Shown: positions 1 to 64,000 of the stretch, piece after piece | Layout: every line of letters begins with the position of its first letter | Numbering within the stretch: the first letter of the stretch is position 1 | From: Pseudoxanthobacter soli DSM 19599 | GTDB lineage: Bacteria > Pseudomonadota > Alphaproteobacteria > Rhizobiales > Segnochrobactraceae | NCBI GenBank assembly: GCA_945898215.1 | Contig: CAMDHY010000001.1 | Span: 1-64,000, forward strand | Length of the DNA stretch: 64,000 nt | Reading direction: 5' to 3' | The notes under the pieces: model-generated | What the model was told of the DNA's origin: nothing | Database searches by the model: none | Seen by the model: the letters and a program-made list of their open reading frames with translations, nothing else | Made by a program: the position numbers and the translations under genes

Positions 1-2118
1 AGGGGGCAGCGCCGATGCTGCGAGAGCAGCCTTTACCGCGCGTCTGAGGCCTCCATCAGCAGTGACTTGAGCCGGCGAGACGTTCACGGAAACCCTTATT
101 CCCTCGAGGGGGGCGATCTCCCGGCAAGCCGTCTGGAGGGCCCATTCGCCAATCGAATCTATGAGCCCCGACTCTTCGGCGATGGGAATGAAGGCGCCAG
201 GAGGCACCATACCGCGCAACGGATGCTGCCACCGGATGAGGGCCTCGACAGCCGTCATCTCGCCCGTCTGCACGTTGAAACGCGGCTGGTAGTGAAGGAC
301 GAGCTGGTCAAGCGACACCGCTGTGCGGAGTTCCCCCTCCAGCTCCTGGCGCGCCAGGACGGCTCGGCTGAGGTCTTCCGAATACGATCTGCAGTCGCCC
401 CGGCGGGTGCGCTTGGCCTCATAAAGCGCGACGTCCGCGGCGCGCATCAGCATGTCGGGCGACGTGGCATCCCTCGGGAAAAATGCAACTCCTATGGTCG
501 CGCCTACCTGTGGGTTGCGCCCGTCGATCGACAGCGGTTCGGAGAATGCGGCGATTATTCGTTGGCAAAGCGGATAGGCGTTTTCCAGCCCTTCCTTTCC
601 GGGAGCTATCACCATGAACTCGTCACCGCCAATCCGCGCGGCGAACCCCTCATCCCCGGTCACCTCCACCAGACGGCGGGCGAGTTCCGCCAACGCCACG
701 TCGCCGGCACGATGCCCCATTGAATCGTTGACAGCCTTGAAGCGGTCGACGTCGATGAAGATGGTGGCGAAAGGCCTGTACTCCAGAATTAGCGCGTCCA
801 TTCTCTCAAGAAGACTCAGACGGTTCGGAAGCCCCGTGATCAAGTCGTGCATCGATAGATGCAGGATGCGGTTCTGCGCTGCGATCTCATCGGTGACATC
901 GGAAACGACGCCGCGGAAGCCCGTCAGACGGCTGTCCTTGTCCCAGATCGCCATGCCGCTAAGGCGACAGAGCCGGGGCTGCCGGCTAACTCCCAGATAC
1001 CGACATAGCACCTTCGGAAGCGGCAACGATCGCGAGCGCCGCCAGAGCCACCGCAAATCCCCCTCGTTGGGCTGCAAGAAGACGTCCAGCCCTTTGCCCA
1101 GGAGATCTGACTTCGGGCGCCCCGTGATGCTCTCGAAGCGCTCGGAAAGATATCGGACGACCAGATTCTCGTCGGCCTCCCAGATCCAGTCGGAAGCCGC
1201 TTCAGCGACGTCGCGAAAGCGAGCTTCGCTGCTCTCCAGTTCCTCGCGGCCGCGGTCGATCTCGTCAGCCGCCCGCACCAACCCACGCTGCGTGACCCAT
1301 GCCAGAAAGAGAAGGGCCGCTCCCCCAACAGCCAGCCACGGGAGCACGGTTTGCAGGAGCGCGGTGCCCGGCTTCGCCGGATCCCATGTGAGAGCCAGTT
1401 GCTGCTGCCCGGCGCTCGGCACAAAGAGATGCGCTGGCGAGAGCGGAGCGCGCCCGATCCCGAGATCCTGCACAAAGACCTGGCCGCCGAGTTCCGCGAG
1501 CCGCTCCTCATCGAGTTCGTCGACGAACACGAGCACAGACGCCGGGCCAGGCACCGGCTCCACCGCCATATCGTCGGCCGTCGAGAATGTGCCCGCAGCC
1601 ACGAGAGCGGGCTTCCCACGCAGTTCCAGAAAGCGACTGACGGGTTCCGTTTCGTTCTCGGCGGCTGCACGCGCCGCTTCTATCACGGGCATCAAATCGG
1701 GAGGCGCCGTGACATCGGGTCCCGCCGTGGCCAGATCGCCATTCACGACGGCGTAAGCACTGTTGTTCTGCGGCGTTATGACGTACAGCTCTTGAACATA
1801 GAACTCTTCGTACAGCGACCGTCCCAAATTGCCTCGGGTGTATGCCCAGTCTAAATTAACGGAGGCGCTGAGATTTTGGTACGCTTCCCCCCACGCGGCA
1901 TAATCTCTTAAAGTACGCTCGATTGACAACTGCTGCCTCTCTACAAGAGAAGCAATCAGGCTTTTTTCACGCGAGAGCGATACTGCATTCTGCTGCTGTG
2001 CAATATGCAGAAGCGTCATCACTACAAGAAACAGAGCGGCGCCCAGCAAGCCTGCAGAGACCAGAGCCGCCCGCTTACTAATTCTTGTTGCGTCGGACGG
2101 GTGCGTTTTCAAACTCAT
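1..2118 (-). CDS. CHASE4-PAS-GGDEF-EAL diguanylate cyclase/phosphodiesterase (3' end outside window)
   Basis: A membrane-anchored cyclic-di-GMP turnover protein. Read from ATG at 2118, the frame stays open for 706 codons to the window edge. A transmembrane helix lies at about residues 18-40. The periplasmic sensor that follows carries a CHASE4-like signature (DYAAWGEAYQN), and a second helix lies near residue 255. Next come a PAS domain (about 290-395, with SDWIWEADENLVVRYLS) and a GGDEF domain with an intact RIGGDEF (GGDEF at 497-501). The EAL domain begins with LVLHYQPRF and has the catalytic-type VEALIRW (E625). In this family GGDEF makes and EAL hydrolyses c-di-GMP. Both motifs look intact, so either activity is possible, but the rest of EAL is outside the window. 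The gene is less GC-rich than its neighbours and lies beside a low-GC gap, which suggests acquisition. Confidence 0.93.
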   Translation of the reverse strand, partial: MSLKTHPSDATRISKRAALVSAGLLGAALFLVVMTLLHIAQQQNAVSLSREKSLIASLVERQQLSIERTLRDYAAWGEAYQNLSASVNLDWAYTRGNLGRSLYEEFYVQELYVITPQNNSAYAVVNGDLATAGPDVTAPPDLMPVIEAARAAAENETEPVSRFLELRGKPALVAAGTFSTADDMAVEPVPGPASVLVFVDELDEERLAELGGQVFVQDLGIGRAPLSPAHLFVPSAGQQQLALTWDPAKPGTALLQTVLPWLAVGGAALLFLAWVTQRGLVRAADEIDRGREELESSEARFRDVAEAASDWIWEADENLVVRYLSERFESITGRPKSDLLGKGLDVFLQPNEGDLRWLWRRSRSLPLPKVLCRYLGVSRQPRLCRLSGMAIWDKDSRLTGFRGVVSDVTDEIAAQNRILHLSMHDLITGLPNRLSLLERMDALILEYRPFATIFIDVDRFKAVNDSMGHRAGDVALAELARRLVEVTGDEGFAARIGGDEFMVIAPGKEGLENAYPLCQRIIAAFSEPLSIDGRNPQVGATIGVAFFPRDATSPDMLMRAADVALYEAKRTRRGDCRSYSEDLSRAVLARQELEGELRTAVSLDQLVLHYQPRFNVQTGEMTAVEALIRWQHPLRGMVPPGAFIPIAEESGLIDSIGEWALQTACREIAPLEGIRVSVNVSPAQVTADGGLRRAVKAALAASALPP

Positions 2119-2418
2119 CACGATGGCCAGGGGAGCAATGGGAAGCTGCGTAGCGGTGCCGAACGCCAGGCCCCATGTTTAAGTTCCAGCCAAAGATGCA
2201 GGCTATCCCTACGTTCACGACCAAATCTGCGTGATAGCGACTTTCTCTCAGTAGGCCGTGGAAGACCAACAGGCAATATTAATTACTCCGCTGATCATGG
2301 TACATGTCTACCAGGAATAGCAAAGCCCATTGCGTCAAAGATGGTAGCTGGTGGCCTCCTAGCCACGAGTGGTCGCAAGTGCCCACCGGACACGGCGGGA
2401 TCATAGCCGCAGATTTGA
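2119..2418. other. Lower-GC intergenic stretch
   Basis: No gene is visible in either direction. I counted 88 G/C in the 180 bases at 2161-2340 (49%), against about 68% in nearby coding DNA. The segment would carry the promoter of the minus-strand GGDEF-EAL gene, but no clear -35/-10 pair could be assigned. Its composition supports foreign origin. Confidence 0.6.
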
Positions 2419-2421
2419 GCA

Positions 2422-2742
2422 GTGATCGATTCAGACGTGCACGAGAAGGCGCTGGCGACGCTGCGCGAGCTGGCATTGACGGATAGCCTGACGGGTCTTC
2501 CGAACCGAAACAGTCTCGCCAGTTTTCTGGAGGTCAAGCTAGCCCGGGCGCTGGCCGAAACGCGCCGCATCGCTGTCGTCGTCATTGATTTCGACAAGTT
2601 CAAGGCGATCAACGACGTGTATGGCCACGAGGGTGGCGACGACATGCTGCGCGAAGTGGCGACGCGAATGCTCTCCGTGCTGAAGGACTGAGAGTTGCTG
2701 GCGCGCTTGGGCGGCGACGAGTTTGCTGCCGTTCGGTGCTGA
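2422..2742 (+). pseudogene. Broken GGDEF-domain fragment
   Basis: Starting at GTG 2422, the translation reads as the first part of a diguanylate cyclase domain: LTDSLTGLPNRNSL, then VVVIDFDKFKAINDVYGHEGGDDMLREVA. An in-frame TGA at 2689-2691 follows LKD. The same frame then continues ELLARLGGDEFAAVRC and stops at 2740-2742. The stop therefore falls directly before the catalytic loop, and the second half of the domain is missing. No sensor domain precedes it: a stop at 2416-2418 closes the frame. It could be the tail of a larger cyclase cut by integration or deletion. I see no likely function. Confidence 0.8.
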
Positions 2743-2922
2743 TCCGTGACGTCCAGGTAACTATGCTGCCGATGGTGACGAACCCGCCGCCGGACGACGA
2801 CTGGGGCCGCGCCAGTTCGGCGTGACCGCTCCGCCATTGCGGAGCCCGAGGGGATATCGAAACCGGGTGCCCCCTTCGCACGTCCACCTACGTCCACGTA
2901 AGAGTGCCCTTGTCCGTCGGCA

Positions 2923-2944
2923 TTGTGTAGGTTTTTGTGTAGGT
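2923..2944. repeat. Two direct copies of TTGTGTAGGT
   Basis: TTGTGTAGGT occurs at 2923-2932 and again at 2935-2944, a 12-base period, followed by a partial third AGGT. Closely spaced direct repeats beside the 3' end of a tRNA resemble integrase arm-type sites. That interpretation is inference; the repeats themselves are exact. Confidence 0.5.
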
Positions 2945-3000
2945 AGGTGCCGTCCGCCGCGACTGAGATTCATTAAAATCAATAACTTAACTTGATCGTA

Positions 3001-3090
3001 TGGCGGAGGGAGAGGGATTCGAACCCTCGAGACGGTTTCCCGTCTACACACTTTCCAGGCGTGCGCCTTCAACCACTCGGCCACCCCTCC
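3001..3090 (-). tRNA. tRNA-Ser (anticodon GGA)
   Basis: The reverse complement begins GGAGGGGTGGCCGAGTGG and ends in an encoded CCA at 3001-3003. The acceptor stem pairs GGAGGG with CCCTCC. The anticodon loop reads CTGGAAA, giving GGA. The long variable arm (GTGTAGACGGGAAACCGTCT) is typical of class II serine tRNAs, and the T loop GGTTCGAATCC is intact. Its 3' end faces the low-GC region at 1-3000, so it is a plausible integration site. Confidence 0.97.
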
Positions 3091-3425
3091 GTCGCGCCGC
3101 GGCCGTTAGGACGGTCCGGCGAAGCGGCCGCACTATACGGTTCGACGGGGTCCGCGCAAGCGGTTCCGCTGCTGCAGCGGTTCTGCCGCGGATCGTGAGC
3201 CGGCGGAGGACGGGCAAGGCCGGTGCCTGCGACTGGTGGTGGGGCGTCGGCGCATCATGCGCTGGAGACCGCTCCCCACGACGGCTCCCCAAGACCGTTC
3301 CCCGACACCGCCCCCCCAGACTGTTCCCGATCTGGGTCCCCAGTCAGCGGCGGCCGGTCCCGCCTTGCCGCTTGTGCAACCCCTAATCGGGTCGGTACTC
3401 TCACCTGCGATTTGGGGGAGTGGTG
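3091..3425. other. Intergenic region upstream of the SWIM-MoxR-VWA operon
   Basis: No gene is visible. The region should hold the operon promoter. The only feature I can point to is GGGGGAG at 3414-3420, a likely ribosome binding site for the SWIM gene. Confidence 0.4.
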
Positions 3426-4805
3426 GTGGCGCTGTCGCGCAGCGAAATCGAGGCGATGGCGCCGGACCAGAGCGCCCTGAAGGCCGCCGCCGCCTTGCTC
3501 AAGCCCGCCAAGTGGTCATCGCGGGGCATGGCGGGCGGACTGGTCTGGGGCGAGTGCCAGGGCACGGGGGCCAATCCCTACCGGGTCGCCGCCGACACCG
3601 TCGACATCGGCAGCAAATGTACCTGCCCGTCGCGAAAATTCCCCTGCAAGCACGCCATCGCCCTGATGTGGCTCCATGCCGACGAGCCGGGCGGCTTCCC
3701 GCCCAGTGAGCCCCCCGACTGGGTCGGCGAGTGGATGGGGCGGCGCCGCAAGTCCTCGGGCGCCGCTGTGCCGGCGGCCGGAGCGACGACCGCGCCCAAG
3801 AATCTCGATGCGGCCGTTGCGGAGCCGGCGGCGGCAGAGCTCGACGTGGCGGCCCTGGAGAAGCGAAGGGTCGCCGCCGAACGGCGGGCGGCGGATGTCC
3901 GCCGCCAGGTCGTGGCGGGTCTCGACGATCTGGAACTCTGGATCTCCGACCAGCTCCGCACGGGTCTCGGGGGCTTTCTCGGCGAGATGCCCGACCGCTG
4001 TCGACGCATCGCCGCCCGGCTGGTCGACGCCAAGGCCGGTTCCCTCTCCAGCCGTCTGGACGAATTGCCGTCGCGGGTGCTCCGACTGCCTCCCGACGAG
4101 CGTGTCGACGCCGCGATCGTCGAGCTCGGGAAGCTGACACTGGTGTCGCGCGCCTGGCGCGCCGCACCCGATGATCCCGAGTTGCGGCGCGAGGTGGTGG
4201 CCACGGAGACGCGGGACGATCTGCCCGGCGACAACGGCGGCCTGCGCCACGGTGCCCTTTGGGAAGTCCTCTGCGAGCAGATCGCCACCCGTCGCGACGG
4301 GCTGGTCAGCGTCTCCACCTGGTTGCTGAACACCGGCACCGATGGGCCGCGCTTCGCCGTCCTGATGGACCATTTTCCCGCCTCCGCCGGACGGCGGAGC
4401 GGCGCCTTCGCGGCGGGGTCCTGCTTCTGGGCCGAGCTGTTGTTCTATCCGGCGCGGGTCCCGCTCCGGGCGGTCATCGCCCAGCGCTCAGACGCCGAGG
4501 TGCGCGCCGACGTGCCGTGGCCGGAGGCCGGAGCGGCCGATCCGCTGCAGTCCTACCGCGACGCCCTGCTGGCTGCCCCCTGGCTGCTCGCCGCTCCGAT
4601 GGTCCTGCCGTCCGGGCGGATCGCCGAGGATCGCGCCGGTCGCCGCTGGTGGCTCGATGAAGCGCTGGCGCTTCCCGTTGAGGGCGCCGTGCCGGACATC
4701 GCGCTCGGGGCCCACATGGACGCCGCCGCAGGCCTTTGGAACGGGGCGCGGCTGACGCTGTTCGCGGCGCGGACCAACTGGGGACGGGTCGGTTTCGATG
4801 CTTGA
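3426..4805 (+). CDS. SWIM zinc-finger domain protein
   Basis: First gene of a five-gene operon. About 459 residues. A SWIM zinc finger with the pattern C-x-C-x6-C-x-H (CTCPSRKFPCKH) lies about 65 residues from the start; these four residues would bind zinc, and SWIM domains usually mediate DNA or protein binding. An Ala-rich linker follows, then a helical region and a C-terminal half I do not recognise. Three consecutive GTG codons (3420, 3423, 3426) could start it. I chose the third because GGGGGAG ends at 3420, five bases upstream. Its stop overlaps the next gene by 8 bases (ATGCTTGA). SWIM proteins of this size are known next to MoxR and VWA genes, and the molecular role is not established to my knowledge. 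Confidence 0.85.
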   Translation: MALSRSEIEAMAPDQSALKAAAALLKPAKWSSRGMAGGLVWGECQGTGANPYRVAADTVDIGSKCTCPSRKFPCKHAIALMWLHADEPGGFPPSEPPDWVGEWMGRRRKSSGAAVPAAGATTAPKNLDAAVAEPAAAELDVAALEKRRVAAERRAADVRRQVVAGLDDLELWISDQLRTGLGGFLGEMPDRCRRIAARLVDAKAGSLSSRLDELPSRVLRLPPDERVDAAIVELGKLTLVSRAWRAAPDDPELRREVVATETRDDLPGDNGGLRHGALWEVLCEQIATRRDGLVSVSTWLLNTGTDGPRFAVLMDHFPASAGRRSGAFAAGSCFWAELLFYPARVPLRAVIAQRSDAEVRADVPWPEAGAADPLQSYRDALLAAPWLLAAPMVLPSGRIAEDRAGRRWWLDEALALPVEGAVPDIALGAHMDAAAGLWNGARLTLFAARTNWGRVGFDA

Positions 4806-6237
4806 GTTGGAAGACCAGATTGCCCGCATCCGCGGCGCCTGGATGGCCGGTCGCGCTGCGGCCGACCTGACGCCGCCCGCCTGGCGGGAAGCCGTCGGGC
4901 AGGGTGACGGGGCGGAAGCGGCCCTCGTCGCCCTGATGGGGCAGGCGCTGCAGGTGCTGTGGCGACCAGTGCCGCCGCCGCTGACGCCCCGTCCGCTGCT
5001 GCCGAGGCTGGCGGCGCCACCGCCGCCGGACGCAGCCCGGTCTCGCATCCGCCGGATTCTGGCTGCCCGGCGCACCGACGCGGGTGGAGCGCGGGCCCTC
5101 GTGCTGTTCCTGGCCGCGCGCGGCTACGCCATGCATCCCGCCGACTGGCTGCCGCGGGCCACGGACGACTGGGTCCCGGCGCTCTATGCCCCGTGGCAGG
5201 GCTGGGTGGCGTCGGAACCCGAGGGCGCGCCGGACGACGCGCTGACCCTCGAGACCTGGGACGGCTGGCCCGCAACCGCCCGGCGGACCCTGCTCGTCGC
5301 CCTGCGCAGAACCGATCCGGCGGCAGCGCGCGCGATCATCGCCGCGAAGGCCGCAGCGGAGCCGGCGGAACGGCGGTTGCGGCTTCTGGAGGTCCTGGAA
5401 CAGGGCCTGTCGGCAGACGACGCGCCCGTGCTGGAGGCTTTCGCCCGGGACCGGTCCGACCGGGTGCAGGCGCTGGTGCGGATGCTGCTCGCGCGGCTCG
5501 GGAGGGCCGGGGATGAAGACGGCAGCGACGCGGAACTGGCGCAAGAACTGGCGCAGGAACTGGCGGCGATGGTCGAGCTCGGCCGGATCGGCCTGCTCAA
5601 GCGCCGCAGCCAGCTGAGGTTCAGGCCGCTGAAGACGCGGCCGCTGGAAAACCGGCGACGCGAGCTGATGGCCGTGGTCCCGCTCGGCGCGCTCGCCCGC
5701 GCGCTGGGGGTCGGGGAGATGGATCTCGTCGAGACCGTTCCGGACGACCACGCCCGTGTCCTCGATGCGTTCGCGACGATGGTGGTGGAGACGGCATCGG
5801 CCGCGGCCTGGCGGGCTCTTTTCGGCCTCACGCTGCAGGACCCCGACGTGCCGACCGAGGTGGCGGCGGTCCTCTGCCGCCGCGCCAGTTCCGGGGAGCG
5901 ATCGGCAATGCTGACCGCAGTGCTGGCGCGCGAGCCTTCGCCGACCTTCGATGGCGGCCTGGCCGTCGCGGGCGACGTGCTTGGCGCCGCCGACGGCGAG
6001 TTCCTGCCACGATCGGCCGGATACCGGGAACTCCTGGACCTGATCGCCACGCCGGATCAGACCGCCGCGTCTCCGCCCGTCGTGGCGGCCGGCCTGACCA
6101 ATCTCGGCCTGCTGCTCGACACGGCGGCGGCCCGGACCGTCTTAGCGGACTGCGCGGCAGCCGGGCTCTCCGCAGCGGATCCGCGGCTGGACATGCTCTC
6201 CCTGAACCTCGCCCTCAAACCGGAGCGCGCGACTTGA
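4798..6237 (+). CDS. DUF5691-like helical protein
   Basis: A 479-residue protein with no signal peptide or membrane segment. It is rich in Ala, Arg and Leu and looks all-helical, possibly HEAT-like. Segments such as FARDRSDRVQALVRMLLARL and the context SWIM-x-MoxR-x-VWA match what I recall of the DUF5691 family, which has no assigned biochemical activity. An ELAQELAQELA micro-repeat lies near residue 245. The start ATG overlaps the SWIM stop, and the TGA at 6235-6237 overlaps the TTG start of the MoxR gene, so translation is probably coupled at both ends. A scaffold or adaptor between the ATPase and its partners is a guess. Confidence 0.75.
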   Translation: MLELEDQIARIRGAWMAGRAAADLTPPAWREAVGQGDGAEAALVALMGQALQVLWRPVPPPLTPRPLLPRLAAPPPPDAARSRIRRILAARRTDAGGARALVLFLAARGYAMHPADWLPRATDDWVPALYAPWQGWVASEPEGAPDDALTLETWDGWPATARRTLLVALRRTDPAAARAIIAAKAAAEPAERRLRLLEVLEQGLSADDAPVLEAFARDRSDRVQALVRMLLARLGRAGDEDGSDAELAQELAQELAAMVELGRIGLLKRRSQLRFRPLKTRPLENRRRELMAVVPLGALARALGVGEMDLVETVPDDHARVLDAFATMVVETASAAAWRALFGLTLQDPDVPTEVAAVLCRRASSGERSAMLTAVLAREPSPTFDGGLAVAGDVLGAADGEFLPRSAGYRELLDLIATPDQTAASPPVVAAGLTNLGLLLDTAAARTVLADCAAAGLSAADPRLDMLSLNLALKPERAT

Positions 6238-7313
6238 ACGACATCCTGCGTCTTCCTGCCGAGACGACCCATGCCGCCGAGCTCGAGGCCCTGAAGCGCA
6301 ACGATGCGGCACCGACGCCGCGCGGCTGGGCGATGTCGCCGAGGGCCGTGGTGACCTACCTGATGGGAGGGCGGGCAGGGGACGGCACGGCGATCAGCCC
6401 CAAATATGTGGGCGACCGTCGCCTGATCGAGACGGCGGTCGCGACCCTCGCCACCGACAGGGCGCTGCTGCTGCTGGGCGTCCCCGGCACGGCGAAGTCC
6501 TGGGTGTCCGAGCATCTCGCCGCGGCGATCTGCGGCGAGTCCACCCTCGTCATCCAGTGCACCGCCGGCACCGACGAGAACCAGATCCGCTATGGCTGGA
6601 ACTACGCCCAGCTGCTGGCCCACGGCCCGTCGCGGGAGGCGCTGGTGCCGACACCGCTCTATCGCGCGATGGAGGCCGGCAAGCTCTGCCGGCTGGAGGA
6701 ACTGACGCGCATGGGCTCGGACGTGCAGGACGCGCTGATCACCGTGCTCTCCGAGAAGATGATGCCGATCCCGGAGCTGAACGAGGTCGTCTATGCGCGG
6801 CGTGGCTTCAACCTCATCGCCACCGCCAACAACCGCGACAAGGGCGTCAACGAGCTCTCCTCCGCCCTGAAGCGCCGCTTCAACGTCGTCGTCCTGCCGC
6901 TGCCGGACGACATCGACGAGGAGATCGCGATCGTCACCCGGCGTGTCGGCGAACTCGCACAGAGCCTAGACCTGCCGGCGCCGAAGAACGTGGCGGAAGA
7001 GGTCGCCCGGGTCGTGGCGATCTTCCGCGAGCTGCGCGGCGGCGCGACCCTCGACGGCAAGGTCACGCTGAAGACACCGTCGGGCTCGCTGTCCACGGCT
7101 GAGGCGATCGCGGTGACGATCGGCGGCCTCAGCCAGGCGGCCTATTTCGACGACGGCAGGCTCGGCGCCGAAGGCTTGGCGCCGAGCCTTCTCGGGGCGA
7201 TCGTCAAGGACCCGGTGCAGGACAAGATCGTGCTGGAGGAATACCTCGAGGCCGCCCTGAAGCGGCGCCCGGACTTCGCCGGCTACTACCGCGCCCTGGT
7301 CGACCTGGTCTGA
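6234..7313 (+). CDS. MoxR-type AAA+ ATPase
   Basis: A 359-residue MoxR/RavA-like AAA+ ATPase. Visible motifs are Walker A GVPGTAKS (82-89), an acidic Walker B-like segment LCRLEELTR (151-159), sensor-1 ATANN (196-200) and a candidate arginine finger in LKRRF (212-216). MoxR ATPases remodel or activate client proteins, generally together with a VWA-domain partner, and one is encoded two genes downstream. The start is TTG at 6234, embedded in the upstream stop (TTGA), and no better start lies nearby. The gap to the next gene is two bases. The protein lacks membrane segments, so it should act in the cytoplasm. Confidence 0.92.
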   Translation: MNDILRLPAETTHAAELEALKRNDAAPTPRGWAMSPRAVVTYLMGGRAGDGTAISPKYVGDRRLIETAVATLATDRALLLLGVPGTAKSWVSEHLAAAICGESTLVIQCTAGTDENQIRYGWNYAQLLAHGPSREALVPTPLYRAMEAGKLCRLEELTRMGSDVQDALITVLSEKMMPIPELNEVVYARRGFNLIATANNRDKGVNELSSALKRRFNVVVLPLPDDIDEEIAIVTRRVGELAQSLDLPAPKNVAEEVARVVAIFRELRGGATLDGKVTLKTPSGSLSTAEAIAVTIGGLSQAAYFDDGRLGAEGLAPSLLGAIVKDPVQDKIVLEEYLEAALKRRPDFAGYYRALVDLV

Positions 7314-7315
7314 GC

Positions 7316-9559
7316 GTGCCGGCCAGCGTCCACATCTACGGCATCCGGCACCATGGGCCGGGGTCCGCGCGGCGGCTGGTCGACGCGCTCGAAGCGGTGC
7401 GGCCGACGACGGTGCTGATCGAGGGCCCCGTCGACGCGTCCGACCTGCTGCCGATGCTCGCCGATCCGGCGATGGTCCCGCCGGTCGCGCTGCTCGTCTA
7501 TGCGTCGGACGATCCGGCGCGCGCCACGTTCTGGCCGTTCGCCGCCTATTCGCCGGAGTACCAGGCGGCGTGCTGGGCGGTGCGCAACGGCGCGGCGCTG
7601 CGCTTCATCGACCTGCCCGCCGGCTGGGCGCTGGCGGCGCAACCGGAGCCCGCCGCGACCGAGGCGAGCGAACCGGCGGAAGACGACGCCCCGCCGGTCG
7701 ACGAGATGGCCATGCGGCTGGAGCGCGATCCGATCGGGGTGCTGGCCGAGGCCGGCGGCTACGAGGACGGCGAGAGCTGGTGGCGCGATGTCATCGAGGA
7801 GAACCCGGCCTCCGAACCCGTCTTCGCCGCGGTCGCCGACGCGATGGCGGCCCTGCGGGCGGCTGCCCGGCCGGTCGCGGGGCGCGAGGCCGCCCGCGAG
7901 GCGCACATGCGGCTGGAGATCGCCCGTGCCGCCCGCGAGTCGGACGGGGCGGTGGCGGTCGTCTGCGGTGCCTGGCACGTGCCGGCGCTGCTGGCGAAGA
8001 TCTCGCCGGCGGAGGACCGGGCGCGGTTGAAGGGGGCGCCGAAGCAGAAGGTCAGCGCCACCTTTGCCCCCTGGACCTCGCCGAGGCTTGCCTTCGGGAG
8101 CGGCTACGCCGCCGGCGTCACGGCACCGGGCTGGTGCAGCCACCTGTGGGGGACGCCGCGCGAGGACGCATCGGCGCGCTGGCTGGGGCGGATCGCTCAG
8201 GCGTTGCGGGCCGCCGGACACGTCGCTTCCACGGCCTCGCTGATCGAGGCGCAACGGCTGGCGATCGTGCTCGCCGCCTTGCGCGAGCGGCCGCAACCGG
8301 GCTTCGAGGAACTCCGCGAAGCGGCGATCGCCTGCCTCTGCCACGGTGAGCGCCTGGTGTGGGACACCATCGCCGCCGGTCTGCTGCTCGGCGATGCCGT
8401 CGGCGAAATTCCCGCCGACGTGCCGCTGGCGCCGCTGATCGAGGACCTCCAGCGTGAGCAGCGCCGGACAAGGCTCAAGCCGGAGGCACTGGAACGCGAG
8501 CTGGCGATCGATCTGCGCAGCGACGGCGGGCTGGACCGCTCGACGCTGCTGCACCGCCTGACGATCCTCGACGTCCCGTGGGGCCGTCTCGTCGATGCAG
8601 GCCGCAGCCGCGGGACCTTCCGCGAGCGGTGGCTGCTGAGATGGGAGCCGGAGTTCGCCGTCCGGCTGGTCGAGAACCTCGTCTACGGTCCGACCATCGC
8701 CCGCGCCGCCGCGGGGCGTCTGACGGAACGGTTGAGCGCTGCGGCCGACCTGCCGACGCTCTGCGCCCTGACGCTGTCGGCGCTGACGGCCCAGTTGCCG
8801 GAGGCCGCACACGCGGGCCTGCAGCACATCGAGCACCGGGTGGCCCTCACCAGCGACTGCGGCGAACTGCTTTCCTCGCTGCCGCCGCTCGGCGACATCG
8901 TCCGCTACGGCCAGGCGCGCCGGACCGACGCAGAGCAGTTGTCGGCCCTGTTCATCCGCATCCTGTCGCAGGGGGCGCTGGCGCTGCCCTATGCCGCGCG
9001 CGGGCTGGACGCCGACGCCGCCCGCGGCCTGCGCGCCCACGTGCTGGCCGCCGACGCTACGGCGTCGCTGGCCGCGGCGGACCGGACCGGCTGGCGGCAG
9101 GCGCTGTCGGCCGTGATCGAGGACGAGCAGTCGACGCCGATGCTCGCCGGTGCCGCCGCCCGGCTCCTCTACGAGGCCGACGTGCTCTCCCCGCAGGCCG
9201 CGGCCGACCTGCTCGGCCGCATGCTCTCGCCGGGACGGGCGGTGGCCGAGGCGGCGGGCTTCTTCGATGGTTTCTTCGATGGGGCGGGAGAACGCCTGAT
9301 CTACGACGACGGCCTGCGGGCGGCCGTCGACCGCTGGATGGCGCAGCTTGGTGGCGAAGACTTCACGGTGTTCCTGCCCTTGTTCCGGCGCGCGCTCGGA
9401 AACCTCGACCGCATGCAACGGCGACGGCTGCTCGACGCGCTGTTCGAGCGGGGGGCGGGGGGCTTGCAGGGCCGCGCGGTGACGCCCGACGCACCGGCGA
9501 TCTGGCCCGCCCACCTCGAGCGGCTGACGGCGCTCCTGACCGCGAGGTCGTCGACATGA
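7316..9559 (+). CDS. DUF5682-like protein with TraB/Tiki-type motifs
   Basis: A 747-residue protein starting at GTG 7316, two bases after the MoxR stop. The N-terminus reads IYGIRHHGPGSARRL, then after one helix VLIEGPVD (33-40). Near residue 214 there is VVCGAWHVPAL (H221). A GxxH-like first strand, an acidic second strand and a late G-x-x-H strand are the marks of the TraB/Tiki/EreA/ChaN fold, whose Tiki members are metal-dependent hydrolases; that assignment is my inference. The rest is a long helical region. By context and size it matches what I know as DUF5682, a family with no established function. It overlaps the VWA gene by ATGA. The bottom strand is also open over a long stretch here, a codon-bias shadow. 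Confidence 0.8.
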   Translation: MPASVHIYGIRHHGPGSARRLVDALEAVRPTTVLIEGPVDASDLLPMLADPAMVPPVALLVYASDDPARATFWPFAAYSPEYQAACWAVRNGAALRFIDLPAGWALAAQPEPAATEASEPAEDDAPPVDEMAMRLERDPIGVLAEAGGYEDGESWWRDVIEENPASEPVFAAVADAMAALRAAARPVAGREAAREAHMRLEIARAARESDGAVAVVCGAWHVPALLAKISPAEDRARLKGAPKQKVSATFAPWTSPRLAFGSGYAAGVTAPGWCSHLWGTPREDASARWLGRIAQALRAAGHVASTASLIEAQRLAIVLAALRERPQPGFEELREAAIACLCHGERLVWDTIAAGLLLGDAVGEIPADVPLAPLIEDLQREQRRTRLKPEALERELAIDLRSDGGLDRSTLLHRLTILDVPWGRLVDAGRSRGTFRERWLLRWEPEFAVRLVENLVYGPTIARAAAGRLTERLSAAADLPTLCALTLSALTAQLPEAAHAGLQHIEHRVALTSDCGELLSSLPPLGDIVRYGQARRTDAEQLSALFIRILSQGALALPYAARGLDADAARGLRAHVLAADATASLAAADRTGWRQALSAVIEDEQSTPMLAGAAARLLYEADVLSPQAAADLLGRMLSPGRAVAEAAGFFDGFFDGAGERLIYDDGLRAAVDRWMAQLGGEDFTVFLPLFRRALGNLDRMQRRRLLDALFERGAGGLQGRAVTPDAPAIWPAHLERLTALLTARSST

Positions 9560-10722
9560 ACGAGGAGCGCGAGCGGCGCTGGCGTCTGGCGGTCGGCAGC
9601 GAGGACGATGCGCTGCCGCAGGAGGACGATCGCCGCCTTTCGAAGGCCCTGACGATGCTCTACGGCGAAGGCGAAGGCGCCGCCGGTGGTGGCAAGGGGC
9701 GCGGCAGCCTCGCCCGCTCGGCGCCGAGCGTCGCACGCTGGCTGGGCGATATCCGCCAGTTCTTCCCGACCTCCGTTGTGCAGGTGGTGCAGAAGGACGC
9801 CATGGAGCGGCTGGGCCTGCAGCAGATGCTGCTCGAGCCGGAGTTGCTGGCGGCGGTCGAGGCCGACGTGAACCTCGTCGCCACCCTGATCAGCCTGCGC
9901 AGCGTCATGCCGGCCAAGGCGAAGGCGATCGCCCGGGAGGTGATCGGCAAGGTCGTCGCGGCGCTGATGGAGAGGCTGGAGCAGCGGACCGCCGAGGCGG
10001 TGCGCGGCGCCGTCGACCGCCGGCGGCGGACGGGTCGGCCACGCTTCCCGGACATCGACTGGCCGCGCACCATCCAGGCGAACCTCCGCCACTACCAGCC
10101 CGCGCATCGCACCGTGGTGCCGGAGCGGCTCATCGGCTTCATGCGCCGCCAGCGACGGCTGGTCGATCTGGACGAGGTGGTCCTCTGCGTGGACCAGTCC
10201 GGATCGATGGCCTCGTCGGTGGTCTATGCGTCGATCTTCGCTGCGGTCATGGCCTCGCTGCCGACGGTCAGGACGAAGCTGGTCTGTTTCGACACGGCGA
10301 TTCTCGACCTGACCGAAGATCTGGCGGACCCGGTCGAGGTGCTGTTCGGCGTCCAGCTTGGCGGCGGCACGGACATCAACCAGGCCGTCGCCTACTGCGA
10401 GGGACGGATCGAGAGGCCAGCGCGCTCCCATCTGATCCTGATCACGGACCTGTTCGAGGGCGGGAACAGTGAGGCGCTGGTCGCACGGCTCGCGCGACTG
10501 GTGGCTTCGGGCGTCAACGTCATCACCCTCCTGGCGCTCAGTGACGACGGCCGCCCGGCCCACGACCCGATGTTGTCCGCCCGGGTGGCGGCGCTTGGCG
10601 TGCCAGTGTTCGCATGCACGCCGGACCACTTCCCCGCCTTGATGGCCGCTGCCCTCAAGCGCGAGAACGTGCATGACTGGGCCGCTGAAGCCGACATCAA
10701 GGTCGTTCGGGCTGCAGAGTGA
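9556..10722 (+). CDS. VWA domain protein with intact MIDAS motif
   Basis: A 388-residue protein and last gene of the operon, starting at ATG 9556 inside the upstream stop (ATGA). The N-terminal half (about 1-200) is charged and helical, with a Gly-rich linker near 40-50. The C-terminal von Willebrand A domain carries a complete metal-ion-dependent adhesion site: DQSGS (213-217), T272 in GGGTD and D298 in ILITDLFEGG. No signal peptide or membrane helix is present, so this is a cytoplasmic VWA protein of the kind that partners MoxR ATPases (RavA-ViaA, CbbQ-CbbO and NorQ-NorD are established pairs). The helical part presumably contacts the ATPase or the client. Confidence 0.92.
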   Translation: MNEERERRWRLAVGSEDDALPQEDDRRLSKALTMLYGEGEGAAGGGKGRGSLARSAPSVARWLGDIRQFFPTSVVQVVQKDAMERLGLQQMLLEPELLAAVEADVNLVATLISLRSVMPAKAKAIAREVIGKVVAALMERLEQRTAEAVRGAVDRRRRTGRPRFPDIDWPRTIQANLRHYQPAHRTVVPERLIGFMRRQRRLVDLDEVVLCVDQSGSMASSVVYASIFAAVMASLPTVRTKLVCFDTAILDLTEDLADPVEVLFGVQLGGGTDINQAVAYCEGRIERPARSHLILITDLFEGGNSEALVARLARLVASGVNVITLLALSDDGRPAHDPMLSARVAALGVPVFACTPDHFPALMAAALKRENVHDWAAEADIKVVRAAE

Positions 10723-10869
10723 CGGGGACACCGGGCAGCGCCGTCGTCCGCCGATTCCTCACCCACGCATCGCCTTGAGCCGCCACGTCGGGACCTTACT
10801 GGACCGCGCCAGCACGCCAGGGCTCCCGAGGGGCAGGCCGCCGCTTGCGGCAGCGGCCCGCGGTCGAGT

Positions 10870-11828
10870 TCAGAACGGCTTCCATTCCTCGGGCACCCAG
10901 GCATAGGCCTCGCCGCGCGTGGCGACGTGGCCGAAGCCGGGGAAGGGCATGTGCGTGCCGGACACCAGCATCCTGTCGGCGACCGCCATATCGAGCACGC
11001 GGCGGCGGGTCACGGCGGCCTCAGCGCTGTCGGTGTCGAAGACGATCCCGGCATCGGGATGCACGAACTGCAGCGAGGCGACGACGGTACTGTCACCCCA
11101 AAGGAGCGCCTGAGCCGTCCCGGAACTCACGCGGTATCCGCTGTGGCCCGGGGTGTGGCCCGGCAACACGACGGCGGACAGGCCGCCCCCCAGATCGGCG
11201 TCACTCTGGAACGGCTGCACCCGGTCGCCGTAGGCGGCGACGACCTTGCCCGCCAGATCGAACCACGGCCGGATCGCGTCCGGGACGCTCGCCGCGTTCG
11301 CGGGGTCGGTCCAGAACGCGAGTTCGGCGTCGTTGACGTGCACCGATGCGTTGGGGAACCTCGCTGCGTCACCGTCGAGCGCGCCACCGATGTGATCCGG
11401 TGCAGGTGGCTGAAGACGAGACGCGTGATCGCGCCGGGGGCGATGCCGATACCGGCGAGCATGGCCGCCAGATTGCCGGCGGTCGGGCCGAGCGATCCGC
11501 CGGCCCCCGTGTCCAGCAGGGTGGGGGCTGTCGCCCGGGCGGATCAGGTAGGCGGTGATCGGCAGGGGTAGCGCGGCCGCAGTGTCGAGCGACGCGGCGC
11601 TGAGGCCTTCCCGCATCAGCGCGGGATCGAGGGCGGTCACCCATGCCTGTTCCAGCAGGAAGTAGCCGTCGAGGAGGGTCGTCACTTCGATGTCGCCGAC
11701 GGTCCTTTGCGTACGCGATGAAGCGTGATCCGGCGGCGCCCTGCTGCGCCGATCGGAATGAGGGAGGCTGCGGTGGCGGTGGCACCGGCACCGGCCAGCA
11801 GTCCACGGCGGGAAACAGTGAGCGTCAT
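10870..11828 (-). pseudogene. Tat-exported MBL-fold hydrolase, disrupted by three frameshifts
   Basis: ATG at 11828 is preceded by GAGGAG and opens a Tat signal (SRRGLLAGAGATATAASL). The frame breaks near 11738-11745, where one base appears missing, and the hydrolase body resumes as VTTLLDGYFLLEQAW. A second shift lies at the GGGGG run 11522-11526 (one extra base). A third, one base short near 11398-11402, restores the frame. Between the last two, the alternative frame reads LLDTGAGGSLGPTAGNLAAM and VFSHLH. Read straight through, the metal motif HLHPDHIGG becomes PPAPDHIGG, losing both first histidines. Downstream PGHTPGHSGY, GDS and SGTHMPFPG are normal. This is a pseudogene, or a coding gene with single-base sequencing errors in C/G runs. 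Confidence 0.8.
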
Positions 11829-11902
11829 GGGAGACTCCTCGGTTGTTTCCCGGTGCTCGGGCGTTGCGGTTTCGTGAAGCGGTGTGGCGGATCGCATCGT
11901 GC

Positions 11903-11937
11903 CGGGCTGACGGTCGGGCTGACGGTCGGGCCGTCAG
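11903..11937. repeat. 12-bp tandem repeat and hairpin at a gene end
   Basis: CGGGCTGACGGT occurs twice in tandem (11903-11914, 11915-11926). The second copy forms a 7-bp stem, CTGACGG (11919-11925) with CCGTCAG (11931-11937), around a TCGGG loop. The stem overlaps the stop codon of the minus-strand dehydrogenase. It has no T-run, so a classical terminator is not indicated. Confidence 0.6.
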
Positions 11938-12797
11938 CGGTAGAGCCTGATGATGCCGGTGAGGTTGTCGGCGCCGAGACCGTGCCGGACTGCACCGGCG
12001 AACACGTCATAGACGGCTGCGGCGACCGGCATGGAGGCGGCGACGGCCCCGGCGGTTGCCAGGAGATTGCCGAAGTCCTTCGCCATCAGGTCGGCGGGAA
12101 AGAGCGCCGGAAAGACGCCCGACAGCATCGAGGCGGCGGCGGCCTTCGCGGCGGGACTGCAAACGGGCGTCGATCCCAGAATGTCGATCGCGGTTGCGCC
12201 GTTGAGCCCGGCTCTGTCGAAGAACCCGATGATCTCGGCGAGCGCTGCGACCTGCACGCCGAGCAGCGCGTTGACTGCGAGCTTGAGGGTCGTCCCGCTG
12301 CCGGCCGGCCCCACGTGATGGACGCTGCTGCCCATGGTCATGAGGATGGGTCCGGCGGCAGACAACACCTCGGCGCAGCCCCCGACGAGGAAGATCAGTT
12401 GCGCCGCGTCCGCCTGCGGCCGCGAACCGGCGACGGGTGCATCGAGGAAGCCACGTTCGGCCGCACCGAAGCGATCGGCCAGCGTTCGCGTCGCCGCGAT
12501 CGTCAGGGTCGAGCAGTCGATGCCGACGGCTCCCGTGCGAAGGCCGGCGAGCGCCCCGCACTCCGCGTCCAGCCACACCTGGTCCGCAGCCGCGTCGTCC
12601 CTCACCATCGAGACGGCGAAATCGGCCTGGGCCACAGCCGCCCGTGGAGTGTCGGCCACCGCCGCCCCCAGGTCGGCGACAGGCTGACAGGCATCGGGCG
12701 TCCGGTTCCAGACCGTCAACTCATGGCCCGCCTTCAGAACGTTGGCCGCCATGCGCGATCCCATCGCGCCGAGTCCAAGGAATGCGATCTTCGCCAT
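11934..12797 (-). CDS. NAD(P)-dependent beta-hydroxyacid dehydrogenase (3-hydroxyisobutyrate dehydrogenase family)
   Basis: A 287-residue cytoplasmic oxidoreductase, the usual length for the family. The Rossmann motif GLGAMG lies at 8-13. The family signature FLDAPVAGSRPQA, with Asp and Gly-Ser, lies near residue 115, and the catalytic-lysine segment GSGTTLKLAVNALL near 165. Members oxidise 3-hydroxyacids (3-hydroxyisobutyrate, tartronate semialdehyde, related substrates) or reduce small aldehydes; the exact substrate cannot be read. It is divergent from a LysR regulator with 117 bases between starts, an arrangement that usually means the regulator controls it. It lies upstream of the damaged MBL hydrolase, on the same strand. 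Confidence 0.9.
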   Translation of the reverse strand: MAKIAFLGLGAMGSRMAANVLKAGHELTVWNRTPDACQPVADLGAAVADTPRAAVAQADFAVSMVRDDAAADQVWLDAECGALAGLRTGAVGIDCSTLTIAATRTLADRFGAAERGFLDAPVAGSRPQADAAQLIFLVGGCAEVLSAAGPILMTMGSSVHHVGPAGSGTTLKLAVNALLGVQVAALAEIIGFFDRAGLNGATAIDILGSTPVCSPAAKAAAASMLSGVFPALFPADLMAKDFGNLLATAGAVAASMPVAAAVYDVFAGAVRHGLGADNLTGIIRLYR

Positions 12798-12896
12798 GCG
12801 GACTTCCCGACCTGGCCGCAGCTTTCTCCGTGCGGCGTCGGTCCAGTCACTAGGATGTCTGATGACACGGAAAGAGCATCAATTCAGCATCATAAG

Positions 12897-12913
12897 CGTG
12901 CAATAAGTGCACG
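12897..12913. promoter_or_regulatory. Palindromic candidate LysR operator
   Basis: CGTGCA-ATAAG-TGCACG is a perfect 6-bp inverted repeat with a 5-base spacer, in the short gap between the divergent dehydrogenase and LysR genes. It ends one base before the LysR start codon. Binding there would suit autorepression, but no footprint is implied. Confidence 0.5.
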
Positions 12914-12914
12914 A

Positions 12915-13805
12915 ATGAACCTCAACGACCTGAGCCTCTTTCTGGATGTCGCGCGTAAGGGCAGCTTCGCGGCGGTCGCGCGCGATCGGGCGATCGACCC
13001 ATCGTCGGTGTCGCGTGGCATTGCCGCCCTCGAGGCGTCCGTCGGCACGCGGCTGTTCCAGCGGTCATCGCGGGTGATGGTGCTGACCGAGGCGGGAGAG
13101 CTCTACAAGGCGCGCCTGCCGGCGGTGATCGAAGAACTGGCGCGGGTGCGCGACGAGGCGTCGTCGATCCGCAGCGATCCCGTGGGCATCTTGCGCATGA
13201 CCGCGTCGGTGGCGTTCGGTGAGCGCTGCCTGCTGCCTCTGCTGCCCGCCTTCCGCGACAGTTTTCCTCGGCTCAGGCTGGAATTGCTGCTGACCGACGG
13301 CAACCTCGACCTGCTCGCCGAGCGTATCGATCTGGCGGTCCGGCTCGGCCCCAGCGTGCGCGCCGACGTGATCGGCGAGAGGCTCCTGACGACGCGCTAC
13401 CGGGTCGTGGCGAGCCCGGCCTATCTTGCGGCGGCGGGGGTGCCCGACGCACCGGCGGCGCTGCGGGACCGGCCCTGCCTGTTGCTCTCGCTGCCGGAGT
13501 TCCGGACGCGCTGGATCTTTCGCACAGCAGCGGTGGAGGAGGACGTGGCGGTCGGCGGGCAGTTCGTGATGTCGAGTCCGCTCGCCCTTCGCAGCGGGGC
13601 GCTGGTCGGATTGGGTCCGACGCTGCTGCCTGACTGGCTGATCGGCGAGGATCTGTCCGCGGGTCGGCTGGTGGATCTGTTCCCCGCGCACGAGGTGACC
13701 GCGACCACCTTCGACACCGCGGCCTGGCTGCTTTATCCCAGTCGCGAATACATGCCGCGCAAGACGCACGCGGCGATCACGTTCTTCCGGACGCACTTCC
13801 AGTAG
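12915..13805 (+). CDS. LysR-family transcriptional regulator
   Basis: A 296-residue regulator. The N-terminal winged helix-turn-helix starts MNLNDLSLFLDVARKGSF and continues with RAIDPSSVSRGIAALEASVG, typical LysR recognition-helix spacing. A linker helix and a two-lobed periplasmic-binding-like co-inducer domain (about 90-296) follow. ATG 12915 gives the standard length; the open frame extends far upstream but without LysR homology. The probable target is the divergent beta-hydroxyacid dehydrogenase at 11934-12797, with the palindrome immediately upstream as operator. The inducer is unknown. Confidence 0.93.
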   Translation: MNLNDLSLFLDVARKGSFAAVARDRAIDPSSVSRGIAALEASVGTRLFQRSSRVMVLTEAGELYKARLPAVIEELARVRDEASSIRSDPVGILRMTASVAFGERCLLPLLPAFRDSFPRLRLELLLTDGNLDLLAERIDLAVRLGPSVRADVIGERLLTTRYRVVASPAYLAAAGVPDAPAALRDRPCLLLSLPEFRTRWIFRTAAVEEDVAVGGQFVMSSPLALRSGALVGLGPTLLPDWLIGEDLSAGRLVDLFPAHEVTATTFDTAAWLLYPSREYMPRKTHAAITFFRTHFQ

Positions 13806-13871
13806 GGCAGGGGCCGCCGCAAGCCTTCGCTAAGGCTGGTTTGCGACTGCAGAAGATCGCCGGCTGGGCTT

Positions 13872-14825
13872 TCAGCGGGTCTCGAACAGCCGTCCCACTC
13901 TCGTTTCGCGAAGCTGGTCGCCCTCGCGATCGAGGAAGAGGGCGCCGATGCTGAAGCGGCGCGCCAGGGCCGCGCCGTCCCGGCTGCCTTTCACCATCAG
14001 GGCAGTCGCCCAGGCGTCGGCAGCCATGCAGGTTGCCGCGACGACCGTGACCGAGGCCGGCGACGTCGCGAGCGGCCCGCCGCGGGCAGGATCCATGGTG
14101 TGCGACAGACGTCTGTCGCCGACATCGACCCAATGCCGGTAGTCGCCCGACGTGGCGACCGCCGCATCCTGCAGCGCCAGGATCGAGTGTGGCGACCGCG
14201 CGACCGGATCGGGTCGCTCGACGGCGACGGTCCAAGCCGATCCGTCGGGCTGCAGGCCGACGGCCCGCAACTCGCCGTCGATCGCGACCAGCGCGCCCGA
14301 AATGCCGAAGTCCGCCGCCACGTCGGCAAGCCGGTCGACGCCGTAGCCCTTCGCGATGCCGGAAAGATCGAGGGCTGCGGCTTCGCGTTTCCGAACCCGA
14401 CGGTTTGTCGGGTCGAGTTCCAGCACCGCGTGCGCCGGGCGGCGAGCGCGGGCAAACACTTCCTGGATGCGGGCGGGGCTGGCTTCCTCCGGTCCGAACC
14501 CCCAGGCGGTGACCGCGTCTCCGACGCCGATATCGAAGGCCCCCTCCGTCGCGCGACCGATGTCGAGCGCCGCCTGCAGCACCACCATGAGACGGGATGG
14601 GATCGCGACCCAGACATCCGGTGCTGCCGCGATGAGGCGCATCAGGTCGCTGTCCGGCTTCCAGGTGGACATCTGTCCGTCGACGTCCGACACCGCCGCC
14701 TGAAACGCCGCCGCCACCGGAGCCACCGCGAAGCCCGGTGGCATATGGAACAGTGCCGACCAGCGCGTGCCCATCGTCGGTCCGTTCAGGGCGTGGCGCA
14801 CGAGATCAGTAGACATCTTCGACAT
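13872..14825 (-). CDS. apbE: FAD:protein FMN transferase (ApbE)
   Basis: A 317-residue ApbE-family enzyme, which transfers FMN from FAD onto a Thr or Ser of exported or membrane proteins. Family features are MGTRWSALF at the N-terminus, GAFDIGVGDAVTAWGFG, LDLSGIAKGYGVDRLAD near residue 155, a DGELRAVG segment, and HTMDPARGGPL followed by VTVVAATCMAADAWATALMV. No lipobox or obvious signal peptide is visible, unlike many periplasmic ApbE proteins. The ATG at 14825 has AGGGA five bases upstream, and the gene overlaps the preceding reductase gene by 20 bases. Likely substrates are encoded next door: the DUF2271 protein or the PepSY reductase. Confidence 0.93.
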   Translation of the reverse strand: MSKMSTDLVRHALNGPTMGTRWSALFHMPPGFAVAPVAAAFQAAVSDVDGQMSTWKPDSDLMRLIAAAPDVWVAIPSRLMVVLQAALDIGRATEGAFDIGVGDAVTAWGFGPEEASPARIQEVFARARRPAHAVLELDPTNRRVRKREAAALDLSGIAKGYGVDRLADVAADFGISGALVAIDGELRAVGLQPDGSAWTVAVERPDPVARSPHSILALQDAAVATSGDYRHWVDVGDRRLSHTMDPARGGPLATSPASVTVVAATCMAADAWATALMVKGSRDGAALARRFSIGALFLDREGDQLRETRVGRLFETR

Positions 14826-17016
14826 AGCGTCCCTGCGCCTTCAACGTCGCCGGTGTCAGGCCGGCGGGTGCGAGAATCTCGGCCAGAGCGTCGGAAACCC
14901 CGGCGGCCATGCCACGCCCTCCACAGACCATCACCCGCGCCCCGTCCCGGATCATCCGGGCAACCTGCGCCGCCTCGCCGCGCAGGGCATCCTGGACGTA
15001 GTGGGGCCTGTCGCCACGGGAGACCGCCGTGACGAGGCGCGCGAGGCGCCCCTCGCCCTGCCAGGCGACGAGATTTTCCCGGTAGAGGAAGTCGCTGTCG
15101 GGATGCCGCATTCCGAAGACGAGCAGGATCGGGCGCAGCTGGGTGTTGCCGCGGACGATGCCTGCGAGCGGTCCGATCCCGGTGCCGGCCCCGATCAGGA
15201 TCAGCGGCCTGGACTGTCGACCGGCATGGAAGCCCGGGTTGCGGCGCAGGAAGGCCGCGACACGGTCGCCCGGCTGCAGCGCCACGAGCTGGCCGGAACA
15301 CAGCCCGCCCGCCTGCTTCTTCACCACGATCTCGACGAAGCCGTCGCGGCTCCCTGAGGCGAGCGAGTAGAAACGGGGAACCGTCGAACCTTCCGGCAGG
15401 ATGCCGAGCAGGTCGCCTGCCTGGAAGCGGCTCATCCCTTGCCCTGTCAGGCGCCGCCAAGCCGACATCTCCGGCACGGCAAAGCGCAGGATCGCCGTCG
15501 GCGCCTGTACCTCGGCCCCGTAGTCGCGGCGCGAAGTCAGCGTCAGCGGTTCCGTGGCGGGCGGCACGGGCTGATGGGCGAGCTCCAGCGGGATGCCCAG
15601 GGCTGCTCCGAGCGAATGGCCCCACCGGGCGAAATCCTGCGGTGACTGCCGGTCGATCGTGTCGTAGGGCAGGAGCCGTTCGAAGCCCTTGGCCTCGATG
15701 GCGTCCGCGACGTCCCGGGCGAAGGCGCAGAAGGCTGGGTAGTTGCGGTCGCCGAAGCCCAGGACGGCAACCGGCGCCAAGGGCACGGCATCGAGCCCGG
15801 TCAATCGGTCGAGAAAGCCCTTGGCAGAGGCGGGCGCGCTGCCGTCGCCATAGGTGGCCGCCAGGATCAGGAAACGTTGCGCCTTGCCGGAGCGCGCCGG
15901 ATCGAAGGCCGACATCGGGGCGACATGGACCGCCTGGCCGGCTTCCGTCAGCGCCCGATGCAGGGTCGCCGCGAAGCTCCAGGTACTGCCCCCCTCGCTG
16001 CCCACCAGGATGATGGTTTCAGCCCGGCCGGCGGCGACGTTGCCGCTGATCTTCGGACGTGCACGCCGCCCTGCCAGCCACACCACCACACCGGTGACGC
16101 CCATGACAGGCACCCCCAGGGCCATCAGCCCGAGGGCCAGCCCCAGTGTGGCAGCACCTCGACCGGTGTGCAGCATGTAGATGGTTTCCGTCACGTGCTC
16201 CCAGGTCGTCAGGTCGACCCAGCCGAGCAGCGTGCCGGTGCCCTGGTCGAGATATCCCGTGCCCCGGTCCGTCTTCAGCGTGAAGACGTCCGTCGCGTCG
16301 CCAGGATAGGGGAAGGACAGTTCGCGAAACTCAGCGACCGGGGTCTGAGCGAGCACGTCCATCACGCCGAGGGCGGCGCCGACCTGACCGCTGACGTGGT
16401 TCGGAACGGGCGCCGCGGGAGCCGTCGCCGTCGGCAGCAGCCCGAACGTCGAGGCCGCCATCCAGAGCGCCGTCGCCGACGAAAGGAGCAGCCCGGCAAC
16501 CGCGATCCTGGCGATCTCGACGTGCAGGCGGCCCGGAAGCGGGCCACGCAGCCGCGCGAACCAGCGCCGCCAGCCGCCCGCCCGGCGCGCAACGAGGACG
16601 GCACCGGACAGCGCCAGGATCAGCATCGCCGCGGCGCCTGCCGCTGTCGCAAGCCGGCCGGCATCGTCCAGAAAAAGCGACCGGTGCAGGTTCGTCAGCC
16701 AGCGTTCGGTCTGGCTGGGATCTGCCGACGCCACGCCTTGACCGGTCTCTGGGTAGATGACGGCGGCCCCGGGGGCGCCGGCGTCGAACCAGTAGGCAAT
16801 CACCCGGCCGGAGGGGGCGCGGCGGATCTGTTCGACGCCGGGGTAGGCGGAGCGGATGCGTTCGGCGAGGACGGCGACGGTCAGGCCCGCCTCCGTCCGG
16901 GGAGCCGCGAGGCGTTCGGCCGCGGGAAACACCGACAGCGCCGCCCCGCTGAGCGCCAGGATCGTCAAGAGGACCAGGGCCACCAGCCCGGGCCAGCGGT
17001 GCAGCGTGCGGATCAT
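14806..17016 (-). CDS. PepSY-domain membrane flavoreductase (PepSY TM + flavodoxin + FNR)
   Basis: A 736-residue fusion. The N-terminal part (about 1-330) is a PepSY-associated membrane module: a helix at 8-30, a periplasmic stretch with the PepSY-like VLAERIRSAYPGVEQIRR, and further helices near 125-145, 165-190 and 295-320. A flavodoxin-like domain (about 335-475) has VGSEGGSTWSFAATLHRAL and ATYGDGSAP. The C-terminal ferredoxin-NADP reductase module (about 495-736) has RFYSLASG for FAD, ILIGAGTGIGPLAGIV for NADPH, and VCGGRGMA near the end. It should move electrons from cytoplasmic NADPH through FAD and FMN across the membrane to an extracytoplasmic acceptor. It sits between the DUF2271 gene and apbE in one operon. 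Confidence 0.92.
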   Translation of the reverse strand: MIRTLHRWPGLVALVLLTILALSGAALSVFPAAERLAAPRTEAGLTVAVLAERIRSAYPGVEQIRRAPSGRVIAYWFDAGAPGAAVIYPETGQGVASADPSQTERWLTNLHRSLFLDDAGRLATAAGAAAMLILALSGAVLVARRAGGWRRWFARLRGPLPGRLHVEIARIAVAGLLLSSATALWMAASTFGLLPTATAPAAPVPNHVSGQVGAALGVMDVLAQTPVAEFRELSFPYPGDATDVFTLKTDRGTGYLDQGTGTLLGWVDLTTWEHVTETIYMLHTGRGAATLGLALGLMALGVPVMGVTGVVVWLAGRRARPKISGNVAAGRAETIILVGSEGGSTWSFAATLHRALTEAGQAVHVAPMSAFDPARSGKAQRFLILAATYGDGSAPASAKGFLDRLTGLDAVPLAPVAVLGFGDRNYPAFCAFARDVADAIEAKGFERLLPYDTIDRQSPQDFARWGHSLGAALGIPLELAHQPVPPATEPLTLTSRRDYGAEVQAPTAILRFAVPEMSAWRRLTGQGMSRFQAGDLLGILPEGSTVPRFYSLASGSRDGFVEIVVKKQAGGLCSGQLVALQPGDRVAAFLRRNPGFHAGRQSRPLILIGAGTGIGPLAGIVRGNTQLRPILLVFGMRHPDSDFLYRENLVAWQGEGRLARLVTAVSRGDRPHYVQDALRGEAAQVARMIRDGARVMVCGGRGMAAGVSDALAEILAPAGLTPATLKAQGRYVEDVY

Positions 17017-17028
17017 GGCCCCGGCCCC

Positions 17029-17499
17029 TCACATCTCGAAGGTGAAGCTGGCGACGTAGCGACGCCCCCCGACAGGCGTTCCGGCACCCTTCGTCGTCAG
17101 CGGCACTGCGATCTCGTTCGGACTGTCCCGCATGTTTTCGACGGCGGCGTCGACGTGCACCGTGTAGCCGGCGTCGAACAGGGCATCCGCCAGATCGAGC
17201 GTGATCCTGAGCGTCCGGCCGGCGCCGACACTGGCGCCGGAAATGCCGTTGATCTGGGCCGGGTCGCCGCTGGTCGCGCGGTACCAGTCGGAGAGGTGCT
17301 GGTAGTACTTCGACTTGCCACCCGCCATCCACAGGCTGCCGGCATAGGCGCCCTGGGCGTCCGTCACGTAGAGGACGAGATAGGCACCATCGCCGCCGTA
17401 GTTGTTGAGCGTCGTGGTCAGCGTGACCGGTCGCGCCATCGCGAGGCCGGGAAGCGTCAGCGCCGTTGTCAGCGCGAGCGCAGCGACAATGGATTTCAT
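17029..17499 (-). CDS. DUF2271-family exported protein with candidate FMN-attachment motif
   Basis: A 156-residue protein with a signal peptide (MKSIVAALALTTALTLPGLA, cleavage near 22). The mature part resembles DUF2271 proteins: TLNNYGGDGAYLVLYVTD, then GSLWMAGGKSKYYQHLSDWYR and a C-terminal GGRRYVASF. At 84-90 the sequence is NGISGAS, which resembles the [DN]xxSGA[TS] motif used by ApbE for covalent FMN attachment; S90 would be the acceptor. DUF2271 proteins are commonly found with PepSY reductases and ApbE. The likely role, inferred, is a periplasmic flavoprotein that takes electrons from the neighbouring reductase. It lies 12 bases upstream of the reductase gene. Confidence 0.85.
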   Translation of the reverse strand: MKSIVAALALTTALTLPGLAMARPVTLTTTLNNYGGDGAYLVLYVTDAQGAYAGSLWMAGGKSKYYQHLSDWYRATSGDPAQINGISGASVGAGRTLRITLDLADALFDAGYTVHVDAAVENMRDSPNEIAVPLTTKGAGTPVGGRRYVASFTFEM

Positions 17500-17546
17500 G
17501 GGGAGTTCGCCTTTCTTTCGGGGCTGGGGGCGGGCACGGGCAGGGG

Positions 17547-17921
17547 TCAGTTCACCTGCACCTGCGGGGCGGCACCGTTGCCGAAGAGCCCGTTCTGCGG
17601 GGGCGTGACCGAGCCGGCCGGAGCCGGATTGACCGCGCCGCGGCCCGCACCGTCGTCATCGTCGTCGTCGTCACCCGAGCGCTTGGGACGCTCATCGTCC
17701 TCGTCGTCCTTGTCGTCGTCCTTGTCGTCGTCGTCGCTCTCCTCGCCATCATCGTCGTCGCTGACGAGCACGAGAGGGAAAGCCTCCTGTCCGTCGGCGA
17801 AGGCCGCCGCGATGGGGCGCGCCTCGGCGTCCGGCTCGGCGCTCACCGCGCTCCAGGCGGACAGGCCGATGGCGGCGGCGAGGGCCGTCGTGGCGGCGAG
17901 AATGGCGATGGTCTTCTTCAT
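17547..17921 (-). CDS. Asp-rich exported protein of unknown function
   Basis: A 124-residue protein. The ATG at 17921 has GGAGA upstream and gives a clean signal peptide (MKKTIAILAATTALAAAIGL). The middle is one of the most acidic stretches in the window: runs of 4 to 7 Asp separated by Glu, Ser and Lys (about residues 54-93), encoded by GTC/GTCGTC-type repeats on the plus strand. A Gly/Pro/Asn-rich tail follows. There is no recognisable domain and no canonical EF-hand loop. Secreted poly-Asp could bind metal cations; that is inference. It is the first gene of the apparent operon leading into DUF2271, reductase and apbE, 47 bases before the next gene. Confidence 0.75.
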   Translation of the reverse strand: MKKTIAILAATTALAAAIGLSAWSAVSAEPDAEARPIAAAFADGQEAFPLVLVSDDDDGEESDDDDKDDDKDDEDDERPKRSGDDDDDDDGAGRGAVNPAPAGSVTPPQNGLFGNGAAPQVQVN

Positions 17922-17999
17922 GGCGTGTGTCTCCGATGAACCGGTGTGGTCAATCTGGAGGCGCAGCCTGAGGTCTTCCTGACGGCCGTGATGTTTCTG

Positions 18000-18016
18000 C
18001 TTCAGCCTTCCGTCAG
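18000..18016. promoter_or_regulatory. Candidate response-regulator site upstream of the Asp-rich protein gene
   Basis: CTTCAG (18000-18005) and CGTCAG (18011-18016) lie in the same orientation with an 11-base period. This matches the CGTCAG pair in front of the response regulator gene at 18595-18611 except for one base. OmpR-family regulators bind such direct repeats, so the adjacent two-component system may control this operon. Confidence 0.45.
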
Positions 18017-18020
18017 GAAC

Positions 18021-18047
18021 GAAAAAGTCCCGCCAGGGACGGGACTT
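18021..18047 (-). terminator. Rho-independent terminator downstream of the small PepSY gene
   Basis: On the minus strand AAGTCCCG and CGGGACTT form a perfect 8-bp stem around a 7-base loop, and the second arm runs into TTTTTC. It lies 140 bases beyond the PepSY gene stop and before the Asp-rich protein gene, separating the two transcription units. Confidence 0.75.
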
Positions 18048-18186
18048 CTGTCTTGAGTTCAAAGGGCCGCTGACACGGGGCAGGAGCGGCGCGACAAGCA
18101 CGCCCCGGTCATCCGGTGCCCGTCCGGACGGGGCGGAACCACCAGAGGCGGGCGGTTCGCGGGACGACGCGTATCATCCCGGCGCG

Positions 18187-18501
18187 TCAGTCATGGCTTC
18201 CCTCAGGCCCGCGGACGTCGTGACCGGCGTCCTCATTCTCGAATTCGATCTCGATCACCTGAAGGGTCGCGGGATGAACCTTCACTTCGATACGGCGGCC
18301 CGCTGCGTCGCGGCCGTCGATCTCGTAGCAACCGTCGTCGATCTTGATCCGGCGTACGGTCCAGCCCTTCTCCTTGGCGAGCCGCGCAACGGCTTCTCGC
18401 GGCTGCCAGTCCGCCATCGGGACGAAGCAGTCGTCGGAGGCCAGGGCCGCTCCGGCCGGGACGGCGACGAGAATCGATAGAATTGCTATTGTCTTCATCA
18501 T
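18187..18501 (-). CDS. Small exported PepSY-domain protein
   Basis: About 104 residues: a signal peptide (MMKTIAILSILVAVPAGAALA) followed by one PepSY domain, with DWQPREAVARLAKEKGW, then IKIDDGCYEIDGRDAAGRRIE and a final VKVHPATLQVIEIE strand. Two cysteines (in DDCFVP and DGCYEI) may form a disulfide. Single PepSY proteins are usually periplasmic and often sit beside a two-component system whose sensor they may modulate; here the response regulator gene is divergent. An upstream in-frame start would add 12 non-signal residues, so I prefer the ATG at 18501 (or 18498). Confidence 0.88.
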   Translation of the reverse strand: MMKTIAILSILVAVPAGAALASDDCFVPMADWQPREAVARLAKEKGWTVRRIKIDDGCYEIDGRDAAGRRIEVKVHPATLQVIEIEFENEDAGHDVRGPEGSHD

Positions 18502-18556
18502 GGAAAAAATCCAGGTGGTGGCCCTCGTGGTGGCCAACTCAACCGGACCATACGCA

Positions 18557-18611
18557 AGTCAGCTGACTGGATCCTGAAGCCTCGGATCTGCATCCGTCAG
18601 CTTTGCGTCAG
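18557..18611. promoter_or_regulatory. Divergent control region of PepSY gene and two-component system
   Basis: It contains AGTCAGCTGACT, a perfect 12-bp palindrome at 18557-18568, and two copies of CGTCAG at 18595-18600 and 18606-18611 (11-base period). These are the expected architecture for an OmpR-family dimer site and sit between the divergent PepSY and response regulator genes. Autoregulation is inferred. Confidence 0.5.
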
Positions 18612-18658
18612 CCTGAATGGTCAAGGGGTTTCGCACGAAGCCGGGGAAACCAAAAGCC

Positions 18659-19318
18659 ATGCGCATCCTGCTGATCGAGGACGATACCGTTCTGGGGGCT
18701 GCCGTGCGCGACCAGATCACGGGGGACGGCCGATCCGCGGACTGGGTCACCCGCCTCGATGCTGCGGCCGACGCGATGACCGTGGCGAGCTACGACCTCG
18801 TCCTGCTCGACCTGATGCTGCCGGATGGCCGCGGAATTGGATTTCTCCGCACGCTGCGGGCCCGCGGCGATGTCACCCCGGTGATCATCCTGACGGCCCT
18901 CGACCAGGTGTCGGATCGGATCGAAGGGCTCAACGCCGGTGCCGACGACTACCTCGTCAAGCCGTTCGACCTGGCGGAGCTGTCGGCGCGGATCGGGTCG
19001 GTCGGGCGGCGCTACTCCGGCAATCCGAACCCGCTCATCACCCACGGGTCGCTCGACATCGACCTCGCGTCGCGGAGCATCCGCCGAGACGGCAAGCCGG
19101 TCCAGCTGACCGCTCGCGAGTGGGCGCTGTTCGAAGTCTTCGTCACCCGTCCAGACCAGCTTTTGTCGAAGGCACAGCTCGAAGAGAAGCTCTATACCTT
19201 CGACGCCGAGGTGGAGAGCAACACGATCGAGGTCCATGTCAGCCGATTGCGCAAGAAGCTCGGCGCGGAGGTGATCGAGACGGAGCGCGGGCTCGGCTAC
19301 AGGCTGGGGGCGCGATGA
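18659..19318 (+). CDS. OmpR/PhoB-family response regulator
   Basis: A 219-residue two-domain regulator. The receiver domain has the acidic pair ED at 7-8, phospho-acceptor D51 in LLDLMLPDG, T79 and K101 in VKPFD. The C-terminal winged helix includes QLTAREWALFEVF and NTIEVHVSRLRKKLG. An in-frame ATG at 18617 lies only 5 bases after the CGTCAG repeats and would add 14 non-homologous residues. ATG 18659, immediately before RILLIEDD and after GGGGAAA, is the better start. It overlaps the kinase gene by ATGA. The group resembles PmrA/QseB/FeuP-type regulators; the direct targets inferred from repeats are the PepSY and DUF2271 genes. Confidence 0.93.
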   Translation: MRILLIEDDTVLGAAVRDQITGDGRSADWVTRLDAAADAMTVASYDLVLLDLMLPDGRGIGFLRTLRARGDVTPVIILTALDQVSDRIEGLNAGADDYLVKPFDLAELSARIGSVGRRYSGNPNPLITHGSLDIDLASRSIRRDGKPVQLTAREWALFEVFVTRPDQLLSKAQLEEKLYTFDAEVESNTIEVHVSRLRKKLGAEVIETERGLGYRLGAR

Positions 19319-20682
19319 CCTGGCCGCACAGCCTCCAGGCCAGGCTGGCACTGTCACTCGGCGCCTTGCTGACGGTCCTGTGGATCGCCGCCGCTGTGGC
19401 GACGGCGGCGATCCTTCGGCACGAGATGAACGAGGTGTTCGATTCCGCGCTCCAGGAAACCGCGCAGCGCCTGTTGCCGTTGGCCGTCGTGGATATCGTC
19501 GGTCGCGAAGACGACGGTGTCACCCAGCGGCTCGGCGCGATCCGCACGCACGATGAGTTCTTCACCTACATCGTCCGCGACGCCGAGGGGCGGATCCTGC
19601 TGCAGTCGCACGCGGCAGACCCGGGCGTCTTTCCGGCCTATGACGGGTCGGGCTTTCGGCAGACGTCGGCCTACCGGCTCTACAACGAGGACGCGCTGCA
19701 GGGCAGCATCCGGATCACCGTGGCGGAGCCGCTGGCCCAGCGATCGGCCGTCGCCCGGGAAATCCAGATGGTGCTGGCGCTGCCGATCCTGATCGTCATC
19801 CCCGTCGCCATTCTCGCGGTCATCCTTGCGGTGAAGGCCAGCCTCGCTCCGCTCCGTCGCTTTCAGGAAAGCCTGCAGGCCCGCAGCGTGCGGGACCTTT
19901 CGCCAGTCCCGGTCGGCGATCTCTTCTCCGAGATCACCCCTTTGAAGAACACGCTCAACCACATCCTCGGCCGACTGAAGGAGGCCTTCGAAGCCGAACG
20001 CAGCTTCGCCGCCAACGCCGCCCACGAGTTGCGCACACCTCTGGCGGGAGCGATCGCCCAGGCCCAGCGTCTCAGGTCCGAGACGAACGAGCCAGCTGCA
20101 GCGGCGCGGGCCGCCGATATCGAGGCGACGCTTAAGCGGCTCACGCGCCTGTCCGAGCGGCTGATGCAGCTTGCCCGTGCGGAGGGCGGGCGGCTTCGCC
20201 TCGACGGCAGCGCGGACCTGAGAACCGTCGCCCGCGTCGTGGTCGAGGACATCGCGCGAACAGGCGCCCCGGGCCGCATCGTCCTGCGCCTGCCGGAAAG
20301 GCCGGTGATGTCGGATCTCGATCCCGACGCCTTCGGGATCCTGTGTCGAAACCTGGTGGAGAACGCCCTGCGGCATGGCTCGGCGTCCGCACAGGTCGAG
20401 GTCACCCTGACGCCAGGCGCGCACCTGGTCGTCGCCAACGAGGGGCCGGTGCTGCCCCCCGAAACCCTCCACCGCCTGACGGCCCGTTTCGAGCGAGCGG
20501 GCGCCAGTTCCGACGGCAGCGGCCTTGGCCTCGCCATCGTCGCCGCCATCGCGGATCGCATCGGAGGCGCGCTGACGCTGAGATCGCCACGGCCGGGAAC
20601 GGCTTCGGGATTCGAGGCGACCGTCAGTTTGCCGGAAGACCTCTCGGAGGGCGGCATGGAGCCGGGGCAGGTGGCCCGATAG
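19315..20682 (+). CDS. Membrane sensor histidine kinase
   Basis: A 455-residue kinase coupled to the response regulator by an ATGA overlap. Two transmembrane helices (about 11-33 and 152-174) flank a periplasmic sensor of about 118 residues. HAMP-like residues follow, then the dimerisation domain with FAANAAHELRTPL (phospho-His H237). In the catalytic domain the N box is NLVENALRHG and the G box GSGLGLAIVAAIADRIGG. This is the QseC/PmrB/FeuQ-like class. The periplasmic PepSY protein encoded next door is a candidate modulator of its sensor domain; that link is inferred from position only. Confidence 0.94.
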   Translation: MTWPHSLQARLALSLGALLTVLWIAAAVATAAILRHEMNEVFDSALQETAQRLLPLAVVDIVGREDDGVTQRLGAIRTHDEFFTYIVRDAEGRILLQSHAADPGVFPAYDGSGFRQTSAYRLYNEDALQGSIRITVAEPLAQRSAVAREIQMVLALPILIVIPVAILAVILAVKASLAPLRRFQESLQARSVRDLSPVPVGDLFSEITPLKNTLNHILGRLKEAFEAERSFAANAAHELRTPLAGAIAQAQRLRSETNEPAAAARAADIEATLKRLTRLSERLMQLARAEGGRLRLDGSADLRTVARVVVEDIARTGAPGRIVLRLPERPVMSDLDPDAFGILCRNLVENALRHGSASAQVEVTLTPGAHLVVANEGPVLPPETLHRLTARFERAGASSDGSGLGLAIVAAIADRIGGALTLRSPRPGTASGFEATVSLPEDLSEGGMEPGQVAR

Positions 20683-20787
20683 GCGAGGCGGACCTCGAGA
20701 ACGCGACGGGTGCCGCGCGCGACCTCTCGACCATCACCAGCCTGCTACTGCGCCGACGCCCGCGAAGGACGCCCGGGCGCGCTCGCC

Positions 20788-21897
20788 TCAAACCTGCATT
20801 GCCGCGTCGGCATGCCGTGAGAAGGCCGGCATGATGCGCTCGGCGAGCTGCGCCATGCCGTAGCGCTCACGCTCTTCGTTGACGCCGGTCCAGTCCATTG
20901 CGGCGAGAAGCAGCGTGCCGAAGGGGCCGACCTGTTCGCGAAAGGCGACCAACCGATCGAGGACCGTTGTCGGAGTGCCGTAGATCACCATGTGCTCGAT
21001 CAGGCCCTCGATCGTCACGTCGGCATCCGACATCTCGCGGTCGGGCCGCATGGCGATCGTATAACCGCTGTTCTTCATGCCTTCCCAAAGATAGCGGTAA
21101 TAGAAATAGGTGCTGCCGTTTGGATCGAGGGCGTGCTCCCTGGCCTCCGCCTCCGTCGGGGCGATGACGACGTTGCGGGCGACGCGCCAGGCTGCGCCGT
21201 TCGGCCGTCGGCCGGCCTCGTCGCAACCCTCCAGATGCTTCTCCCAATGCGTCGCGACGCTGTCGGCGGGAATGAAGTTGGCGCTGATCGGGATCCAGCC
21301 GCGCATCGCCGCCGTCTTGACGCTCGCGGAACTGGGACTCATCGCCGAGACCGCAATGGGAGGATGGGGCTGCTGCAGCGGCTTTGGCAGGTAGCCGACG
21401 CCGAGCGACGGAACGATCGAGCGGCGGATGTCGATGTCCCAGTAGCGGCCGTGGATCTGATAGGGCGGGTCCTGCGACCAGATCTTCAGGATGATGTCGA
21501 TGCTCTCAAGCATCTTCTCGCCGCGCAGCAGCGGATCCTGATTGCCGAACAACTCGAGGTCGCTGGCGAGGCCGCCGGGGCCGATGCCGAACAGGAAGCG
21601 TCCGTTGCTCATGTGATCGAACTGCGCCACTTCGCCAGCGACGATCGCCGGGTGGTGGTTCGGCAGGTTGATGACGCCGGTACCAAGCTTGATACGGCTC
21701 GTCAGCGACAGGAGCGACGCGAGAAACATCAGCGGCGACGTCAGCGGCTCGGTTGTTGCGGAGAAATGTTCGCCGACCCACGCCTCCGCGAAACCGAGGC
21801 GCTCGGAAAGCAAGATCTTCGCCGTGTCCTCATGCAGCATGTCCCGCAACCGCCGGCCCGGCATATGGATCGGCATCATGAACAGACCCAAGTGCAT
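20788..21897 (-). CDS. Luciferase-like flavin-dependent monooxygenase (copy 1)
   Basis: A 369-residue TIM-barrel protein of the bacterial luciferase superfamily. It opens MHLGLFMMPIHMPGRRL and has WVGEHFSATTEP, NLPNHHPA and GIGPGGLASDLELFG, which place it near limonene-monooxygenase-annotated members. Such enzymes use FMNH2 from a separate reductase, and a flavin reductase gene is divergent 251 bases away. The frame is open 45 codons further upstream, but the sequence there is not homologous, so I start at ATG 21897. A paralogue is encoded at 28832-29932. The substrate is unknown. Confidence 0.93.
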   Translation of the reverse strand: MHLGLFMMPIHMPGRRLRDMLHEDTAKILLSERLGFAEAWVGEHFSATTEPLTSPLMFLASLLSLTSRIKLGTGVINLPNHHPAIVAGEVAQFDHMSNGRFLFGIGPGGLASDLELFGNQDPLLRGEKMLESIDIILKIWSQDPPYQIHGRYWDIDIRRSIVPSLGVGYLPKPLQQPHPPIAVSAMSPSSASVKTAAMRGWIPISANFIPADSVATHWEKHLEGCDEAGRRPNGAAWRVARNVVIAPTEAEAREHALDPNGSTYFYYRYLWEGMKNSGYTIAMRPDREMSDADVTIEGLIEHMVIYGTPTTVLDRLVAFREQVGPFGTLLLAAMDWTGVNEERERYGMAQLAERIMPAFSRHADAAMQV

Positions 21898-22148
21898 CCG
21901 ACCTCGGGCTCCGGCAGGGACGTGAGGTCGCGCGGACGACGTGCGGCATCCAAGGCCGGGACAGTACCAAGGGCGTCCAGCGATGCAAGCCGCCGAAACG
22001 TCGGCCGCGCCGCGCCGCAGAATCTGCAACAAAAAATCAATGATGAAACTTTAGAATAATCCGTTGCATTCACCGTGGATGGCCGCTAGACCGATCGGGC
22101 CAGCCTGCTCGCGCCACCCGGCAGGCACGGTTGGAACGGAGATCGCGG
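21898..22148. promoter_or_regulatory. Divergent promoter region, monooxygenase 1 / flavin reductase
   Basis: A 251-base gap between divergent starts. The segment 22028-22060 is strikingly A+T-rich for this genome and contains TGAAACTTTA. I take it as the promoter area but could not assign unambiguous -35/-10 boxes or an operator. Confidence 0.4.
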
Positions 22149-22673
22149 ATGGTCGACGTCGAGCCAGTCGAGGCGGGGTTCAAGCGCGCGATGCGGCAAC
22201 TCGCCGGCGGCGTCGCGGTGATTGCGTCCGGCAACGGTGACCGCCGGCGTGGGCTGACTGCGACGGCTGTGTGCAGCCTCTCGTCCACCCCCGCCCGGCT
22301 TCTGGTGTGCGTGAACAAATCCGCCGAGGCGCATGACGTGATCGCCGGAACTCGCTGCTTCTCCGTCAATATCCTTGGGGACGACCAGCAGGCGCTCGCC
22401 GAGCGTTTTGCGGCGCTGGATGGCTCGAAGGGCGCAATCCGCTTTGCCGGCGAGCGGTGGAGCGAACTCGTGACGGGGGCACCCGTCCTGAACTCGGCGA
22501 TCGCCGTCTTCGACTGCGAACTCGACGCCGAATTGCCGACGGAAACCCACACGGTCTACATCGGCCGTGTCGTCAAGACGATGTGCGACGACGCCGGCAT
22601 GCCGCTCGTCTACCACCAGCGGCAGTTCTGCGCCCCCATCCCGCTCGGCAAGCCGCATCTCGCGACAGGCTGA
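22149..22673 (+). CDS. Flavin reductase (FMN-binding split-barrel family)
   Basis: A 174-residue protein of the HpaC/flavin-reductase-like family. FKRAMRQLAGGVAVIAS and RRGLTATAVCSLSSTPARLLVCVNK form the flavin-binding strands; HDVIAGTRCFSVNIL and a C-terminal YHQRQFCAPIP complete the signature. These enzymes reduce FMN with NAD(P)H and release it to a partner monooxygenase. The two luciferase-like enzymes in this cluster are the obvious partners, and the first is divergent to it. ATG 22149 lies seven bases after GGAG; a TTG at 22131 is possible but weaker. Confidence 0.92.
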   Translation: MVDVEPVEAGFKRAMRQLAGGVAVIASGNGDRRRGLTATAVCSLSSTPARLLVCVNKSAEAHDVIAGTRCFSVNILGDDQQALAERFAALDGSKGAIRFAGERWSELVTGAPVLNSAIAVFDCELDAELPTETHTVYIGRVVKTMCDDAGMPLVYHQRQFCAPIPLGKPHLATG

Positions 22674-22687
22674 GAGTTCGGCCGCCC

Positions 22688-23614
22688 TCACCAGCCGAGC
22701 GGGTCGAACTGCGCCATGTCCGGCATCTGGAAGCGGCTCGGGTTGGTCCGGTTGGCGACCTGCATTCCGAGAATGTGCACCAGCGTCAAAGGACCAGCGA
22801 GCGTTGGCACCGGCAGCGTGCTGTTGGACGACGTCAGCAACGCGATGTGGCCGTCGTCGCGCGGGCGCGGATCGGGGCCAATGACGATCAGCCTGCAATT
22901 GGCCCGCAGTGCGACGGCGATCTCCGCCAGGACGTCAGCCGAACGCTCGTGGGACGTCTCGATCGCGATGACGACATCGCCGGCCCGTGCCAGTTCGATC
23001 GCTTCGGCGGATCGCGCACTGCCGGCCTCGAGCAGGCGGGCATCACGCGGCAGCAGGGTCAACATCCGCGTCAGGTGCGCCCCGACGGCCATCCCGTCGA
23101 GACTGCTGACCACCCAGACGACGCGTGCACCCACCACGAGTTTCACGGCGCGATCCAGATCCTCCATCGACAGCTTTTCCAGGAGCGTCTGCAGGTTGGT
23201 TATTTCGCTGGCAATGATGTTGCGTGCGCCGTCGTTCGATTTGTGTTTTCCTTGCGCCGCGAGCTGTTGATCGAGACGCGAGATGCGGGAATTCACGCCT
23301 TGGGCCTTGGCGTACATTCCCGCCTTGAAGATCAGCTGCATTTCTTTGAAGCCGTCGTAGCTCAAGGATTTGGCAAAACGTACGATCGTCGAAGGATGGA
23401 CGCCGATGTGCCCGGCAAGCACGCGAACCGGTGCGAGGGCCACTTCGTCAGAATTGTCGATGAAATACCGTGCCACCTGATGGAACTGGGGGCTCATCTG
23501 AGACAGGCGCGCGTCGATATGTTTGAGGAGGTTGGGCAGGTCGCGCGGAATTGTCAGTTCCATGGCGGGTGGAGACGGCATGTCGTGGCTCGTGTCGGAG
23601 GGCGGCGGCGCCAC
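22688..23614 (-). CDS. RpiR/MurR-family transcriptional regulator
   Basis: About 308 residues. An N-terminal HTH_6 domain (QFHQVARYFIDNSDEVAL, then VRVLAGHIGVHPSTIVRFAK) is joined to a SIS domain (about 125-280, with VVWVVSSLDGMAVGAHL and DVVIAIETSHERSADVLAEI). RpiR proteins sense phosphosugars or related metabolites and usually repress or activate adjacent sugar catabolism genes. It is divergent from the sugar ABC transporter genes, its likely target. The start is uncertain: GTG 23614, ATG 23581 and ATG 23563 are in frame and none has a strong ribosome site. Confidence 0.92.
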   Translation of the reverse strand: MAPPPSDTSHDMPSPPAMELTIPRDLPNLLKHIDARLSQMSPQFHQVARYFIDNSDEVALAPVRVLAGHIGVHPSTIVRFAKSLSYDGFKEMQLIFKAGMYAKAQGVNSRISRLDQQLAAQGKHKSNDGARNIIASEITNLQTLLEKLSMEDLDRAVKLVVGARVVWVVSSLDGMAVGAHLTRMLTLLPRDARLLEAGSARSAEAIELARAGDVVIAIETSHERSADVLAEIAVALRANCRLIVIGPDPRPRDDGHIALLTSSNSTLPVPTLAGPLTLVHILGMQVANRTNPSRFQMPDMAQFDPLGW

Positions 23615-23925
23615 TCTATCGGTCTTGGGTGGGGCGCGCCAGTTTCCGGCGCGCGATGACCTGCACGCCGCGAATGTGGCGTGGCGCCGAGGACAGCGAC
23701 CTGCGGCCCGTCGCTAGGGGTGGCCCACCCACGCGGACGGGAGTTCCCGTCCGCAACACAGAATGTCGAATTGGTACAGGAGCATTTTATGTTGCTGAAC
23801 GACGGGGCCGCTTATATGATGTTCCGGCTCTGGGGGAGGTCGACGCACCTAAATAAATCTGTTCTGACGGCAACGACCGTCATGCAGCCCCAGAAAAAAT
23901 ATAATACCATGACAGAGGAAACATC
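23615..23925. promoter_or_regulatory. RpiR / ABC transporter intergenic region with inverted repeat
   Basis: A 311-base divergent gap. The clearest element is the inverted repeat TGACGG-CAACGA-CCGTCA at 23865-23882, 44 bases before the binding-protein start and followed by an A/T-rich tract (23890-23904). It is a good operator candidate for the RpiR-type regulator. No gene is supported here. Confidence 0.5.
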
Positions 23926-25029
23926 GTGAATCCCTTGTGTCCCGCAAAGGTCGGCCTGCTGGCGACCGCCGCTCTACTGTTGTCACTTGTGCCGGTGACG
24001 GCCGCCGATACCTACCAGCCGGCGTGTTTCGTACCGGCACCGAACGCCAAGACGATCCAGACGGAAGCAAAACCCGGCCCGTGCCGGATCGCGCTGGTCA
24101 ACGGATTCGTCGGCAACGACTGGCGGATCAACATGATCCAGGCCGCCAAGGCCTGGGCGGCGATCCCCGAGAACAAGGCCGAACTCAAAGAATTCAAGAT
24201 CATCAGCGTCGGCAACGACGTCGCCGCGCAGATCTCGGCGCTCGATAACCTGATTGGCGCAGGCTACGACGGCATCGTGCTGAACGCCGTCAACGCGACC
24301 TCGTTCGGCCCGATCGTCAAGCGCGCGAAGCGCGCCGGCGTGGCGCTCGTCGCCTTCGACAACGTGCTCGACACCGACGAGATCGTTCAGGTCAACGAGG
24401 ACCAGTTCCAGCTCGGCGAGATCAAGGCGAAGGACGTCGTGGAGCGGCTTGCTGGCAAGGCCAACCCGAAGGTCCTCGAGGTCCGCGGCCTGCCGGGCAA
24501 CTCGGTCGATCGCGACAATCACGACGGCATGCGCAGCGTGCTCGACAAGGTGCCGGGGATCCAGGTCACCGAGGTGGTCGGGAACTGGGACACCGGCACC
24601 GTGCAGAAAGTTGTCGCTGACGTTCTGGCGACGCAGGGCCAGTTCGATGCCGTCGTTTGCCAGCACGGCTGCGCCGGTGTCGTGCGGGCGCTGATCGACG
24701 CCAAGATGCCGATGATCCCGATCGCGGGCGACGCGGAGAACGGCACGCGCATCATCATGGCGCAGCAGGGGGTGAAGGGGCTCTCCGCGGCACAGGCGCC
24801 GGCGATGTCGGCGGTGACGTTGCAGGCGCTTATCGCCCAGCTGAAGGGTGAGCCGATGCCGAGCCTCGTCAGTCTGGCGATCCCGGCGATCAAGACCGAG
24901 GAACTGAAGGACGGCGTCAACTACTGGACGAGCTTGCCGAATACTTTCTACGCGGCGACCTCGTTCCCGGCCTGCGGCATCGACTTCACCGCAGATCAGA
25001 TCATGAGCCAGACGCCCGACAACACCTAA
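23926..25029 (+). CDS. Sugar ABC transporter periplasmic binding protein
   Basis: A 367-residue type-I binding protein of the RbsB/LacI-like class. The GTG start follows AGAGGAAA. A signal peptide covers about 1-26 (LLATAALLLSLVPVTAA). The mature fold shows CRIALVNGFVGNDWRINMI, DNLIGAGYDGIVLNAVNA, VALVAFDNVLD and VLEVRGLPGNSVDRDNHDGM, the usual order for ribose/xylose-type proteins. Four cysteines are present, including paired ones in FDAVVCQHGCAG. The ligand cannot be read from sequence. It leads an operon with an ATPase and two permeases. Confidence 0.94.
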   Translation: MNPLCPAKVGLLATAALLLSLVPVTAADTYQPACFVPAPNAKTIQTEAKPGPCRIALVNGFVGNDWRINMIQAAKAWAAIPENKAELKEFKIISVGNDVAAQISALDNLIGAGYDGIVLNAVNATSFGPIVKRAKRAGVALVAFDNVLDTDEIVQVNEDQFQLGEIKAKDVVERLAGKANPKVLEVRGLPGNSVDRDNHDGMRSVLDKVPGIQVTEVVGNWDTGTVQKVVADVLATQGQFDAVVCQHGCAGVVRALIDAKMPMIPIAGDAENGTRIIMAQQGVKGLSAAQAPAMSAVTLQALIAQLKGEPMPSLVSLAIPAIKTEELKDGVNYWTSLPNTFYAATSFPACGIDFTADQIMSQTPDNT

Positions 25030-25157
25030 GTCACGGACGACCATCCCGGTTGTGTCCGGCCGGCGACGCGACGATGCCGCCATCGACGTCGCCGGCCTCT
25101 CCCACGGATTGCGGGCGGGTGACAGTGAATTCGTTGAGTCCATCGCATCAGACGCAC

Positions 25158-26738
25158 ATGCCGTCCCCGGACGACAGGGCCGCTTTGGCCGGCCGCGACC
25201 GCGGCCTGCTTTCCGACGTGGAATTCGTCGCTCTGTCAGGCATCTCGAAGAGTTACGGCGGCACGACGGCTCTCGAATCCGTCGACCTGCGCATCCGCCG
25301 CGCGTCGATCCACGCCATCCTTGGCGAGAACGGGGCTGGCAAGAGTACGCTGATCAAGGTGCTGACCGGGGTGGTCCGGCCGGATGCCGGAACCGTGACG
25401 ATCGAAGGGGCGGCATTTGCCGTCCGGTCTCCTGCGACGGCGGCAGCCGCCGGCATCGCCTGTGTGTTCCAGGAACTGTCGCTGGTGCCCGACCTGTCGG
25501 TCGCCGACAACATCTTCCTCGCCCGCGGCACCGGGCCGCTCGGCTTCATCGACCGACGCCGCCAGCAGAAGGCGGCCGAGGCGCTCTTGCGCGAACTCGG
25601 CTCCGAGGTGCGCCCGACCGACATCGTCCGCTCCCTCACCCTGTCGGAAGCGCAGTTGGTCGAGATCGCCAAGGCCATGGCGAAGCGGCCGCGTCTTTTG
25701 ATCCTCGACGAGGCGACGTCCGCCCTCGGGGAACAGCAGGTCGGCCGGCTGTTCGAGATCCTGCGTCGCCTGCGCAGCGAGGGCGTGTCGATCCTCTACA
25801 TCACCCACCGGATGCACGAGGTGGACACGCTCTGCGATACCTGTTCGGTGTTCCGCAACGGACGGCACGTCGAGACGTTCCCACAGGGGGAACGGTCGCC
25901 CGATGCGGTCGTGGAGCTGATGCTCGGCCGGTCCGTCTCACAGATCTATCCCGCCAAGCCCGCGCCCGCGGCCGGCCAGCCGCTGCTCGATGTGCGCGAC
26001 CTGTCCTGGGACGGGCGCATCGACAAGGTCAGTTTCGTCGTCCGCCCGGGCGAGATCTACGGCATCGGCGGCCTCGACGGCCATGGTCAACAAGAGACCC
26101 TGCTCGCGCTGTTCGGCGTCCTGCGCAACGTCACCGGCGAAGTTCGGTTCGATGGGCGTTCGGTGCACATCGGCAGCCCAGGGCGCGCGAAGGGACGCGC
26201 GCTCGGGATCGCACTCGTCCCGGAGGATCGCAAGAGTGAGGGGCTGCACCTGCCGCTGACGATCGCCCACAATCTCACCCTCAGCGTGCTCAACCGGCTT
26301 ACGCGCTTCGGCGTGATCAACGGCGGCCGCCAGCGCCGGCTCGTCGACGACCTGATGCGGCGGCTGCAGATCAAGTCGTCCTCGCCGAAAGCACCGGTCT
26401 CGTCGCTGTCCGGTGGCAACCAGCAGAAGGTCGTGCTGGCGAAGTGGCTCGCCTGCGACCCGCGTCTCATCCTTCTGTGCGATCCCACACGCGGCATCGA
26501 TGTCGGCACCAAGGCGGAGATCTACGCACTACTGCGCCGTCTTGCCGATGAGGGCGCGGCGATCGTGCTGCACACCACCGACTATGACGAGCTGATCGGG
26601 CTTTGCGACCGCGTCGGCATCTTCTACGGCGGCACCATCCTGCGCGAACTCACGGGGGATGCGCTGAACGAGCGCAACATTCTCCGCGCCTCCTTCGCCC
26701 TCGCCACCGATGGCCCCACCGACTCAGGGGGGCACTGA
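25158..26738 (+). CDS. Sugar ABC transporter ATPase with two nucleotide-binding domains
   Basis: A 526-residue RbsA/XylG-type ATPase. The first domain has Walker A GENGAGKST (56-64), a degenerate signature LTLSEAQLVEIAKAM and Walker B RLLILDEATSAL. The second has a degenerate P-loop region (GLDGHGQQETLLAL), a canonical signature LSGGNQQKVVLAKWL and LCDPTRGIDVGTK. This asymmetry is normal for the family. The frame is open further upstream to GTG 25050; ATG 25158 gives a more typical N-terminus, but neither has a strong ribosome site. The last base of the stop is shared with the permease ATG (TGATG). Confidence 0.93.
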   Translation: MPSPDDRAALAGRDRGLLSDVEFVALSGISKSYGGTTALESVDLRIRRASIHAILGENGAGKSTLIKVLTGVVRPDAGTVTIEGAAFAVRSPATAAAAGIACVFQELSLVPDLSVADNIFLARGTGPLGFIDRRRQQKAAEALLRELGSEVRPTDIVRSLTLSEAQLVEIAKAMAKRPRLLILDEATSALGEQQVGRLFEILRRLRSEGVSILYITHRMHEVDTLCDTCSVFRNGRHVETFPQGERSPDAVVELMLGRSVSQIYPAKPAPAAGQPLLDVRDLSWDGRIDKVSFVVRPGEIYGIGGLDGHGQQETLLALFGVLRNVTGEVRFDGRSVHIGSPGRAKGRALGIALVPEDRKSEGLHLPLTIAHNLTLSVLNRLTRFGVINGGRQRRLVDDLMRRLQIKSSSPKAPVSSLSGGNQQKVVLAKWLACDPRLILLCDPTRGIDVGTKAEIYALLRRLADEGAAIVLHTTDYDELIGLCDRVGIFYGGTILRELTGDALNERNILRASFALATDGPTDSGGH

Positions 26739-27745
26739 TGGTCGCGACGGAGATCTCGCCGGCGCGGCGCAGCCGTCCACCGCTGTCCCTGCCGCCCGGC
26801 GCCTGGCGCCTCGCCCTGCCGCTGGTCGTGCTGGCGGTGCTTTTCGCGGTACTGATCGCGATCCACCCGCGGGGGCTGGCCGTCGCCAGCATGACCCCGT
26901 GGGCGAACCAGGCGGTGACGCTCGCCTTCGTAGCCGTGGGCCAATTCTTCGTCGTCGTGACGCGGGGGCTCGACCTGTCGATCGGCGCCGTTCTGGCGCT
27001 CTCCAACGCGCTGGCATCAGAACTCGTCAGCGGCACGCCGGTCGAGATCGCCGTCGGCGTCGTCGCCGTGCTGGCGGTCGGCTGCCTGTGCGGCGCGATC
27101 AACGGCGCGGCCGTCGTGTTCGGCCGCATCCAGCCGATCGTCGCGACCCTCGCCACCGGCGCGATCTACACGGGCCTCGCGCTCATCGTCCGGCCGACGC
27201 CGGGCGGCGACGTCGACGAAGCGCTCTCAGACATGCTCACCTACGAAACCTTCGGCTTCTTCCCGACCTCGTTGATCCTGCTCTTCGCCGTCGTCTATCT
27301 GGTCTGGTGGCCGCTCTCGCGGACGGTGCTGGGCCGATCGCTCTATGCGATCGGCTCGAACGAGAGCGCCGCCTTCATGTCCGGCCTCAATCCGAAGCGC
27401 GCGCGTCTGCTCGCCCACGTGCTTGCGGGCTTCTTCGCGGCCTGCGGCGGCCTGTTCCTCGCATTCCAGACCCTGTCGGGCGACGCCTCGGTCGGCTTCT
27501 CCTACACACTGAACTCGATCGCCGCAGTGGTGATCGGCGGCGCCTCGCTCGCCGGCGGCGTCGGCACCGTGATCGGCGTCATCGCCGGCGCCTATCTGCT
27601 GCGGACGATCAGCACGATCATGATCTTCACCGGGCTGCCGCCGATGGCGCAGCCGCTGTTCGAGGGCCTGGTGCTGCTCGCCGCCGTCTCTGTCGGCGCG
27701 ATCGAGATGATCACCAGCCGCAACAAGCTGAAGGTGCTCCGGTGA
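26738..27745 (+). CDS. Sugar ABC transporter permease 1 (RbsC-type)
   Basis: A 335-residue inner-membrane permease with about eight to ten hydrophobic segments. Family motifs are VTRGLDLSIGAVLALSNAL near residue 72 and GRSLYAIGSNESAAFMSGL (EAA-like cytoplasmic loop) near 200. SIAAVVIGGASLAGGVGTVIG lies near 255. It is encoded immediately after the ATPase with a one-base overlap and shares a one-base overlap with permease 2, so the two probably form a heterodimeric channel. Confidence 0.94.
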   Translation: MVATEISPARRSRPPLSLPPGAWRLALPLVVLAVLFAVLIAIHPRGLAVASMTPWANQAVTLAFVAVGQFFVVVTRGLDLSIGAVLALSNALASELVSGTPVEIAVGVVAVLAVGCLCGAINGAAVVFGRIQPIVATLATGAIYTGLALIVRPTPGGDVDEALSDMLTYETFGFFPTSLILLFAVVYLVWWPLSRTVLGRSLYAIGSNESAAFMSGLNPKRARLLAHVLAGFFAACGGLFLAFQTLSGDASVGFSYTLNSIAAVVIGGASLAGGVGTVIGVIAGAYLLRTISTIMIFTGLPPMAQPLFEGLVLLAAVSVGAIEMITSRNKLKVLR

Positions 27746-28701
27746 TGACGGCCATCCTGCGCTCGCCGACGACCATCGTCGGGGTGATGATCGTCGCCAT
27801 CCTCGCCATAGGCGCGAGCGCATCGCCTAATTTTCTCAACGCCAGCTATCTTCTGCAGCAGCTGCAGATCTCTTCCTTCCTCGGCGTGGTGGCCCTCGGG
27901 GCGCTCGGCGTGATCGTGCTCGGCCAGATCGATCTGTCCGTCCCCTGGACGATGACCAGTTCGGCAATTGCGGCCACTTCGGTCGTCGGCGTCGGTGCGG
28001 CCGCGCAGGACGTCTGGTCGACCGAGCTCGCGATGCCGATCGGTCTCGCCGTCGGCGCCTTCATCGGCCTCGTCAACGGCATCGGCGTAGCCTTGCTGCG
28101 CGTGCCAGCGATGATCTGGACGCTCGGCATCAATGCCGTCGTTCTCGGGCTCTGCATCTTCATCACCGGTGGCTTCGCGCCGCCAGGCGAGGCCTCGCCC
28201 TTGATGCGCAGTCTGGCCGTCGGTCGAACCCTCGGCCTGCCCAACGCGCTCTATGTGTGGATCGGCATCAGCCTGGTCGCCGCGTTCCTGCTCACCCGCA
28301 CCTACATCGGCCGGGCGATCGTGGCGATTGGCAACGGCGAGCGCGCCGCCTACCTGTCCGGCGTCGCCACGCAGGGCGTCGTCATCCTTGTCTTTGTCTT
28401 CGCCGGACTGTGCAGCGCCCTCGGCGGCCTTCTGCTCGCCGGCTACGCGAACCAGGCCTACCAGACGATGGGCGATCCCTACCTGCTGCCGGTGATCGCG
28501 GCGATCGTCATCGGCGGCACCAGCATCCAGGGGGGGAGCGGCTCCGTGACCGGCATGCTGCTGGGCGTTGTCTTCGTGACGCTGCTGACGAGCGTGCTGT
28601 CGGTCCTGCAGATGCCGGATCCGCACCGCCAGATCATCTACGGCGCGGTGATCCTCATCACGCTACTTCTCTACGGCCGTTTCACGCGCCCGGTTAATTG
28701 A
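27745..28701 (+). CDS. Sugar ABC transporter permease 2 (RbsC-type)
   Basis: A 318-residue permease paralogous to its neighbour: VIVLGQIDLSVPWTMTSSAI, GRAIVAIGNGERAAYLSGV and AAIVIGGTSIQGGSGSVTGM are the equivalents of the RbsC signatures. It starts at ATG 27745 on the last base of the upstream stop. With the binding protein and ATPase it completes a carbohydrate-uptake-type importer. A 130-base gap then separates it from the second monooxygenase gene, which lies in the same direction and may be co-transcribed. Confidence 0.94.
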   Translation: MTAILRSPTTIVGVMIVAILAIGASASPNFLNASYLLQQLQISSFLGVVALGALGVIVLGQIDLSVPWTMTSSAIAATSVVGVGAAAQDVWSTELAMPIGLAVGAFIGLVNGIGVALLRVPAMIWTLGINAVVLGLCIFITGGFAPPGEASPLMRSLAVGRTLGLPNALYVWIGISLVAAFLLTRTYIGRAIVAIGNGERAAYLSGVATQGVVILVFVFAGLCSALGGLLLAGYANQAYQTMGDPYLLPVIAAIVIGGTSIQGGSGSVTGMLLGVVFVTLLTSVLSVLQMPDPHRQIIYGAVILITLLLYGRFTRPVN

Positions 28702-28831
28702 CCGCCGCCGCGGCCACTGAGGGGACGTCGCGACCGGTGAAGCAACAGGACGTGCAGTCGACACAGTTGGTAAAAACTAAAGCGCAGCATCGGTCTCATG
28801 TCGCGATGCGCGGAAGCCAGGGAGACGCCAG

Positions 28832-29932
28832 ATGAAGCTCGGACTGTTCATGATGCCGCTTCATACGACGAAGCTGAGCTACAATGAAATGTACCGCCAA
28901 GACGTCGAGGCGGCGCTGTTCGCAGACGAGCTGAGGTACGACGAGTTCTGGATCGGCGAGCACACCTCCACCAAGGTCGAGCCGGTGACGAATTCGTTGC
29001 AGTTCCTGACCGGGCTCGCGTCGCAGACGAAACACGTCAAGCTCGGATCGGGCGTCGTCAACCTGCCGCAGTACCACCCCGCCCGGGTCGCGGCGGACGC
29101 GGCGATGCTCGACCACCTTTGCGACGGTCGCCTGATCCTCGGCATCGGGCCGGGTGGGCTCGCCTCGGACTTCGAGCTGTTCGGCACCACGGACAAGAAC
29201 CGCCAGGAGATGATGGACGAGTCGGCCGGCATGATCCGGGCGATCTGGGAAGGCGAGGCCCCCTTCAATATCCAGGGCACGCACTGGTCGGTGAAGGCGA
29301 GTGACACCTACCAGCCGGACATGACGATCGGCCTGATGCCGAAGCCCCTGCAGCAGCCGTTCCCGGCCTTCTGCACCTCGGCGATGTCGCCCTATTCCGG
29401 GACGGCGAAGCTTGCCGGCGCGCGCGGCTGGCACCTCATCTCGGCTAACTTCAATGCACCGTGGATCGTCCGCAGCCAGTGGGAGTCCTATGTCGCTGGC
29501 GCTCAGTCGGCGGGACTGCGGCCCGACCCGATGACCTGGCGGGTGGCCCGCACGATCCTCGTCACCGAGACCGACAGCGAGGCCGAGGACTACCTGGCGA
29601 CACCGGGCAACGCCATCTGGAGCTATTACAACTACCTGCTGACGCAACTGACGCGCGCCGGCGCGATCAAGATCTTCTCGATGACCCCGACCACCGAGCC
29701 GCAGGACGTCACCCTCGACAAGGTAATGGCCTCGATGGTGATCATCGGCAGCGCCCGCACCGTCACCGACAAGCTCGCGAACTTCAGGGACGAGGTCGGG
29801 CCGTTCGGCGGGCTGCTCTGTACCTTCCACGAATGGGACGAGAAGGCGATGTGGCAGTCGTCGATGCGGCGCCTCAGCGATGAGGTGATGCCGGCGCTTC
29901 GCCGTCACACGCCGCAGCGCGCCGTCGCCTGA
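28832..29932 (+). CDS. Luciferase-like flavin-dependent monooxygenase (copy 2)
   Basis: A 366-residue paralogue of the enzyme at 20788-21897. Shared blocks include KLGLFMMPLH, EHTSTKVEPVTNSLQFL, NLPQYHPARVAADAAMLDH and GIGPGGLASDFELFG, plus a KPLQQP motif. AGGGAG precedes the ATG. Like other two-component luciferase-family enzymes it should require reduced FMN, presumably from the flavin reductase at 22149. Two diverged copies in one cluster suggest two successive oxygenations or two related substrates; the evidence does not decide. Confidence 0.93.
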   Translation: MKLGLFMMPLHTTKLSYNEMYRQDVEAALFADELRYDEFWIGEHTSTKVEPVTNSLQFLTGLASQTKHVKLGSGVVNLPQYHPARVAADAAMLDHLCDGRLILGIGPGGLASDFELFGTTDKNRQEMMDESAGMIRAIWEGEAPFNIQGTHWSVKASDTYQPDMTIGLMPKPLQQPFPAFCTSAMSPYSGTAKLAGARGWHLISANFNAPWIVRSQWESYVAGAQSAGLRPDPMTWRVARTILVTETDSEAEDYLATPGNAIWSYYNYLLTQLTRAGAIKIFSMTPTTEPQDVTLDKVMASMVIIGSARTVTDKLANFRDEVGPFGGLLCTFHEWDEKAMWQSSMRRLSDEVMPALRRHTPQRAVA

Positions 29933-30004
29933 GCCGATATCAAAACAGCCGCCACCGGGCCTGAAACCCGGACGCCGCGATAGCCTGACACAGGGTGAGG
30001 AAAC

Positions 30005-31087
30005 ATGGCCAAGAAAAAGCTGGTCGTCGCCGGAGCGGTGGGAGTCATCGGGCGGACCGTCGTCGCGCACTTCGAGAAGCTCGATGGCTGGTCGGTGGTC
30101 GGGCTGTCCCGCAGCAAGCCGGACTTTCCGATGAAGGCGGAGCACGTCTCCGTCGATCTTCTCGATGCGGCGGGCTCGATGACGGCGCTGGGCGGCATCA
30201 GGGACGCGACCCATGTCGTCTTCGCGGCGCTGCAATGGACCCCCGACCTCGCGGCCCAGGTGGCGCCGAACCGCGAACTCGTCGTCAACCTGATCAAGGG
30301 CCTTGAGGCGGGCTCCGGCGACACCCTGCGTCACGTCACGCTGATGCAGGGGGGCAAGGCCTACGGCTGCCACCTCGGCCCCTTCCGCACGCCGGCGAAG
30401 GAGAGCGACCCCCGCCACATGCCACCGAACTTCTACTACGCCCAGGAGGATTACCTGCGCGAGGCGAGCGTCGGCAAGAACTGGACCTGGACGGGAATCC
30501 GCCCGGAGGCAGTGATCGGCCCGGCCGTCGGCAACCCGTTCAACTTGCTGATGGTCATCGCCGTCTACGCGCTGATCTCCAAGGCGCTCGGCCTGCCGCT
30601 CGTCTTCCCCGGCACGCGGCAGAACTATGAGGTGCTCTACCAGTACACCGACGCCCGCATCCTTGCGCGCTCGACCGAGTGGGCGGCGGAGACACCGGAA
30701 TGCGCCGGCGAGATCTTCAACATCACGAACGGCGACTACTTCCGCTGGGAGCGCATGTTCGAGACGGTGGCGAAGTTCTTCGACATGCCGGTGGGCTATC
30801 CGCAGCCCTTCGAAATGACGACGATGATGGCCGACAAGGCGCCGATCTGGGACGCCCTCGTCGAGCGGCACGGCCTGAAGCCCTACGCCTACGACAAGAT
30901 CGCCGCCTGGCACTTCGGCGACTTCATCTTCAAGACGCCCTACGACAACATCACGAGCACGATCAAGGCGCGCAAGTTCGGCTTCCAGGACTGCCTCGAT
31001 TCCGAGGACACGATGGTGCAGCAACTGACCGAGTTGCAGCGCCTCGGCATCCTGCCGGCCGACATGACGAGCGTCGGGAAGCTCTGA
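30005..31087 (+). CDS. PRISE-type NAD(P)H enone reductase (SDR superfamily)
   Basis: A 360-residue extended short-chain reductase. The Rossmann motif is AGAVGVIG (9-16). LMQGGKAYG and NFYYAQEDYL match the modified catalytic motifs of the PRISE group (progesterone 5-beta-reductase/iridoid synthase-like), in which Tyr of NFYY replaces the usual YxxxK arrangement. Known members reduce activated C=C bonds, classically in steroids and monoterpene dialdehydes; the bacterial substrates are mostly unknown. An NAD-dependent epimerase label would be the default database name, but the NFYY motif argues for enone reduction. It follows monooxygenase 2 by 72 bases. Confidence 0.85.
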   Translation: MAKKKLVVAGAVGVIGRTVVAHFEKLDGWSVVGLSRSKPDFPMKAEHVSVDLLDAAGSMTALGGIRDATHVVFAALQWTPDLAAQVAPNRELVVNLIKGLEAGSGDTLRHVTLMQGGKAYGCHLGPFRTPAKESDPRHMPPNFYYAQEDYLREASVGKNWTWTGIRPEAVIGPAVGNPFNLLMVIAVYALISKALGLPLVFPGTRQNYEVLYQYTDARILARSTEWAAETPECAGEIFNITNGDYFRWERMFETVAKFFDMPVGYPQPFEMTTMMADKAPIWDALVERHGLKPYAYDKIAAWHFGDFIFKTPYDNITSTIKARKFGFQDCLDSEDTMVQQLTELQRLGILPADMTSVGKL

Positions 31088-31238
31088 GCGCCCTCGCGCC
31101 GGTAACCCTGAACTGGCCGACCCTGAACCGCAGATGCTGGCCGCCGTCCCCGCTCATCGCGGCGGCGGCGGCCGGTCCGCCGGGTCGGGGGCCGGGAGGA
31201 GGGGCCGGTCGACACACGAAGCCTCGTCCGGAGTTCCG

Positions 31239-32900
31239 ATGCGCACGGTCGGTGAAGTCATCGTCGAGACGCTGGTGCTGAACGGCATCGACCGCGTGTT
31301 CTGCGTGCCGGGAGAGAGCTATCTCGGACTGCTCGACGCCCTCTACGGGCGCGGCGACATCGACACCGTCGTCTGTCGCCACGAGGCAGGGGCAGGCTTC
31401 ATGGCGCTCGCCGATGCCAGACTGACGCAGCGGCCGGGCGTTGCGCTGGTCAGCCGCGGACCCGGCGCCTGTAATGCGTCGATCGCCGTCCACACCAGCC
31501 AGCAGGACGAGGTGCCGTTCATCCTGATCGTCGGACAGGTTGCCGCCACCGACGTGCGCCGCGACGCCTTCCAGGAAATCGACTTCGACCAGATGTTCGG
31601 TTCCATCGCCAAGTGGACCGCCGAAGTGACCGATCCGGCCCGCATCGCCGAGACGCTCCTGCGGGCGATCCAGGTCGCGACCACCGGCGTGCCGGGCCCC
31701 GTCGTGCTCGCTGTCCCCGAGGACGTGCTCACCGCCGCGACGACGTCAGCGCCGGTGCGGCGCCAGGCACCGGTGCGTAGCGCCCCGCGCGCCGTCGACA
31801 TCGCCACTCTGCGCCGCCTGCTCGTCTCGGCCGAGCGGCCGCTGGTGGTCGCCGGCCCCGAGTTCGAGCGGGCCGGGGGCCGCGACGCCCTGCTCGCCTT
31901 CCTGCAGGCATGGGAGGTGCCCGCCGTCGTCAGCTTCCGCCGGCAGGACCTCTTGCCGAACGCCGATCGCCTCTACGCTGGCGACATGGGCCTCTCCAAC
32001 CCGCCCGCGCAGATGGAACTCCTGCGGCAGAGCGACCTCGTGCTGGTGCTGGGCGCGCAGCTCTCCGACATCACCACCCAGGGCTACGGCTTCCCGACCC
32101 TCGTCCGGCCCCAGATGACGCTCGTCCACGTCCATTCGGATCCGGCGGTGATCGGCACGCATTTCGCTGCCGACCTCGCGATCGCCTGTGATCCGGCCGA
32201 ACTGATCGACGCCCTCGGCATGCCCGCTCCGGCCGCACCCGCCGGGCGCACGGCCTGGATCGATCGCCTCAAGGCGGTGCAGCGTGACATCGCCGCGCCG
32301 CGCCGGCACGCGGTCGAGGACGGCGTGCCGTTCGAGGCAGCGGTCGCTACGCTGGCGACGTGCCTGCCGCCGGACGCGATCGTCACGGTCGACGCCGGCA
32401 CCTTCGGCGCGCCGGTTTACCGCGTCGTGCCGTTCACGCCGCCGCAGCGGCTGCTCGCGCCGATCTCCGGTGCCATGGGCTTCGGAGTCCCCGCGGCGGT
32501 CGCGGCTGCACTGCGCGCGCCGGGGCGGCCGGTGATCTGCCTCGTCGGGGACGGCGGCTTCCTGATGACCGGCAACGAGCTCGCGGTGGCGATGGAGCGG
32601 CAGCTGTCCATCAAGGTGATCCTGTCGGAGAACGGCTCCTACGGCTCGATCCGCCTCCATCAGGAGCGCGACTATCCCGGCCGCACTGTCGGCACCAGCT
32701 TCGCCAACCCGGACTTTGACCTGATCGGCCGCGCCTTCGGAATGACGGTGACGCGCCTCCGCCGCGAGGACGAACTCGAGCGTCTGCCGGTGCTGCTGTC
32801 CGCGCCGGGAAGCGCCATGATCGTCGTGGAGACGAGCCTCGCCGCCATCCTGCCGAGGCCATGGCCCGTGGCGGTCGGATCCGCCGGCGGATCTGCCTGA
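31239..32900 (+). CDS. Thiamine diphosphate-dependent enzyme (acetolactate synthase-like)
   Basis: A 553-residue enzyme with the three-domain layout of acetolactate synthase/benzaldehyde lyase relatives. The catalytic Glu is E49 (RHEAGAGFMA). The central domain carries LVVAGPEFERAGGRDALL. The ThDP site has GDGGFLMTGNELAVAM near residue 437 followed by ENGSYGSIR. Activity could be decarboxylation, C-C ligation or cleavage of a 2-keto acid or acyloin. Lacking a nearby small regulatory subunit, it is unlikely to be biosynthetic IlvB. ATG 31239 is chosen because the upstream open frame is low-complexity. Confidence 0.88.
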   Translation: MRTVGEVIVETLVLNGIDRVFCVPGESYLGLLDALYGRGDIDTVVCRHEAGAGFMALADARLTQRPGVALVSRGPGACNASIAVHTSQQDEVPFILIVGQVAATDVRRDAFQEIDFDQMFGSIAKWTAEVTDPARIAETLLRAIQVATTGVPGPVVLAVPEDVLTAATTSAPVRRQAPVRSAPRAVDIATLRRLLVSAERPLVVAGPEFERAGGRDALLAFLQAWEVPAVVSFRRQDLLPNADRLYAGDMGLSNPPAQMELLRQSDLVLVLGAQLSDITTQGYGFPTLVRPQMTLVHVHSDPAVIGTHFAADLAIACDPAELIDALGMPAPAAPAGRTAWIDRLKAVQRDIAAPRRHAVEDGVPFEAAVATLATCLPPDAIVTVDAGTFGAPVYRVVPFTPPQRLLAPISGAMGFGVPAAVAAALRAPGRPVICLVGDGGFLMTGNELAVAMERQLSIKVILSENGSYGSIRLHQERDYPGRTVGTSFANPDFDLIGRAFGMTVTRLRREDELERLPVLLSAPGSAMIVVETSLAAILPRPWPVAVGSAGGSA

Positions 32901-32922
32901 GCCTTGCAGCGAGGACGATGAC

Positions 32923-34029
32923 ATGAACGTCGACGCGGACCTTGTCCGCCAGCAGATCGCGGCCATCCTGCAAGGCTGGGGGATGGCGGCGCCGGGTGCC
33001 GCCGCCACGGCGGCGCTGATGGCGGAAACCGACCTGCTCGGCGTCGATTCCCACGGCATCTCGATGTTGATGATGTACGAGGCGATGCACGAGGCCGGAC
33101 AGCTGAAGCTCGATGCCGAGCCGCGGATCGTCCGGGACGCGCCGTGCACCGCCTTGATCGACGCCGGGGCAGGGCTCGGACATGCCGTCTCAGCGATGGC
33201 GATGAACCTCGCCGTCGACAAGGCGGCCGTCTGCGGCCTCGGGCTCGTCGGCGTGCGCAATTCGCATCACTTCGGCGCCGCCGGGCTCTATTCGCGGCTC
33301 GCAGCGGCGCGCGGCATGATCGGGTTCGTCACCAGTTCGACGCGGATGATCACGATGGTGCCGACGGGCGGGGCCATGCCGGTGCTCGGCACCAATCCGA
33401 TCGCCTTCGCGGCGCCGGCCGGGCGCCATGCGCCGTTCTCGCTCGACATGGCGACGACCACCGCCGCGGTCAACAAGGTGAAGGTCTACGACCTGAAGAA
33501 CCGGCCGCTCCCGGAAGGGTGGGTGGTGGACGGCAAGGGCACTGCCGTCACCGACGCCGCCGAGGCGATGAAGATCCTCTTCAGCCGGGAGGAGGGCGGG
33601 CTCACGCCGCTGGGAGGTAAAGCGGAGCTTGGCAGTCACAAGGGCTACGGGCTCGGCATGCTCGTGCACATCCTCGCCGGCACGCTGATGGGCGGCTCGT
33701 TCTCGCCGATCCACCAGCGCACCAAGAAGCCCGCCGACGGCGACAACATCGGCCACTTCTTCCTCGCCATCGACCCGAAGTCGTTCCGCGACGAAGGTGA
33801 TTTCGAGGACGACCTCGATGCGGTGATCGACGTGCTGCGGGCGACACCACCGGCCGACCCAGCCCAGCCGGTGCAGGTTGCCGGCGACCCGGAGGAGGCC
33901 AACCGAGCCGAGCGGCTGTTGGCCGGCATCCCGATCCCGCCGAAGCTGGAGGAACACCTGCGCGCCATCTGCGCACGCGTCGGCGTTCCCTTCCTGCTGG
34001 TCGACAAGGCCGCAGCCCCGAGAGCGTGA
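32923..34029 (+). CDS. Type-2 malate/L-lactate dehydrogenase family oxidoreductase
   Basis: A 368-residue NAD(P)-dependent oxidoreductase of the Ldh_2 (malate/L-lactate/ureidoglycolate) family. Motifs are GVDSHGISML (about 40-49), VRNSHHFGAAG with the catalytic His, and PTGGAMPVLGTNPIAFAAPA. HKGYGLGMLVHILAG lies near residue 242. The family interconverts 2-hydroxy and 2-keto acids, or reduces cyclic imines; the substrate here is unassigned. It follows the ThDP enzyme by 22 bases, so a shared 2-keto acid is plausible. It is convergent with the FAD-linked dehydrogenase, 17 bases away. Confidence 0.92.
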   Translation: MNVDADLVRQQIAAILQGWGMAAPGAAATAALMAETDLLGVDSHGISMLMMYEAMHEAGQLKLDAEPRIVRDAPCTALIDAGAGLGHAVSAMAMNLAVDKAAVCGLGLVGVRNSHHFGAAGLYSRLAAARGMIGFVTSSTRMITMVPTGGAMPVLGTNPIAFAAPAGRHAPFSLDMATTTAAVNKVKVYDLKNRPLPEGWVVDGKGTAVTDAAEAMKILFSREEGGLTPLGGKAELGSHKGYGLGMLVHILAGTLMGGSFSPIHQRTKKPADGDNIGHFFLAIDPKSFRDEGDFEDDLDAVIDVLRATPPADPAQPVQVAGDPEEANRAERLLAGIPIPPKLEEHLRAICARVGVPFLLVDKAAAPRA

Positions 34030-34046
34030 TCCGGCGGCAGCGGCCG

Positions 34047-35501
34047 TCAGCCGAGTACCTTGCCCGGATTGAGCAGCCCGGCCGGGTCGAAGGCGGCTTT
34101 CAAACGCGCCATCAGCTCGATCTCGAGCTCCGGCTTGTAGTGCTTCATCTCCTCGAGCCGCAGCCGGCCGATGCCATGCTCGGCTGAAATGGATCCGCCG
34201 AGCCCGACCGCGATATCGTGCGTGATGCGATTCGCCGCCGCGAGCCGCATCTCCCAGAGGTCGCCCGGCTCGCCGGACGCCTGAATCGGATTGAAGTGGA
34301 TGTTGCCGTCGCCGAGGTGGCCGAAGGCGAACGGGCGGATGCCGGGAAACGCCACCGCCAAGGCCGCATTCGCCTCGGCAAGGAAGCGGGGGACCTTCGA
34401 GACCGGCACCGAGATGTCGTGCTTGAAAGACACGCCCTCGTGTTTCTGGCCCTCGGGGATCGCCTCGCGGATGCGCCACAGGGCTGCGGCCTGATCGATC
34501 GATGACGCGATCACGCCGTCGACCACCTCGCCGGCCTCCAGCGCCTCCGCGAACGCGGCGCCGATGCCGTCGGCGAGATCGTCCTCGGCGTCCTGGCTCG
34601 CCACTTCCGCCAGCACATACCAGGGGTGGGGGGTCGCCAGCGGATCGCGGATGTCCGGCACGTGCCGGCGGGCGACCTCGATGCACACCCGCTCGATCAG
34701 TTCGCAGGCCTGTAGCCGTTCGCCGAACCGAGCCTTGAGCCGCTGCAGCCAGCCGAGGGCGCGGTCGGGGCTCTCCATCCCGACCATCACGGTCGCCGAA
34801 ACCCTCGGCAACGGCGCGAGCTTCAGCACCGCAGCCGTGACAATGCCGAGCGTGCCCTCCGAGCCGATGAAGACGTGCCGCAGATTGTAGCCGGCATTGT
34901 CCTTGCGAAGCGCCCGCAGGCCGTCCCAGAGGCGTCCGTCCGGCATCACCACCTCGAGGCCGACGACGAGTTCGCGCATCGAGCCGTAGCGGAGCGCGTT
35001 GATGCCGCCGGCGTTCGTGGCGATGTTGCCGCCGATGGTGCAACTGCCTTCCGCGCCGAGCGACAGCGGAAACAGCCGGTCGTGCCGCCGGGCCGCCGAC
35101 TGCACGTCGGCGAGGATGCAGCCGGACTCCACCACCATGGTGTCGTTCTCGATGTCGATCGACCGGATGCGGTTGAGGCGGCGCGTGGTGATCAGCACCT
35201 CGTCGCCGCCCTCACGCGGCTGGCCGCCACCGGTCAGACCGGTGTTGCCCCCTTGGGTGACGATCGCCACGCCGGCGTCCGCGCAGATCCGCACCACGGC
35301 CTGCAACTCGGCCGTGGTCGCGGGCTGCACGACTACGGCGGCCGACCCGATCCAGCCGTCGCGCCAGGATTCCAGCATCGGCTTCATCTCGGCGGGATCC
35401 TCGATGACACCGCGTTCACCGACGGCCGCGCGGATCGGCCCGAGGATGCGGTCGCGCACGGCGACGCTGGGGGGATGTCTCGTCATGTCGGCTTGCCCCA
35501 C
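34047..35501 (-). CDS. FAD-linked D-2-hydroxyacid dehydrogenase (D-lactate/D-2-hydroxyglutarate type)
   Basis: About 484 residues. FAD_binding_4 domain: VTQGGNTGLTGGGQP near 85-99, GSCTIGGNIATNAGGINALR near 150-170 and GSEGTLGIVTAAVLKL near 225. The C-terminal FAD-oxidase domain ends HGIGRLRLEEMKHY and DPAGLLNPGKVLG, typical of GlcD/D-2-hydroxyglutarate dehydrogenases. FGHLGDGNIHFN carries the metal/substrate histidines. It should oxidise a D-2-hydroxyacid to the 2-keto acid, passing electrons to a quinone or ETF. ATG 35486 (MTRHPPS) is an alternative start. With the Ldh_2 gene on the opposite strand the locus can handle both hydroxyacid configurations. Confidence 0.92.
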   Translation of the reverse strand: MGQADMTRHPPSVAVRDRILGPIRAAVGERGVIEDPAEMKPMLESWRDGWIGSAAVVVQPATTAELQAVVRICADAGVAIVTQGGNTGLTGGGQPREGGDEVLITTRRLNRIRSIDIENDTMVVESGCILADVQSAARRHDRLFPLSLGAEGSCTIGGNIATNAGGINALRYGSMRELVVGLEVVMPDGRLWDGLRALRKDNAGYNLRHVFIGSEGTLGIVTAAVLKLAPLPRVSATVMVGMESPDRALGWLQRLKARFGERLQACELIERVCIEVARRHVPDIRDPLATPHPWYVLAEVASQDAEDDLADGIGAAFAEALEAGEVVDGVIASSIDQAAALWRIREAIPEGQKHEGVSFKHDISVPVSKVPRFLAEANAALAVAFPGIRPFAFGHLGDGNIHFNPIQASGEPGDLWEMRLAAANRITHDIAVGLGGSISAEHGIGRLRLEEMKHYKPELEIELMARLKAAFDPAGLLNPGKVLG

Positions 35502-35617
35502 GGCTTCGAGAAGAACTTGGACCGATTCCGGCGCCCATCACACCGGGCACGTCGAGGCTCGGGATACCCACGCGCGCTTCGACGCGATCCCGCATAGAGA
35601 TGACTGTTTCGCCCACG

Positions 35618-36526
35618 CTAGGGCGCCTGAACGCCGCTGGTGTTGAGGAAGACCGAATAAAGCGACGAGGTCGCCGTGATGAACAGGCGATTCTTGCGGG
35701 GGCCCCCGAAGGTGAGGTTGGCGACCGGTTCCGGGATGAGGATCTTGCCGAGCAGATCGCCGGTCGGCGAATAGCACTGGACGCCGTCGCCGGCACTGGT
35801 CCAGACGTTGCCCCCGACGTCGAGCCGCAGCCCGTCCGGAATGCCGGGTTCGATGACGGCGAAGACACGGTCGGCGGAGAGGGTGTTGGCGTCGGAGACG
35901 TCGAAAGCCCGTATGTGGTGCGGCTTGTCGGCACCATGCGAGCGGCCCGAGTCGGCGATGAACAAGGTCTTCCCGTCACCGGAAAAGGCGAGCCCGTTCG
36001 GCTTGTCGAAATCGTCGGCAACCATCTCGACGCTGCCGTCGCCTGGATCGACCCGGTAGACGTTGCAGCGGCCGATTTCGCTCTCGGCCTTGTGGCCTTC
36101 GTAGTCGGTGAGGATGCCGTAGGTCGGATCGGTAAACCAGATTGTACCATCGGCCCTCACCACCACGTCGTTCGGCGAGTTCAGCCGCTTGCCCCGGTAG
36201 CGGTCGGCCACAACCGTGATCGCACCGTCGTATTCCGTGCGCGTGACGCGTCGGGCACCATGCTCGCAGGTGATCAGCCGGCCCTGGCGGTCGCGGGTGT
36301 TGCCGTTCGAGAAGTTCGCCGGAGAGCGGAACAGCGTGACCGCGCCGCTCTCCTCGTCCCAGCGCAGCATGCGGTCGTTGGGAATGTCGCTCCACACGAG
36401 GTATCGGCCGTCTGCGAAATAGACGGGCCCCTCGGCCCAACGCGTCCCTTGGTGGAGGCGCTCGAGATTGCAGATGGGGATGATCAACGAGGAAAAGCGG
36501 TCATCGAGCGATTCGAAGTAGGACAT
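35618..36526 (-). CDS. SMP-30/gluconolactonase family hydrolase
   Basis: A 302-residue six-bladed beta-propeller lactonase. WAEGPVYFADGRYLVWSDIPND near the N-terminus supplies the metal-binding Glu. SPNDVVVRADGTIWFTDPTYG and DFDKPNGLAFSGDGKTLFIADS supply the Asn and Asp ligands, and PDGLRLDVGGNVWTSAGDGV follows. Members open sugar or other lactones with a divalent metal. In this cluster it would fit hydrolysis of a lactone formed by a sugar dehydrogenase or a Baeyer-Villiger type step, but no substrate is shown. It is probably co-transcribed with the FAD-linked dehydrogenase (116-base gap). Confidence 0.92.
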   Translation of the reverse strand: MSYFESLDDRFSSLIIPICNLERLHQGTRWAEGPVYFADGRYLVWSDIPNDRMLRWDEESGAVTLFRSPANFSNGNTRDRQGRLITCEHGARRVTRTEYDGAITVVADRYRGKRLNSPNDVVVRADGTIWFTDPTYGILTDYEGHKAESEIGRCNVYRVDPGDGSVEMVADDFDKPNGLAFSGDGKTLFIADSGRSHGADKPHHIRAFDVSDANTLSADRVFAVIEPGIPDGLRLDVGGNVWTSAGDGVQCYSPTGDLLGKILIPEPVANLTFGGPRKNRLFITATSSLYSVFLNTSGVQAP

Positions 36527-36972
36527 TCAAGTACCCCCGGCGGTTTGCCGCCTTCTACGGGCGACGGTTTGCTGCGACCGGCAGGATCAGTCGACCCCGT
36601 ACGGGTGCCGGCGCTCCAGAGATCGACGGCCGGCATGCTAGCAGCTGAACCCGAGTGTGGTGTCTGGCAGACGGCGGAGCCGCGTCGGGTCCGGGAGCCG
36701 GCGGAGCGGCGGCAATGTCGTCCCTCCGCGACGCCGAGGAGTGCGTGCGGCGCGCGCAACCGGCGGCCTTCTCGACCGGCAAAGCAAATTGATCCGTGGC
36801 AAGGTGCCCTTGCAGCGTTGCCGGCAGGGTCGATGCATCGGCGCCGGCACCCCTCTGCCGCAAACACGCACGGGAGGGCGGCTGCGCCCGTCATCCCGTG
36901 GCCACCACCGCATCGCAGGGCGCCGCGACACGCCGCCGCAAAGGTGCGGCAAACGCCGAGGGACCGACGACG
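36527..36972. other. Gene-free region upstream of the kinase fusion gene
   Basis: 446 bases, GC-rich, with divergent genes on either side. Long frames here are compositional. It should contain promoters for the SMP-30 gene and for the kinase gene; I see no distinct motif. GAGGGA, ten bases before ATG 36973, is a weak ribosome site. Confidence 0.35.
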
Positions 36973-38562
36973 ATGGTGACAGGCACTCGAAACGTCCCGG
37001 GTCCCGACGAAGACACCGCAGCACTCGCGCCGCCCCAGACCGAGGTGGTGTCCCTCCTGCTCGCCACCCCGACCAACGACGGCACGCCCCCCGTCCGCAT
37101 CGACACCCACGGCGCGGTCGTCGTTCTGTCCGGTGGCGACGTCTACAAGATGAAGCGGGCCATTCGCTTGCCGTTCATGGACCTGTCGACGCTCGAGCGG
37201 CGGCGGATCGCCTGCGAGCGCGAGGTCGAGGTCAACGCCGGTTTCGCCCCCGATCTCTATCGTGGCGTGGTCGCCGTCCGGCGGTGCCCGGAAGGCGGCC
37301 TCACGCTGGACGGCGAGGGGGACCCGGTCGAGTGGCTCGTCCACATGCGGCGCTTCGACGAGGGCCAGACGTTCGACCGGCTGGCCGATCGCGGCACGCT
37401 CGACTTCGGCCTCCTGCAGGCGACCGCCGCCGCCGTCGCCGAGGCGCACGCTCGGGCACCCGAACGGCGGGCAGCGCCCTTCGTCGAGCAGTTGCGGGCG
37501 ATCGCCGGCGAGAACACCGCAACGCTGCTGCAGATCGGCCTGGTCGCCGATCCGGTCCGGATCGAAGAGCTGTCGTGCGACACCCTGCGCGCCCTCGATG
37601 CCGTCGCGCCGATGCTGCGCCGGCGGATTTGCGGCGGCTACGTGCGACGCTGCCACGCCGACCTGCATCTGCGGAACCTGGTCCTCATCGATGGTCGGCC
37701 GACACTCTTTGACGCCCTCGAGTTCGACGAGGATCTCGCTACCATCGACATCCTCTACGACCTCGCCTTCCTGGTCATGGATCTGCTGAATCGCGGCCGG
37801 GTCGCCGAGGCGAACTGGGTGTTCAACCGCTATCTGACCGAGGCGCGCGACGAGGCTGGGCTTCCCGGCCTGGCGGCGATGCCGCTGTTTCTCGCCGTCC
37901 GTGCCACCATCCGCGCCAAGATCGAGGCAGTGCGCCGGCAGCAAACCGGCAAGGCCGACCATGCGGCCACGGCGGAGCACTATCTGGCGCTCGCCGAAGC
38001 GGCGCTGCGACCGCAGCCGCCGCGCCTGGTGGCGATCGGTGGACTGTCGGGCAGCGGCAAGAGCTCGATCGCCGCCCGCATCTCCGCCAACACCGGAGGT
38101 CCGCCCGGCGCGGTCCACCTGCGCAGCGACGTCGAGCGCAAGGCGATGTCCGGTGTCACCGAGTTCGATCGCCTGCCGGAAGCGGCCTACGACCGCGCGA
38201 CCACCGATGCGGTCTACGCCGCCATGAACCGCAAGGCGGCGACCATCCTCGGGGCCGGGCTCGGCGTCGTGGTCGACGCGGTCCACCAGCAGGAGAGCGA
38301 GAGGCTTGCCATCGCCGCGGTGGCGGACCGGCTCGGTGTGCAGTTCGACGGAATCTGGCTCGACGCCCCTGCCGGTTTGCTCTCCGACCGCGTCGCGGCC
38401 CGGCGCGGGGATGCGTCCGATGCCGACCGGCGCGTCGTCGCCGAACAGGTGGCGCGCGATTGCGGCCGGATCGTCTGGCGCCGCGTCGATGCCGCCCGGC
38501 CTCTCGATGCCGTAGTGGCGGAGGTGGAGGCGATCCTGTTCGAAGCTGCGCGCGCGACCTAA
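36973..38562 (+). CDS. Aminoglycoside-phosphotransferase-like / P-loop kinase fusion protein
   Basis: A 529-residue two-domain protein. The N-terminal part (about 1-340) is a protein-kinase-like APH fold: GDVYKMKRAI with the ATP-binding Lys, CHADLHLRNLVLIDGRPT (catalytic Asp and Asn), and LFDALEFDEDLATIDILYDL for metal binding. The C-terminal part (about 350-529) is a P-loop kinase with IGGLSGSGKSSIAARI and a later VVDAVHQQESER. Such fusions are widespread in alphaproteobacteria under the label bifunctional aminoglycoside phosphotransferase/ATP-binding protein; the true substrate is not established, and antibiotic resistance should not be assumed. ATG 36973 is chosen over upstream frames that are low-complexity. 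Confidence 0.88.
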   Translation: MVTGTRNVPGPDEDTAALAPPQTEVVSLLLATPTNDGTPPVRIDTHGAVVVLSGGDVYKMKRAIRLPFMDLSTLERRRIACEREVEVNAGFAPDLYRGVVAVRRCPEGGLTLDGEGDPVEWLVHMRRFDEGQTFDRLADRGTLDFGLLQATAAAVAEAHARAPERRAAPFVEQLRAIAGENTATLLQIGLVADPVRIEELSCDTLRALDAVAPMLRRRICGGYVRRCHADLHLRNLVLIDGRPTLFDALEFDEDLATIDILYDLAFLVMDLLNRGRVAEANWVFNRYLTEARDEAGLPGLAAMPLFLAVRATIRAKIEAVRRQQTGKADHAATAEHYLALAEAALRPQPPRLVAIGGLSGSGKSSIAARISANTGGPPGAVHLRSDVERKAMSGVTEFDRLPEAAYDRATTDAVYAAMNRKAATILGAGLGVVVDAVHQQESERLAIAAVADRLGVQFDGIWLDAPAGLLSDRVAARRGDASDADRRVVAEQVARDCGRIVWRRVDAARPLDAVVAEVEAILFEAARAT

Positions 38563-38578
38563 GGCGGGTTGGCGCCGC

Positions 38579-39757
38579 CTACAGCAGACCGCGACCGGCG
38601 AGGTTGCGCATCAAGGCCGCGATGCCGAATGTCCAGGGCGGGCATTCAGTGGAGAGGCCGACACGGTTGACGAGAGCGCCGAGTGCTGGCGCCGCGATGC
38701 GCACGACGTCGCCAGTCCGGTGGGTGAAGCCGCTGCCGCCCACGCCGCGGTCCTTCACTGGCGCGAACATGGTCCCGAGAAACAGGCAGAAGCCATCCGG
38801 GTACTGGTGATGCCGCCCGGCCGCCGCAGCGACCAGGCTCTCCGGCGAGCGGCTGATCTTGCGCATCGACGAGCGGCCGTCGAGGCGGAAGCCGTCCTCG
38901 CCCTCCACCACCAGGTCCAGGTCGGCACCGCGCGCGTCCGCGATCGAGAAGGTCTTGTCGAACAGGCGGACGAATGGGCCGATGGCGGCGGAGGCATTGT
39001 TGTCCTTCGCCTTGCCCAGGAGCAGGGCCGAGCGCCCCTCGACGTCGCGCAGATTGACGTCGTTGCCGAGGCTCGCGCCGACGATGTGGCCGACGCTCGA
39101 AACAACCAACACGATCTCGGGCTCCGGATTGTTCCAGGACGAGGTCGCCAGCACACCGACGTCAGCACCCAAGCCCACCGCCGACAGCGGCTGGGCCTTG
39201 GTGAACACCTCCGCGTCCGGTCCAATGCCCACCTCGAGATATTGCGACCACGCCTTGCGCTCGATTAGGGCCGCCTTGAGCCGCATCGCCTCGTCCGAGC
39301 CGGGGACGAGCTTCGACAGGTCGGTGCCGATCAGGGCCGTGAGTTCGGCGCGCACCGCGCCGGCGCGTTCGGGCGCACCGTGCGCCTGTTCCTCGATGAC
39401 GCGCTCGAGCAGGCTCTCGACGAAGGTGACGCCGCACGCCTTGACCGCCTGCAGATCGACCGGGGCCAGCAGCCACGGCCGGTTTTCGTCGCGGTGGCGC
39501 GCGTCGCTGTTGGCGACGATTTCGGCGACGGTGCCGATCGCCGTGCCCGCGGCGGACGCCGCCATAGCGGCGGGATCGGGTGCCTCGCAGAGGTCGCGCA
39601 CCGTCGGGTGCGCCTTGTCGGTGATGTCGACGACGGTTTCGCCGCGCAGCACGCAGACGCTCGGGCCGATCCCGGGGCGGAAGACGCGCGCGACGAGGGT
39701 TCCGGCGGTGCCGTCGACCGGCAGCACGTCGGCCGCAGACAGGAGAGGCTTTGACAT
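38579..39757 (-). CDS. Fumarylacetoacetate hydrolase-family protein
   Basis: A 392-residue FAH-fold protein starting at ATG 39757 (MSKPLLSAADVLP). The C-terminal FAH domain has the metal/active-site region FVESLLERVIEEQ, then NPEPEIVLVVSSVGHIVGAS and GNDVNLRDVEGRSALLLGKAKD. Members hydrolyse or dehydrate 2,4-diketo or 2-keto-3-deoxy acids with Mg2+ or Mn2+. The open frame runs on into the tRNA-Ser(TGA) gene, so an upstream start is excluded. It is convergent with the kinase fusion gene (16-base gap). A role with the catabolic island to its left is possible, since 2-keto-3-deoxy acids are typical intermediates there. Confidence 0.9.
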   Translation of the reverse strand: MSKPLLSAADVLPVDGTAGTLVARVFRPGIGPSVCVLRGETVVDITDKAHPTVRDLCEAPDPAAMAASAAGTAIGTVAEIVANSDARHRDENRPWLLAPVDLQAVKACGVTFVESLLERVIEEQAHGAPERAGAVRAELTALIGTDLSKLVPGSDEAMRLKAALIERKAWSQYLEVGIGPDAEVFTKAQPLSAVGLGADVGVLATSSWNNPEPEIVLVVSSVGHIVGASLGNDVNLRDVEGRSALLLGKAKDNNASAAIGPFVRLFDKTFSIADARGADLDLVVEGEDGFRLDGRSSMRKISRSPESLVAAAAGRHHQYPDGFCLFLGTMFAPVKDRGVGGSGFTHRTGDVVRIAAPALGALVNRVGLSTECPPWTFGIAALMRNLAGRGLL

Positions 39758-39809
39758 CGCTCGGGCGTCTCCGGAAGGTGGCGGCGTCAGGCCAAGGTCG
39801 GCGGGCTTC

Positions 39810-39899
39810 TGGCGGATGGGGTGGGATTCGAACCCACGAGGGGCTTGCACCCCTGGCGGTTTTCAAGACCGCTGCCTTCAACCACTCGGCCACCCATCC
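39810..39899 (-). tRNA. tRNA-Ser (anticodon TGA)
   Basis: The reverse complement starts GGATGGGTGGCCGAGTGG and ends with encoded CCA (39810-39812). The acceptor arm GGATGG pairs CCATCC. The anticodon loop reads CTTGAAA, giving TGA. A long variable arm (CAGGGGTGCAAGCCCCTCG region) and GGTTCGAATCC T loop are present. It is the second serine tRNA in this window, in the same orientation as the first. Confidence 0.97.
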
Positions 39900-40097
39900 G
39901 TCCCGACTGCATCCGTCGATCCGCTTGGCCGTGTCAAGTCGTGGAAATGGCGCTCGGCGCCCGTCGTCGTGGTGCGGGGACGACGAACGGCGCGGCGGAG
40001 GGGTGCGCCGTGGGGGCCCCGCCGCCACCACGGCGATCCGACGCCGGTTCCCCCGCGTATCGGCACCACGGAGCAGAAGGCGTGGAAGGAGGTCTCG

Positions 40098-40505
40098 ATG
40101 AAGTTCGGTGGAACAGGGCTGGCCGTCGCGGCGCTCGCGCTGTCGGCGGCGATCATGGCGGGCGTGGGTGCCGCTGTCGCGACGTCCGGGCCGCTCGACG
40201 CGGCCGGCATCCAGTCGACCGTCGGGGGCAAGCGCATCTATCTCGCGACGCCGTTCGGCGGCGAATTCCCGCTGAACTACCGCCCGGGTGGGGTGGTGGA
40301 CGGCGACGGCGAGGCGCTCGGCCTCGGCAAGATGATGGCGCCGAAGGATCGCGGCCGCTGGTGGATCGACGGCAACCGCCTCTGCCAGCAGTGGAAGGAG
40401 TGGTACGACGGCCGCGCCTACTGCTTCACGCTGACCCGCACCGGCGCGAAGTCCTTGCGCTGGGTGCGAGACGACGGCCTCGCCGGCACGGCACGCGTGG
40501 ACTAG
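40098..40505 (+). CDS. Small exported or membrane-anchored hypothetical protein
   Basis: A 135-residue protein behind a strong ribosome site (GGAAGGAGG, five bases before ATG). One N-terminal hydrophobic segment (about 7-30) is a signal peptide or anchor. The mature part has GRWWIDGNRLCQQWKEWYDG and YCFTLTRTG, a Trp/Cys-rich pattern that resembles small alphaproteobacterial secreted proteins of DUF995 type; I am not certain of that family. Two cysteines could form a disulfide. No operon partner: the neighbouring genes are a tRNA on the opposite strand and rlpA after a 436-base gap. Confidence 0.8.
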   Translation: MKFGGTGLAVAALALSAAIMAGVGAAVATSGPLDAAGIQSTVGGKRIYLATPFGGEFPLNYRPGGVVDGDGEALGLGKMMAPKDRGRWWIDGNRLCQQWKEWYDGRAYCFTLTRTGAKSLRWVRDDGLAGTARVD

Positions 40506-40941
40506 GGGCGCGGGAAAAGCGCGTCGACCGTCTGGCTGCGCCTCTCCGAATGCCCCGCGGGCGATACCTCATGGTTGCGACGCGGGGCCAGCCGGTGCGT
40601 GCCGGCGCTCTCCCGCGGCGGGTGCGAATCGGTTCCGGCTTCGCCGCGAATTCGCCAGCAATTGTGCCGATTGCGGCCACCGATCCTTAACGGCGGGCGG
40701 GTCAGGGTCACATTCGCGCCGCATTCGATCCCGAATGGGGAGGTGTGATGCTCGCTCTCCGGCCTTCGGGCCCCGCGAGCGATACCAGCCGAACCCCGGC
40801 CCTTGCAGGTCCCGAGGGGCTGTGCGACTTTTCTCGCGGTTTCCTCCGGCCAGGCCGGTGATGTGACCGCTCCACCGCCCTCGCGAGGGCGATCGGGACT
40901 GGCGAACTTTCGCCATCCATGTCGACGCGAGGCGGGTGCGG
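40506..40941. other. Gene-free region upstream of rlpA
   Basis: 436 bases with no supported gene. The part just before rlpA should hold the promoter for the rlpA-tmk-holB-metG-tatD operon. GAGG at 40930-40933 is the probable ribosome site. Nothing else distinctive is visible. Confidence 0.35.
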
Positions 40942-42369
40942 ATGCGATCAGGGATCGGCGACAGACAGGACACGGCGGCGGCGCGGCGCCGTCGTCCGGC
41001 GATGACGGCCGGGCTCATCGTCGCCGTCGGGTGCGTCGCCGTCGCCGGCTGTACGTCGACGTCGTCGAAGAAGGCCTCGATCGATCCACGTTACGGTGTC
41101 TCGCCGAGCCCGCTGGTGGTCGGTTCGGGTGAGCCCGTGCCGCAGGGGGGCGGGCGCTATCAGGTGGGAAAGCCCTATCGGATCGCCGGCAAGTGGTACA
41201 CGCCGATGGAGAACCCCGGCAACTTCGAGGCCATGGGTGTCGCCTCCTGGTACGGGCCTGGCTTCCACGGTCGGCGCACCGCCAACGGTGAGGTGTTCGA
41301 CCAGCACTCTCTATCCGCCGCCCATCCGACGCTGCCGATGCCGTCTTATGTGCGCGTCACCAACCTCGCCAACGGCAGCTCCGTCATCGTGCGCATCAAC
41401 GACCGCGGCCCCTATCACGGCCGGCGCGTCATCGACGTGTCGCGGCGGGTCGCCGAGATGCTCGACTTCAAGGCGCGCGGCATGGGCCGCGTGCGCGTCC
41501 AGTACGTCGGTCTGGCCCCGATCGAAGGCGACGACGCAAAGGTCCTCGCCGCGACATTCCGGGACGCAGCCTCTGGCCCCGCACCCGTTCCGGGCACGCC
41601 GGCGGCCGAGCCGCGGACGCTGATGATCGCCTCGAAGACGCCGCCCACGGCCGGCACGAGCCCGACGAGCGCCCGCACGACGACGTCGACGGCGACGCGG
41701 GCCTCGACACCGCTGCTGCGTTCCAGCGAGCGCGGCGTCGTGCGGCCGGCACCGACGGTCGCCCGGCCGGTTGTCGCGCCGGCGGCGGCCGCGCCGGCAG
41801 CCGTTTCTCCCGGCGTCTCCCCGGAGCAGACGCCGGTGGAGGAAATCCGCACCATCGAGATCGCCGGCATGCTGGTGACCACGCCGCGAGCACGGCCCCA
41901 GGGGGCTGGAAGTCCGGCCGGAATCCCGGCCGATTACGCCACCGGCGTCCAGGTCGCCTCTCTTGACCCCGCCCTCTCGCCAGCCCTGTCTGCCAACCAG
42001 CCCGCCGTGGCGACGACGCCACAGCCGGCCGTCATGGCCGCCGCTGCGCCCGTCATGGAGCCGCTGGCTCTCGGCGCCGAGGCGCCGGCCGGAGGGGCCG
42101 AGACCGCCTTGCCGCCCTACGGCGCTGCCGAAGTGGCGGCCGCGACCCTCGGCCCGGCGCCTCGGCTGCCCGTCCGCAATCCGAACGCGCCGCCGCCGGC
42201 CTCGATCGACGATCTTCTGGCGACACCCCCGCCGGCCGCGCCCGTCTATGCGCCGTCGGCTTCGTTCGCCCCGGTCGGTTCCACGGACGCGACCGGCCTT
42301 GCGATCGGCCGATTCGTCGCACCGACCCGCGCCGGCGTGCCGAGCGGCGGAGCGCCGCTGACACGGTGA
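40942..42369 (+). CDS. rlpA: RlpA-like lipoprotein (septal ring lytic transglycosylase family) with long disordered tail
   Basis: A 475-residue lipoprotein. The lipobox is VAVAGC, Cys near residue 36. The double-psi beta-barrel (about 90-195) has MGVASWYGPGFHGRRTANGEVFD with the catalytic-type residues, ALPMP-like TLPMPSYVRVTNLANG and VRINDRGPYHGRRVIDVSRRVAEML. RlpA proteins bind or cleave denuded peptidoglycan at the septum. From about residue 205 the protein is Pro/Ala/Thr-rich and apparently disordered, and I see no C-terminal SPOR domain, which many RlpA proteins have. ATG 40942 follows GAGG by eight bases; GTG 40936 is an alternative. The stop overlaps the GTG of tmk (GTGA). Confidence 0.9.
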   Translation: MRSGIGDRQDTAAARRRRPAMTAGLIVAVGCVAVAGCTSTSSKKASIDPRYGVSPSPLVVGSGEPVPQGGGRYQVGKPYRIAGKWYTPMENPGNFEAMGVASWYGPGFHGRRTANGEVFDQHSLSAAHPTLPMPSYVRVTNLANGSSVIVRINDRGPYHGRRVIDVSRRVAEMLDFKARGMGRVRVQYVGLAPIEGDDAKVLAATFRDAASGPAPVPGTPAAEPRTLMIASKTPPTAGTSPTSARTTTSTATRASTPLLRSSERGVVRPAPTVARPVVAPAAAAPAAVSPGVSPEQTPVEEIRTIEIAGMLVTTPRARPQGAGSPAGIPADYATGVQVASLDPALSPALSANQPAVATTPQPAVMAAAAPVMEPLALGAEAPAGGAETALPPYGAAEVAAATLGPAPRLPVRNPNAPPPASIDDLLATPPPAAPVYAPSASFAPVGSTDATGLAIGRFVAPTRAGVPSGGAPLTR

Positions 42370-43058
42370 CGGCGTCGCTGTCGTCGCCGCACGGGTCCCG
42401 ACGCGGCCGCCTTGTCACGTTCGAAGGCGGCGAGGGGGCCGGCAAGTCCACCCAGATCGCGCGTCTCGCTGACCGCCTCGACGGAATGGGCGTGCGCGTC
42501 GTGCGCACCCGCGAGCCTGGCGGCACACCCGGTGCAGAGGCCGTGCGCCGCGTGCTGCTTGCGGGTGGTGCACGCAGCTTCGGATCGGCGGCGGAGGCCC
42601 TGCTCTTCGCCGCCGCGCGGGCGGACCATGTCGACCGCCTGATCGCCCCGGCACTCTGCGACGGCACGTTCGTACTCTGTGACCGCTTCACCGACTCGAC
42701 GCGGGTGTACCAGGGGACCGCCGGCGTCCCGGCTCCGCTCCTGGCGGCGCTCGAGCGGATCGCCCTCGGCGGCGTCACGCCCGATCTCACCATCATCCTC
42801 GACGTCCCCGCCGCGGTCGGCCTCGCCCGCGTGGCTGGCCGCGCCGCCGGCGGACCGGATCGCTTCGAGGGCGACCCGATCGAGGAGCACGAAGCCCGCC
42901 GACAGGCCTTTCTCGCCATCGCCCGCGCGGAAGCCGGCCGCTGCGTCGTTGTCGACGCGACGGCGGACGCCAACGCCGTCGCGGACGCGGTGTGGCGGGC
43001 CGTCCGCGACCGCCTGCCGGAGGCGGCCGCAGCGGCGACGCCCGTCGCGGGAGCCTGA
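42366..43058 (+). CDS. tmk: Thymidylate kinase
   Basis: A 230-residue kinase that phosphorylates dTMP to dTDP. The P-loop is GGEGAGKST (21-29). REPGGTPGAE, LLFAAARADHV and the DR motif VLCDRFTDST are all present, and a LID-like segment follows (GRAAGGPDRFEGD). The N-terminal 15 residues are an extra unstructured stretch before GRLVTFEG. It starts at GTG 42366 inside the rlpA stop and is followed five bases later by holB, the usual pairing. Confidence 0.96.
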   Translation: MTASLSSPHGSRRGRLVTFEGGEGAGKSTQIARLADRLDGMGVRVVRTREPGGTPGAEAVRRVLLAGGARSFGSAAEALLFAAARADHVDRLIAPALCDGTFVLCDRFTDSTRVYQGTAGVPAPLLAALERIALGGVTPDLTIILDVPAAVGLARVAGRAAGGPDRFEGDPIEEHEARRQAFLAIARAEAGRCVVVDATADANAVADAVWRAVRDRLPEAAAAATPVAGA

Positions 43059-43063
43059 GCGCG

Positions 43064-44119
43064 ATGGCGAGGGCCGCGATCCCGCGTGATGCGCCACCGG
43101 CGAACGAGGCCGACGCCATCACCGGCATCGAGGCACCGCGGGACCACCTGCGCTTTATCGGCCATAGGGCGACGGAATCGGATGTGCTGGAAGCGCTGCG
43201 GGCCGGCTCGCTGCCGCACGCCCTCCTGCTCGGCGGCGCGCGCGGCATCGGCAAGGCGACATTCGCGTTCCGCCTCGCCCGTTTCCTGCTCGCCGGCGGT
43301 GATCCGCGCAGCGACTCACTCGCCGTCGATCACGCAGCGTCCGCCGTGCGGCTTGTGAACGCCGGCGCCCATCCCGACATGTTGGTGCTGTCGCGCGCCT
43401 TCAACGAGGCGACAGGCCGCTTCCGCGCTGACATCCTCGTCGATGACGTCCGTCGGCTGGTGCCGTTCTTCGGCTCGACACCCGCCCTCGGCGGCTGGCG
43501 CATCGCCATCGTCGACGCGGCCGACGACCTCAACCTCAACGCCGCCAACGCGCTCCTGAAGACGCTCGAGGAGCCGCCGCCGCGCTCGCTGTTCCTGCTC
43601 GTCTCGCACGCGCCGGGCCGGCTGCTCGCAACGATCCGTTCGCGCTGCCGCCTCGTCCGTATGGCGCCGCTGCGCGACGCCGAGGTCGTTACCGGGCTTT
43701 CGGCGATCGGCCTCGGCGATGGCGCAGAGTCGGCCGCGGCCCGCGCCGAGGGCTCCCTGCGTGCCGCCATCCTGCTCGCGGCCGGCGGCGATCGTGACGT
43801 CACCACCCTCGTCTCGGGCCTGCTGGACCGCCTGCCGGGGCTCGACCGCCGCGCCCTCGGCAAGCTCGCCGATGCCGTCGGCAGTCGGGAAGGGGAGGCG
43901 GCCTTCGCCGCCACCATCGAACTCGTGCGGGACTTCGTCGCGCGACGCGTCCGGGTGGAGGCGGTGGCGGCGGCTCCGCCCGCCGTGCTTGCCGCCTGGG
44001 CCGAGGTATGGGAAAAGGTCGACCGCGCCGTCGGCCGTGCCGAGGCGCTCAATCTCGACCGCAGACAGGTCGTGCTCGGGGTCTTCCGCGATCTCGCCGA
44101 GGCGGCGAAACGCGGCTGA
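43064..44119 (+). CDS. holB: DNA polymerase III subunit delta'
   Basis: A 351-residue clamp-loader subunit. AAA+ core: [18 protein letters not shown] with a P-loop-like GARGIGKAT (58-66). [43 protein letters not shown] spans Walker B and the switch region, and TIRSRCRLV carries the SRC motif. Delta' assists loading of the sliding clamp during replication. The N-terminal 30 residues are variable, as often in alphaproteobacteria. It lies between tmk and metG in the conserved order. Confidence 0.95.
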
Positions 44120-44184
44120 CGACGGGCGCGGCGTCCCGTCGGCTCCCCTTCGCGGCGGCCGATTCCGCCCGGTGGACCCGACTG

Positions 44185-45738
44185 ATGAGCGACGCGCGCA
44201 AGTTCTACGTGACGACGGCGATCTCCTATCCCAACGGCGCCCCGCACATCGGCCACGCCTACGAGGCGATCGCCACGGACGCCATCGCCCGCTTCAAGCG
44301 GCTCGACGGCTTCGACGTCTACTTCCTGACCGGCACCGACGAGCACGGCATCAAGATGGTGCAGACGGCGGCGCGCGAGGGCATCACGCCGCGCGAACTC
44401 GCCGAGCGCAACGTGCCGCTCTTCCAGAAGATGGTCGCGGCCTTCGGCTGCTCGAACGACGACTTCATCCGCACCACCGAGCCTCGCCACTATGCGGCGA
44501 GCCAGGCGATCTGGGAGCGCATGCAGGCGGCCGGGGACATCTATCTCGACACCTACGCCGGCTGGTACTCGGTGCGTGACGAAGCCTTCTACGGCGAAGG
44601 GGAGACGACCGTCGGCGACGACGGCGTCCGCCGTGGTCCGCAGGGTTCGCCGGTCGAATGGGTGGAGGAGGAGAGCTACTTCTTCCGCCTCTCCGCCTAC
44701 CAGGAGAAGCTGCTCGCCCACTACGATGCCCATCCCGACTACATCGGCCCGGACGAGCGTCGCAATGAGGTGGTGAGCTTCGTCAAGTCCGGCCTTCGCG
44801 ACCTGTCGATCTCGCGCACCACCTTCGACTGGGGCGTGCCGGTGCCGGGCGACCCGCGTCACGTCATGTACGTCTGGGTCGACGCGCTCACCAACTACAT
44901 CACCGGCGCCGGCTTCCCGGACGTCGAGGGCGAAAGCTTCCGCCGCTGGTGGCCGGCCGACCTCCACGTCATCGGCAAGGATATCGTCCGCTTCCACGCC
45001 GTCTACTGGCCGGCCTTCCTGATATCGGCCGGCCTGCCGCTGCCGAAGCGCGTCTACGGCCACGGCTTCCTGTTCAACCGCGGCGAGAAGATGTCGAAGT
45101 CGGTCGGCAACGTCATCGACCCGTTCAGCCTCGTCGATCACTACGGCGTCGACCCGGTGCGCTATTTCTTCCTGCGCGAGGTGCCATTCGGCCAGGACGG
45201 CAACTACAGCCACGAGGCGATCGTCCAGCGCATCAACGCCGATCTCGCCAACGACCTCGGCAACCTGGCGCAGCGCTCGCTGTCGATGATCGCCAAGAAC
45301 TGCGAGGGCAGGGTGCCCGACATCGGCGCGCTCACGCCGGCCGACGAAGCGATTCTCGCCCGCGCAGATGCCCTGCTGCCGCTCTGCCGCTCGGCGATGG
45401 ACCGGCAGGAGATCCACTCTGCGCTTGGCGCGATCTGGGCGGTCGTCGCGGAGGCGAACCGCTATTTCGCCGGCGAGGAGCCTTGGAAGCTGCGCAAGAC
45501 CGACCCGGCGCGCATGGCGACCGTGCTCGCCGTCACCGCGGAGGTGATCCGCCAGGTCGCTGTGCTGGCCCAGCCTGTGATGCCCACGGCGGCGGCGAAG
45601 ATCCTCGACCAGCTCGCGGTCACCCCCGAGCAGCGCACCTTCGCGAGCCTCGGCCCGGCCGGCCGCCTCGTCGCCGGCACGCCGCTGCCGGCGCCGGAGG
45701 GCGTCTTCCCGCGCTATGTCGAGGCCGAGGCGACCTGA
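44185..45738 (+). CDS. metG: Methionyl-tRNA synthetase
   Basis: A 517-residue class I synthetase. The HIGH motif is HIGH at 21-24 ([10 protein letters not shown]) and KMSKS is at 302-306. [24 protein letters not shown] and [20 protein letters not shown] are family signatures. The zinc-knuckle cysteines and C-terminal tRNA-binding (EMAP) domain are absent, so this is the shorter alphaproteobacterial MetG form. ATG 44185 starts directly at the catalytic domain. The stop shares its last base with the tatD start. Confidence 0.97.
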
Positions 45739-46526
45739 TGCTGGTCGACAGCCACTGCCACCTCGACGTCCCGGATTTCGAGGCGGACCGCGCGGCGCTG
45801 ATCGAGCGTGCGGCCGCCGCCGGTGTCGGCGCGATGGTGACGATCTCGACGCGCGTGCGCCGCTTCGACGCGCTGCGCGCGATCGTCGAGGCGGACGACC
45901 GTATCTGGTGCTCGGTCGGCACCCATCCGCACCAGGCCGGCGAAGAGAAGGATGTGCCCCTCGACGACATCCTGCGCCTCGCCGAGCATCCGCGCGTGGT
46001 GGCGATCGGCGAGGCCGGGCTCGACTACCACTACGACACCGCGCCGCGCGACGACCAGATGGCGGGCTTCCGCCGCCACATCGAGGCGGCCCGCATCACC
46101 GGCCTGCCGCTGGTCATCCACGCCCGCTCCGCCGACGAGGACGTGGCGCGCACGCTCGAGGACGAGATGGGGAAGGGGGCCTTCACCGCCGTTCTCCACT
46201 GCTTCTCCTCCGGCGCCGAACTGGCGCGGCGCGGGCTGGCGCTCGGTCTCTATGTGTCGTTCTCCGGAATCCTAACCTTCAAGGCCTCCGACGAACTGCG
46301 CGCCATCGCCGCCGACGTGCCGCTCGACCGGCTGCTGGTGGAGACGGACGCGCCGTTCCTGTCGCCGATGCCGCTGCGCGGCAAGCGCAACGAGCCGGCC
46401 CACGTTGTCCACACGGCGGCGACGCTGGCGGCCGTGAAGGGCGTCACGCCGGAGGCAATTGCGGCGGTGACGACGGACAACTTTTACCGCCTGTTCTCGC
46501 GGGCGGTGCGGCCGGCCGGCGCATGA
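45738..46526 (+). CDS. tatD: TatD-family metal-dependent hydrolase
   Basis: A 262-residue TIM-barrel hydrolase, probably a 3'-5' DNA/RNA exonuclease like YcfH/Yab[11 protein letters not shown] supplies the first metal histidines, CSVGTHPHQ and AIGEAGLDYHY the conserved Glu, LPLVIHARSADED and VLHCFSSG further histidines, and LLVETDAPFLSP the Asp. It is translationally coupled to metG (one-base overlap) and to the next gene (ATGA), the standard alphaproteobacterial arrangement. Confidence 0.95.
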   Translation: MLVDSHCHLDVPDFEADRAALIERAAAAGVGAMVTISTRVRRFDALRAIVEADDRIWCSVGTHPHQAGEEKDVPLDDILRLAEHPRVVAIGEAGLDYHYDTAPRDDQMAGFRRHIEAARITGLPLVIHARSADEDVARTLEDEMGKGAFTAVLHCFSSGAELARRGLALGLYVSFSGILTFKASDELRAIAADVPLDRLLVETDAPFLSPMPLRGKRNEPAHVVHTAATLAAVKGVTPEAIAAVTTDNFYRLFSRAVRPAGA

Positions 46527-47353
46527 GTTCCGACGTCCTCGAGTTCACCATCCTCGGCTGCGGCTCGTCGACCGGCGTGCCGCGCCTCGACGGCGACTGG
46601 GGCACCTGCGACCCGGAAAACCCGCGCAACCGCCGCCGCCGCTGCTCGCTGCTCGTGCGCCGGATCGGGGCGGGGGGCACGACGACGGTGCTCGTCGACA
46701 CCGGGCCGGACGTGCGGGAGCAACTGCTGTCGGTCGGCGTGACGACGCTCGACGGCGTCCTCTACACCCACCCGCACGCCGATCACCTGCACGGCATCGA
46801 CGATCTGCGCGGGCTCGCCCTGCGCAACCGCCGCCTGATCGACGTCTATCTCGATGAGCCGACAGCCGAGCGCGCCCACCAGGCGTTCGGCTATTGCTTC
46901 CGGACGCCGCCGGGCTCGTCCTATCCGCCGATCCTCGCCGAGCACCGCATCCGCCCCGGCGCGGCCTTCACCATCGAGGGCGGGGGTGGCCCCGTGCCGG
47001 TGCTGCCGTTCCTGCAGAACCACGGCGACATCGACTCGCTCGGCTTCCGTTTCGCAGGACTGGCCTATTCGAGCGACCTGCACGACCTGCCGGCCGACAG
47101 CCTGCCGCATCTCGCGGGGCTGGATATCTGGATCGTCGACGCCTTGCGCGAGCGCGCCCACGGGAGCCACTTCACCGTCAGCGATGCCCTCAGTTGGATC
47201 GAGCGGCTGAAGCCTCGCCGCGCGGTCCTGACCGACCTCAACATCGACCTCGACTATGCGACGCTCGCCGCGCAGCTGCCGCCACATGTCGTGCCGGCCT
47301 TTGACGGGCTCGTGCTGGCGCTGCCGGCGCCGCCCGGATCGCCCACGGGCTAG
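46523..47353 (+). CDS. MBL-fold metallo-hydrolase (PhnP-like)
   Basis: A 276-residue metallo-beta-lactamase-fold phosphodiesterase-like protein. FTILGCGSSTGVPR opens the domain; the metal motif YTHPHADHLHGIDDLR (HxHxDH) is intact. Downstream are FLQNHGDIDSLGFRF, YSSDLHDL and a C-terminal LTDLNIDLDY, as in PhnP and related cyclic phosphodiesterases. It ends the rlpA-tmk-holB-metG-tatD operon. Its TAG at 47351-47353 overlaps the stop of the convergent porin gene through the palindrome CTAG. Confidence 0.93.
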   Translation: MSSDVLEFTILGCGSSTGVPRLDGDWGTCDPENPRNRRRRCSLLVRRIGAGGTTTVLVDTGPDVREQLLSVGVTTLDGVLYTHPHADHLHGIDDLRGLALRNRRLIDVYLDEPTAERAHQAFGYCFRTPPGSSYPPILAEHRIRPGAAFTIEGGGGPVPVLPFLQNHGDIDSLGFRFAGLAYSSDLHDLPADSLPHLAGLDIWIVDALRERAHGSHFTVSDALSWIERLKPRRAVLTDLNIDLDYATLAAQLPPHVVPAFDGLVLALPAPPGSPTG

Positions 47354-48687
47354 AAGTTCGCCGAGGTCTTCAGGCCGAGGACGAGCACGTCCTTGTTCTT
47401 GTCGGTGCCGCCGGGGCGGTGAACGTACTGGACGTTCGGCCGGAACAGCAGCCCGGCGGTCGGCCGGACCGTGTAGTAGACCTCAAAAGCGTACTCGGTG
47501 TCCTGCACCGCCACCGGCCCGAGCCCGGCGCGGTTCTGCGCCCGCTGCGACTTCGCCACGTTGTCGTTGACGTGCGTCGCACCGGCGGCAAACGCGATGT
47601 CGTCCTGCGGGCGCGAGGCGAACAACCCGGTGTAGACGACGCCGATCGCGCCCTGGCGGTCGGTGAAGGAGGTCCGCTCGTCCGACCAGACGGCGTTCAG
47701 GAATACGTTCACGCGCTCCGACACCTGCTGCTGGAAATTGATGTAGGCGCCCCAGCGGCCGCGGTCCTGCGCCGGTGGCAGGCCGGTGACGGCGAAGAAG
47801 TTGCCGTTCCGGTCGTAGGCGACGTTGTCGGCGCTCGCGGTCGCATACCAGGCGCCGACCTTGTAGCTGCCGGGCAGGGCGCCGTCGCCGAAGCTCGGCG
47901 TCCACGCGACCTCCGCCGGCAGCAACGCCCCGGTCGAGTCCTCGAACCACACCGGCAGCAGGGCGTCCGCCGTGCCGAGATATTTCGGGTTCATGTCGTA
48001 GACGCCGGCCTGGACATAGCCGAAGCCCTGCACGTTCACCTTGAGGCGCGTGCCCCACTGGCTGATCGGCCAGTTGTAGATGTAGTCGCCGTCGAGGTTG
48101 CCCGGATTGGCGCCGCAGAAGGTCAGGTTCTGGAAGTCGCAGGAGAAGGCGGCGAAATCCTCGCCGAAGGTCATGCGGCCGACTTTCCAGTCGAGAAGAT
48201 CGTCGGCGAAGGTCTGCTGATACCAGAACTGGGTCAGCCGCGCCGTCTGGCCGCGGCCGAACACCTCCTGCACCTGCTGCAGCGTGCCGAGCTTCGCGTC
48301 GGTGCTGAGGTTGCGGCCGTCGCGCTGCGTGAACGTCACCTGGAAACGGGCGTCCGGCACCCCGAGTAGCTTGTCGAGATCGAGCGTGACGCCGGCGGTC
48401 CACTGGTCTGCATAGCGGACCATCTGCCGGTCGCCACCGGTCGCGTTGTAGGCGACCTCGCTGACATAGCCGAACTGGAAGTCGAAGCCCTTGTCGCGCA
48501 GCCGCAGGCGTTCGCCGGCCCAGTCGCCGAACAGCCAGGGCTCGGAATCGGCGGCGGACGTGGTGGCGGGCGACGTCTCGACGGACGACTTGGCGACGGA
48601 CGGCTCATCGGCCCACGAGACGAGAGGCAGGAGCAGAAGCGCAACGAAGGCTAACGAACCGCCGGCCGCTGCTGGTTGCGCCATCAC
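47350..48687 (-). CDS. OprB-type carbohydrate-selective porin
   Basis: A 445-residue outer-membrane protein. A signal peptide covers about 1-26 (LAFVALLLLPLVSWA). Family features are GDWAGERLRLRDKGFDFQFGYVSE at the N-terminus, WYQQTFADDLLDWKVGRM, CDFQNLTFCG and repeated amphipathic strands. It ends in Phe (KTSANF), the usual terminal residue for BAM-dependent barrels. OprB porins let sugars cross the outer membrane. It is not next to the sugar ABC genes at 23.9-28.7 kb, so a functional link is only possible. The start has little ribosome-site support; M2 is equally plausible. Confidence 0.93.
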   Translation of the reverse strand: MMAQPAAAGGSLAFVALLLLPLVSWADEPSVAKSSVETSPATTSAADSEPWLFGDWAGERLRLRDKGFDFQFGYVSEVAYNATGGDRQMVRYADQWTAGVTLDLDKLLGVPDARFQVTFTQRDGRNLSTDAKLGTLQQVQEVFGRGQTARLTQFWYQQTFADDLLDWKVGRMTFGEDFAAFSCDFQNLTFCGANPGNLDGDYIYNWPISQWGTRLKVNVQGFGYVQAGVYDMNPKYLGTADALLPVWFEDSTGALLPAEVAWTPSFGDGALPGSYKVGAWYATASADNVAYDRNGNFFAVTGLPPAQDRGRWGAYINFQQQVSERVNVFLNAVWSDERTSFTDRQGAIGVVYTGLFASRPQDDIAFAAGATHVNDNVAKSQRAQNRAGLGPVAVQDTEYAFEVYYTVRPTAGLLFRPNVQYVHRPGGTDKNKDVLVLGLKTSANF

Positions 48688-49150
48688 CGTCTCCCGATCG
48701 TTTGCCGCCGTGCATTCTGTGTGCGCGGATTTCAGGACCGGGCCGCGGGGCGCCGGGTCATCGTCGACTATTAGATGATTCTCGCGGATCGCCGATCAGC
48801 CGCGTCGGATCGTCCCCAGGATGCGCGCTCCTCGTCGGGGCGCCGAAAGTGCGCGGCGGCACCGGTGGCCCGAACCGGATCGTGGCGCTCGTCAGAGGAT
48901 TGCCGCATAGGATGGACGGCGGCGCCGACTCGGTCGGCGCCGCCGGCGCGGTCGCCGGGCACACGTGTCCGGATTTCGGTTCCATAATCCATGTTATGCG
49001 ACATTCCGATATGCTAAGCCTTTGGCGCCATCTGAGTGGCTACGCCTGGACGTTCCCGACGAAGCCCACCGCCTTCACCGGACCGACGGCCCTCGCCGGC
49101 CGATCGCGATCAGCGCCGCCGCGAAGCCCGACGGCGCGGAGGGCATCGCG
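48688..49150. other. Gene-free region with strong hairpin upstream of mazG
   Basis: 463 bases between the divergent porin and mazG genes. It contains a perfect 11-bp inverted repeat, GGCGGCGCCGA (48918-48928) and TCGGCGCCGCC (48934-48944), with a five-base loop CTCGG. No T-run follows, so intrinsic termination is unlikely; a transcript hairpin or protein site is possible. The mazG ribosome site GGAGG sits just before 49151. Confidence 0.5.
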
Positions 49151-49978
49151 ATGACGCCGACACGCGACATCGAGCGCCTCGTCGAGATCATGGCGCGGCT
49201 GCGCGATCCGGACCGCGGCTGTCCGTGGGACGTCCAGCAGACCTTCGCGACGATCGTTCCGTACACGATCGAGGAAGCCTACGAGGTGGCCGATGCCATC
49301 GAGCGCGGCGATCTCGACGATCTCCGCGACGAGCTCGGCGATCTGTTGCTGCAGGTCGTTTTCCACGCGCGCATGGCCGAGGAAGCCGGCGCCTTCGGCT
49401 TCGGCGACGTCGTGCTCGCCATCAACGAGAAGCTGGTTCGCCGGCACCCGCACGTCTTCGGCGATCTAGAGGGGGCCGATCCGCAGGCCGTGAAGCGGCT
49501 GTGGGCGACGATCAAAGCGCAGGAGAAGCAGGCGCGTCTCGCACGGCGCGCCGCTCAGGGGCTGCCGCCGGATCCGCCGGCAGGGGCCCTCGACGGGGTT
49601 CCCGGCGCCCTGCCCGCCCTCGGCCGCGCCGTCAAGCTGCAGGAGCGCGCCGCGCGCGTCGGCTTCGACTGGCCCGAAGTCCGCCAGGTGCTCGACAAGA
49701 TCGAGGAGGAAGTCGCGGAGCTGCGCGCCGAGCTCACCGCCGGCGATCCCACCCGGCTGGCAGACGAGGTCGGTGACCTGCTGTTCGCAGTCGCCAATCT
49801 CGCCCGCCACGCCGGCGTCGACCCGGAGACGGCGCTCGCCGGCACCAACGGCAAGTTCACTCGCCGCTTCGCCCACATCGAGGCGCGCCTCGCCGAGGTC
49901 GGTCGCGGCCCGCACGAGGCGAGCCTCGAGGAGATGGAGGCCCTGTGGCAGGAGGCGAAGGCCGAGGAGCGCCGCTGA
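49151..49978 (+). CDS. mazG: Nucleoside triphosphate pyrophosphohydrolase MazG
   Basis: A 275-residue tandem-domain MazG. The N-terminal domain has RDPDRGCPWDVQQTFATIVPYTIEEAYE (W-D-x-x-Q and E-E-x-x-E metal ligands) and DELGDLLLQVVFHARMAEE. The C-terminal domain repeats this as KIEEEVAELRAEL and LADEVGDLLFAVANLARH. MazG hydrolyses NTPs to NMP and pyrophosphate and influences nucleotide-pool and alarmone levels. ATG 49151 lies eight bases after GGAGG; an open frame upstream to 48965 is not homologous. In many alphaproteobacteria mazG follows hflX; here it is on the opposite strand with one gene between. Confidence 0.95.
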   Translation: MTPTRDIERLVEIMARLRDPDRGCPWDVQQTFATIVPYTIEEAYEVADAIERGDLDDLRDELGDLLLQVVFHARMAEEAGAFGFGDVVLAINEKLVRRHPHVFGDLEGADPQAVKRLWATIKAQEKQARLARRAAQGLPPDPPAGALDGVPGALPALGRAVKLQERAARVGFDWPEVRQVLDKIEEEVAELRAELTAGDPTRLADEVGDLLFAVANLARHAGVDPETALAGTNGKFTRRFAHIEARLAEVGRGPHEASLEEMEALWQEAKAEERR

Positions 49979-50071
49979 CGGCCCCGTCGGGTGGCCGTCA
50001 GCCGCGACAGAGCATCGAGACGTCAACGCCTTAGGGACGCCCCCTCGCCGGTCGTCTCAGGCTGCGCCGCC

Positions 50072-50890
50072 TCAAGCGGCGAACGAGTAGGAGAACCCGG
50101 CGCGTTCGAGCAAACCGACGATCGCCTCGTTGCCGGGCGTCAGCACGACGCCGTCGATGAGCGTGTTGGTCAGGTCGGCGGTGAGTGCGCCCTGGCTGCG
50201 GTTGTCGGGATTGACGCCCTTGGAGATGAGCGTCCCGGCCAGCTCCCACACCGCGTTGTGGCAGGCGCAGAAGACGACGCCGCGCTTCTGCAGCACCGGG
50301 ATGTAGTTGCCGAGCGTGTCGGAGTAGAGCCCCGTTGGGTCCTCGATGTCCTTCACCTGCGCCTTCGTCACCTTCGGGTCCTTGATCAGCGTGTTGCGCT
50401 TGAAGGCACCGTCCGTCAGGCTCGCGAGGTCGTACTTCTCCCAGGCGGCCTGGCTGTAGAGGCTGTACTGGGCGGGGCCGTGCGGGGTCGCCACCATCAG
50501 GAAGTTGGGATGACCGAGGGCGAAGGCCTCGGCGTTCATGGTGTTGCGGATCTGCGTCAGCCAGGTGCCGGCGATGTCGGTGGTGTCGAAAACGTGCTTC
50601 TGCTTCCCGCCATAGGCGAGGATGAGGTCCATCGCCTCGGTGTCCCACTGGCCGGGCTTCGTCAGGATCATCGGCGCCTTCTTCGCGCCGCGTCGCCGCC
50701 GGATGTCGGCCAGCGCCCGATAGAACGAGCGCAGCCGGTCGGCCCCCTCCGGCAGATAGTCCGTATCCCGCGCGCTCGCCTCGACGGCGGCCTCTGCCGG
50801 CACCGCGGTCGCCACGGCGGCCCCGGCAATCCCAGCAACGGCCGCGATCGTCTGCAGCGTCGCCCTGCGGGTCAGTCCATCACTTGTCAT
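50072..50890 (-). CDS. Tat-exported protein, DsrE/F-like
   Basis: A 272-residue protein with a twin-arginine signal (LTRRATLQTIAAVAGIAGAA). I do not recognise a named family over its length. The segment MILTKPGQWDTEAMDLILAYG, and later the C-terminal order GVVFCACHNAVWELAGTLIS ... VVLTPGNEAIVGLLERAGFSY, resembles DsrE/F folds, where the Cys is the sulfur carrier; here that would be one of the cysteines in FCACH. Exported DsrE-like proteins occur near sulfur oxidation or haem/redox genes, but no such genes are adjacent. It is convergent with mazG and lies between mazG and hflX, an insertion relative to the usual order. Confidence 0.75.
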   Translation of the reverse strand: MTSDGLTRRATLQTIAAVAGIAGAAVATAVPAEAAVEASARDTDYLPEGADRLRSFYRALADIRRRRGAKKAPMILTKPGQWDTEAMDLILAYGGKQKHVFDTTDIAGTWLTQIRNTMNAEAFALGHPNFLMVATPHGPAQYSLYSQAAWEKYDLASLTDGAFKRNTLIKDPKVTKAQVKDIEDPTGLYSDTLGNYIPVLQKRGVVFCACHNAVWELAGTLISKGVNPDNRSQGALTADLTNTLIDGVVLTPGNEAIVGLLERAGFSYSFAA

Positions 50891-51040
50891 GATTCAGTCC
50901 CCCGGTAGCCGTCGCGACCCCGGGGCAGTTTTGGCATTTGGCCCGCACGCACGCCAGCCTGACGCGGCTGATTTTTTTGCCGCCCGGGACCTCGCGACGG
51001 GGTGCCGGTCCGCCGTCCGGCACGGATCGTCGGCGTCCGC

Positions 51041-52519
51041 TCAGGCGGCGCCGGCGCGGCGCGATCCGCGTGCAGGGGCCTGGATGTAGCGTCCGGCGCG
51101 CTGCTTGAACGGCACTTTCTGGCGCGGCGGCACGCGCAGCACGAGATGGACGCCGTCGTCCCCGTCGTGGCGCTCCATCACCTCAGTCGAGCGGTGCAGC
51201 CAGGCGAGAAGCTCGCCTTCCGTCACCGGCACGGTGATGCGCACCTGCCATTTGTCCTCCGACAGACGCGCTTCGATGCGCGCGAGCAGGTGCTCGATCC
51301 CCTCGCCCGTCACCGCAGAGATCGCCACCGGCCCCTCGCCGTCCGTGGCGGCGAGCAGGCGCGCGCGGCGGTCGGCGTCGATGAGATCGATCTTGTTGAG
51401 GACCTCGATCAGCCGGTCGCGATCGTGCGGATCAATGTCGAGGAGCGTCAGCGTCTCCTGGACGTCGCGCGACTGGGCATCCGAATCGGGATGGGAGACG
51501 TCGCGCACGTGCAGGATGACGTCGGCCTCGACGACCTCCTCGAGCGTGGCGCGGAAGGCGGCGACGAGGTGGGTCGGCAGGTCGGAGATGAAGCCGACGG
51601 TGTCCGACAGGATCGCCGAGCCGCCATGCGGCAACCGGATCTGCCGCAGCGTCGGGTCGAGGGTCGCGAACAAGAGGTCCTTCGAGAGCACGCCGGCGTC
51701 GGTCAGCCGGTTGAACAGCGTCGACTTGCCGGCGTTGGTGTAGCCGACGAGCGCGATCACCGGATGCGGCACCTTCTTGCGGTTCGCCCGGTGGAGGCCG
51801 CGCGTGCGCTTCACGTCCTCGAGCTCGCGCTCGATCTTGATGATGCGCTCCTGGATCAGCCGGCGATCCGCCTCGATTTGGGTCTCGCCGGGGCCGCCGA
51901 GGAAGCCGAAGCCGCCGCGCTGGCGCTCGAGATGGGTCCACGTGCGGACGAGCCGGCTTTTCTGCCAGTTGAGATGGGCGAGTTCGACCTGCAATGTGCC
52001 TTCGCGCGTGCGGGCGCGTGCGCCGAAGATCTCAAGGATCAGCGCGGTGCGGTCGAGCACCTTGGCGCTCCACGCCTTCTCGAGATTGCGCTGCTGCACC
52101 GGTGTCAGCGGATGGTCGACGACGACGAGATCCGCCTCTTCGGTCGAGACGGCGAGCTTCAGTTCCTCGACCTTGCCGGTGCCGAACAGGGTCGCCGGGC
52201 GGGTCGCGGAGAGGCGCACGACATAGGCGCCGACGACCTCGAGATCGATCGCGCCGGCGAGGCCGACCGCTTCGGCGAGACGCGCCTCGGGCGAGCGCAT
52301 CTTGGCGCCCTCCCCGGTCTCGGCGCTGCGCCGCTCCGTGCGCACGGGCGCGATGACAATAGCGCGCGTACGCTTCGCGATGCGCGAGATCCCGTCCCGC
52401 CTGTCACGCCGGTCTGCACCGGGTTCGTCGTCGTGCTCTGTTCGATTGCTCAAAGGAGGGGCCGGTTCTTCCTCGTGGAGAGCGTCGTCGGTGCGGCGCG
52501 GCGCACCGGAGCACGACAC
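51041..52519 (-). CDS. hflX: GTPase HflX
   Basis: About 492 residues, ribosome-associated GTPase that splits stalled or heat-damaged 70S ribosomes. The HflX N-terminal domain contains VVDHPLTPVQQRNLEKAW and the glycine-rich LERQRGGFGFLGGPGETQIE. The G domain has GYTNAGKST (G1), SDTVGFISDLP (G3) and LNKIDLID (G4). A stop directly precedes GTG 52519, so this is the most upstream start possible; the first 70 residues are poorly conserved. The hfq gene lies 136 bases upstream on the same strand, the classic hfq-hflX pairing. Confidence 0.95.
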   Translation of the reverse strand: MSCSGAPRRTDDALHEEEPAPPLSNRTEHDDEPGADRRDRRDGISRIAKRTRAIVIAPVRTERRSAETGEGAKMRSPEARLAEAVGLAGAIDLEVVGAYVVRLSATRPATLFGTGKVEELKLAVSTEEADLVVVDHPLTPVQQRNLEKAWSAKVLDRTALILEIFGARARTREGTLQVELAHLNWQKSRLVRTWTHLERQRGGFGFLGGPGETQIEADRRLIQERIIKIERELEDVKRTRGLHRANRKKVPHPVIALVGYTNAGKSTLFNRLTDAGVLSKDLLFATLDPTLRQIRLPHGGSAILSDTVGFISDLPTHLVAAFRATLEEVVEADVILHVRDVSHPDSDAQSRDVQETLTLLDIDPHDRDRLIEVLNKIDLIDADRRARLLAATDGEGPVAISAVTGEGIEHLLARIEARLSEDKWQVRITVPVTEGELLAWLHRSTEVMERHDGDDGVHLVLRVPPRQKVPFKQRAGRYIQAPARGSRRAGAA

Positions 52520-52655
52520 TCATCGCATGAAAGCAAAGCGGACGGCGAGGAGTTCCGCATCCTCGCGGCGAGCGACCGAATCAACAGACCTCCGCGCCCG
52601 TCGCAACGAGCGCGGAGCCTGGCCGATGGATAGCCGCCGAACCGTCGCGTCGGGG

Positions 52656-52895
52656 TCAGGCCTCTTCCGTGGGCTCGAACAGCTGGATCGGCTGGTTCGG
52701 CATGACGGTCGAGATCGCGTGCTTGTAGACGAGCTGGGAGTGTCCATCCCGCCGCAGCAGGACGCAAAAATTGTCAAACCAGGTCACAACACCTTGCAGC
52801 TTAACACCGTTGACGAGGAAGATAGTCAGTGGAGTCTTATGCTTGCGGACGTAATTTAGGAAGGTGTCCTGTAGATTTTGTGCGCGGTCCGCCAT
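52656..52895 (-). CDS. hfq: RNA chaperone Hfq
   Basis: A 79-residue Sm-like protein that forms a hexamer and pairs small RNAs with mRNAs. [20 protein letters not shown] opens the Sm1 motif; [23 protein letters not shown] and the Sm2 signature YKHAIST are intact. The C-terminal tail is short, as usual in alphaproteobacteria. The ATG at 52895 follows AGGAAAAA. It precedes hflX on the same strand, and the 191-base gap upstream contains a long inverted repeat (52918-53035). Confidence 0.97.
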
Positions 52896-52917
52896 GGTAT
52901 GTTTTTCCTATTCTTAC

Positions 52918-53035
52918 GAGCCGACGATGCTTTCACAGCAATCTCTCTTTTTGACCGAGGCCCAGTCTTGGAGAGGAGAGCGAGTAGATGACTATCCGCC
53001 CACACTGCGCAGTCGAGCAGTTGCATCGTCGGCTC
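52918..53035. repeat. 13-bp perfect inverted repeat upstream of hfq
   Basis: GAGCCGACGATGC (52918-52930) and GCATCGTCGGCTC (53023-53035) are exact reverse complements separated by 92 bases. The enclosed segment also has ACTGCGCAGT, a 10-bp palindrome near 53004-53013, and TCTCTCT against GAGAGGAGAG. It occupies most of the dat-hfq gap. It could be a leader RNA structure for hfq, a small RNA or a miniature mobile element; the sequence alone does not decide. Confidence 0.65.
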
Positions 53036-53086
53036 AAGTTATACCGCACCTGCGAAGAAAGGGGATCGGAATCTCTCCCGTCTGCG

Positions 53087-53950
53087 TCAAACGGCCACGA
53101 GTTCGGTCGCCTCGTGGAAGTGGCTCCGGAGCGCCCGCGTCACGGGTCCCGGCCGTCCGTCGCCCACCATATGGCCGTCGATCCGCACCACCGGCATGAC
53201 GAGCGTCGTCGCCGCGGTGATGAACGCTTCCCGCGCCGCCAGGGCTTCCGGCACCGAGAACGGGCGCTCCTCGAGGGGCACGCCCTGGCGCGCCGCCACC
53301 TCGCAGACGACCTCGCGGGTGATGCCGCGCAGGATGCCCCGCGTCGCCGGGCGGGTGACGAGGCGTCCCTCCCCCGTGACGATCCAAGCGTTGGTCGAGC
53401 CACCTTCCGTGACAAGACCGTCGGAGGTGACGAACCAGGCCTCCCGGGCGCCCGATTCCTTCGCCTGCTGCTTGGCGAGTACGTTCGGCAGGAGACCGAC
53501 TGTCTTGATGTCGACGCGGTCCCACCGGTTCTCCGGCACGGTGATGACGGCCACGCCCTCACCCGCCTGCCGGTCGGCCTTGGCGAAGTCCGCGGCGCGC
53601 GCCGTCATGACGACGGCGGGGGCGACGTCGCTGCTCGGAAACACGTGGTCGCGCCGGGCGACGCCGCGCGTCACCTGGATGTAGACCATGCCGTCGCGGA
53701 CGCGGTTGCGGCGGACCACCTCGCGCATGATCTGCCGCAGCGCCGCATCGCTCATCGGCGCGCGGATCCGCAGTTCCGACAGCGAGCGCGCCAACCGGGC
53801 GAGATGGCGGGTCGCATCCACCAGGTGACCGCCATAGACCTCGCAGACCTCGTAGACGCCGTCGCCGAACTGGTAGCCTCGATCCTCGATGTGCACGGCC
53901 GCCTCGGCATGCGGGACATAGAGGCCATTCACATAGGCGATCCGGCTCAT
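53087..53950 (-). CDS. dat: D-amino-acid transaminase (class IV aminotransferase)
   Basis: A 287-residue PLP enzyme. MSRIAYVNGLYVPHAEAAVHIEDRGYQFGDGVYE at the N-terminus, the PLP-lysine segment DIKTVGLLPNVLAKQ, and EGGSTNAWIV with RGILRGITREVV near the C-terminus match D-alanine aminotransferases. It converts D-amino acids and 2-keto acids, supplying D-Glu or D-Ala for cell wall. The frame opens further upstream, but homology begins at ATG 53950. It lies between trkA and hfq on the same strand, a known alphaproteobacterial arrangement. Confidence 0.93.
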   Translation of the reverse strand: MSRIAYVNGLYVPHAEAAVHIEDRGYQFGDGVYEVCEVYGGHLVDATRHLARLARSLSELRIRAPMSDAALRQIMREVVRRNRVRDGMVYIQVTRGVARRDHVFPSSDVAPAVVMTARAADFAKADRQAGEGVAVITVPENRWDRVDIKTVGLLPNVLAKQQAKESGAREAWFVTSDGLVTEGGSTNAWIVTGEGRLVTRPATRGILRGITREVVCEVAARQGVPLEERPFSVPEALAAREAFITAATTLVMPVVRIDGHMVGDGRPGPVTRALRSHFHEATELVAV

Positions 53951-53996
53951 GGGGACTCCGACTTTGCTCGAAGATTGAGGAATAAGTATCTGAATA

Positions 53997-55373
53997 TCAG
54001 AAGAATTCCAGGCTGACGCGGAACATCTGCTCGACCAGCCTGAGCCGTTGGGCGAGCGCGAAGATAACAACCCGGTCACCCGACTGGATCTGTGTCTCGC
54101 CCGTCGGCACGATCACGGCGCGCTTGCGGTAGATGGCGCCGATGCGCACCCCGTCGGGCAGGTCCAGATCGCGCAGCGGCCGTCCGACCAGGGGCGAAGT
54201 CTGCAGCGCCTCGGCTTCGATCAACTCGGCCGCACCATTCTGCAGGGACTGCACGCTGCGGATGCGGCCGCGGCGGACGTGGCGCAGGATGCGCGAAACC
54301 GTTACCGCCCGCGGATTGACGTAGGCGTCGATGCCGAGCGCATGGGTGAAGGCGGGATAGCTCGTCGAGTTGATCAGGCAGAGATTGCGCTTGCAGCCGA
54401 GGTTCTTCGCCATCACCGCCGACAGGATGTTGGTCTCGTCGTCGTTCGTCAGCGCGACGAGGCTGTCGGCGTCCTGGACGTCCGCCTCGCGCAGCATGAC
54501 CTGGTCGAGGGCGCTGCCATTGATGATGACCGTGCGGTGCAGCGACTCCGACACCGCCACCGCCCGGTCGCGGTTCTCCTCGATCAGCTTCACCCTGGCA
54601 TTGGCGAAGCGGGCCTCCAGCGACTGCGCCACGAAGAAGCCGATGTTGCCCCCGCCGGCGATGACGATGCGCGTCGCCTCGGGCTCCTCGTGGCCGAAGA
54701 TCGCCAGCGTGCGCTTCACCTGGTCGCGCTTCGCCACGACATAGGCGAGATCGCCGACCAGGATCGCGTCCTCGCTGCGCGGCACGAACAACCGCGCGCG
54801 GCGCAGGATGCCGACGACCACCGCCCCGAGATCGGGGAACAGCTCCGTCAACTGGCGCAGGGGCGTGTCGACGATCGGGCAGTCGGCCGTGCAGTCGATG
54901 CCGAGCACGACGACCTCGTCATCCGCGAAGGTGACGGTCTCCACCGCTCCCGGCAGGGCGAGACGCCGCAGAACGGTCTCGCCCACCTCGATCTCCGGCG
55001 AGATGATGACGTCGATCGGCATGTTGTCGCGACGGAACAGGTCCTGCCAGTGCGGCGCGAGATAGCTCTGGGCGCGGACGCGCGCGATCTTCGTCGGCAC
55101 GTTGAACAGGGAATGCGCCACCTGGCAGGCGACCATGTTCACTTCGTCCGACAGCGTCACTGCGATCAGCATGTCGGCCTGGTCGATGCCGGCCTCCGCC
55201 AGCACCTCCGGGTGGGAGCCGTGGCCGACGACGCCGCGGACGTCGAGATTGTCACGCACGAGGTTCACGAGGCGCGCCTGTGCGTCGACCACGGAGACGT
55301 CGTTCTGTTCGGCGGCCAGCCGCTCGGCGATGCCGTAGCCGACCTGACCTGCCCCGCAGATGACGATGCGCAT
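53997..55373 (-). CDS. trkA: Trk potassium uptake regulatory protein TrkA
   Basis: A 458-residue peripheral membrane protein with two RCK repeats. Each half has an NAD-binding Rossmann motif (VICGAGQVGYGIAERLA at 3-19, IAGGGNIGFFVAQSLE near 235) followed by an RCK_C subdomain. It binds NAD(H) and gates a TrkH/TrkG potassium channel, which is not encoded in this window. It follows ntrX on the same strand after 83 bases, the common order in this class. Confidence 0.95.
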   Translation of the reverse strand: MRIVICGAGQVGYGIAERLAAEQNDVSVVDAQARLVNLVRDNLDVRGVVGHGSHPEVLAEAGIDQADMLIAVTLSDEVNMVACQVAHSLFNVPTKIARVRAQSYLAPHWQDLFRRDNMPIDVIISPEIEVGETVLRRLALPGAVETVTFADDEVVVLGIDCTADCPIVDTPLRQLTELFPDLGAVVVGILRRARLFVPRSEDAILVGDLAYVVAKRDQVKRTLAIFGHEEPEATRIVIAGGGNIGFFVAQSLEARFANARVKLIEENRDRAVAVSESLHRTVIINGSALDQVMLREADVQDADSLVALTNDDETNILSAVMAKNLGCKRNLCLINSTSYPAFTHALGIDAYVNPRAVTVSRILRHVRRGRIRSVQSLQNGAAELIEAEALQTSPLVGRPLRDLDLPDGVRIGAIYRKRAVIVPTGETQIQSGDRVVIFALAQRLRLVEQMFRVSLEFF

Positions 55374-55456
55374 GACTGCTCCCGTTCGCGCCGGCGCGCG
55401 GCCCCGCCGCGTGTTCTAGCGCATCTGCCGCAGTGCGAAAGCGCCTGTCGCGCGGT

Positions 55457-56824
55457 TCAGGCGACGCCGAGCGACTTCAGCTTGCGATGCAGGGCGGAGC
55501 GCTCCATGCCGACGAACTCCGCCGTGCGGGAGATGTTGCCACCAAAGCGGTTGATCTGGGCCTTCAGATAGTCGCGCTCGAAGACCTCGCGGGCGTCGCG
55601 CAGCGGCAGGGCCATCAGATGCTCGCCCCCCGCCCCGGTCGGCAGCGCCGGCACCATCGCACCGATCTCGGTCGGCAGCAGGTCGGCGGTGATCACGGCC
55701 TCCGCGTCGCCGCGTGTGAGGATCATCAGGCGCTCGACGTTGTTGCGGAGCTGGCGGATGTTGCCCGGCCAGTCGTGGGCCTGCAGCACTGCCATCGCGT
55801 CGTCGCCGATCCGGCGGATCGGCAGGCCCGCGGTGCGGGCGATCTGGTCCATGAAGAAGCCGACGAGCTCGGGAATGTCCTCGCGCCGCTCGGCGAGCGC
55901 CGGAACGCGGATCGGCACGACGCTGAGGCGGTGGAAGAGATCCTCCCGCAGCGTGCCATCGGCGATCTCTTGCTCGAGATCGCGCGCGCTAGAGGACAGG
56001 ATGCGGACGTCAACCTTGACCTTTGTGGAGCCGCCGATGCGCAGGAACGTCTGCTCGACGAGCACCCGCAGGATCTTGCCCTGCGTCTCGCGCGGCATGT
56101 CGGCCACCTCGTCGAGGTAGAGCGTGCCGCCGTGCGCCTCCTCGAGCGCCCCCACCTTGCGGGAGCGGCCGTCGGAGCCCTCGATGCCGAACAGTTCCTC
56201 CTCCATGCGGTCGGGCGTGATCGCCGCCGCATTGACGATGACGAACGGCCCGCTCGACCGATGCGAGAGGGAGTGGATCGTCCGCGCCACCAGTTCCTTG
56301 CCGCTGCCGGAGGGACCGGAGATCAGGATGCGGCTGTTGGTCGGCGCCACCCGCTCGATCGTCTGGCGGAGTTGGTTCATCGACGAGGAGGCGCCGACGA
56401 GGTCGGTCGCCTCGGTCATCCGCTCCTTCAGCGACCGGATCTCGCGCTTCAGCGACGAGGCTTCCAGTGCCCGTTCGGTGGCGAGCACCAGGCGGTCCGC
56501 CTTGAACGGCTTCTCGATGTAGTCGTAGGCGCCCCGCTTGATCGCGGAGACGGCCGTCTCGATGTTGCCGTGGCCGGAGATGATGACGACCGGAAGGTCG
56601 GGATGCTGCTCGCGGATCGCATCGAGGAGCGCCAGCCCGTCGAGGCGGCTGCCCTGCAGCCAGATGTCGAGGATGACGAGCGACGGCCGGCGGTCGCGGA
56701 TGGCGGCGAGCGCCTGGTCGCTGTCGCCGGCGGTGCGCGTGCCGTTGCCCTCGTCCTCGAGGATGCCCGCGATCAGCTCGCGGATGTCCGCCTCGTCGTC
56801 GATGATCAGGATGTCAGTCGCCAT
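55457..56824 (-). CDS. ntrX: Nitrogen-regulatory response regulator NtrX
   Basis: A 455-residue NtrC-family protein. The receiver domain has D53 in LVILDIWLQG. The central AAA+ domain has GPSGSGKELVAR (Walker A) and GGTLYLDEVADMP (Walker B). The C-terminal Fis-type helix-turn-helix ends GGNISRTAEFVGMERSALHRKL. Between ELFGIEG and GALEEAHGG the usual GAFTGA loop is missing, so sigma-54 activation may be lost; this has been noted for alphaproteobacterial NtrX. Start ATG 56824 overlaps the ntrY end by 11 bases. It acts with NtrY on nitrogen metabolism, envelope or respiratory genes. Confidence 0.95.
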   Translation of the reverse strand: MATDILIIDDEADIRELIAGILEDEGNGTRTAGDSDQALAAIRDRRPSLVILDIWLQGSRLDGLALLDAIREQHPDLPVVIISGHGNIETAVSAIKRGAYDYIEKPFKADRLVLATERALEASSLKREIRSLKERMTEATDLVGASSSMNQLRQTIERVAPTNSRILISGPSGSGKELVARTIHSLSHRSSGPFVIVNAAAITPDRMEEELFGIEGSDGRSRKVGALEEAHGGTLYLDEVADMPRETQGKILRVLVEQTFLRIGGSTKVKVDVRILSSSARDLEQEIADGTLREDLFHRLSVVPIRVPALAERREDIPELVGFFMDQIARTAGLPIRRIGDDAMAVLQAHDWPGNIRQLRNNVERLMILTRGDAEAVITADLLPTEIGAMVPALPTGAGGEHLMALPLRDAREVFERDYLKAQINRFGGNISRTAEFVGMERSALHRKLKSLGVA

Positions 56825-59195
56825 GGCTGCTTCGGACACTTTCGGAGGACGGGACGGCAGCGCTGCTGCCGAGGACATCGAGAGGTTCGACCGAGGGCGA
56901 TCTGCGCTCGGTCGCGGGCGGCGAGCCGGGCTCGGCTCTCGAGGACGCCAGAACCGGGCCATTACCATCGGCGCGGATGACCAGGCGCACGCACGCACCG
57001 CGGCCGCCGGCGGCGACGGCGGGCGAATCGAGGAGTTCGATCCGGCCACCGTGCTCCTCGACGATCTTGCCGACGATGGCGAGGCCGAGGCCGGTGCCCT
57101 TCTCGCGCGTCGTCATATACGGCTCGAGCAGACGCTCGCGGCCGTCCTTGGGCAGGCCGATGCCGTTGTCGACGACGTCGATAACGAGTTCGTCGCCGGT
57201 GCGATGGACGGACACCTCCACCCGCCCCGGTCCGCGGACGTCGGCCGGCACCGCCACGACCGCCTCGACGGCGTTCTTGACGACGTTGGCGACCGCCTGG
57301 CCGATCAGCCGGCGGTCGAAGCGGCCGGTGATCGCATCGCTCGGCAGCCGCGAGACGAACTGCACGTCGGGATGGCCGACGCTCTGCAGGAACAACGCCT
57401 CGCGCACCGCCTCGCCGAGATCGCCGGGCTCGAAGACCGGCTTCGGCATGCGCGCGAACGAGGAGAACTCGTCGACCATCCGGCCGATGTCGCCGACCTG
57501 GCGGATGATGGTGTCGACGCACTGGTCGAAGACCGCCCGGTCGTCCTCGATGCGCTTGCCATAGCGCCGGCGGATGCGCTCGGCGGAGAGCTGGATCGGC
57601 GTCAGCGGATTCTTGATCTCGTGGGCGATGCGACGCGCCACGTCGGCCCAGGCGGAGGTCCGCTGCGCCGTCACCAGATCGGTGATGTCGTCGAGTGTCA
57701 CCACCCGATCCTGGCCGCTGCCGTCGGGACGCCGGTCCGTGGTCACGCGGACGTTGACGATGCGCTCCTGGCCATTGCGCAGCAGCCGGATCTGCAGCTG
57801 CCGCGGCCGGTCCGCCGTCTCACGCCCAGCCGTCTCCCGCCCGGCCGGCTGCAGGGCCGGGGCGATTTCCGGCACCATGTCGGTCAGGTCCCGGCCGACG
57901 AGATCGCCCTCGTCGGCGGCGAGAAGCAACTGGGCCGATCGATTGGCGAGCGAAATCAGCCCGGTCTCGTCGATGCCGATGACCCCCGCCGTGGCGCCCG
58001 CCAGCACCGCCTCGGTGAAGCGGCGGCGCCGATCGATCTGGTCGCTGGCGGAGACGATCTCTTCGCGCTGCGAGTGCAGTTGCTGCGTCATGGCGTTGAA
58101 CGTCTCGCCGAGATGGGCGAGGTCGCCGTCACCCTTCTCGATCGGCACCTTCGCATCGAGGTTGCCGTGGGCCACCTGGTCCGCGGCCGTGATGAGGCGC
58201 CGGATCGGCGTGACGAGGCGATTGGCGAAACCGAAGCCCAGCCAGATCGCCGCCACCAGCAGGACCAGGGCCAGTCCGACATAGACGAGCGCGAAGGCGA
58301 TCAGCACGCCCGTGCGGGACGCCTCGAGGTCGCGGAACTCGAGCGCGCCCTCTTGAGCGAGCCGCATGTAGTCGACGACGCGCGGGTCCATCGACCGCGT
58401 CACGTAGAGGTACATGTCGTCATAGGCGACGAGCTTGGCGACCCCGCCGACCTGGTTGGTGCCGCCGGGAGCGATCAGGATCGGCCCCTTGTCGGCGGCC
58501 CTGGCGAAGGCCTCGACCGGCGGGAGTTCGAACGTCTGGTCGAGGTCGAGGATGGTGCGGGTGACGACGGTGCCGTCGCCCTTCATCAGGAAGACCGCCG
58601 GCACCTGCCGCAGCGACGCCTGCGTGCTCAGGAAGCGGTCGAACTGGACGGGTTCGTAGTCGTACATCGTGCGTGCGCGGTCGATCTCGGTGGCCAGCGC
58701 GATGAGATCGCCGCGCAGGACACGACCGTGCTCCTCGACGTAGGCGCTCGCCACGGCGACCGCGTTGTCGACGATCCCCCGCGTCCGCTCCTCGAACCAG
58801 CGATCGAGGCCGCGATCGAGCGTGATCGTCGCCAGGATCGCCACCAGCACGGCCGGCAAGGCCGCGATGACGCTGAACAGCGCGACGATACGCACATGCA
58901 GGTCTGCGCCCGCGCGGCCTCGTTGGCGCGCGAGCCAGAGAAGCCGGATCTCGACCGCCACCGAGGCCACGAGAACCGCGACGATCACGCCGTTGATGGC
59001 GAGCGCGCTCGACACGATCTCCGGCGTCGGCGACAGGGGTGTCAGCCCCGTGAGGACGAGGAACGTCACCGTCACGGAGACGAGGGCGAGGATGGTCGCG
59101 ACGAGGCCGATACGGCGCAGAAGGCGCAGACGGTCCGGCCCCCCGCCGGGTGTGCTGGTCGTCATGCGAGGCAGGGCCTCGTTCGTCACCGCCAT
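56814..59195 (-). CDS. ntrY: Membrane sensor histidine kinase NtrY
   Basis: A 793-residue kinase. Three N-terminal hydrophobic segments lie at about 30-52, 62-82 and 103-125, followed by a periplasmic region and another helix near 300-322. HAMP (RLVTPIRRLITAADQVAHGN), a PAS domain (RFTEAVLAGATAGVIGIDE) and the H box RRIAHEIKNPLTPIQLSAERI with H525 follow; the catalytic domain has NVVKNAVEAV (N box) and KGTGLGLAIVGKIVEEHGG. It phosphorylates NtrX. ntrB/ntrC, often immediately upstream, are absent here: the NHEJ gene ku begins on the other strand instead. Confidence 0.95.
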   Translation of the reverse strand: MAVTNEALPRMTTSTPGGGPDRLRLLRRIGLVATILALVSVTVTFLVLTGLTPLSPTPEIVSSALAINGVIVAVLVASVAVEIRLLWLARQRGRAGADLHVRIVALFSVIAALPAVLVAILATITLDRGLDRWFEERTRGIVDNAVAVASAYVEEHGRVLRGDLIALATEIDRARTMYDYEPVQFDRFLSTQASLRQVPAVFLMKGDGTVVTRTILDLDQTFELPPVEAFARAADKGPILIAPGGTNQVGGVAKLVAYDDMYLYVTRSMDPRVVDYMRLAQEGALEFRDLEASRTGVLIAFALVYVGLALVLLVAAIWLGFGFANRLVTPIRRLITAADQVAHGNLDAKVPIEKGDGDLAHLGETFNAMTQQLHSQREEIVSASDQIDRRRRFTEAVLAGATAGVIGIDETGLISLANRSAQLLLAADEGDLVGRDLTDMVPEIAPALQPAGRETAGRETADRPRQLQIRLLRNGQERIVNVRVTTDRRPDGSGQDRVVTLDDITDLVTAQRTSAWADVARRIAHEIKNPLTPIQLSAERIRRRYGKRIEDDRAVFDQCVDTIIRQVGDIGRMVDEFSSFARMPKPVFEPGDLGEAVREALFLQSVGHPDVQFVSRLPSDAITGRFDRRLIGQAVANVVKNAVEAVVAVPADVRGPGRVEVSVHRTGDELVIDVVDNGIGLPKDGRERLLEPYMTTREKGTGLGLAIVGKIVEEHGGRIELLDSPAVAAGGRGACVRLVIRADGNGPVLASSRAEPGSPPATERRSPSVEPLDVLGSSAAVPSSESVRSSHGD

Positions 59196-59349
59196 TCGAT
59201 TCCTGTCAGCCCGGCTCGGAGGGCGTCACCCGATTACAACATTGTTGCGAAAATGAGACATCATCCGTACCGACAGGCCGATTGGAACGGGTGGCGCCAG
59301 TGGCGCGTTGCGGGCTTGGCCTCCAGCGAGGCTGCTCGGGAGGGGGATT

Positions 59350-60156
59350 ATGGCGCCGCGGCCGTTCTGGAAGGGCTACCTCAAGCTCTCGCTCGTCACC
59401 TGCCCCGTCTCGATGACGCCGGCGACCACCGAGAGCGAACGGCTCCGCTTCCACACCCTCAACAGTGAAACCGGCAACCGCGTCCAGAGCCACTATGTCG
59501 ACGCCGTCACCGGCGCGGTGGTGGAGGACGAGGTGAAGGGCTATCCCCGCGTCGACGACGACTACGTCATGCTGGAGGACGAGGATCTCGACGCCGTCGC
59601 CCTCGACAGCACCCGCACCATCGACGTCGAGACGTTCGTCGCGCGGGATTCGATCGCCTGGATCTGGCAGGACAAGCCGCATTTCCTCGTGCCCGGAGGC
59701 GGCGTCGGCGAGGAGGCCTTTGCCGTCATCCGCGAAGCGATGCGCGCGACGAAGACGGTCGGGATCGCAAGGCTGGTGCTCTATCGTCGCGAGCGGGCGG
59801 TGATGCTGGAGCCGCGCGACACCGGCATCGTGCTGTGGACGCTGCGCTACGGCGACGAGGTCCGCGCCGCGGGCGACACGTTCGCGGCCCTCGCGGGCGA
59901 GCGTCCCGACGAGGAGGCGCGCGCGCTCCTGGAGCGTCTGATCGAGAAGCGCACCCGCGCCTGGGACCCGGCCCTCGTTCAGGATCCCGTGCAGGACCGT
60001 CTCAAGGACATCATCGCAGGGAAGAAGAAGCCGCGCCGCAAGGCGCCGGCCAAGCGGGAGACGGACGCACCTTCGGACGGTGGCAACGTTATCAGCATCA
60101 TGGATGCGCTGAAGCGCAGTCTCGAGGCCGACGGTGGCGCCCGGAAGCGGCGCTGA
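59350..60156 (+). CDS. ku: Ku protein (non-homologous end joining), complete copy
   Basis: A 268-residue bacterial Ku that encircles DNA ends and recruits LigD. MAPRPFWKGYLKLSLVTCPVSM, LRFHTLNSETGNRVQSHYVD and a KGYPRVDDDYVMLEDEDL region are typical; the C-terminus is Lys/Arg-rich (KKKPRRKAPAKRE) with an ISIMDALKRSLE helix. GGAGGGGG precedes the ATG at 59350. A second ku gene on the opposite strand starts beyond 64000, and ligD lies between. Two Ku proteins may form heterodimers, as reported in some rhizobia. Confidence 0.96.
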   Translation: MAPRPFWKGYLKLSLVTCPVSMTPATTESERLRFHTLNSETGNRVQSHYVDAVTGAVVEDEVKGYPRVDDDYVMLEDEDLDAVALDSTRTIDVETFVARDSIAWIWQDKPHFLVPGGGVGEEAFAVIREAMRATKTVGIARLVLYRRERAVMLEPRDTGIVLWTLRYGDEVRAAGDTFAALAGERPDEEARALLERLIEKRTRAWDPALVQDPVQDRLKDIIAGKKKPRRKAPAKRETDAPSDGGNVISIMDALKRSLEADGGARKRR

Positions 60157-60174
60157 GACGGCGCGCCAACCCGT

Positions 60175-60555
60175 CTAGCCTGGCATCAACTTCCAGACAT
60201 CCGTGATGTCGAAGCAGACCGTCTTCTTCTGGCTGCCCTTCACGAGAGTGAGGACATCGTAGCTTCGGCCATCGGGTCCGCCCATCAGCGCCTGCGAATC
60301 CCGCGACCAGCCGGGAAGATTGCGCCGGATCCAGTCGTACTCGGCGGCGATACCTTCCCGGTAGCTCGACGCCTGCGTGATCTTCAGGGAGACGTCCGCC
60401 GCGAAGGGGCACGTCGTCGCGACATAGCGGATCTTGCCGGGCCCGGCCGTCTCGGTGCCCCCGGCCGTCGGGCCGCTCGCGGTGCCCCCGCCGGATGTCG
60501 TGCAGGCCGTCAGGCCGATCAACGCCAACCCAGACATCATCGTCCCGAAACGCAT
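60175..60555 (-). CDS. Small putative lipoprotein
   Basis: A 126-residue protein with a lipoprotein signal (MSGLALIGLTAC, Cys near residue 18) and a Gly/Thr-rich linker. The body has YVATTCPFAADVSLKITQASSY, EYDWIRRNLPGW and SQKKTVCFDITDVWKLM; its two cysteines may pair. I do not recognise a family. A TTG at 60570 could add five residues, but ATG 60555 follows GAAGGGGG. It sits between the convergent ku gene and ligD, 95 bases downstream of the ligD stop; a repair role is not implied. Confidence 0.8.
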   Translation of the reverse strand: MRFGTMMSGLALIGLTACTTSGGGTASGPTAGGTETAGPGKIRYVATTCPFAADVSLKITQASSYREGIAAEYDWIRRNLPGWSRDSQALMGGPDGRSYDVLTLVKGSQKKTVCFDITDVWKLMPG

Positions 60556-60649
60556 CGCCGCCCCCTTCAACCCTCGCGCGAAACTCGCAGCGAACCCCCT
60601 GCTGCGTCAATGCATCGTCTCGGTCGATTGGTTTGCGCCCTCGCCGGTA

Positions 60650-63259
60650 TCAGCGTCGGCGGGCACGCGCCGTCTTCGCAGCCGCCGGCAACGGCACCGC
60701 TGCCTCCCGGAAATCGGCCCACGGATCGTGCTCGAGGCTCGCGAGCCGTGCCGGGGCGTTGGCGACGGTGAAGTAGTTGGGCGCGACCTCGCCGACCTCC
60801 TGCCACGACAGCGGCATCGACACCGGCGCCCCGGCCCGCGCACGCGTGGAATAAGGTGCGACGGCTGTCGCCCCGCGGCCGTTGCGGAGATAGTCGACCA
60901 GGATGCGGCCGTGGCGCTTGGCCTTGCTGACGGTGGCGACGAAGCTGTCCGGGGCGTCGGCCGCCATGGCGTTGGCGATCGATTTGCAGAACGCCTTCAC
61001 CACAACCCAGTCAGCCTTGGGCTTCAGGGGCGCGACGACGTGGAGGCCCTTCCCGCCCGTCGTCTTGACGAAGGCTGTGAGCCCCGCGTCGCCGAGGCGG
61101 GCGCGCACCTCGCGGGCCGCGGCGACCACGGTCTCCCAAGACACCCCCTCGCCCGGATCGAGGTCGAGGATGATCATGTCCGGCCGCTCGATGTCGGCCA
61201 GCGTCGAACCCCAGGGGGGGATCTCCAGCACGCCGGCCTGCACCAGCCCGATCAGCCCGTCGAGGTCGTCGATGACGACGATCGGCTCGCCGGACGGGTC
61301 GCCGGGATCGGTGACGGCGCGGATCGCCTTGTTCGCCCCCTTCCACAGGTGCTTCTGGAAGAAGCAGGACTCCGTCGTGCCGCCGGGGCAGCGCAGCATC
61401 GACAGCGGCCGCGCCACCACGAACGGCGCGATCTTCCGCCAGACGTCCATGTAGTAGTCGGCGAGCCCCTGCTTGGTGACGCCAGCGTCCGGCCAATAGA
61501 CGCGATCGGGATGGGTGAGCTTCACGGCCGACCGCGTGGCAGCCTTCGCCGGCGCCGGCGCGGCACTCGCCGTCTTCTCCCCGTCCCCCTCGCGGCGGAC
61601 GTCTGCCGCATCCTTGTCCTCGCGCAGGCCACGGAACGAGGCGTGGCGCAGGTGGCCGTCCGCCGTCCACCCGGCGAACTCCACCTCGGCCACCAGTTCC
61701 GGGCGCACGAACCGCACGCCGCGCGCCTGGTCGGACGTGAGGCCGGCGGCGAACGGGCTCGTCTTCACCGGGATCGCCGCCAGGCGCTTGTGGAGATCGC
61801 GCGCGACCGCGGCCGTGTAGCCGGTGCCGACCCGGCCGACATGGACGAGGCGCCCGTCGTCGTAGATGCCAAGCACGAGCGAGCCGATGGCCGTCGAGGT
61901 TGTCGAGGACGGCAGGTAGCCGGCGACGACGAACTCCTGCCGGTGGCCGCACTTCGACTTCAGCCACGTCTTGCCGCGGCCGGAGCGGTAGGGTGCGTCG
62001 CCCCGCTTCGAGACCACGCCCTCGAGGCTGAGACGACACGCATGGCGCAGCACGAGATCGCCGTCATTGCCGAAATGCGCGCTGTAGGCGACGGCGCCCG
62101 TTGCGGGGATCAGGGCCTCCAGCATCGCCTTGCGATCGACGAGTCCGACACCCGTCAGGTCGACGCCGTCGAGGTGGAGGAGGTCGAAGGCGTAGTAGCG
62201 GAAGCGATTGCTGCGACCCTCGCTGAGGTCGGCCTGGAGGGCGGAAAAGTCCGACGCGCCGTTTGCAGTTTCGACGACGATTTCCCCGTCGATGAGGGCC
62301 GTTTCGACCGTCAGCCCGGCCAGAGCCTCCGCGACATCCGTGCCGAAACGAGCGGTCCAGTCTAGGCCGGTACGGGTCAGAAGCCGCACGCGCCCACCCT
62401 CGATACGCGCTTGAATCCGATAGCCGTCGAACTTGATCTCGTGCACCCACGCGGCACCCGAGGGCGGCTTCGATTGCAGGGTCGCCAGCGCCGGCGGAAC
62501 GAAGTCCGGCAGGGCGGCGCGCTTGCCGCCCTTCGGCACCGCCCGCGCCGCCTCCGGTGCCGGGGCCGTTCCGCCTGCCGGTGCCTTCGCGGCGGCCTTG
62601 CTCTTGCGCGGCGAGGCCTTCTTCGCCGCGGGTGCGCCTGCTGCCGGCGCCGCCTTGGCGATCCGGCCGGTCTTCGACGACCACCCCGGGGCCTCGCCGG
62701 CCACCTCCGCGACGTCGCGTCCCGTCACCACCGAACCCGGGCGCTCCTCGAGGATGTCCGGTGCCGACGCCGGGCGGGCGGCCTCGTCCTCGCTCTTGAT
62801 CAAGAGCCAGTTCTCGTGCTTCTCGCCCGGCTTCTTCTGCATCCGCACCAGATGCCAACGCCCTTTGAGCTTCTCGCCCGCGAGCTCGAATTCGAGGTGC
62901 CCCTTGGCGTAGCCCTTCTTCGCGTCCCCGACAGGCGTCCAGCGTCCGCGGTCCCAGAGGACGACGGTCCCACCGCCGTACTCGCCCTTCGGGATCGTCC
63001 CCTCGAACTCGCCGTAGTCGATCGGGTGATCCTCGACATGCACCGCGAGCCGCTTCTCGCCGGCGACGAGGCTCGGACCCCGGGTCACCGCCCAGCTCTT
63101 CAGGACCCCGTCCATCTCGAGGCGGAAGTCATAGTGGAGGCGCCGGGCCGCATGCTTCTGGACGACGAAGGCACCCGCTTCCCGCCGCCCGCGCACCGTG
63201 CCCCACGGCTCCGCGGTCTTGGTGAAGTCGCGCTTCTGCCGGTAGAGATCGAGCGCCAT
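60650..63259 (-). CDS. ligD: Multifunctional ATP-dependent DNA ligase LigD (PE-LIG-POL)
   Basis: An 869-residue NHEJ enzyme. The N-terminal 3'-phosphoesterase (about 25-165) has HAARRLHYDFRLEMDGVLKSWAV and HVEDHPIDYGEFEG. An Ala/Lys-rich linker follows. The ligase domain has the nucleotidyl Lys in EIKFDGYR (K276), then SLEGVVSKRG and KTWLKSKC. The C-terminal primase-polymerase domain (about 580-869) has YYMDVWRKIAPFVVARPLSM, the metal motif DLDPGEG near 700 and HGRILVDYLRN. The order PE-LIG-POL is the alphaproteobacterial/Pseudomonas type. It works with Ku to polish, fill and seal double-strand breaks. ku2 lies six bases upstream, so the two are one operon. Confidence 0.97.
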   Translation of the reverse strand: MALDLYRQKRDFTKTAEPWGTVRGRREAGAFVVQKHAARRLHYDFRLEMDGVLKSWAVTRGPSLVAGEKRLAVHVEDHPIDYGEFEGTIPKGEYGGGTVVLWDRGRWTPVGDAKKGYAKGHLEFELAGEKLKGRWHLVRMQKKPGEKHENWLLIKSEDEAARPASAPDILEERPGSVVTGRDVAEVAGEAPGWSSKTGRIAKAAPAAGAPAAKKASPRKSKAAAKAPAGGTAPAPEAARAVPKGGKRAALPDFVPPALATLQSKPPSGAAWVHEIKFDGYRIQARIEGGRVRLLTRTGLDWTARFGTDVAEALAGLTVETALIDGEIVVETANGASDFSALQADLSEGRSNRFRYYAFDLLHLDGVDLTGVGLVDRKAMLEALIPATGAVAYSAHFGNDGDLVLRHACRLSLEGVVSKRGDAPYRSGRGKTWLKSKCGHRQEFVVAGYLPSSTTSTAIGSLVLGIYDDGRLVHVGRVGTGYTAAVARDLHKRLAAIPVKTSPFAAGLTSDQARGVRFVRPELVAEVEFAGWTADGHLRHASFRGLREDKDAADVRREGDGEKTASAAPAPAKAATRSAVKLTHPDRVYWPDAGVTKQGLADYYMDVWRKIAPFVVARPLSMLRCPGGTTESCFFQKHLWKGANKAIRAVTDPGDPSGEPIVVIDDLDGLIGLVQAGVLEIPPWGSTLADIERPDMIILDLDPGEGVSWETVVAAAREVRARLGDAGLTAFVKTTGGKGLHVVAPLKPKADWVVVKAFCKSIANAMAADAPDSFVATVSKAKRHGRILVDYLRNGRGATAVAPYSTRARAGAPVSMPLSWQEVGEVAPNYFTVANAPARLASLEHDPWADFREAAVPLPAAAKTARARRR

Positions 63260-63265
63260 CGCGGC

Positions 63266-64000
63266 CTAGCCCGCCTTGCGCCGGGGCGCGGCGGCGGCCT
63301 TGCCGCTGGCGCGCACCCGCGCCGCCGGCTTGCCGCTCGCAGCCTTCGCCTCGGCGGTCGGCTTCTCGTCGGCACCTCCCGCGGCCGTCCGCTTCTTCGC
63401 CGCTGCAGGCTTCTTCGCGGGTGTCTTCGCTGCCGAACCTGTGGCCGCACCGGTTTTTGAACCGGCGGCCTTGCCCTCGCTGCCTCCAGCCGCGGGTTTC
63501 CCCGCGGCGCCGGCGCTGCGCCGCAGCGCGTCGAGGAGATCGACCACCTTGCCGGTCGTCGCGACCTTGCGGGGGGCGATCTTGCGCCCCTCGAGCTTCG
63601 CCTTGACCATGTCGGCGAGCGCGGCCTCGTAGCGATCATCGAAGTCTTCCGGCCGGAAAGCGCCACGCTTCGACGCGATGATGTGCTCGGCGAGCTTGAG
63701 CATCTCGCCCTCGATCTTGACGTCGGGCACCTCGGCGAAGACGTCGCTCGCAGCCCTGACCTCGTAGTCGAACTTCAGCGTCGTGGCGATCAGGCCGTCC
63801 TCGAACGGGCGGACCAGCAGGGTGCGGGCGCGGCGGAACAGCACCGTCGTCGCCAGCGCCGCCGCAGATTTCCCACGCATCCCATCGCGGATGAGGGCGT
63901 AGGTCTCGCTCGCCACCGCGCCATCGGGGGCAAGGAAGTAGGGCCGATCGAGATAGAGCGTATCGATGTCGTCGCAACGCAGGAAGGCCGTGACGGACAA
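63266..64000 (-). CDS. ku: Ku protein, second copy (N-terminus outside window)
   Basis: 244 visible codons of a second Ku, open to the window edge. The part seen starts after the usual first third: DDIDTLYLDRPYFLAPDG and ETYALIRDGMRGKSAAALATTVLFRRARTLLVRP, then MVKAKLEGRKIAPR and VVDLLDALRRS. The last 75 residues are an Ala/Lys/Gly-rich tail (KKPAAAKKR and similar), longer and more basic than in the plus-strand Ku, and such tails bind DNA. It is six bases upstream of ligD. The missing N-terminus should be about 60-75 residues. Confidence 0.94.
   Translation of the reverse strand: MSVTAFLRCDDIDTLYLDRPYFLAPDGAVASETYALIRDGMRGKSAAALATTVLFRRARTLLVRPFEDGLIATTLKFDYEVRAASDVFAEVPDVKIEGEMLKLAEHIIASKRGAFRPEDFDDRYEAALADMVKAKLEGRKIAPRKVATTGKVVDLLDALRRSAGAAGKPAAGGSEGKAAGSKTGAATGSAAKTPAKKPAAAKKRTAAGGADEKPTAEAKAASGKPAARVRASGKAAAAPRRKAG

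Follow-up and report, generated by a model that had tools for sequence, protein, structure and literature searches.

Five genes in the window (the whole stretch analysed, 64,000 nucleotides of Pseudoxanthobacter soli DSM 19599, positions 1 to 64,000 of contig CAMDHY010000001.1) form an operon that belongs, by sequence, to the YehL-subfamily MoxR/VWA system and represents its type A, E. coli yehLMPQ being type B. We tentatively propose that it encodes an ATP-driven MoxR–VWA machine with a TIKI-type hydrolase of its own, which it would control at a target made of nucleic acid or nucleoprotein, a reading drawn from the homology with yehLMPQ, the linkage of the five families, gene fusions, the predicted TIKI and SWIM/OB folds and a WGR theme. 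An earlier note on this DNA had presented the five-gene set as unassigned. Its kind is already known, since it is a variant of yehLMPQ, while the statement that it has no published job stands: the literature searched yielded no functional study.

Operon layout and distribution

The five ORFs lie in one direction on the + strand between positions 3426 and 10722. They encode a SWIM zinc-finger protein (3426..4805, GTG start, 459 aa; Pfam PF04434, E-value 1.5e-6), a DUF5691 protein (4798..6237, 479 aa; PF18944, 4e-20), a MoxR-type AAA+ ATPase of the YehL type (6234..7313, TTG start, 359 aa; AAA_5, 1.7e-38), a DUF5682 protein (7316..9559, GTG start, 747 aa; PF18934, 1.5e-211, 705 bits) and a VWA_CoxE-type protein (9556..10722, 388 aa; PF05762, 1.2e-53). 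Because of their matches to PF18944 and PF18934, both DUF proteins are true family members and not merely "-like". The junctions are, in gene order, an 8-base overlap, a 4-base overlap, a 2-base gap and a 4-base overlap; coordinates and Pfam matches bear out the earlier description of five co-directional, overlapping or abutting genes, and the overlaps and short gap support the claim that they are made together. A promoter or terminator pattern for the five-gene operon was looked for and none was found.

The co-occurrence check proposed in the earlier note was run over homologous loci, and all five families are present in 73 of 80 independent loci from at least 10 phyla; five of the seven incomplete loci lie on short contigs whose end truncates the locus. 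With so many complete sets, the linkage of these genes is not a matter of chance. SWIM and DUF5691 are fused in three other loci, and DUF5682 is fused to VWA on one Streptomyces plasmid. The distribution is patchy, DUF5682 being found in 14 of 398 Pseudomonadota genomes and DUF5691 in exactly those 7 of the 398 that have a type A DUF5682, and the operon is transferred whole from one genome or phylum to another. No external metalloenzyme client recurs among the 858 flanking ORFs of the homologous loci, nor in a Pfam analysis of 148 flank proteins, so that the lack of an adjacent metal or cofactor enzyme holds in the window and in the 80 loci alike, and the description of the set as self-contained is supported.

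The suggestion that the operon borders a tRNA-linked island is not supported. A tRNA-Ser gene lies at 3001-3090, but on the - strand, with its 3' end therefore directed away from the operon. The whole 145-kb contig gave no tyrosine integrase and no phage integrase family match; a tRNA-integrated genomic island, which calls for an integrase and a tRNA 3' end facing the element, is unsupported on both counts. The GC content is 70–75% in the operon versus 57–63% beyond the tRNA, on its far side. A comparison with Caulobacter endophyticus, the nearest relative at 79% identity, showed no similarity in the flanks, and an insertion site common to both was rejected; a search for synteny of the site in genomes of the same family found no clear orthologue of the flank gene there.

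Relation to E. coli yehLMPQ

The YehL subfamily of MoxR has yehLMPQ as its type operon (PMC3893208), and yehLMPQ shares with the window operon a MoxR, a DUF5682, a VWA and a SWIM protein. Identity reaches 43% between MoxR and YehL, 31% between DUF5682 and YehM, and 35% between VWA and YehP, and the GxxH / E / GxxH motifs are borne by the DUF5682 proteins of both operons. Of the seven published MoxR subfamilies, two were used to place the window MoxR, which scores 246 bits with YehL versus 23.5 bits with RavA. In a tree of MoxR plus VWA, a strongly supported branch separates type A from type B.

The sister form, present in E. coli, Sinorhizobium and Iodobacter, has DUF4132 and lacks DUF5691. 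In E. coli the gene order is MoxR-DUF5682-VWA-SWIM, unlike that of the window, and DUF4132 is encoded upstream by yehI, with yehF (WGR) also beside the operon; the type B DUF4132 protein bears a WGR domain (WGR plus DUF4132 in the Sinorhizobium operon). Replacement of DUF5691 by DUF4132, or its concealment inside YehQ, was rejected as no profile similarity was found, and DUF4132 also adjoins complete type A sets in Bacteroidota, which argues against its being a substitute. YehQ is longer than the window SWIM protein and alignable with it at the SWIM motif only: BLASTP gave no alignment outside the CxC..CxH motif, the profile comparison gave 0.7%, and orthology across the full length was not found.

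Predicted domains and possible mechanism

The AlphaFold2 model of the DUF5682 protein (pLDDT 91.7) and its conserved residues point to an N-terminal domain (residues 1 to about 235) of the TIKI superfamily, ChaN/TraB/Ere-like, followed by helical HEAT-like repeats. The predicted core fold of this domain is a beta-sheet flanked by helices, like those of ChaN and TraB. On realignment, residues 1-233 match ChaN (2g5g) with a Z of 9.6 over 140 residues (rmsd 3.5), and Foldseek matches the model to a viral TraB-family protein with a probability of 0.99, both matches being based on a predicted model. A Foldseek search of the PDB with the whole model gave no significant match, ChaN having surfaced only in the realignment, and a sequence search against solved structures gave none. 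The hhalign values, 15% with ChaN and 26% with TraB, beat 40 of 40 column shuffles and are weak in absolute terms; the value for EreA (0.8%) is under the best of its own shuffles, the known pair ChaN–EreA giving 7%. The ChaN profile alignment is colinear motif by motif, H12, E36 and H221 of DUF5682 matching GxxH, E and GxxH of ChaN. These three residues are invariant in 76 DUF5682 sequences and, at the level of sequence, correspond to the catalytic His/Glu/His of TIKI/Ere enzymes (EreC H50, E78, H289; PMC6254334, PMC7979712). The 2His/2Glu motif has a second Glu just ahead of its first His; this residue is absent here (GIRHH), but, since TraB members (GTIH; GTxH type) also lack it, it is characteristic of only part of the superfamily. 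The "hydrolase-like signature" read earlier in this protein was thus right, and the ChaN and TraB matches allow it to be named as a TIKI-superfamily domain. From this model we infer a hydrolase activity and the substrate put forward below.

The SWIM protein starts with a ZSWIM-like SWIM domain, whose motif (CxCPSRKFPCKH, residues 65-76) is invariant in 56 sequences, followed by a helical middle. Its AlphaFold2 model (pLDDT 90) matches ZSWIM8 (9rwz) with a Z of 10.1, and SSB/PriB at Z 6-7, a range where a common arrangement by itself can score; the C-terminus is probably made of tandem OB folds, at about 268-362 and 365-453. The DUF5691 protein, weakly conserved and with only weak alphaRep/HEAT matches, is probably a helical-repeat (HEAT-like) scaffold. 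New here are the TIKI-superfamily domain of DUF5682, with its invariant His/Glu/His and its HEAT-like repeats, and the ZSWIM8-like zinc domain with probable tandem OB folds in the SWIM protein.

The proposal that MoxR and VWA form the engine is supported. MoxR has its AAA+ motifs (Walker A GVPGTAKS, sensor 1 ATANNRD, arginine-rich LKRRF) and VWA an intact MIDAS (DQSGSM, GGGTD, TDLFEG), whose DxSGSM is retained in 95 of 97 VWA sequences. NorQ–NorD is a precedent for a MoxR ring and a VWA MIDAS that move a client (PMC9976466). In the machine that we propose, we infer that the client lies inside the operon and is not encoded elsewhere. With the VWA "finger" inserted in its pore, the MoxR ring would spend ATP on switching or opening DUF5682, to which VWA would be physically tied, and hydrolysis at the His/Glu/His site of DUF5682 would break a peptide, ester or amide bond. 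Docking on single-stranded nucleic acid or nucleoprotein would be the task of the SWIM-OB/DUF5691 arm, and hydrolysis would thereby be confined to the bound target. The role is likely one of housekeeping, in stress or quality control, and less likely one of defence against phage. A bolder form, which we hold as doubtful, is that the operon encodes a new kind of AAA+ protease/esterase, an ATP-driven nucleic-acid-targeted hydrolase whose TIKI-type active site on DUF5682 is gated by MoxR and VWA and which the SWIM/OB arm brings to damaged or stalled nucleoprotein, and that yehLMPQ does likewise.

Alternative explanations and known systems

A maturation chaperone like NorQ–NorD, CbbQ–CbbO and CoxD–CoxE would serve a client encoded elsewhere by loading it with a metal or cofactor, the other three proteins aiding recognition. 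Several MoxR–VWA pairs are known to work in this way (PMC3893208, PMC9976466), and by sequence the nearest solved relatives of the window MoxR include NorQ; however, no enzyme recurs beside the 80 loci whereas known clients are usually adjacent, and the complete set travels with its own candidate enzyme aboard, which makes this explanation unlikely. We give a similarly low probability to a response to nucleic-acid damage or an RNA-repair response, which is a narrower version of our preferred explanation: the SWIM-OB arm or the WGR-DUF4132 partner would sense damage, and MoxR–VWA would trigger DUF5682. The WGR and DUF4132 genes in the Sinorhizobium operon and beside yehLMPQ favour it, as do the D. 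radiodurans WGR or DUF4132 genes that go up on depletion of the DNA-damage repressor DdrO (PMC8533742). Ro60 and RtcR also occur together within 10 kb in 3 of the 80 loci (about 0.013 expected), and RtcR is present in 4 of 14 DUF5682 genomes versus 22 of 384 others (Fisher p 0.009), but the Ro60-RtcR link is rare and was chosen after the fact, and the window's own genome lacks RtcR.

An anti-phage or conflict system with DUF5682 as toxic effector is improbable, even though MoxR-vWA ternary conflict systems are known (PMC7159879), the patchy distribution would fit and MoxR bears a weak resemblance to the MADS component mad8 (E 0.005). That is the sole PADLOC match, the other four proteins being unmatched; no relative was found among 2.9 million viral contigs, and a lone phage record is unverified. 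In E. coli the homologous operon belongs to the core genome (5162 of 5426 genomes at 80% cover or more, about 95%), and the flanks of the homologous loci are mostly housekeeping genes, not defence islands. The conflict-related reading of the earlier note is thus unsupported, and an anti-phage island was rejected as the leading reading. Less probable still is a tetrapyrrole or iron machine in which the ChaN-like domain would bind heme, MoxR and VWA acting as in magnesium or cobalt chelatases. The chelatase motor is an AAA+ and VWA pair, and the best structural match of DUF5682 is the heme-binding ChaN, but the flanks show no recurrent porphyrin or iron gene, the conserved DUF5682 residues fit the TIKI/Ere catalytic set, and the SWIM-OB arm is left without a place.

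The five-gene set is maintained over at least 10 phyla, and about 95% of E. coli genomes have its sister form. Through the putative TIKI-type site of DUF5682/YehM and the SWIM-OB arm, the proposed in-operon hydrolase machine unites four orphan families (DUF5682, DUF5691, the SWIM protein and YehL) in one testable hypothesis, which is open to trial in E. coli K-12, where deletion strains already exist. Within the TIKI superfamily (Tiki, TraB/PrgY, ChaN, erythromycin esterase, RRSP), which includes non-enzymes such as ChaN, DUF5682 would share the core fold and the invariant His/Glu/His, and would differ by its HEAT-like scaffold, its AAA+ operon, its cytoplasmic location and the lack of the extra Glu of 2His/2Glu members. 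Like the window operon, the MoxR-vWA-VMAP ternary conflict systems (Kaur et al. 2020) combine MoxR, vWA and a third component, but by Pfam the five window proteins lack their VMAP, beta-propeller, FtsH and effector-associated (EAD) domains, and the window MoxR scores 23.5 bits with bpMoxR, under the cut-off of 27; YehL, SWIM, DUF5682, DUF4132 and TIKI are all unmentioned by Kaur et al. The chaperone pairs NorQ–NorD, CbbQ–CbbO, RavA–ViaA and CoxD–CoxE likewise have a MoxR AAA+ and a VWA with intact MIDAS as engine, and are distant in sequence from the window pair (23.5 bits for RavA and for ViaA). In contrast with these pairs, the window operon has no external client gene and carries a putative TIKI-type protein and a SWIM-OB arm of its own; if our proposal is true, it would be a MoxR–VWA engine with a built-in client.

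The operon and its distribution

The operon occupies 3426–10722 on the + strand of the window, and its five genes, in which every start overlaps or is 2 bases off the preceding stop, encode in order a SWIM protein (459 aa, start at 3426), a DUF5691 protein (479 aa), MoxR (359 aa), a DUF5682 protein (747 aa) and a VWA protein (388 aa). The start at 3426 is backed by a Caulobacter endophyticus homologue of equal length (L027, one of the homologous loci fetched from other genomes). All five proteins exceed the curated Pfam cut-offs, and the set described in the earlier note is borne out in strand, spacing and families; NCBIfam and PADLOC searches of these proteins gave no useful name, and, in line with that note, no functional report was found in the literature searched. 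To the left of tRNA-Ser, window 1–2691 has a lower GC content (57–63%) and encodes a protein with GGDEF and EAL domains as well as a short GGDEF fragment (2422–2691); any island present would be on this side.

Co-occurrence was checked across genomes, and all five families are present in 73 of the 80 loci fetched, from ten named phyla. Five of the seven incomplete loci are short contigs, and the other two are cyanobacterial, with a lone DUF5682 gene lacking an adjacent MoxR or VWA (L045:275–2539 and L087:9998–12256), one of the two genes being at the edge of its contig. The order SWIM–DUF5691–MoxR–DUF5682–VWA (type A) is that of the window, while a sister form (type B), found in Escherichia coli, Sinorhizobium, Agrobacterium vitis and Iodobacter, is ordered MoxR–DUF5682–VWA–SWIM with DUF4132 nearby or in between. 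A fully supported branch parts the two types in a MoxR+VWA tree (quick search, unrooted). Among 398 Pseudomonadota genomes, DUF5691 is above cut-off in exactly the seven that have a type A DUF5682, and no such match occurs in the seven whose DUF5682 is exclusively type B, a coincidence of probability ~3e-15 under independence. Some Bacteroidota have a complete type A set with DUF4132 as a sixth gene.

The E. coli form is found at a query cover of at least 80% in 5162 of 5426 genomes. Within the order to which the window belongs, the distribution is patchy (1 of 41 relatives), as it is across the phylum (14 of 398 Pseudomonadota genomes). The operon is in 36 plasmid records and one unverified phage record, and none of the viral contigs searched carries it. 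Because of these record counts and this distribution, we conclude that the operon is transferred between chromosomes as a unit and that phages are not its carrier. On the E. coli conjugative plasmid NZ_CP103756.1 (L026), which also carries CTX-M-15, a chromosomal yehI-yehLMPQ-btsSR-mlrA segment is flanked by IS26 copies.

Inspection of the neighbours agreed with the earlier note that no obvious client is adjacent, as no gene family recurs in the flanks of homologous operons often enough for this role. The four flank proteins matching DndA/SspA models are all class V aminotransferases, the class that includes cysteine desulfurases, and the remaining PADLOC matches there occur once or twice each.

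Predicted folds and proposed mechanism

The DUF5682 AlphaFold2 model (76 rows) has a pLDDT of 91.7. In this predicted model, residues 1–233 match ChaN (2g5g; Z 9.6, 140 residues, rmsd 3.5), a member of the TIKI superfamily together with Tiki, TraB/PrgY, erythromycin esterase (Ere) and RRSP, and the remainder matches helical-repeat proteins. Foldseek gave nothing significant for the whole model against the PDB, and against viral proteins a TraB-family protein with a probability of 0.99 but an E of 0.06. Profile alignment of this domain (residues 4 to 222) with ChaN brings both GxxH motifs, the Glu and the D/N-L-P into register. Profile probabilities are low, 15% with ChaN and 26% with TraB, both above 40 of 40 column shuffles, and the same test gives 7% for the accepted superfamily pair ChaN–EreA and 85% for ChaN–TraB; DUF5682 against EreA was not above its own column shuffles. 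In Ere enzymes the catalytic water is held by His50, Glu78 and His289 (PMC7979712), and a 2His/2Glu set is essential in RRSP (PMC6254334). DUF5682 H12, E36 and H221, all invariant, are the counterparts of the Ere positions. Like TraB, DUF5682 has no Glu before the first His. ChaN is a heme binder, and the TIKI-type fold is therefore no proof of an enzyme.

In the AlphaFold2 model of the SWIM protein (pLDDT 90), residues 1–94 resemble human ZSWIM8 in its SWIM domain (Z 10.1, rmsd 2.3). OB folds are probable in this predicted structure: residues 268–362 match those of SSB and PriB (Z 6–7, dozens of entries; Foldseek probabilities reach 1.00, though with an E of 0.01), and residues 365–453 match an OB region of MCM (Z 6).

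MoxR sensor 1 is conserved in 100 of 103 rows and the VWA MIDAS DxSGSM in 95 of 97. In NorQ–NorD, a VWA finger plugs the MoxR ring and the VWA MIDAS holds the client (PMC9976466). In the present operon, DUF5682 is the best candidate for the client of MoxR–VWA. In the mechanism we consider most likely, a MoxR–VWA motor would control a TIKI-type hydrolase encoded in the same operon, DUF5682, and a SWIM–OB arm would give the machine its targeting. Fold, linkage and conservation come directly from the computational analysis; activity, target and biological role are what we infer for the set.

The fusion of SWIM and DUF5691 into single proteins in L021, L051 and L083, with both domains complete, that of DUF5682 and VWA (residues 885–1267) on a Streptomyces plasmid (L023), and the divergent locus L093, whose SWIM and DUF5691 genes share one strand while the other three genes lie on the opposite strand, suggest two sub-assemblies, SWIM+DUF5691 and MoxR+DUF5682+VWA. 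MoxR and DUF5682 are separated by an additional small gene or by 0.2–0.7 kb of gap in L020 (9765–10001), L021 (9368–9979), L065 and L097; the L021 gene, the one tested, has no Pfam match. In Variovorax (L069:5686–10000) MoxR and DUF5682 are ~4.3 kb apart, a spacing suggestive of an insertion within the operon.

Nucleic-acid-related genes and kinship with yehLMPQ

Genes for a Ro60-like protein and for RtcR, a regulator of RNA repair, are paired within 10 kb of three type A operons in three unrelated lineages (L100:13561–16935, L031:19482–22235 and L099:1–2781; expected ~0.013), and RtcR is commoner in genomes with DUF5682 (4 of 14) than in the others (22 of 384), both comparisons being post hoc. 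The type B DUF4132 protein can bear a WGR domain, as it does in Sinorhizobium, and in E. coli a WGR gene, yehF, and a DUF4132 gene, yehI, are directly upstream of yehL. Deinococcus radiodurans genes with WGR or DUF4132 domains go up on DdrO depletion (PMC8533742).

The literature searched reports no function for the yehLMPQ-type set. The literature sorts MoxR proteins into seven subfamilies, YehL among them, and counts two MoxR proteins in E. coli K-12 (PMC3893208). K-12 has the genes in the row yehL-yehM-yehP-yehQ; full-length identity between window MoxR and YehL is 43%, while DUF5682 is 31% identical to YehM across 522 residues and VWA 35% identical to YehP. The SWIM protein has the zinc motif alone in common with YehQ. 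RavA and ViaA, the other MoxR–VWA pair of K-12, reach just 23.5 bits each against the window proteins. The window set is a variant of the yehLMPQ system.
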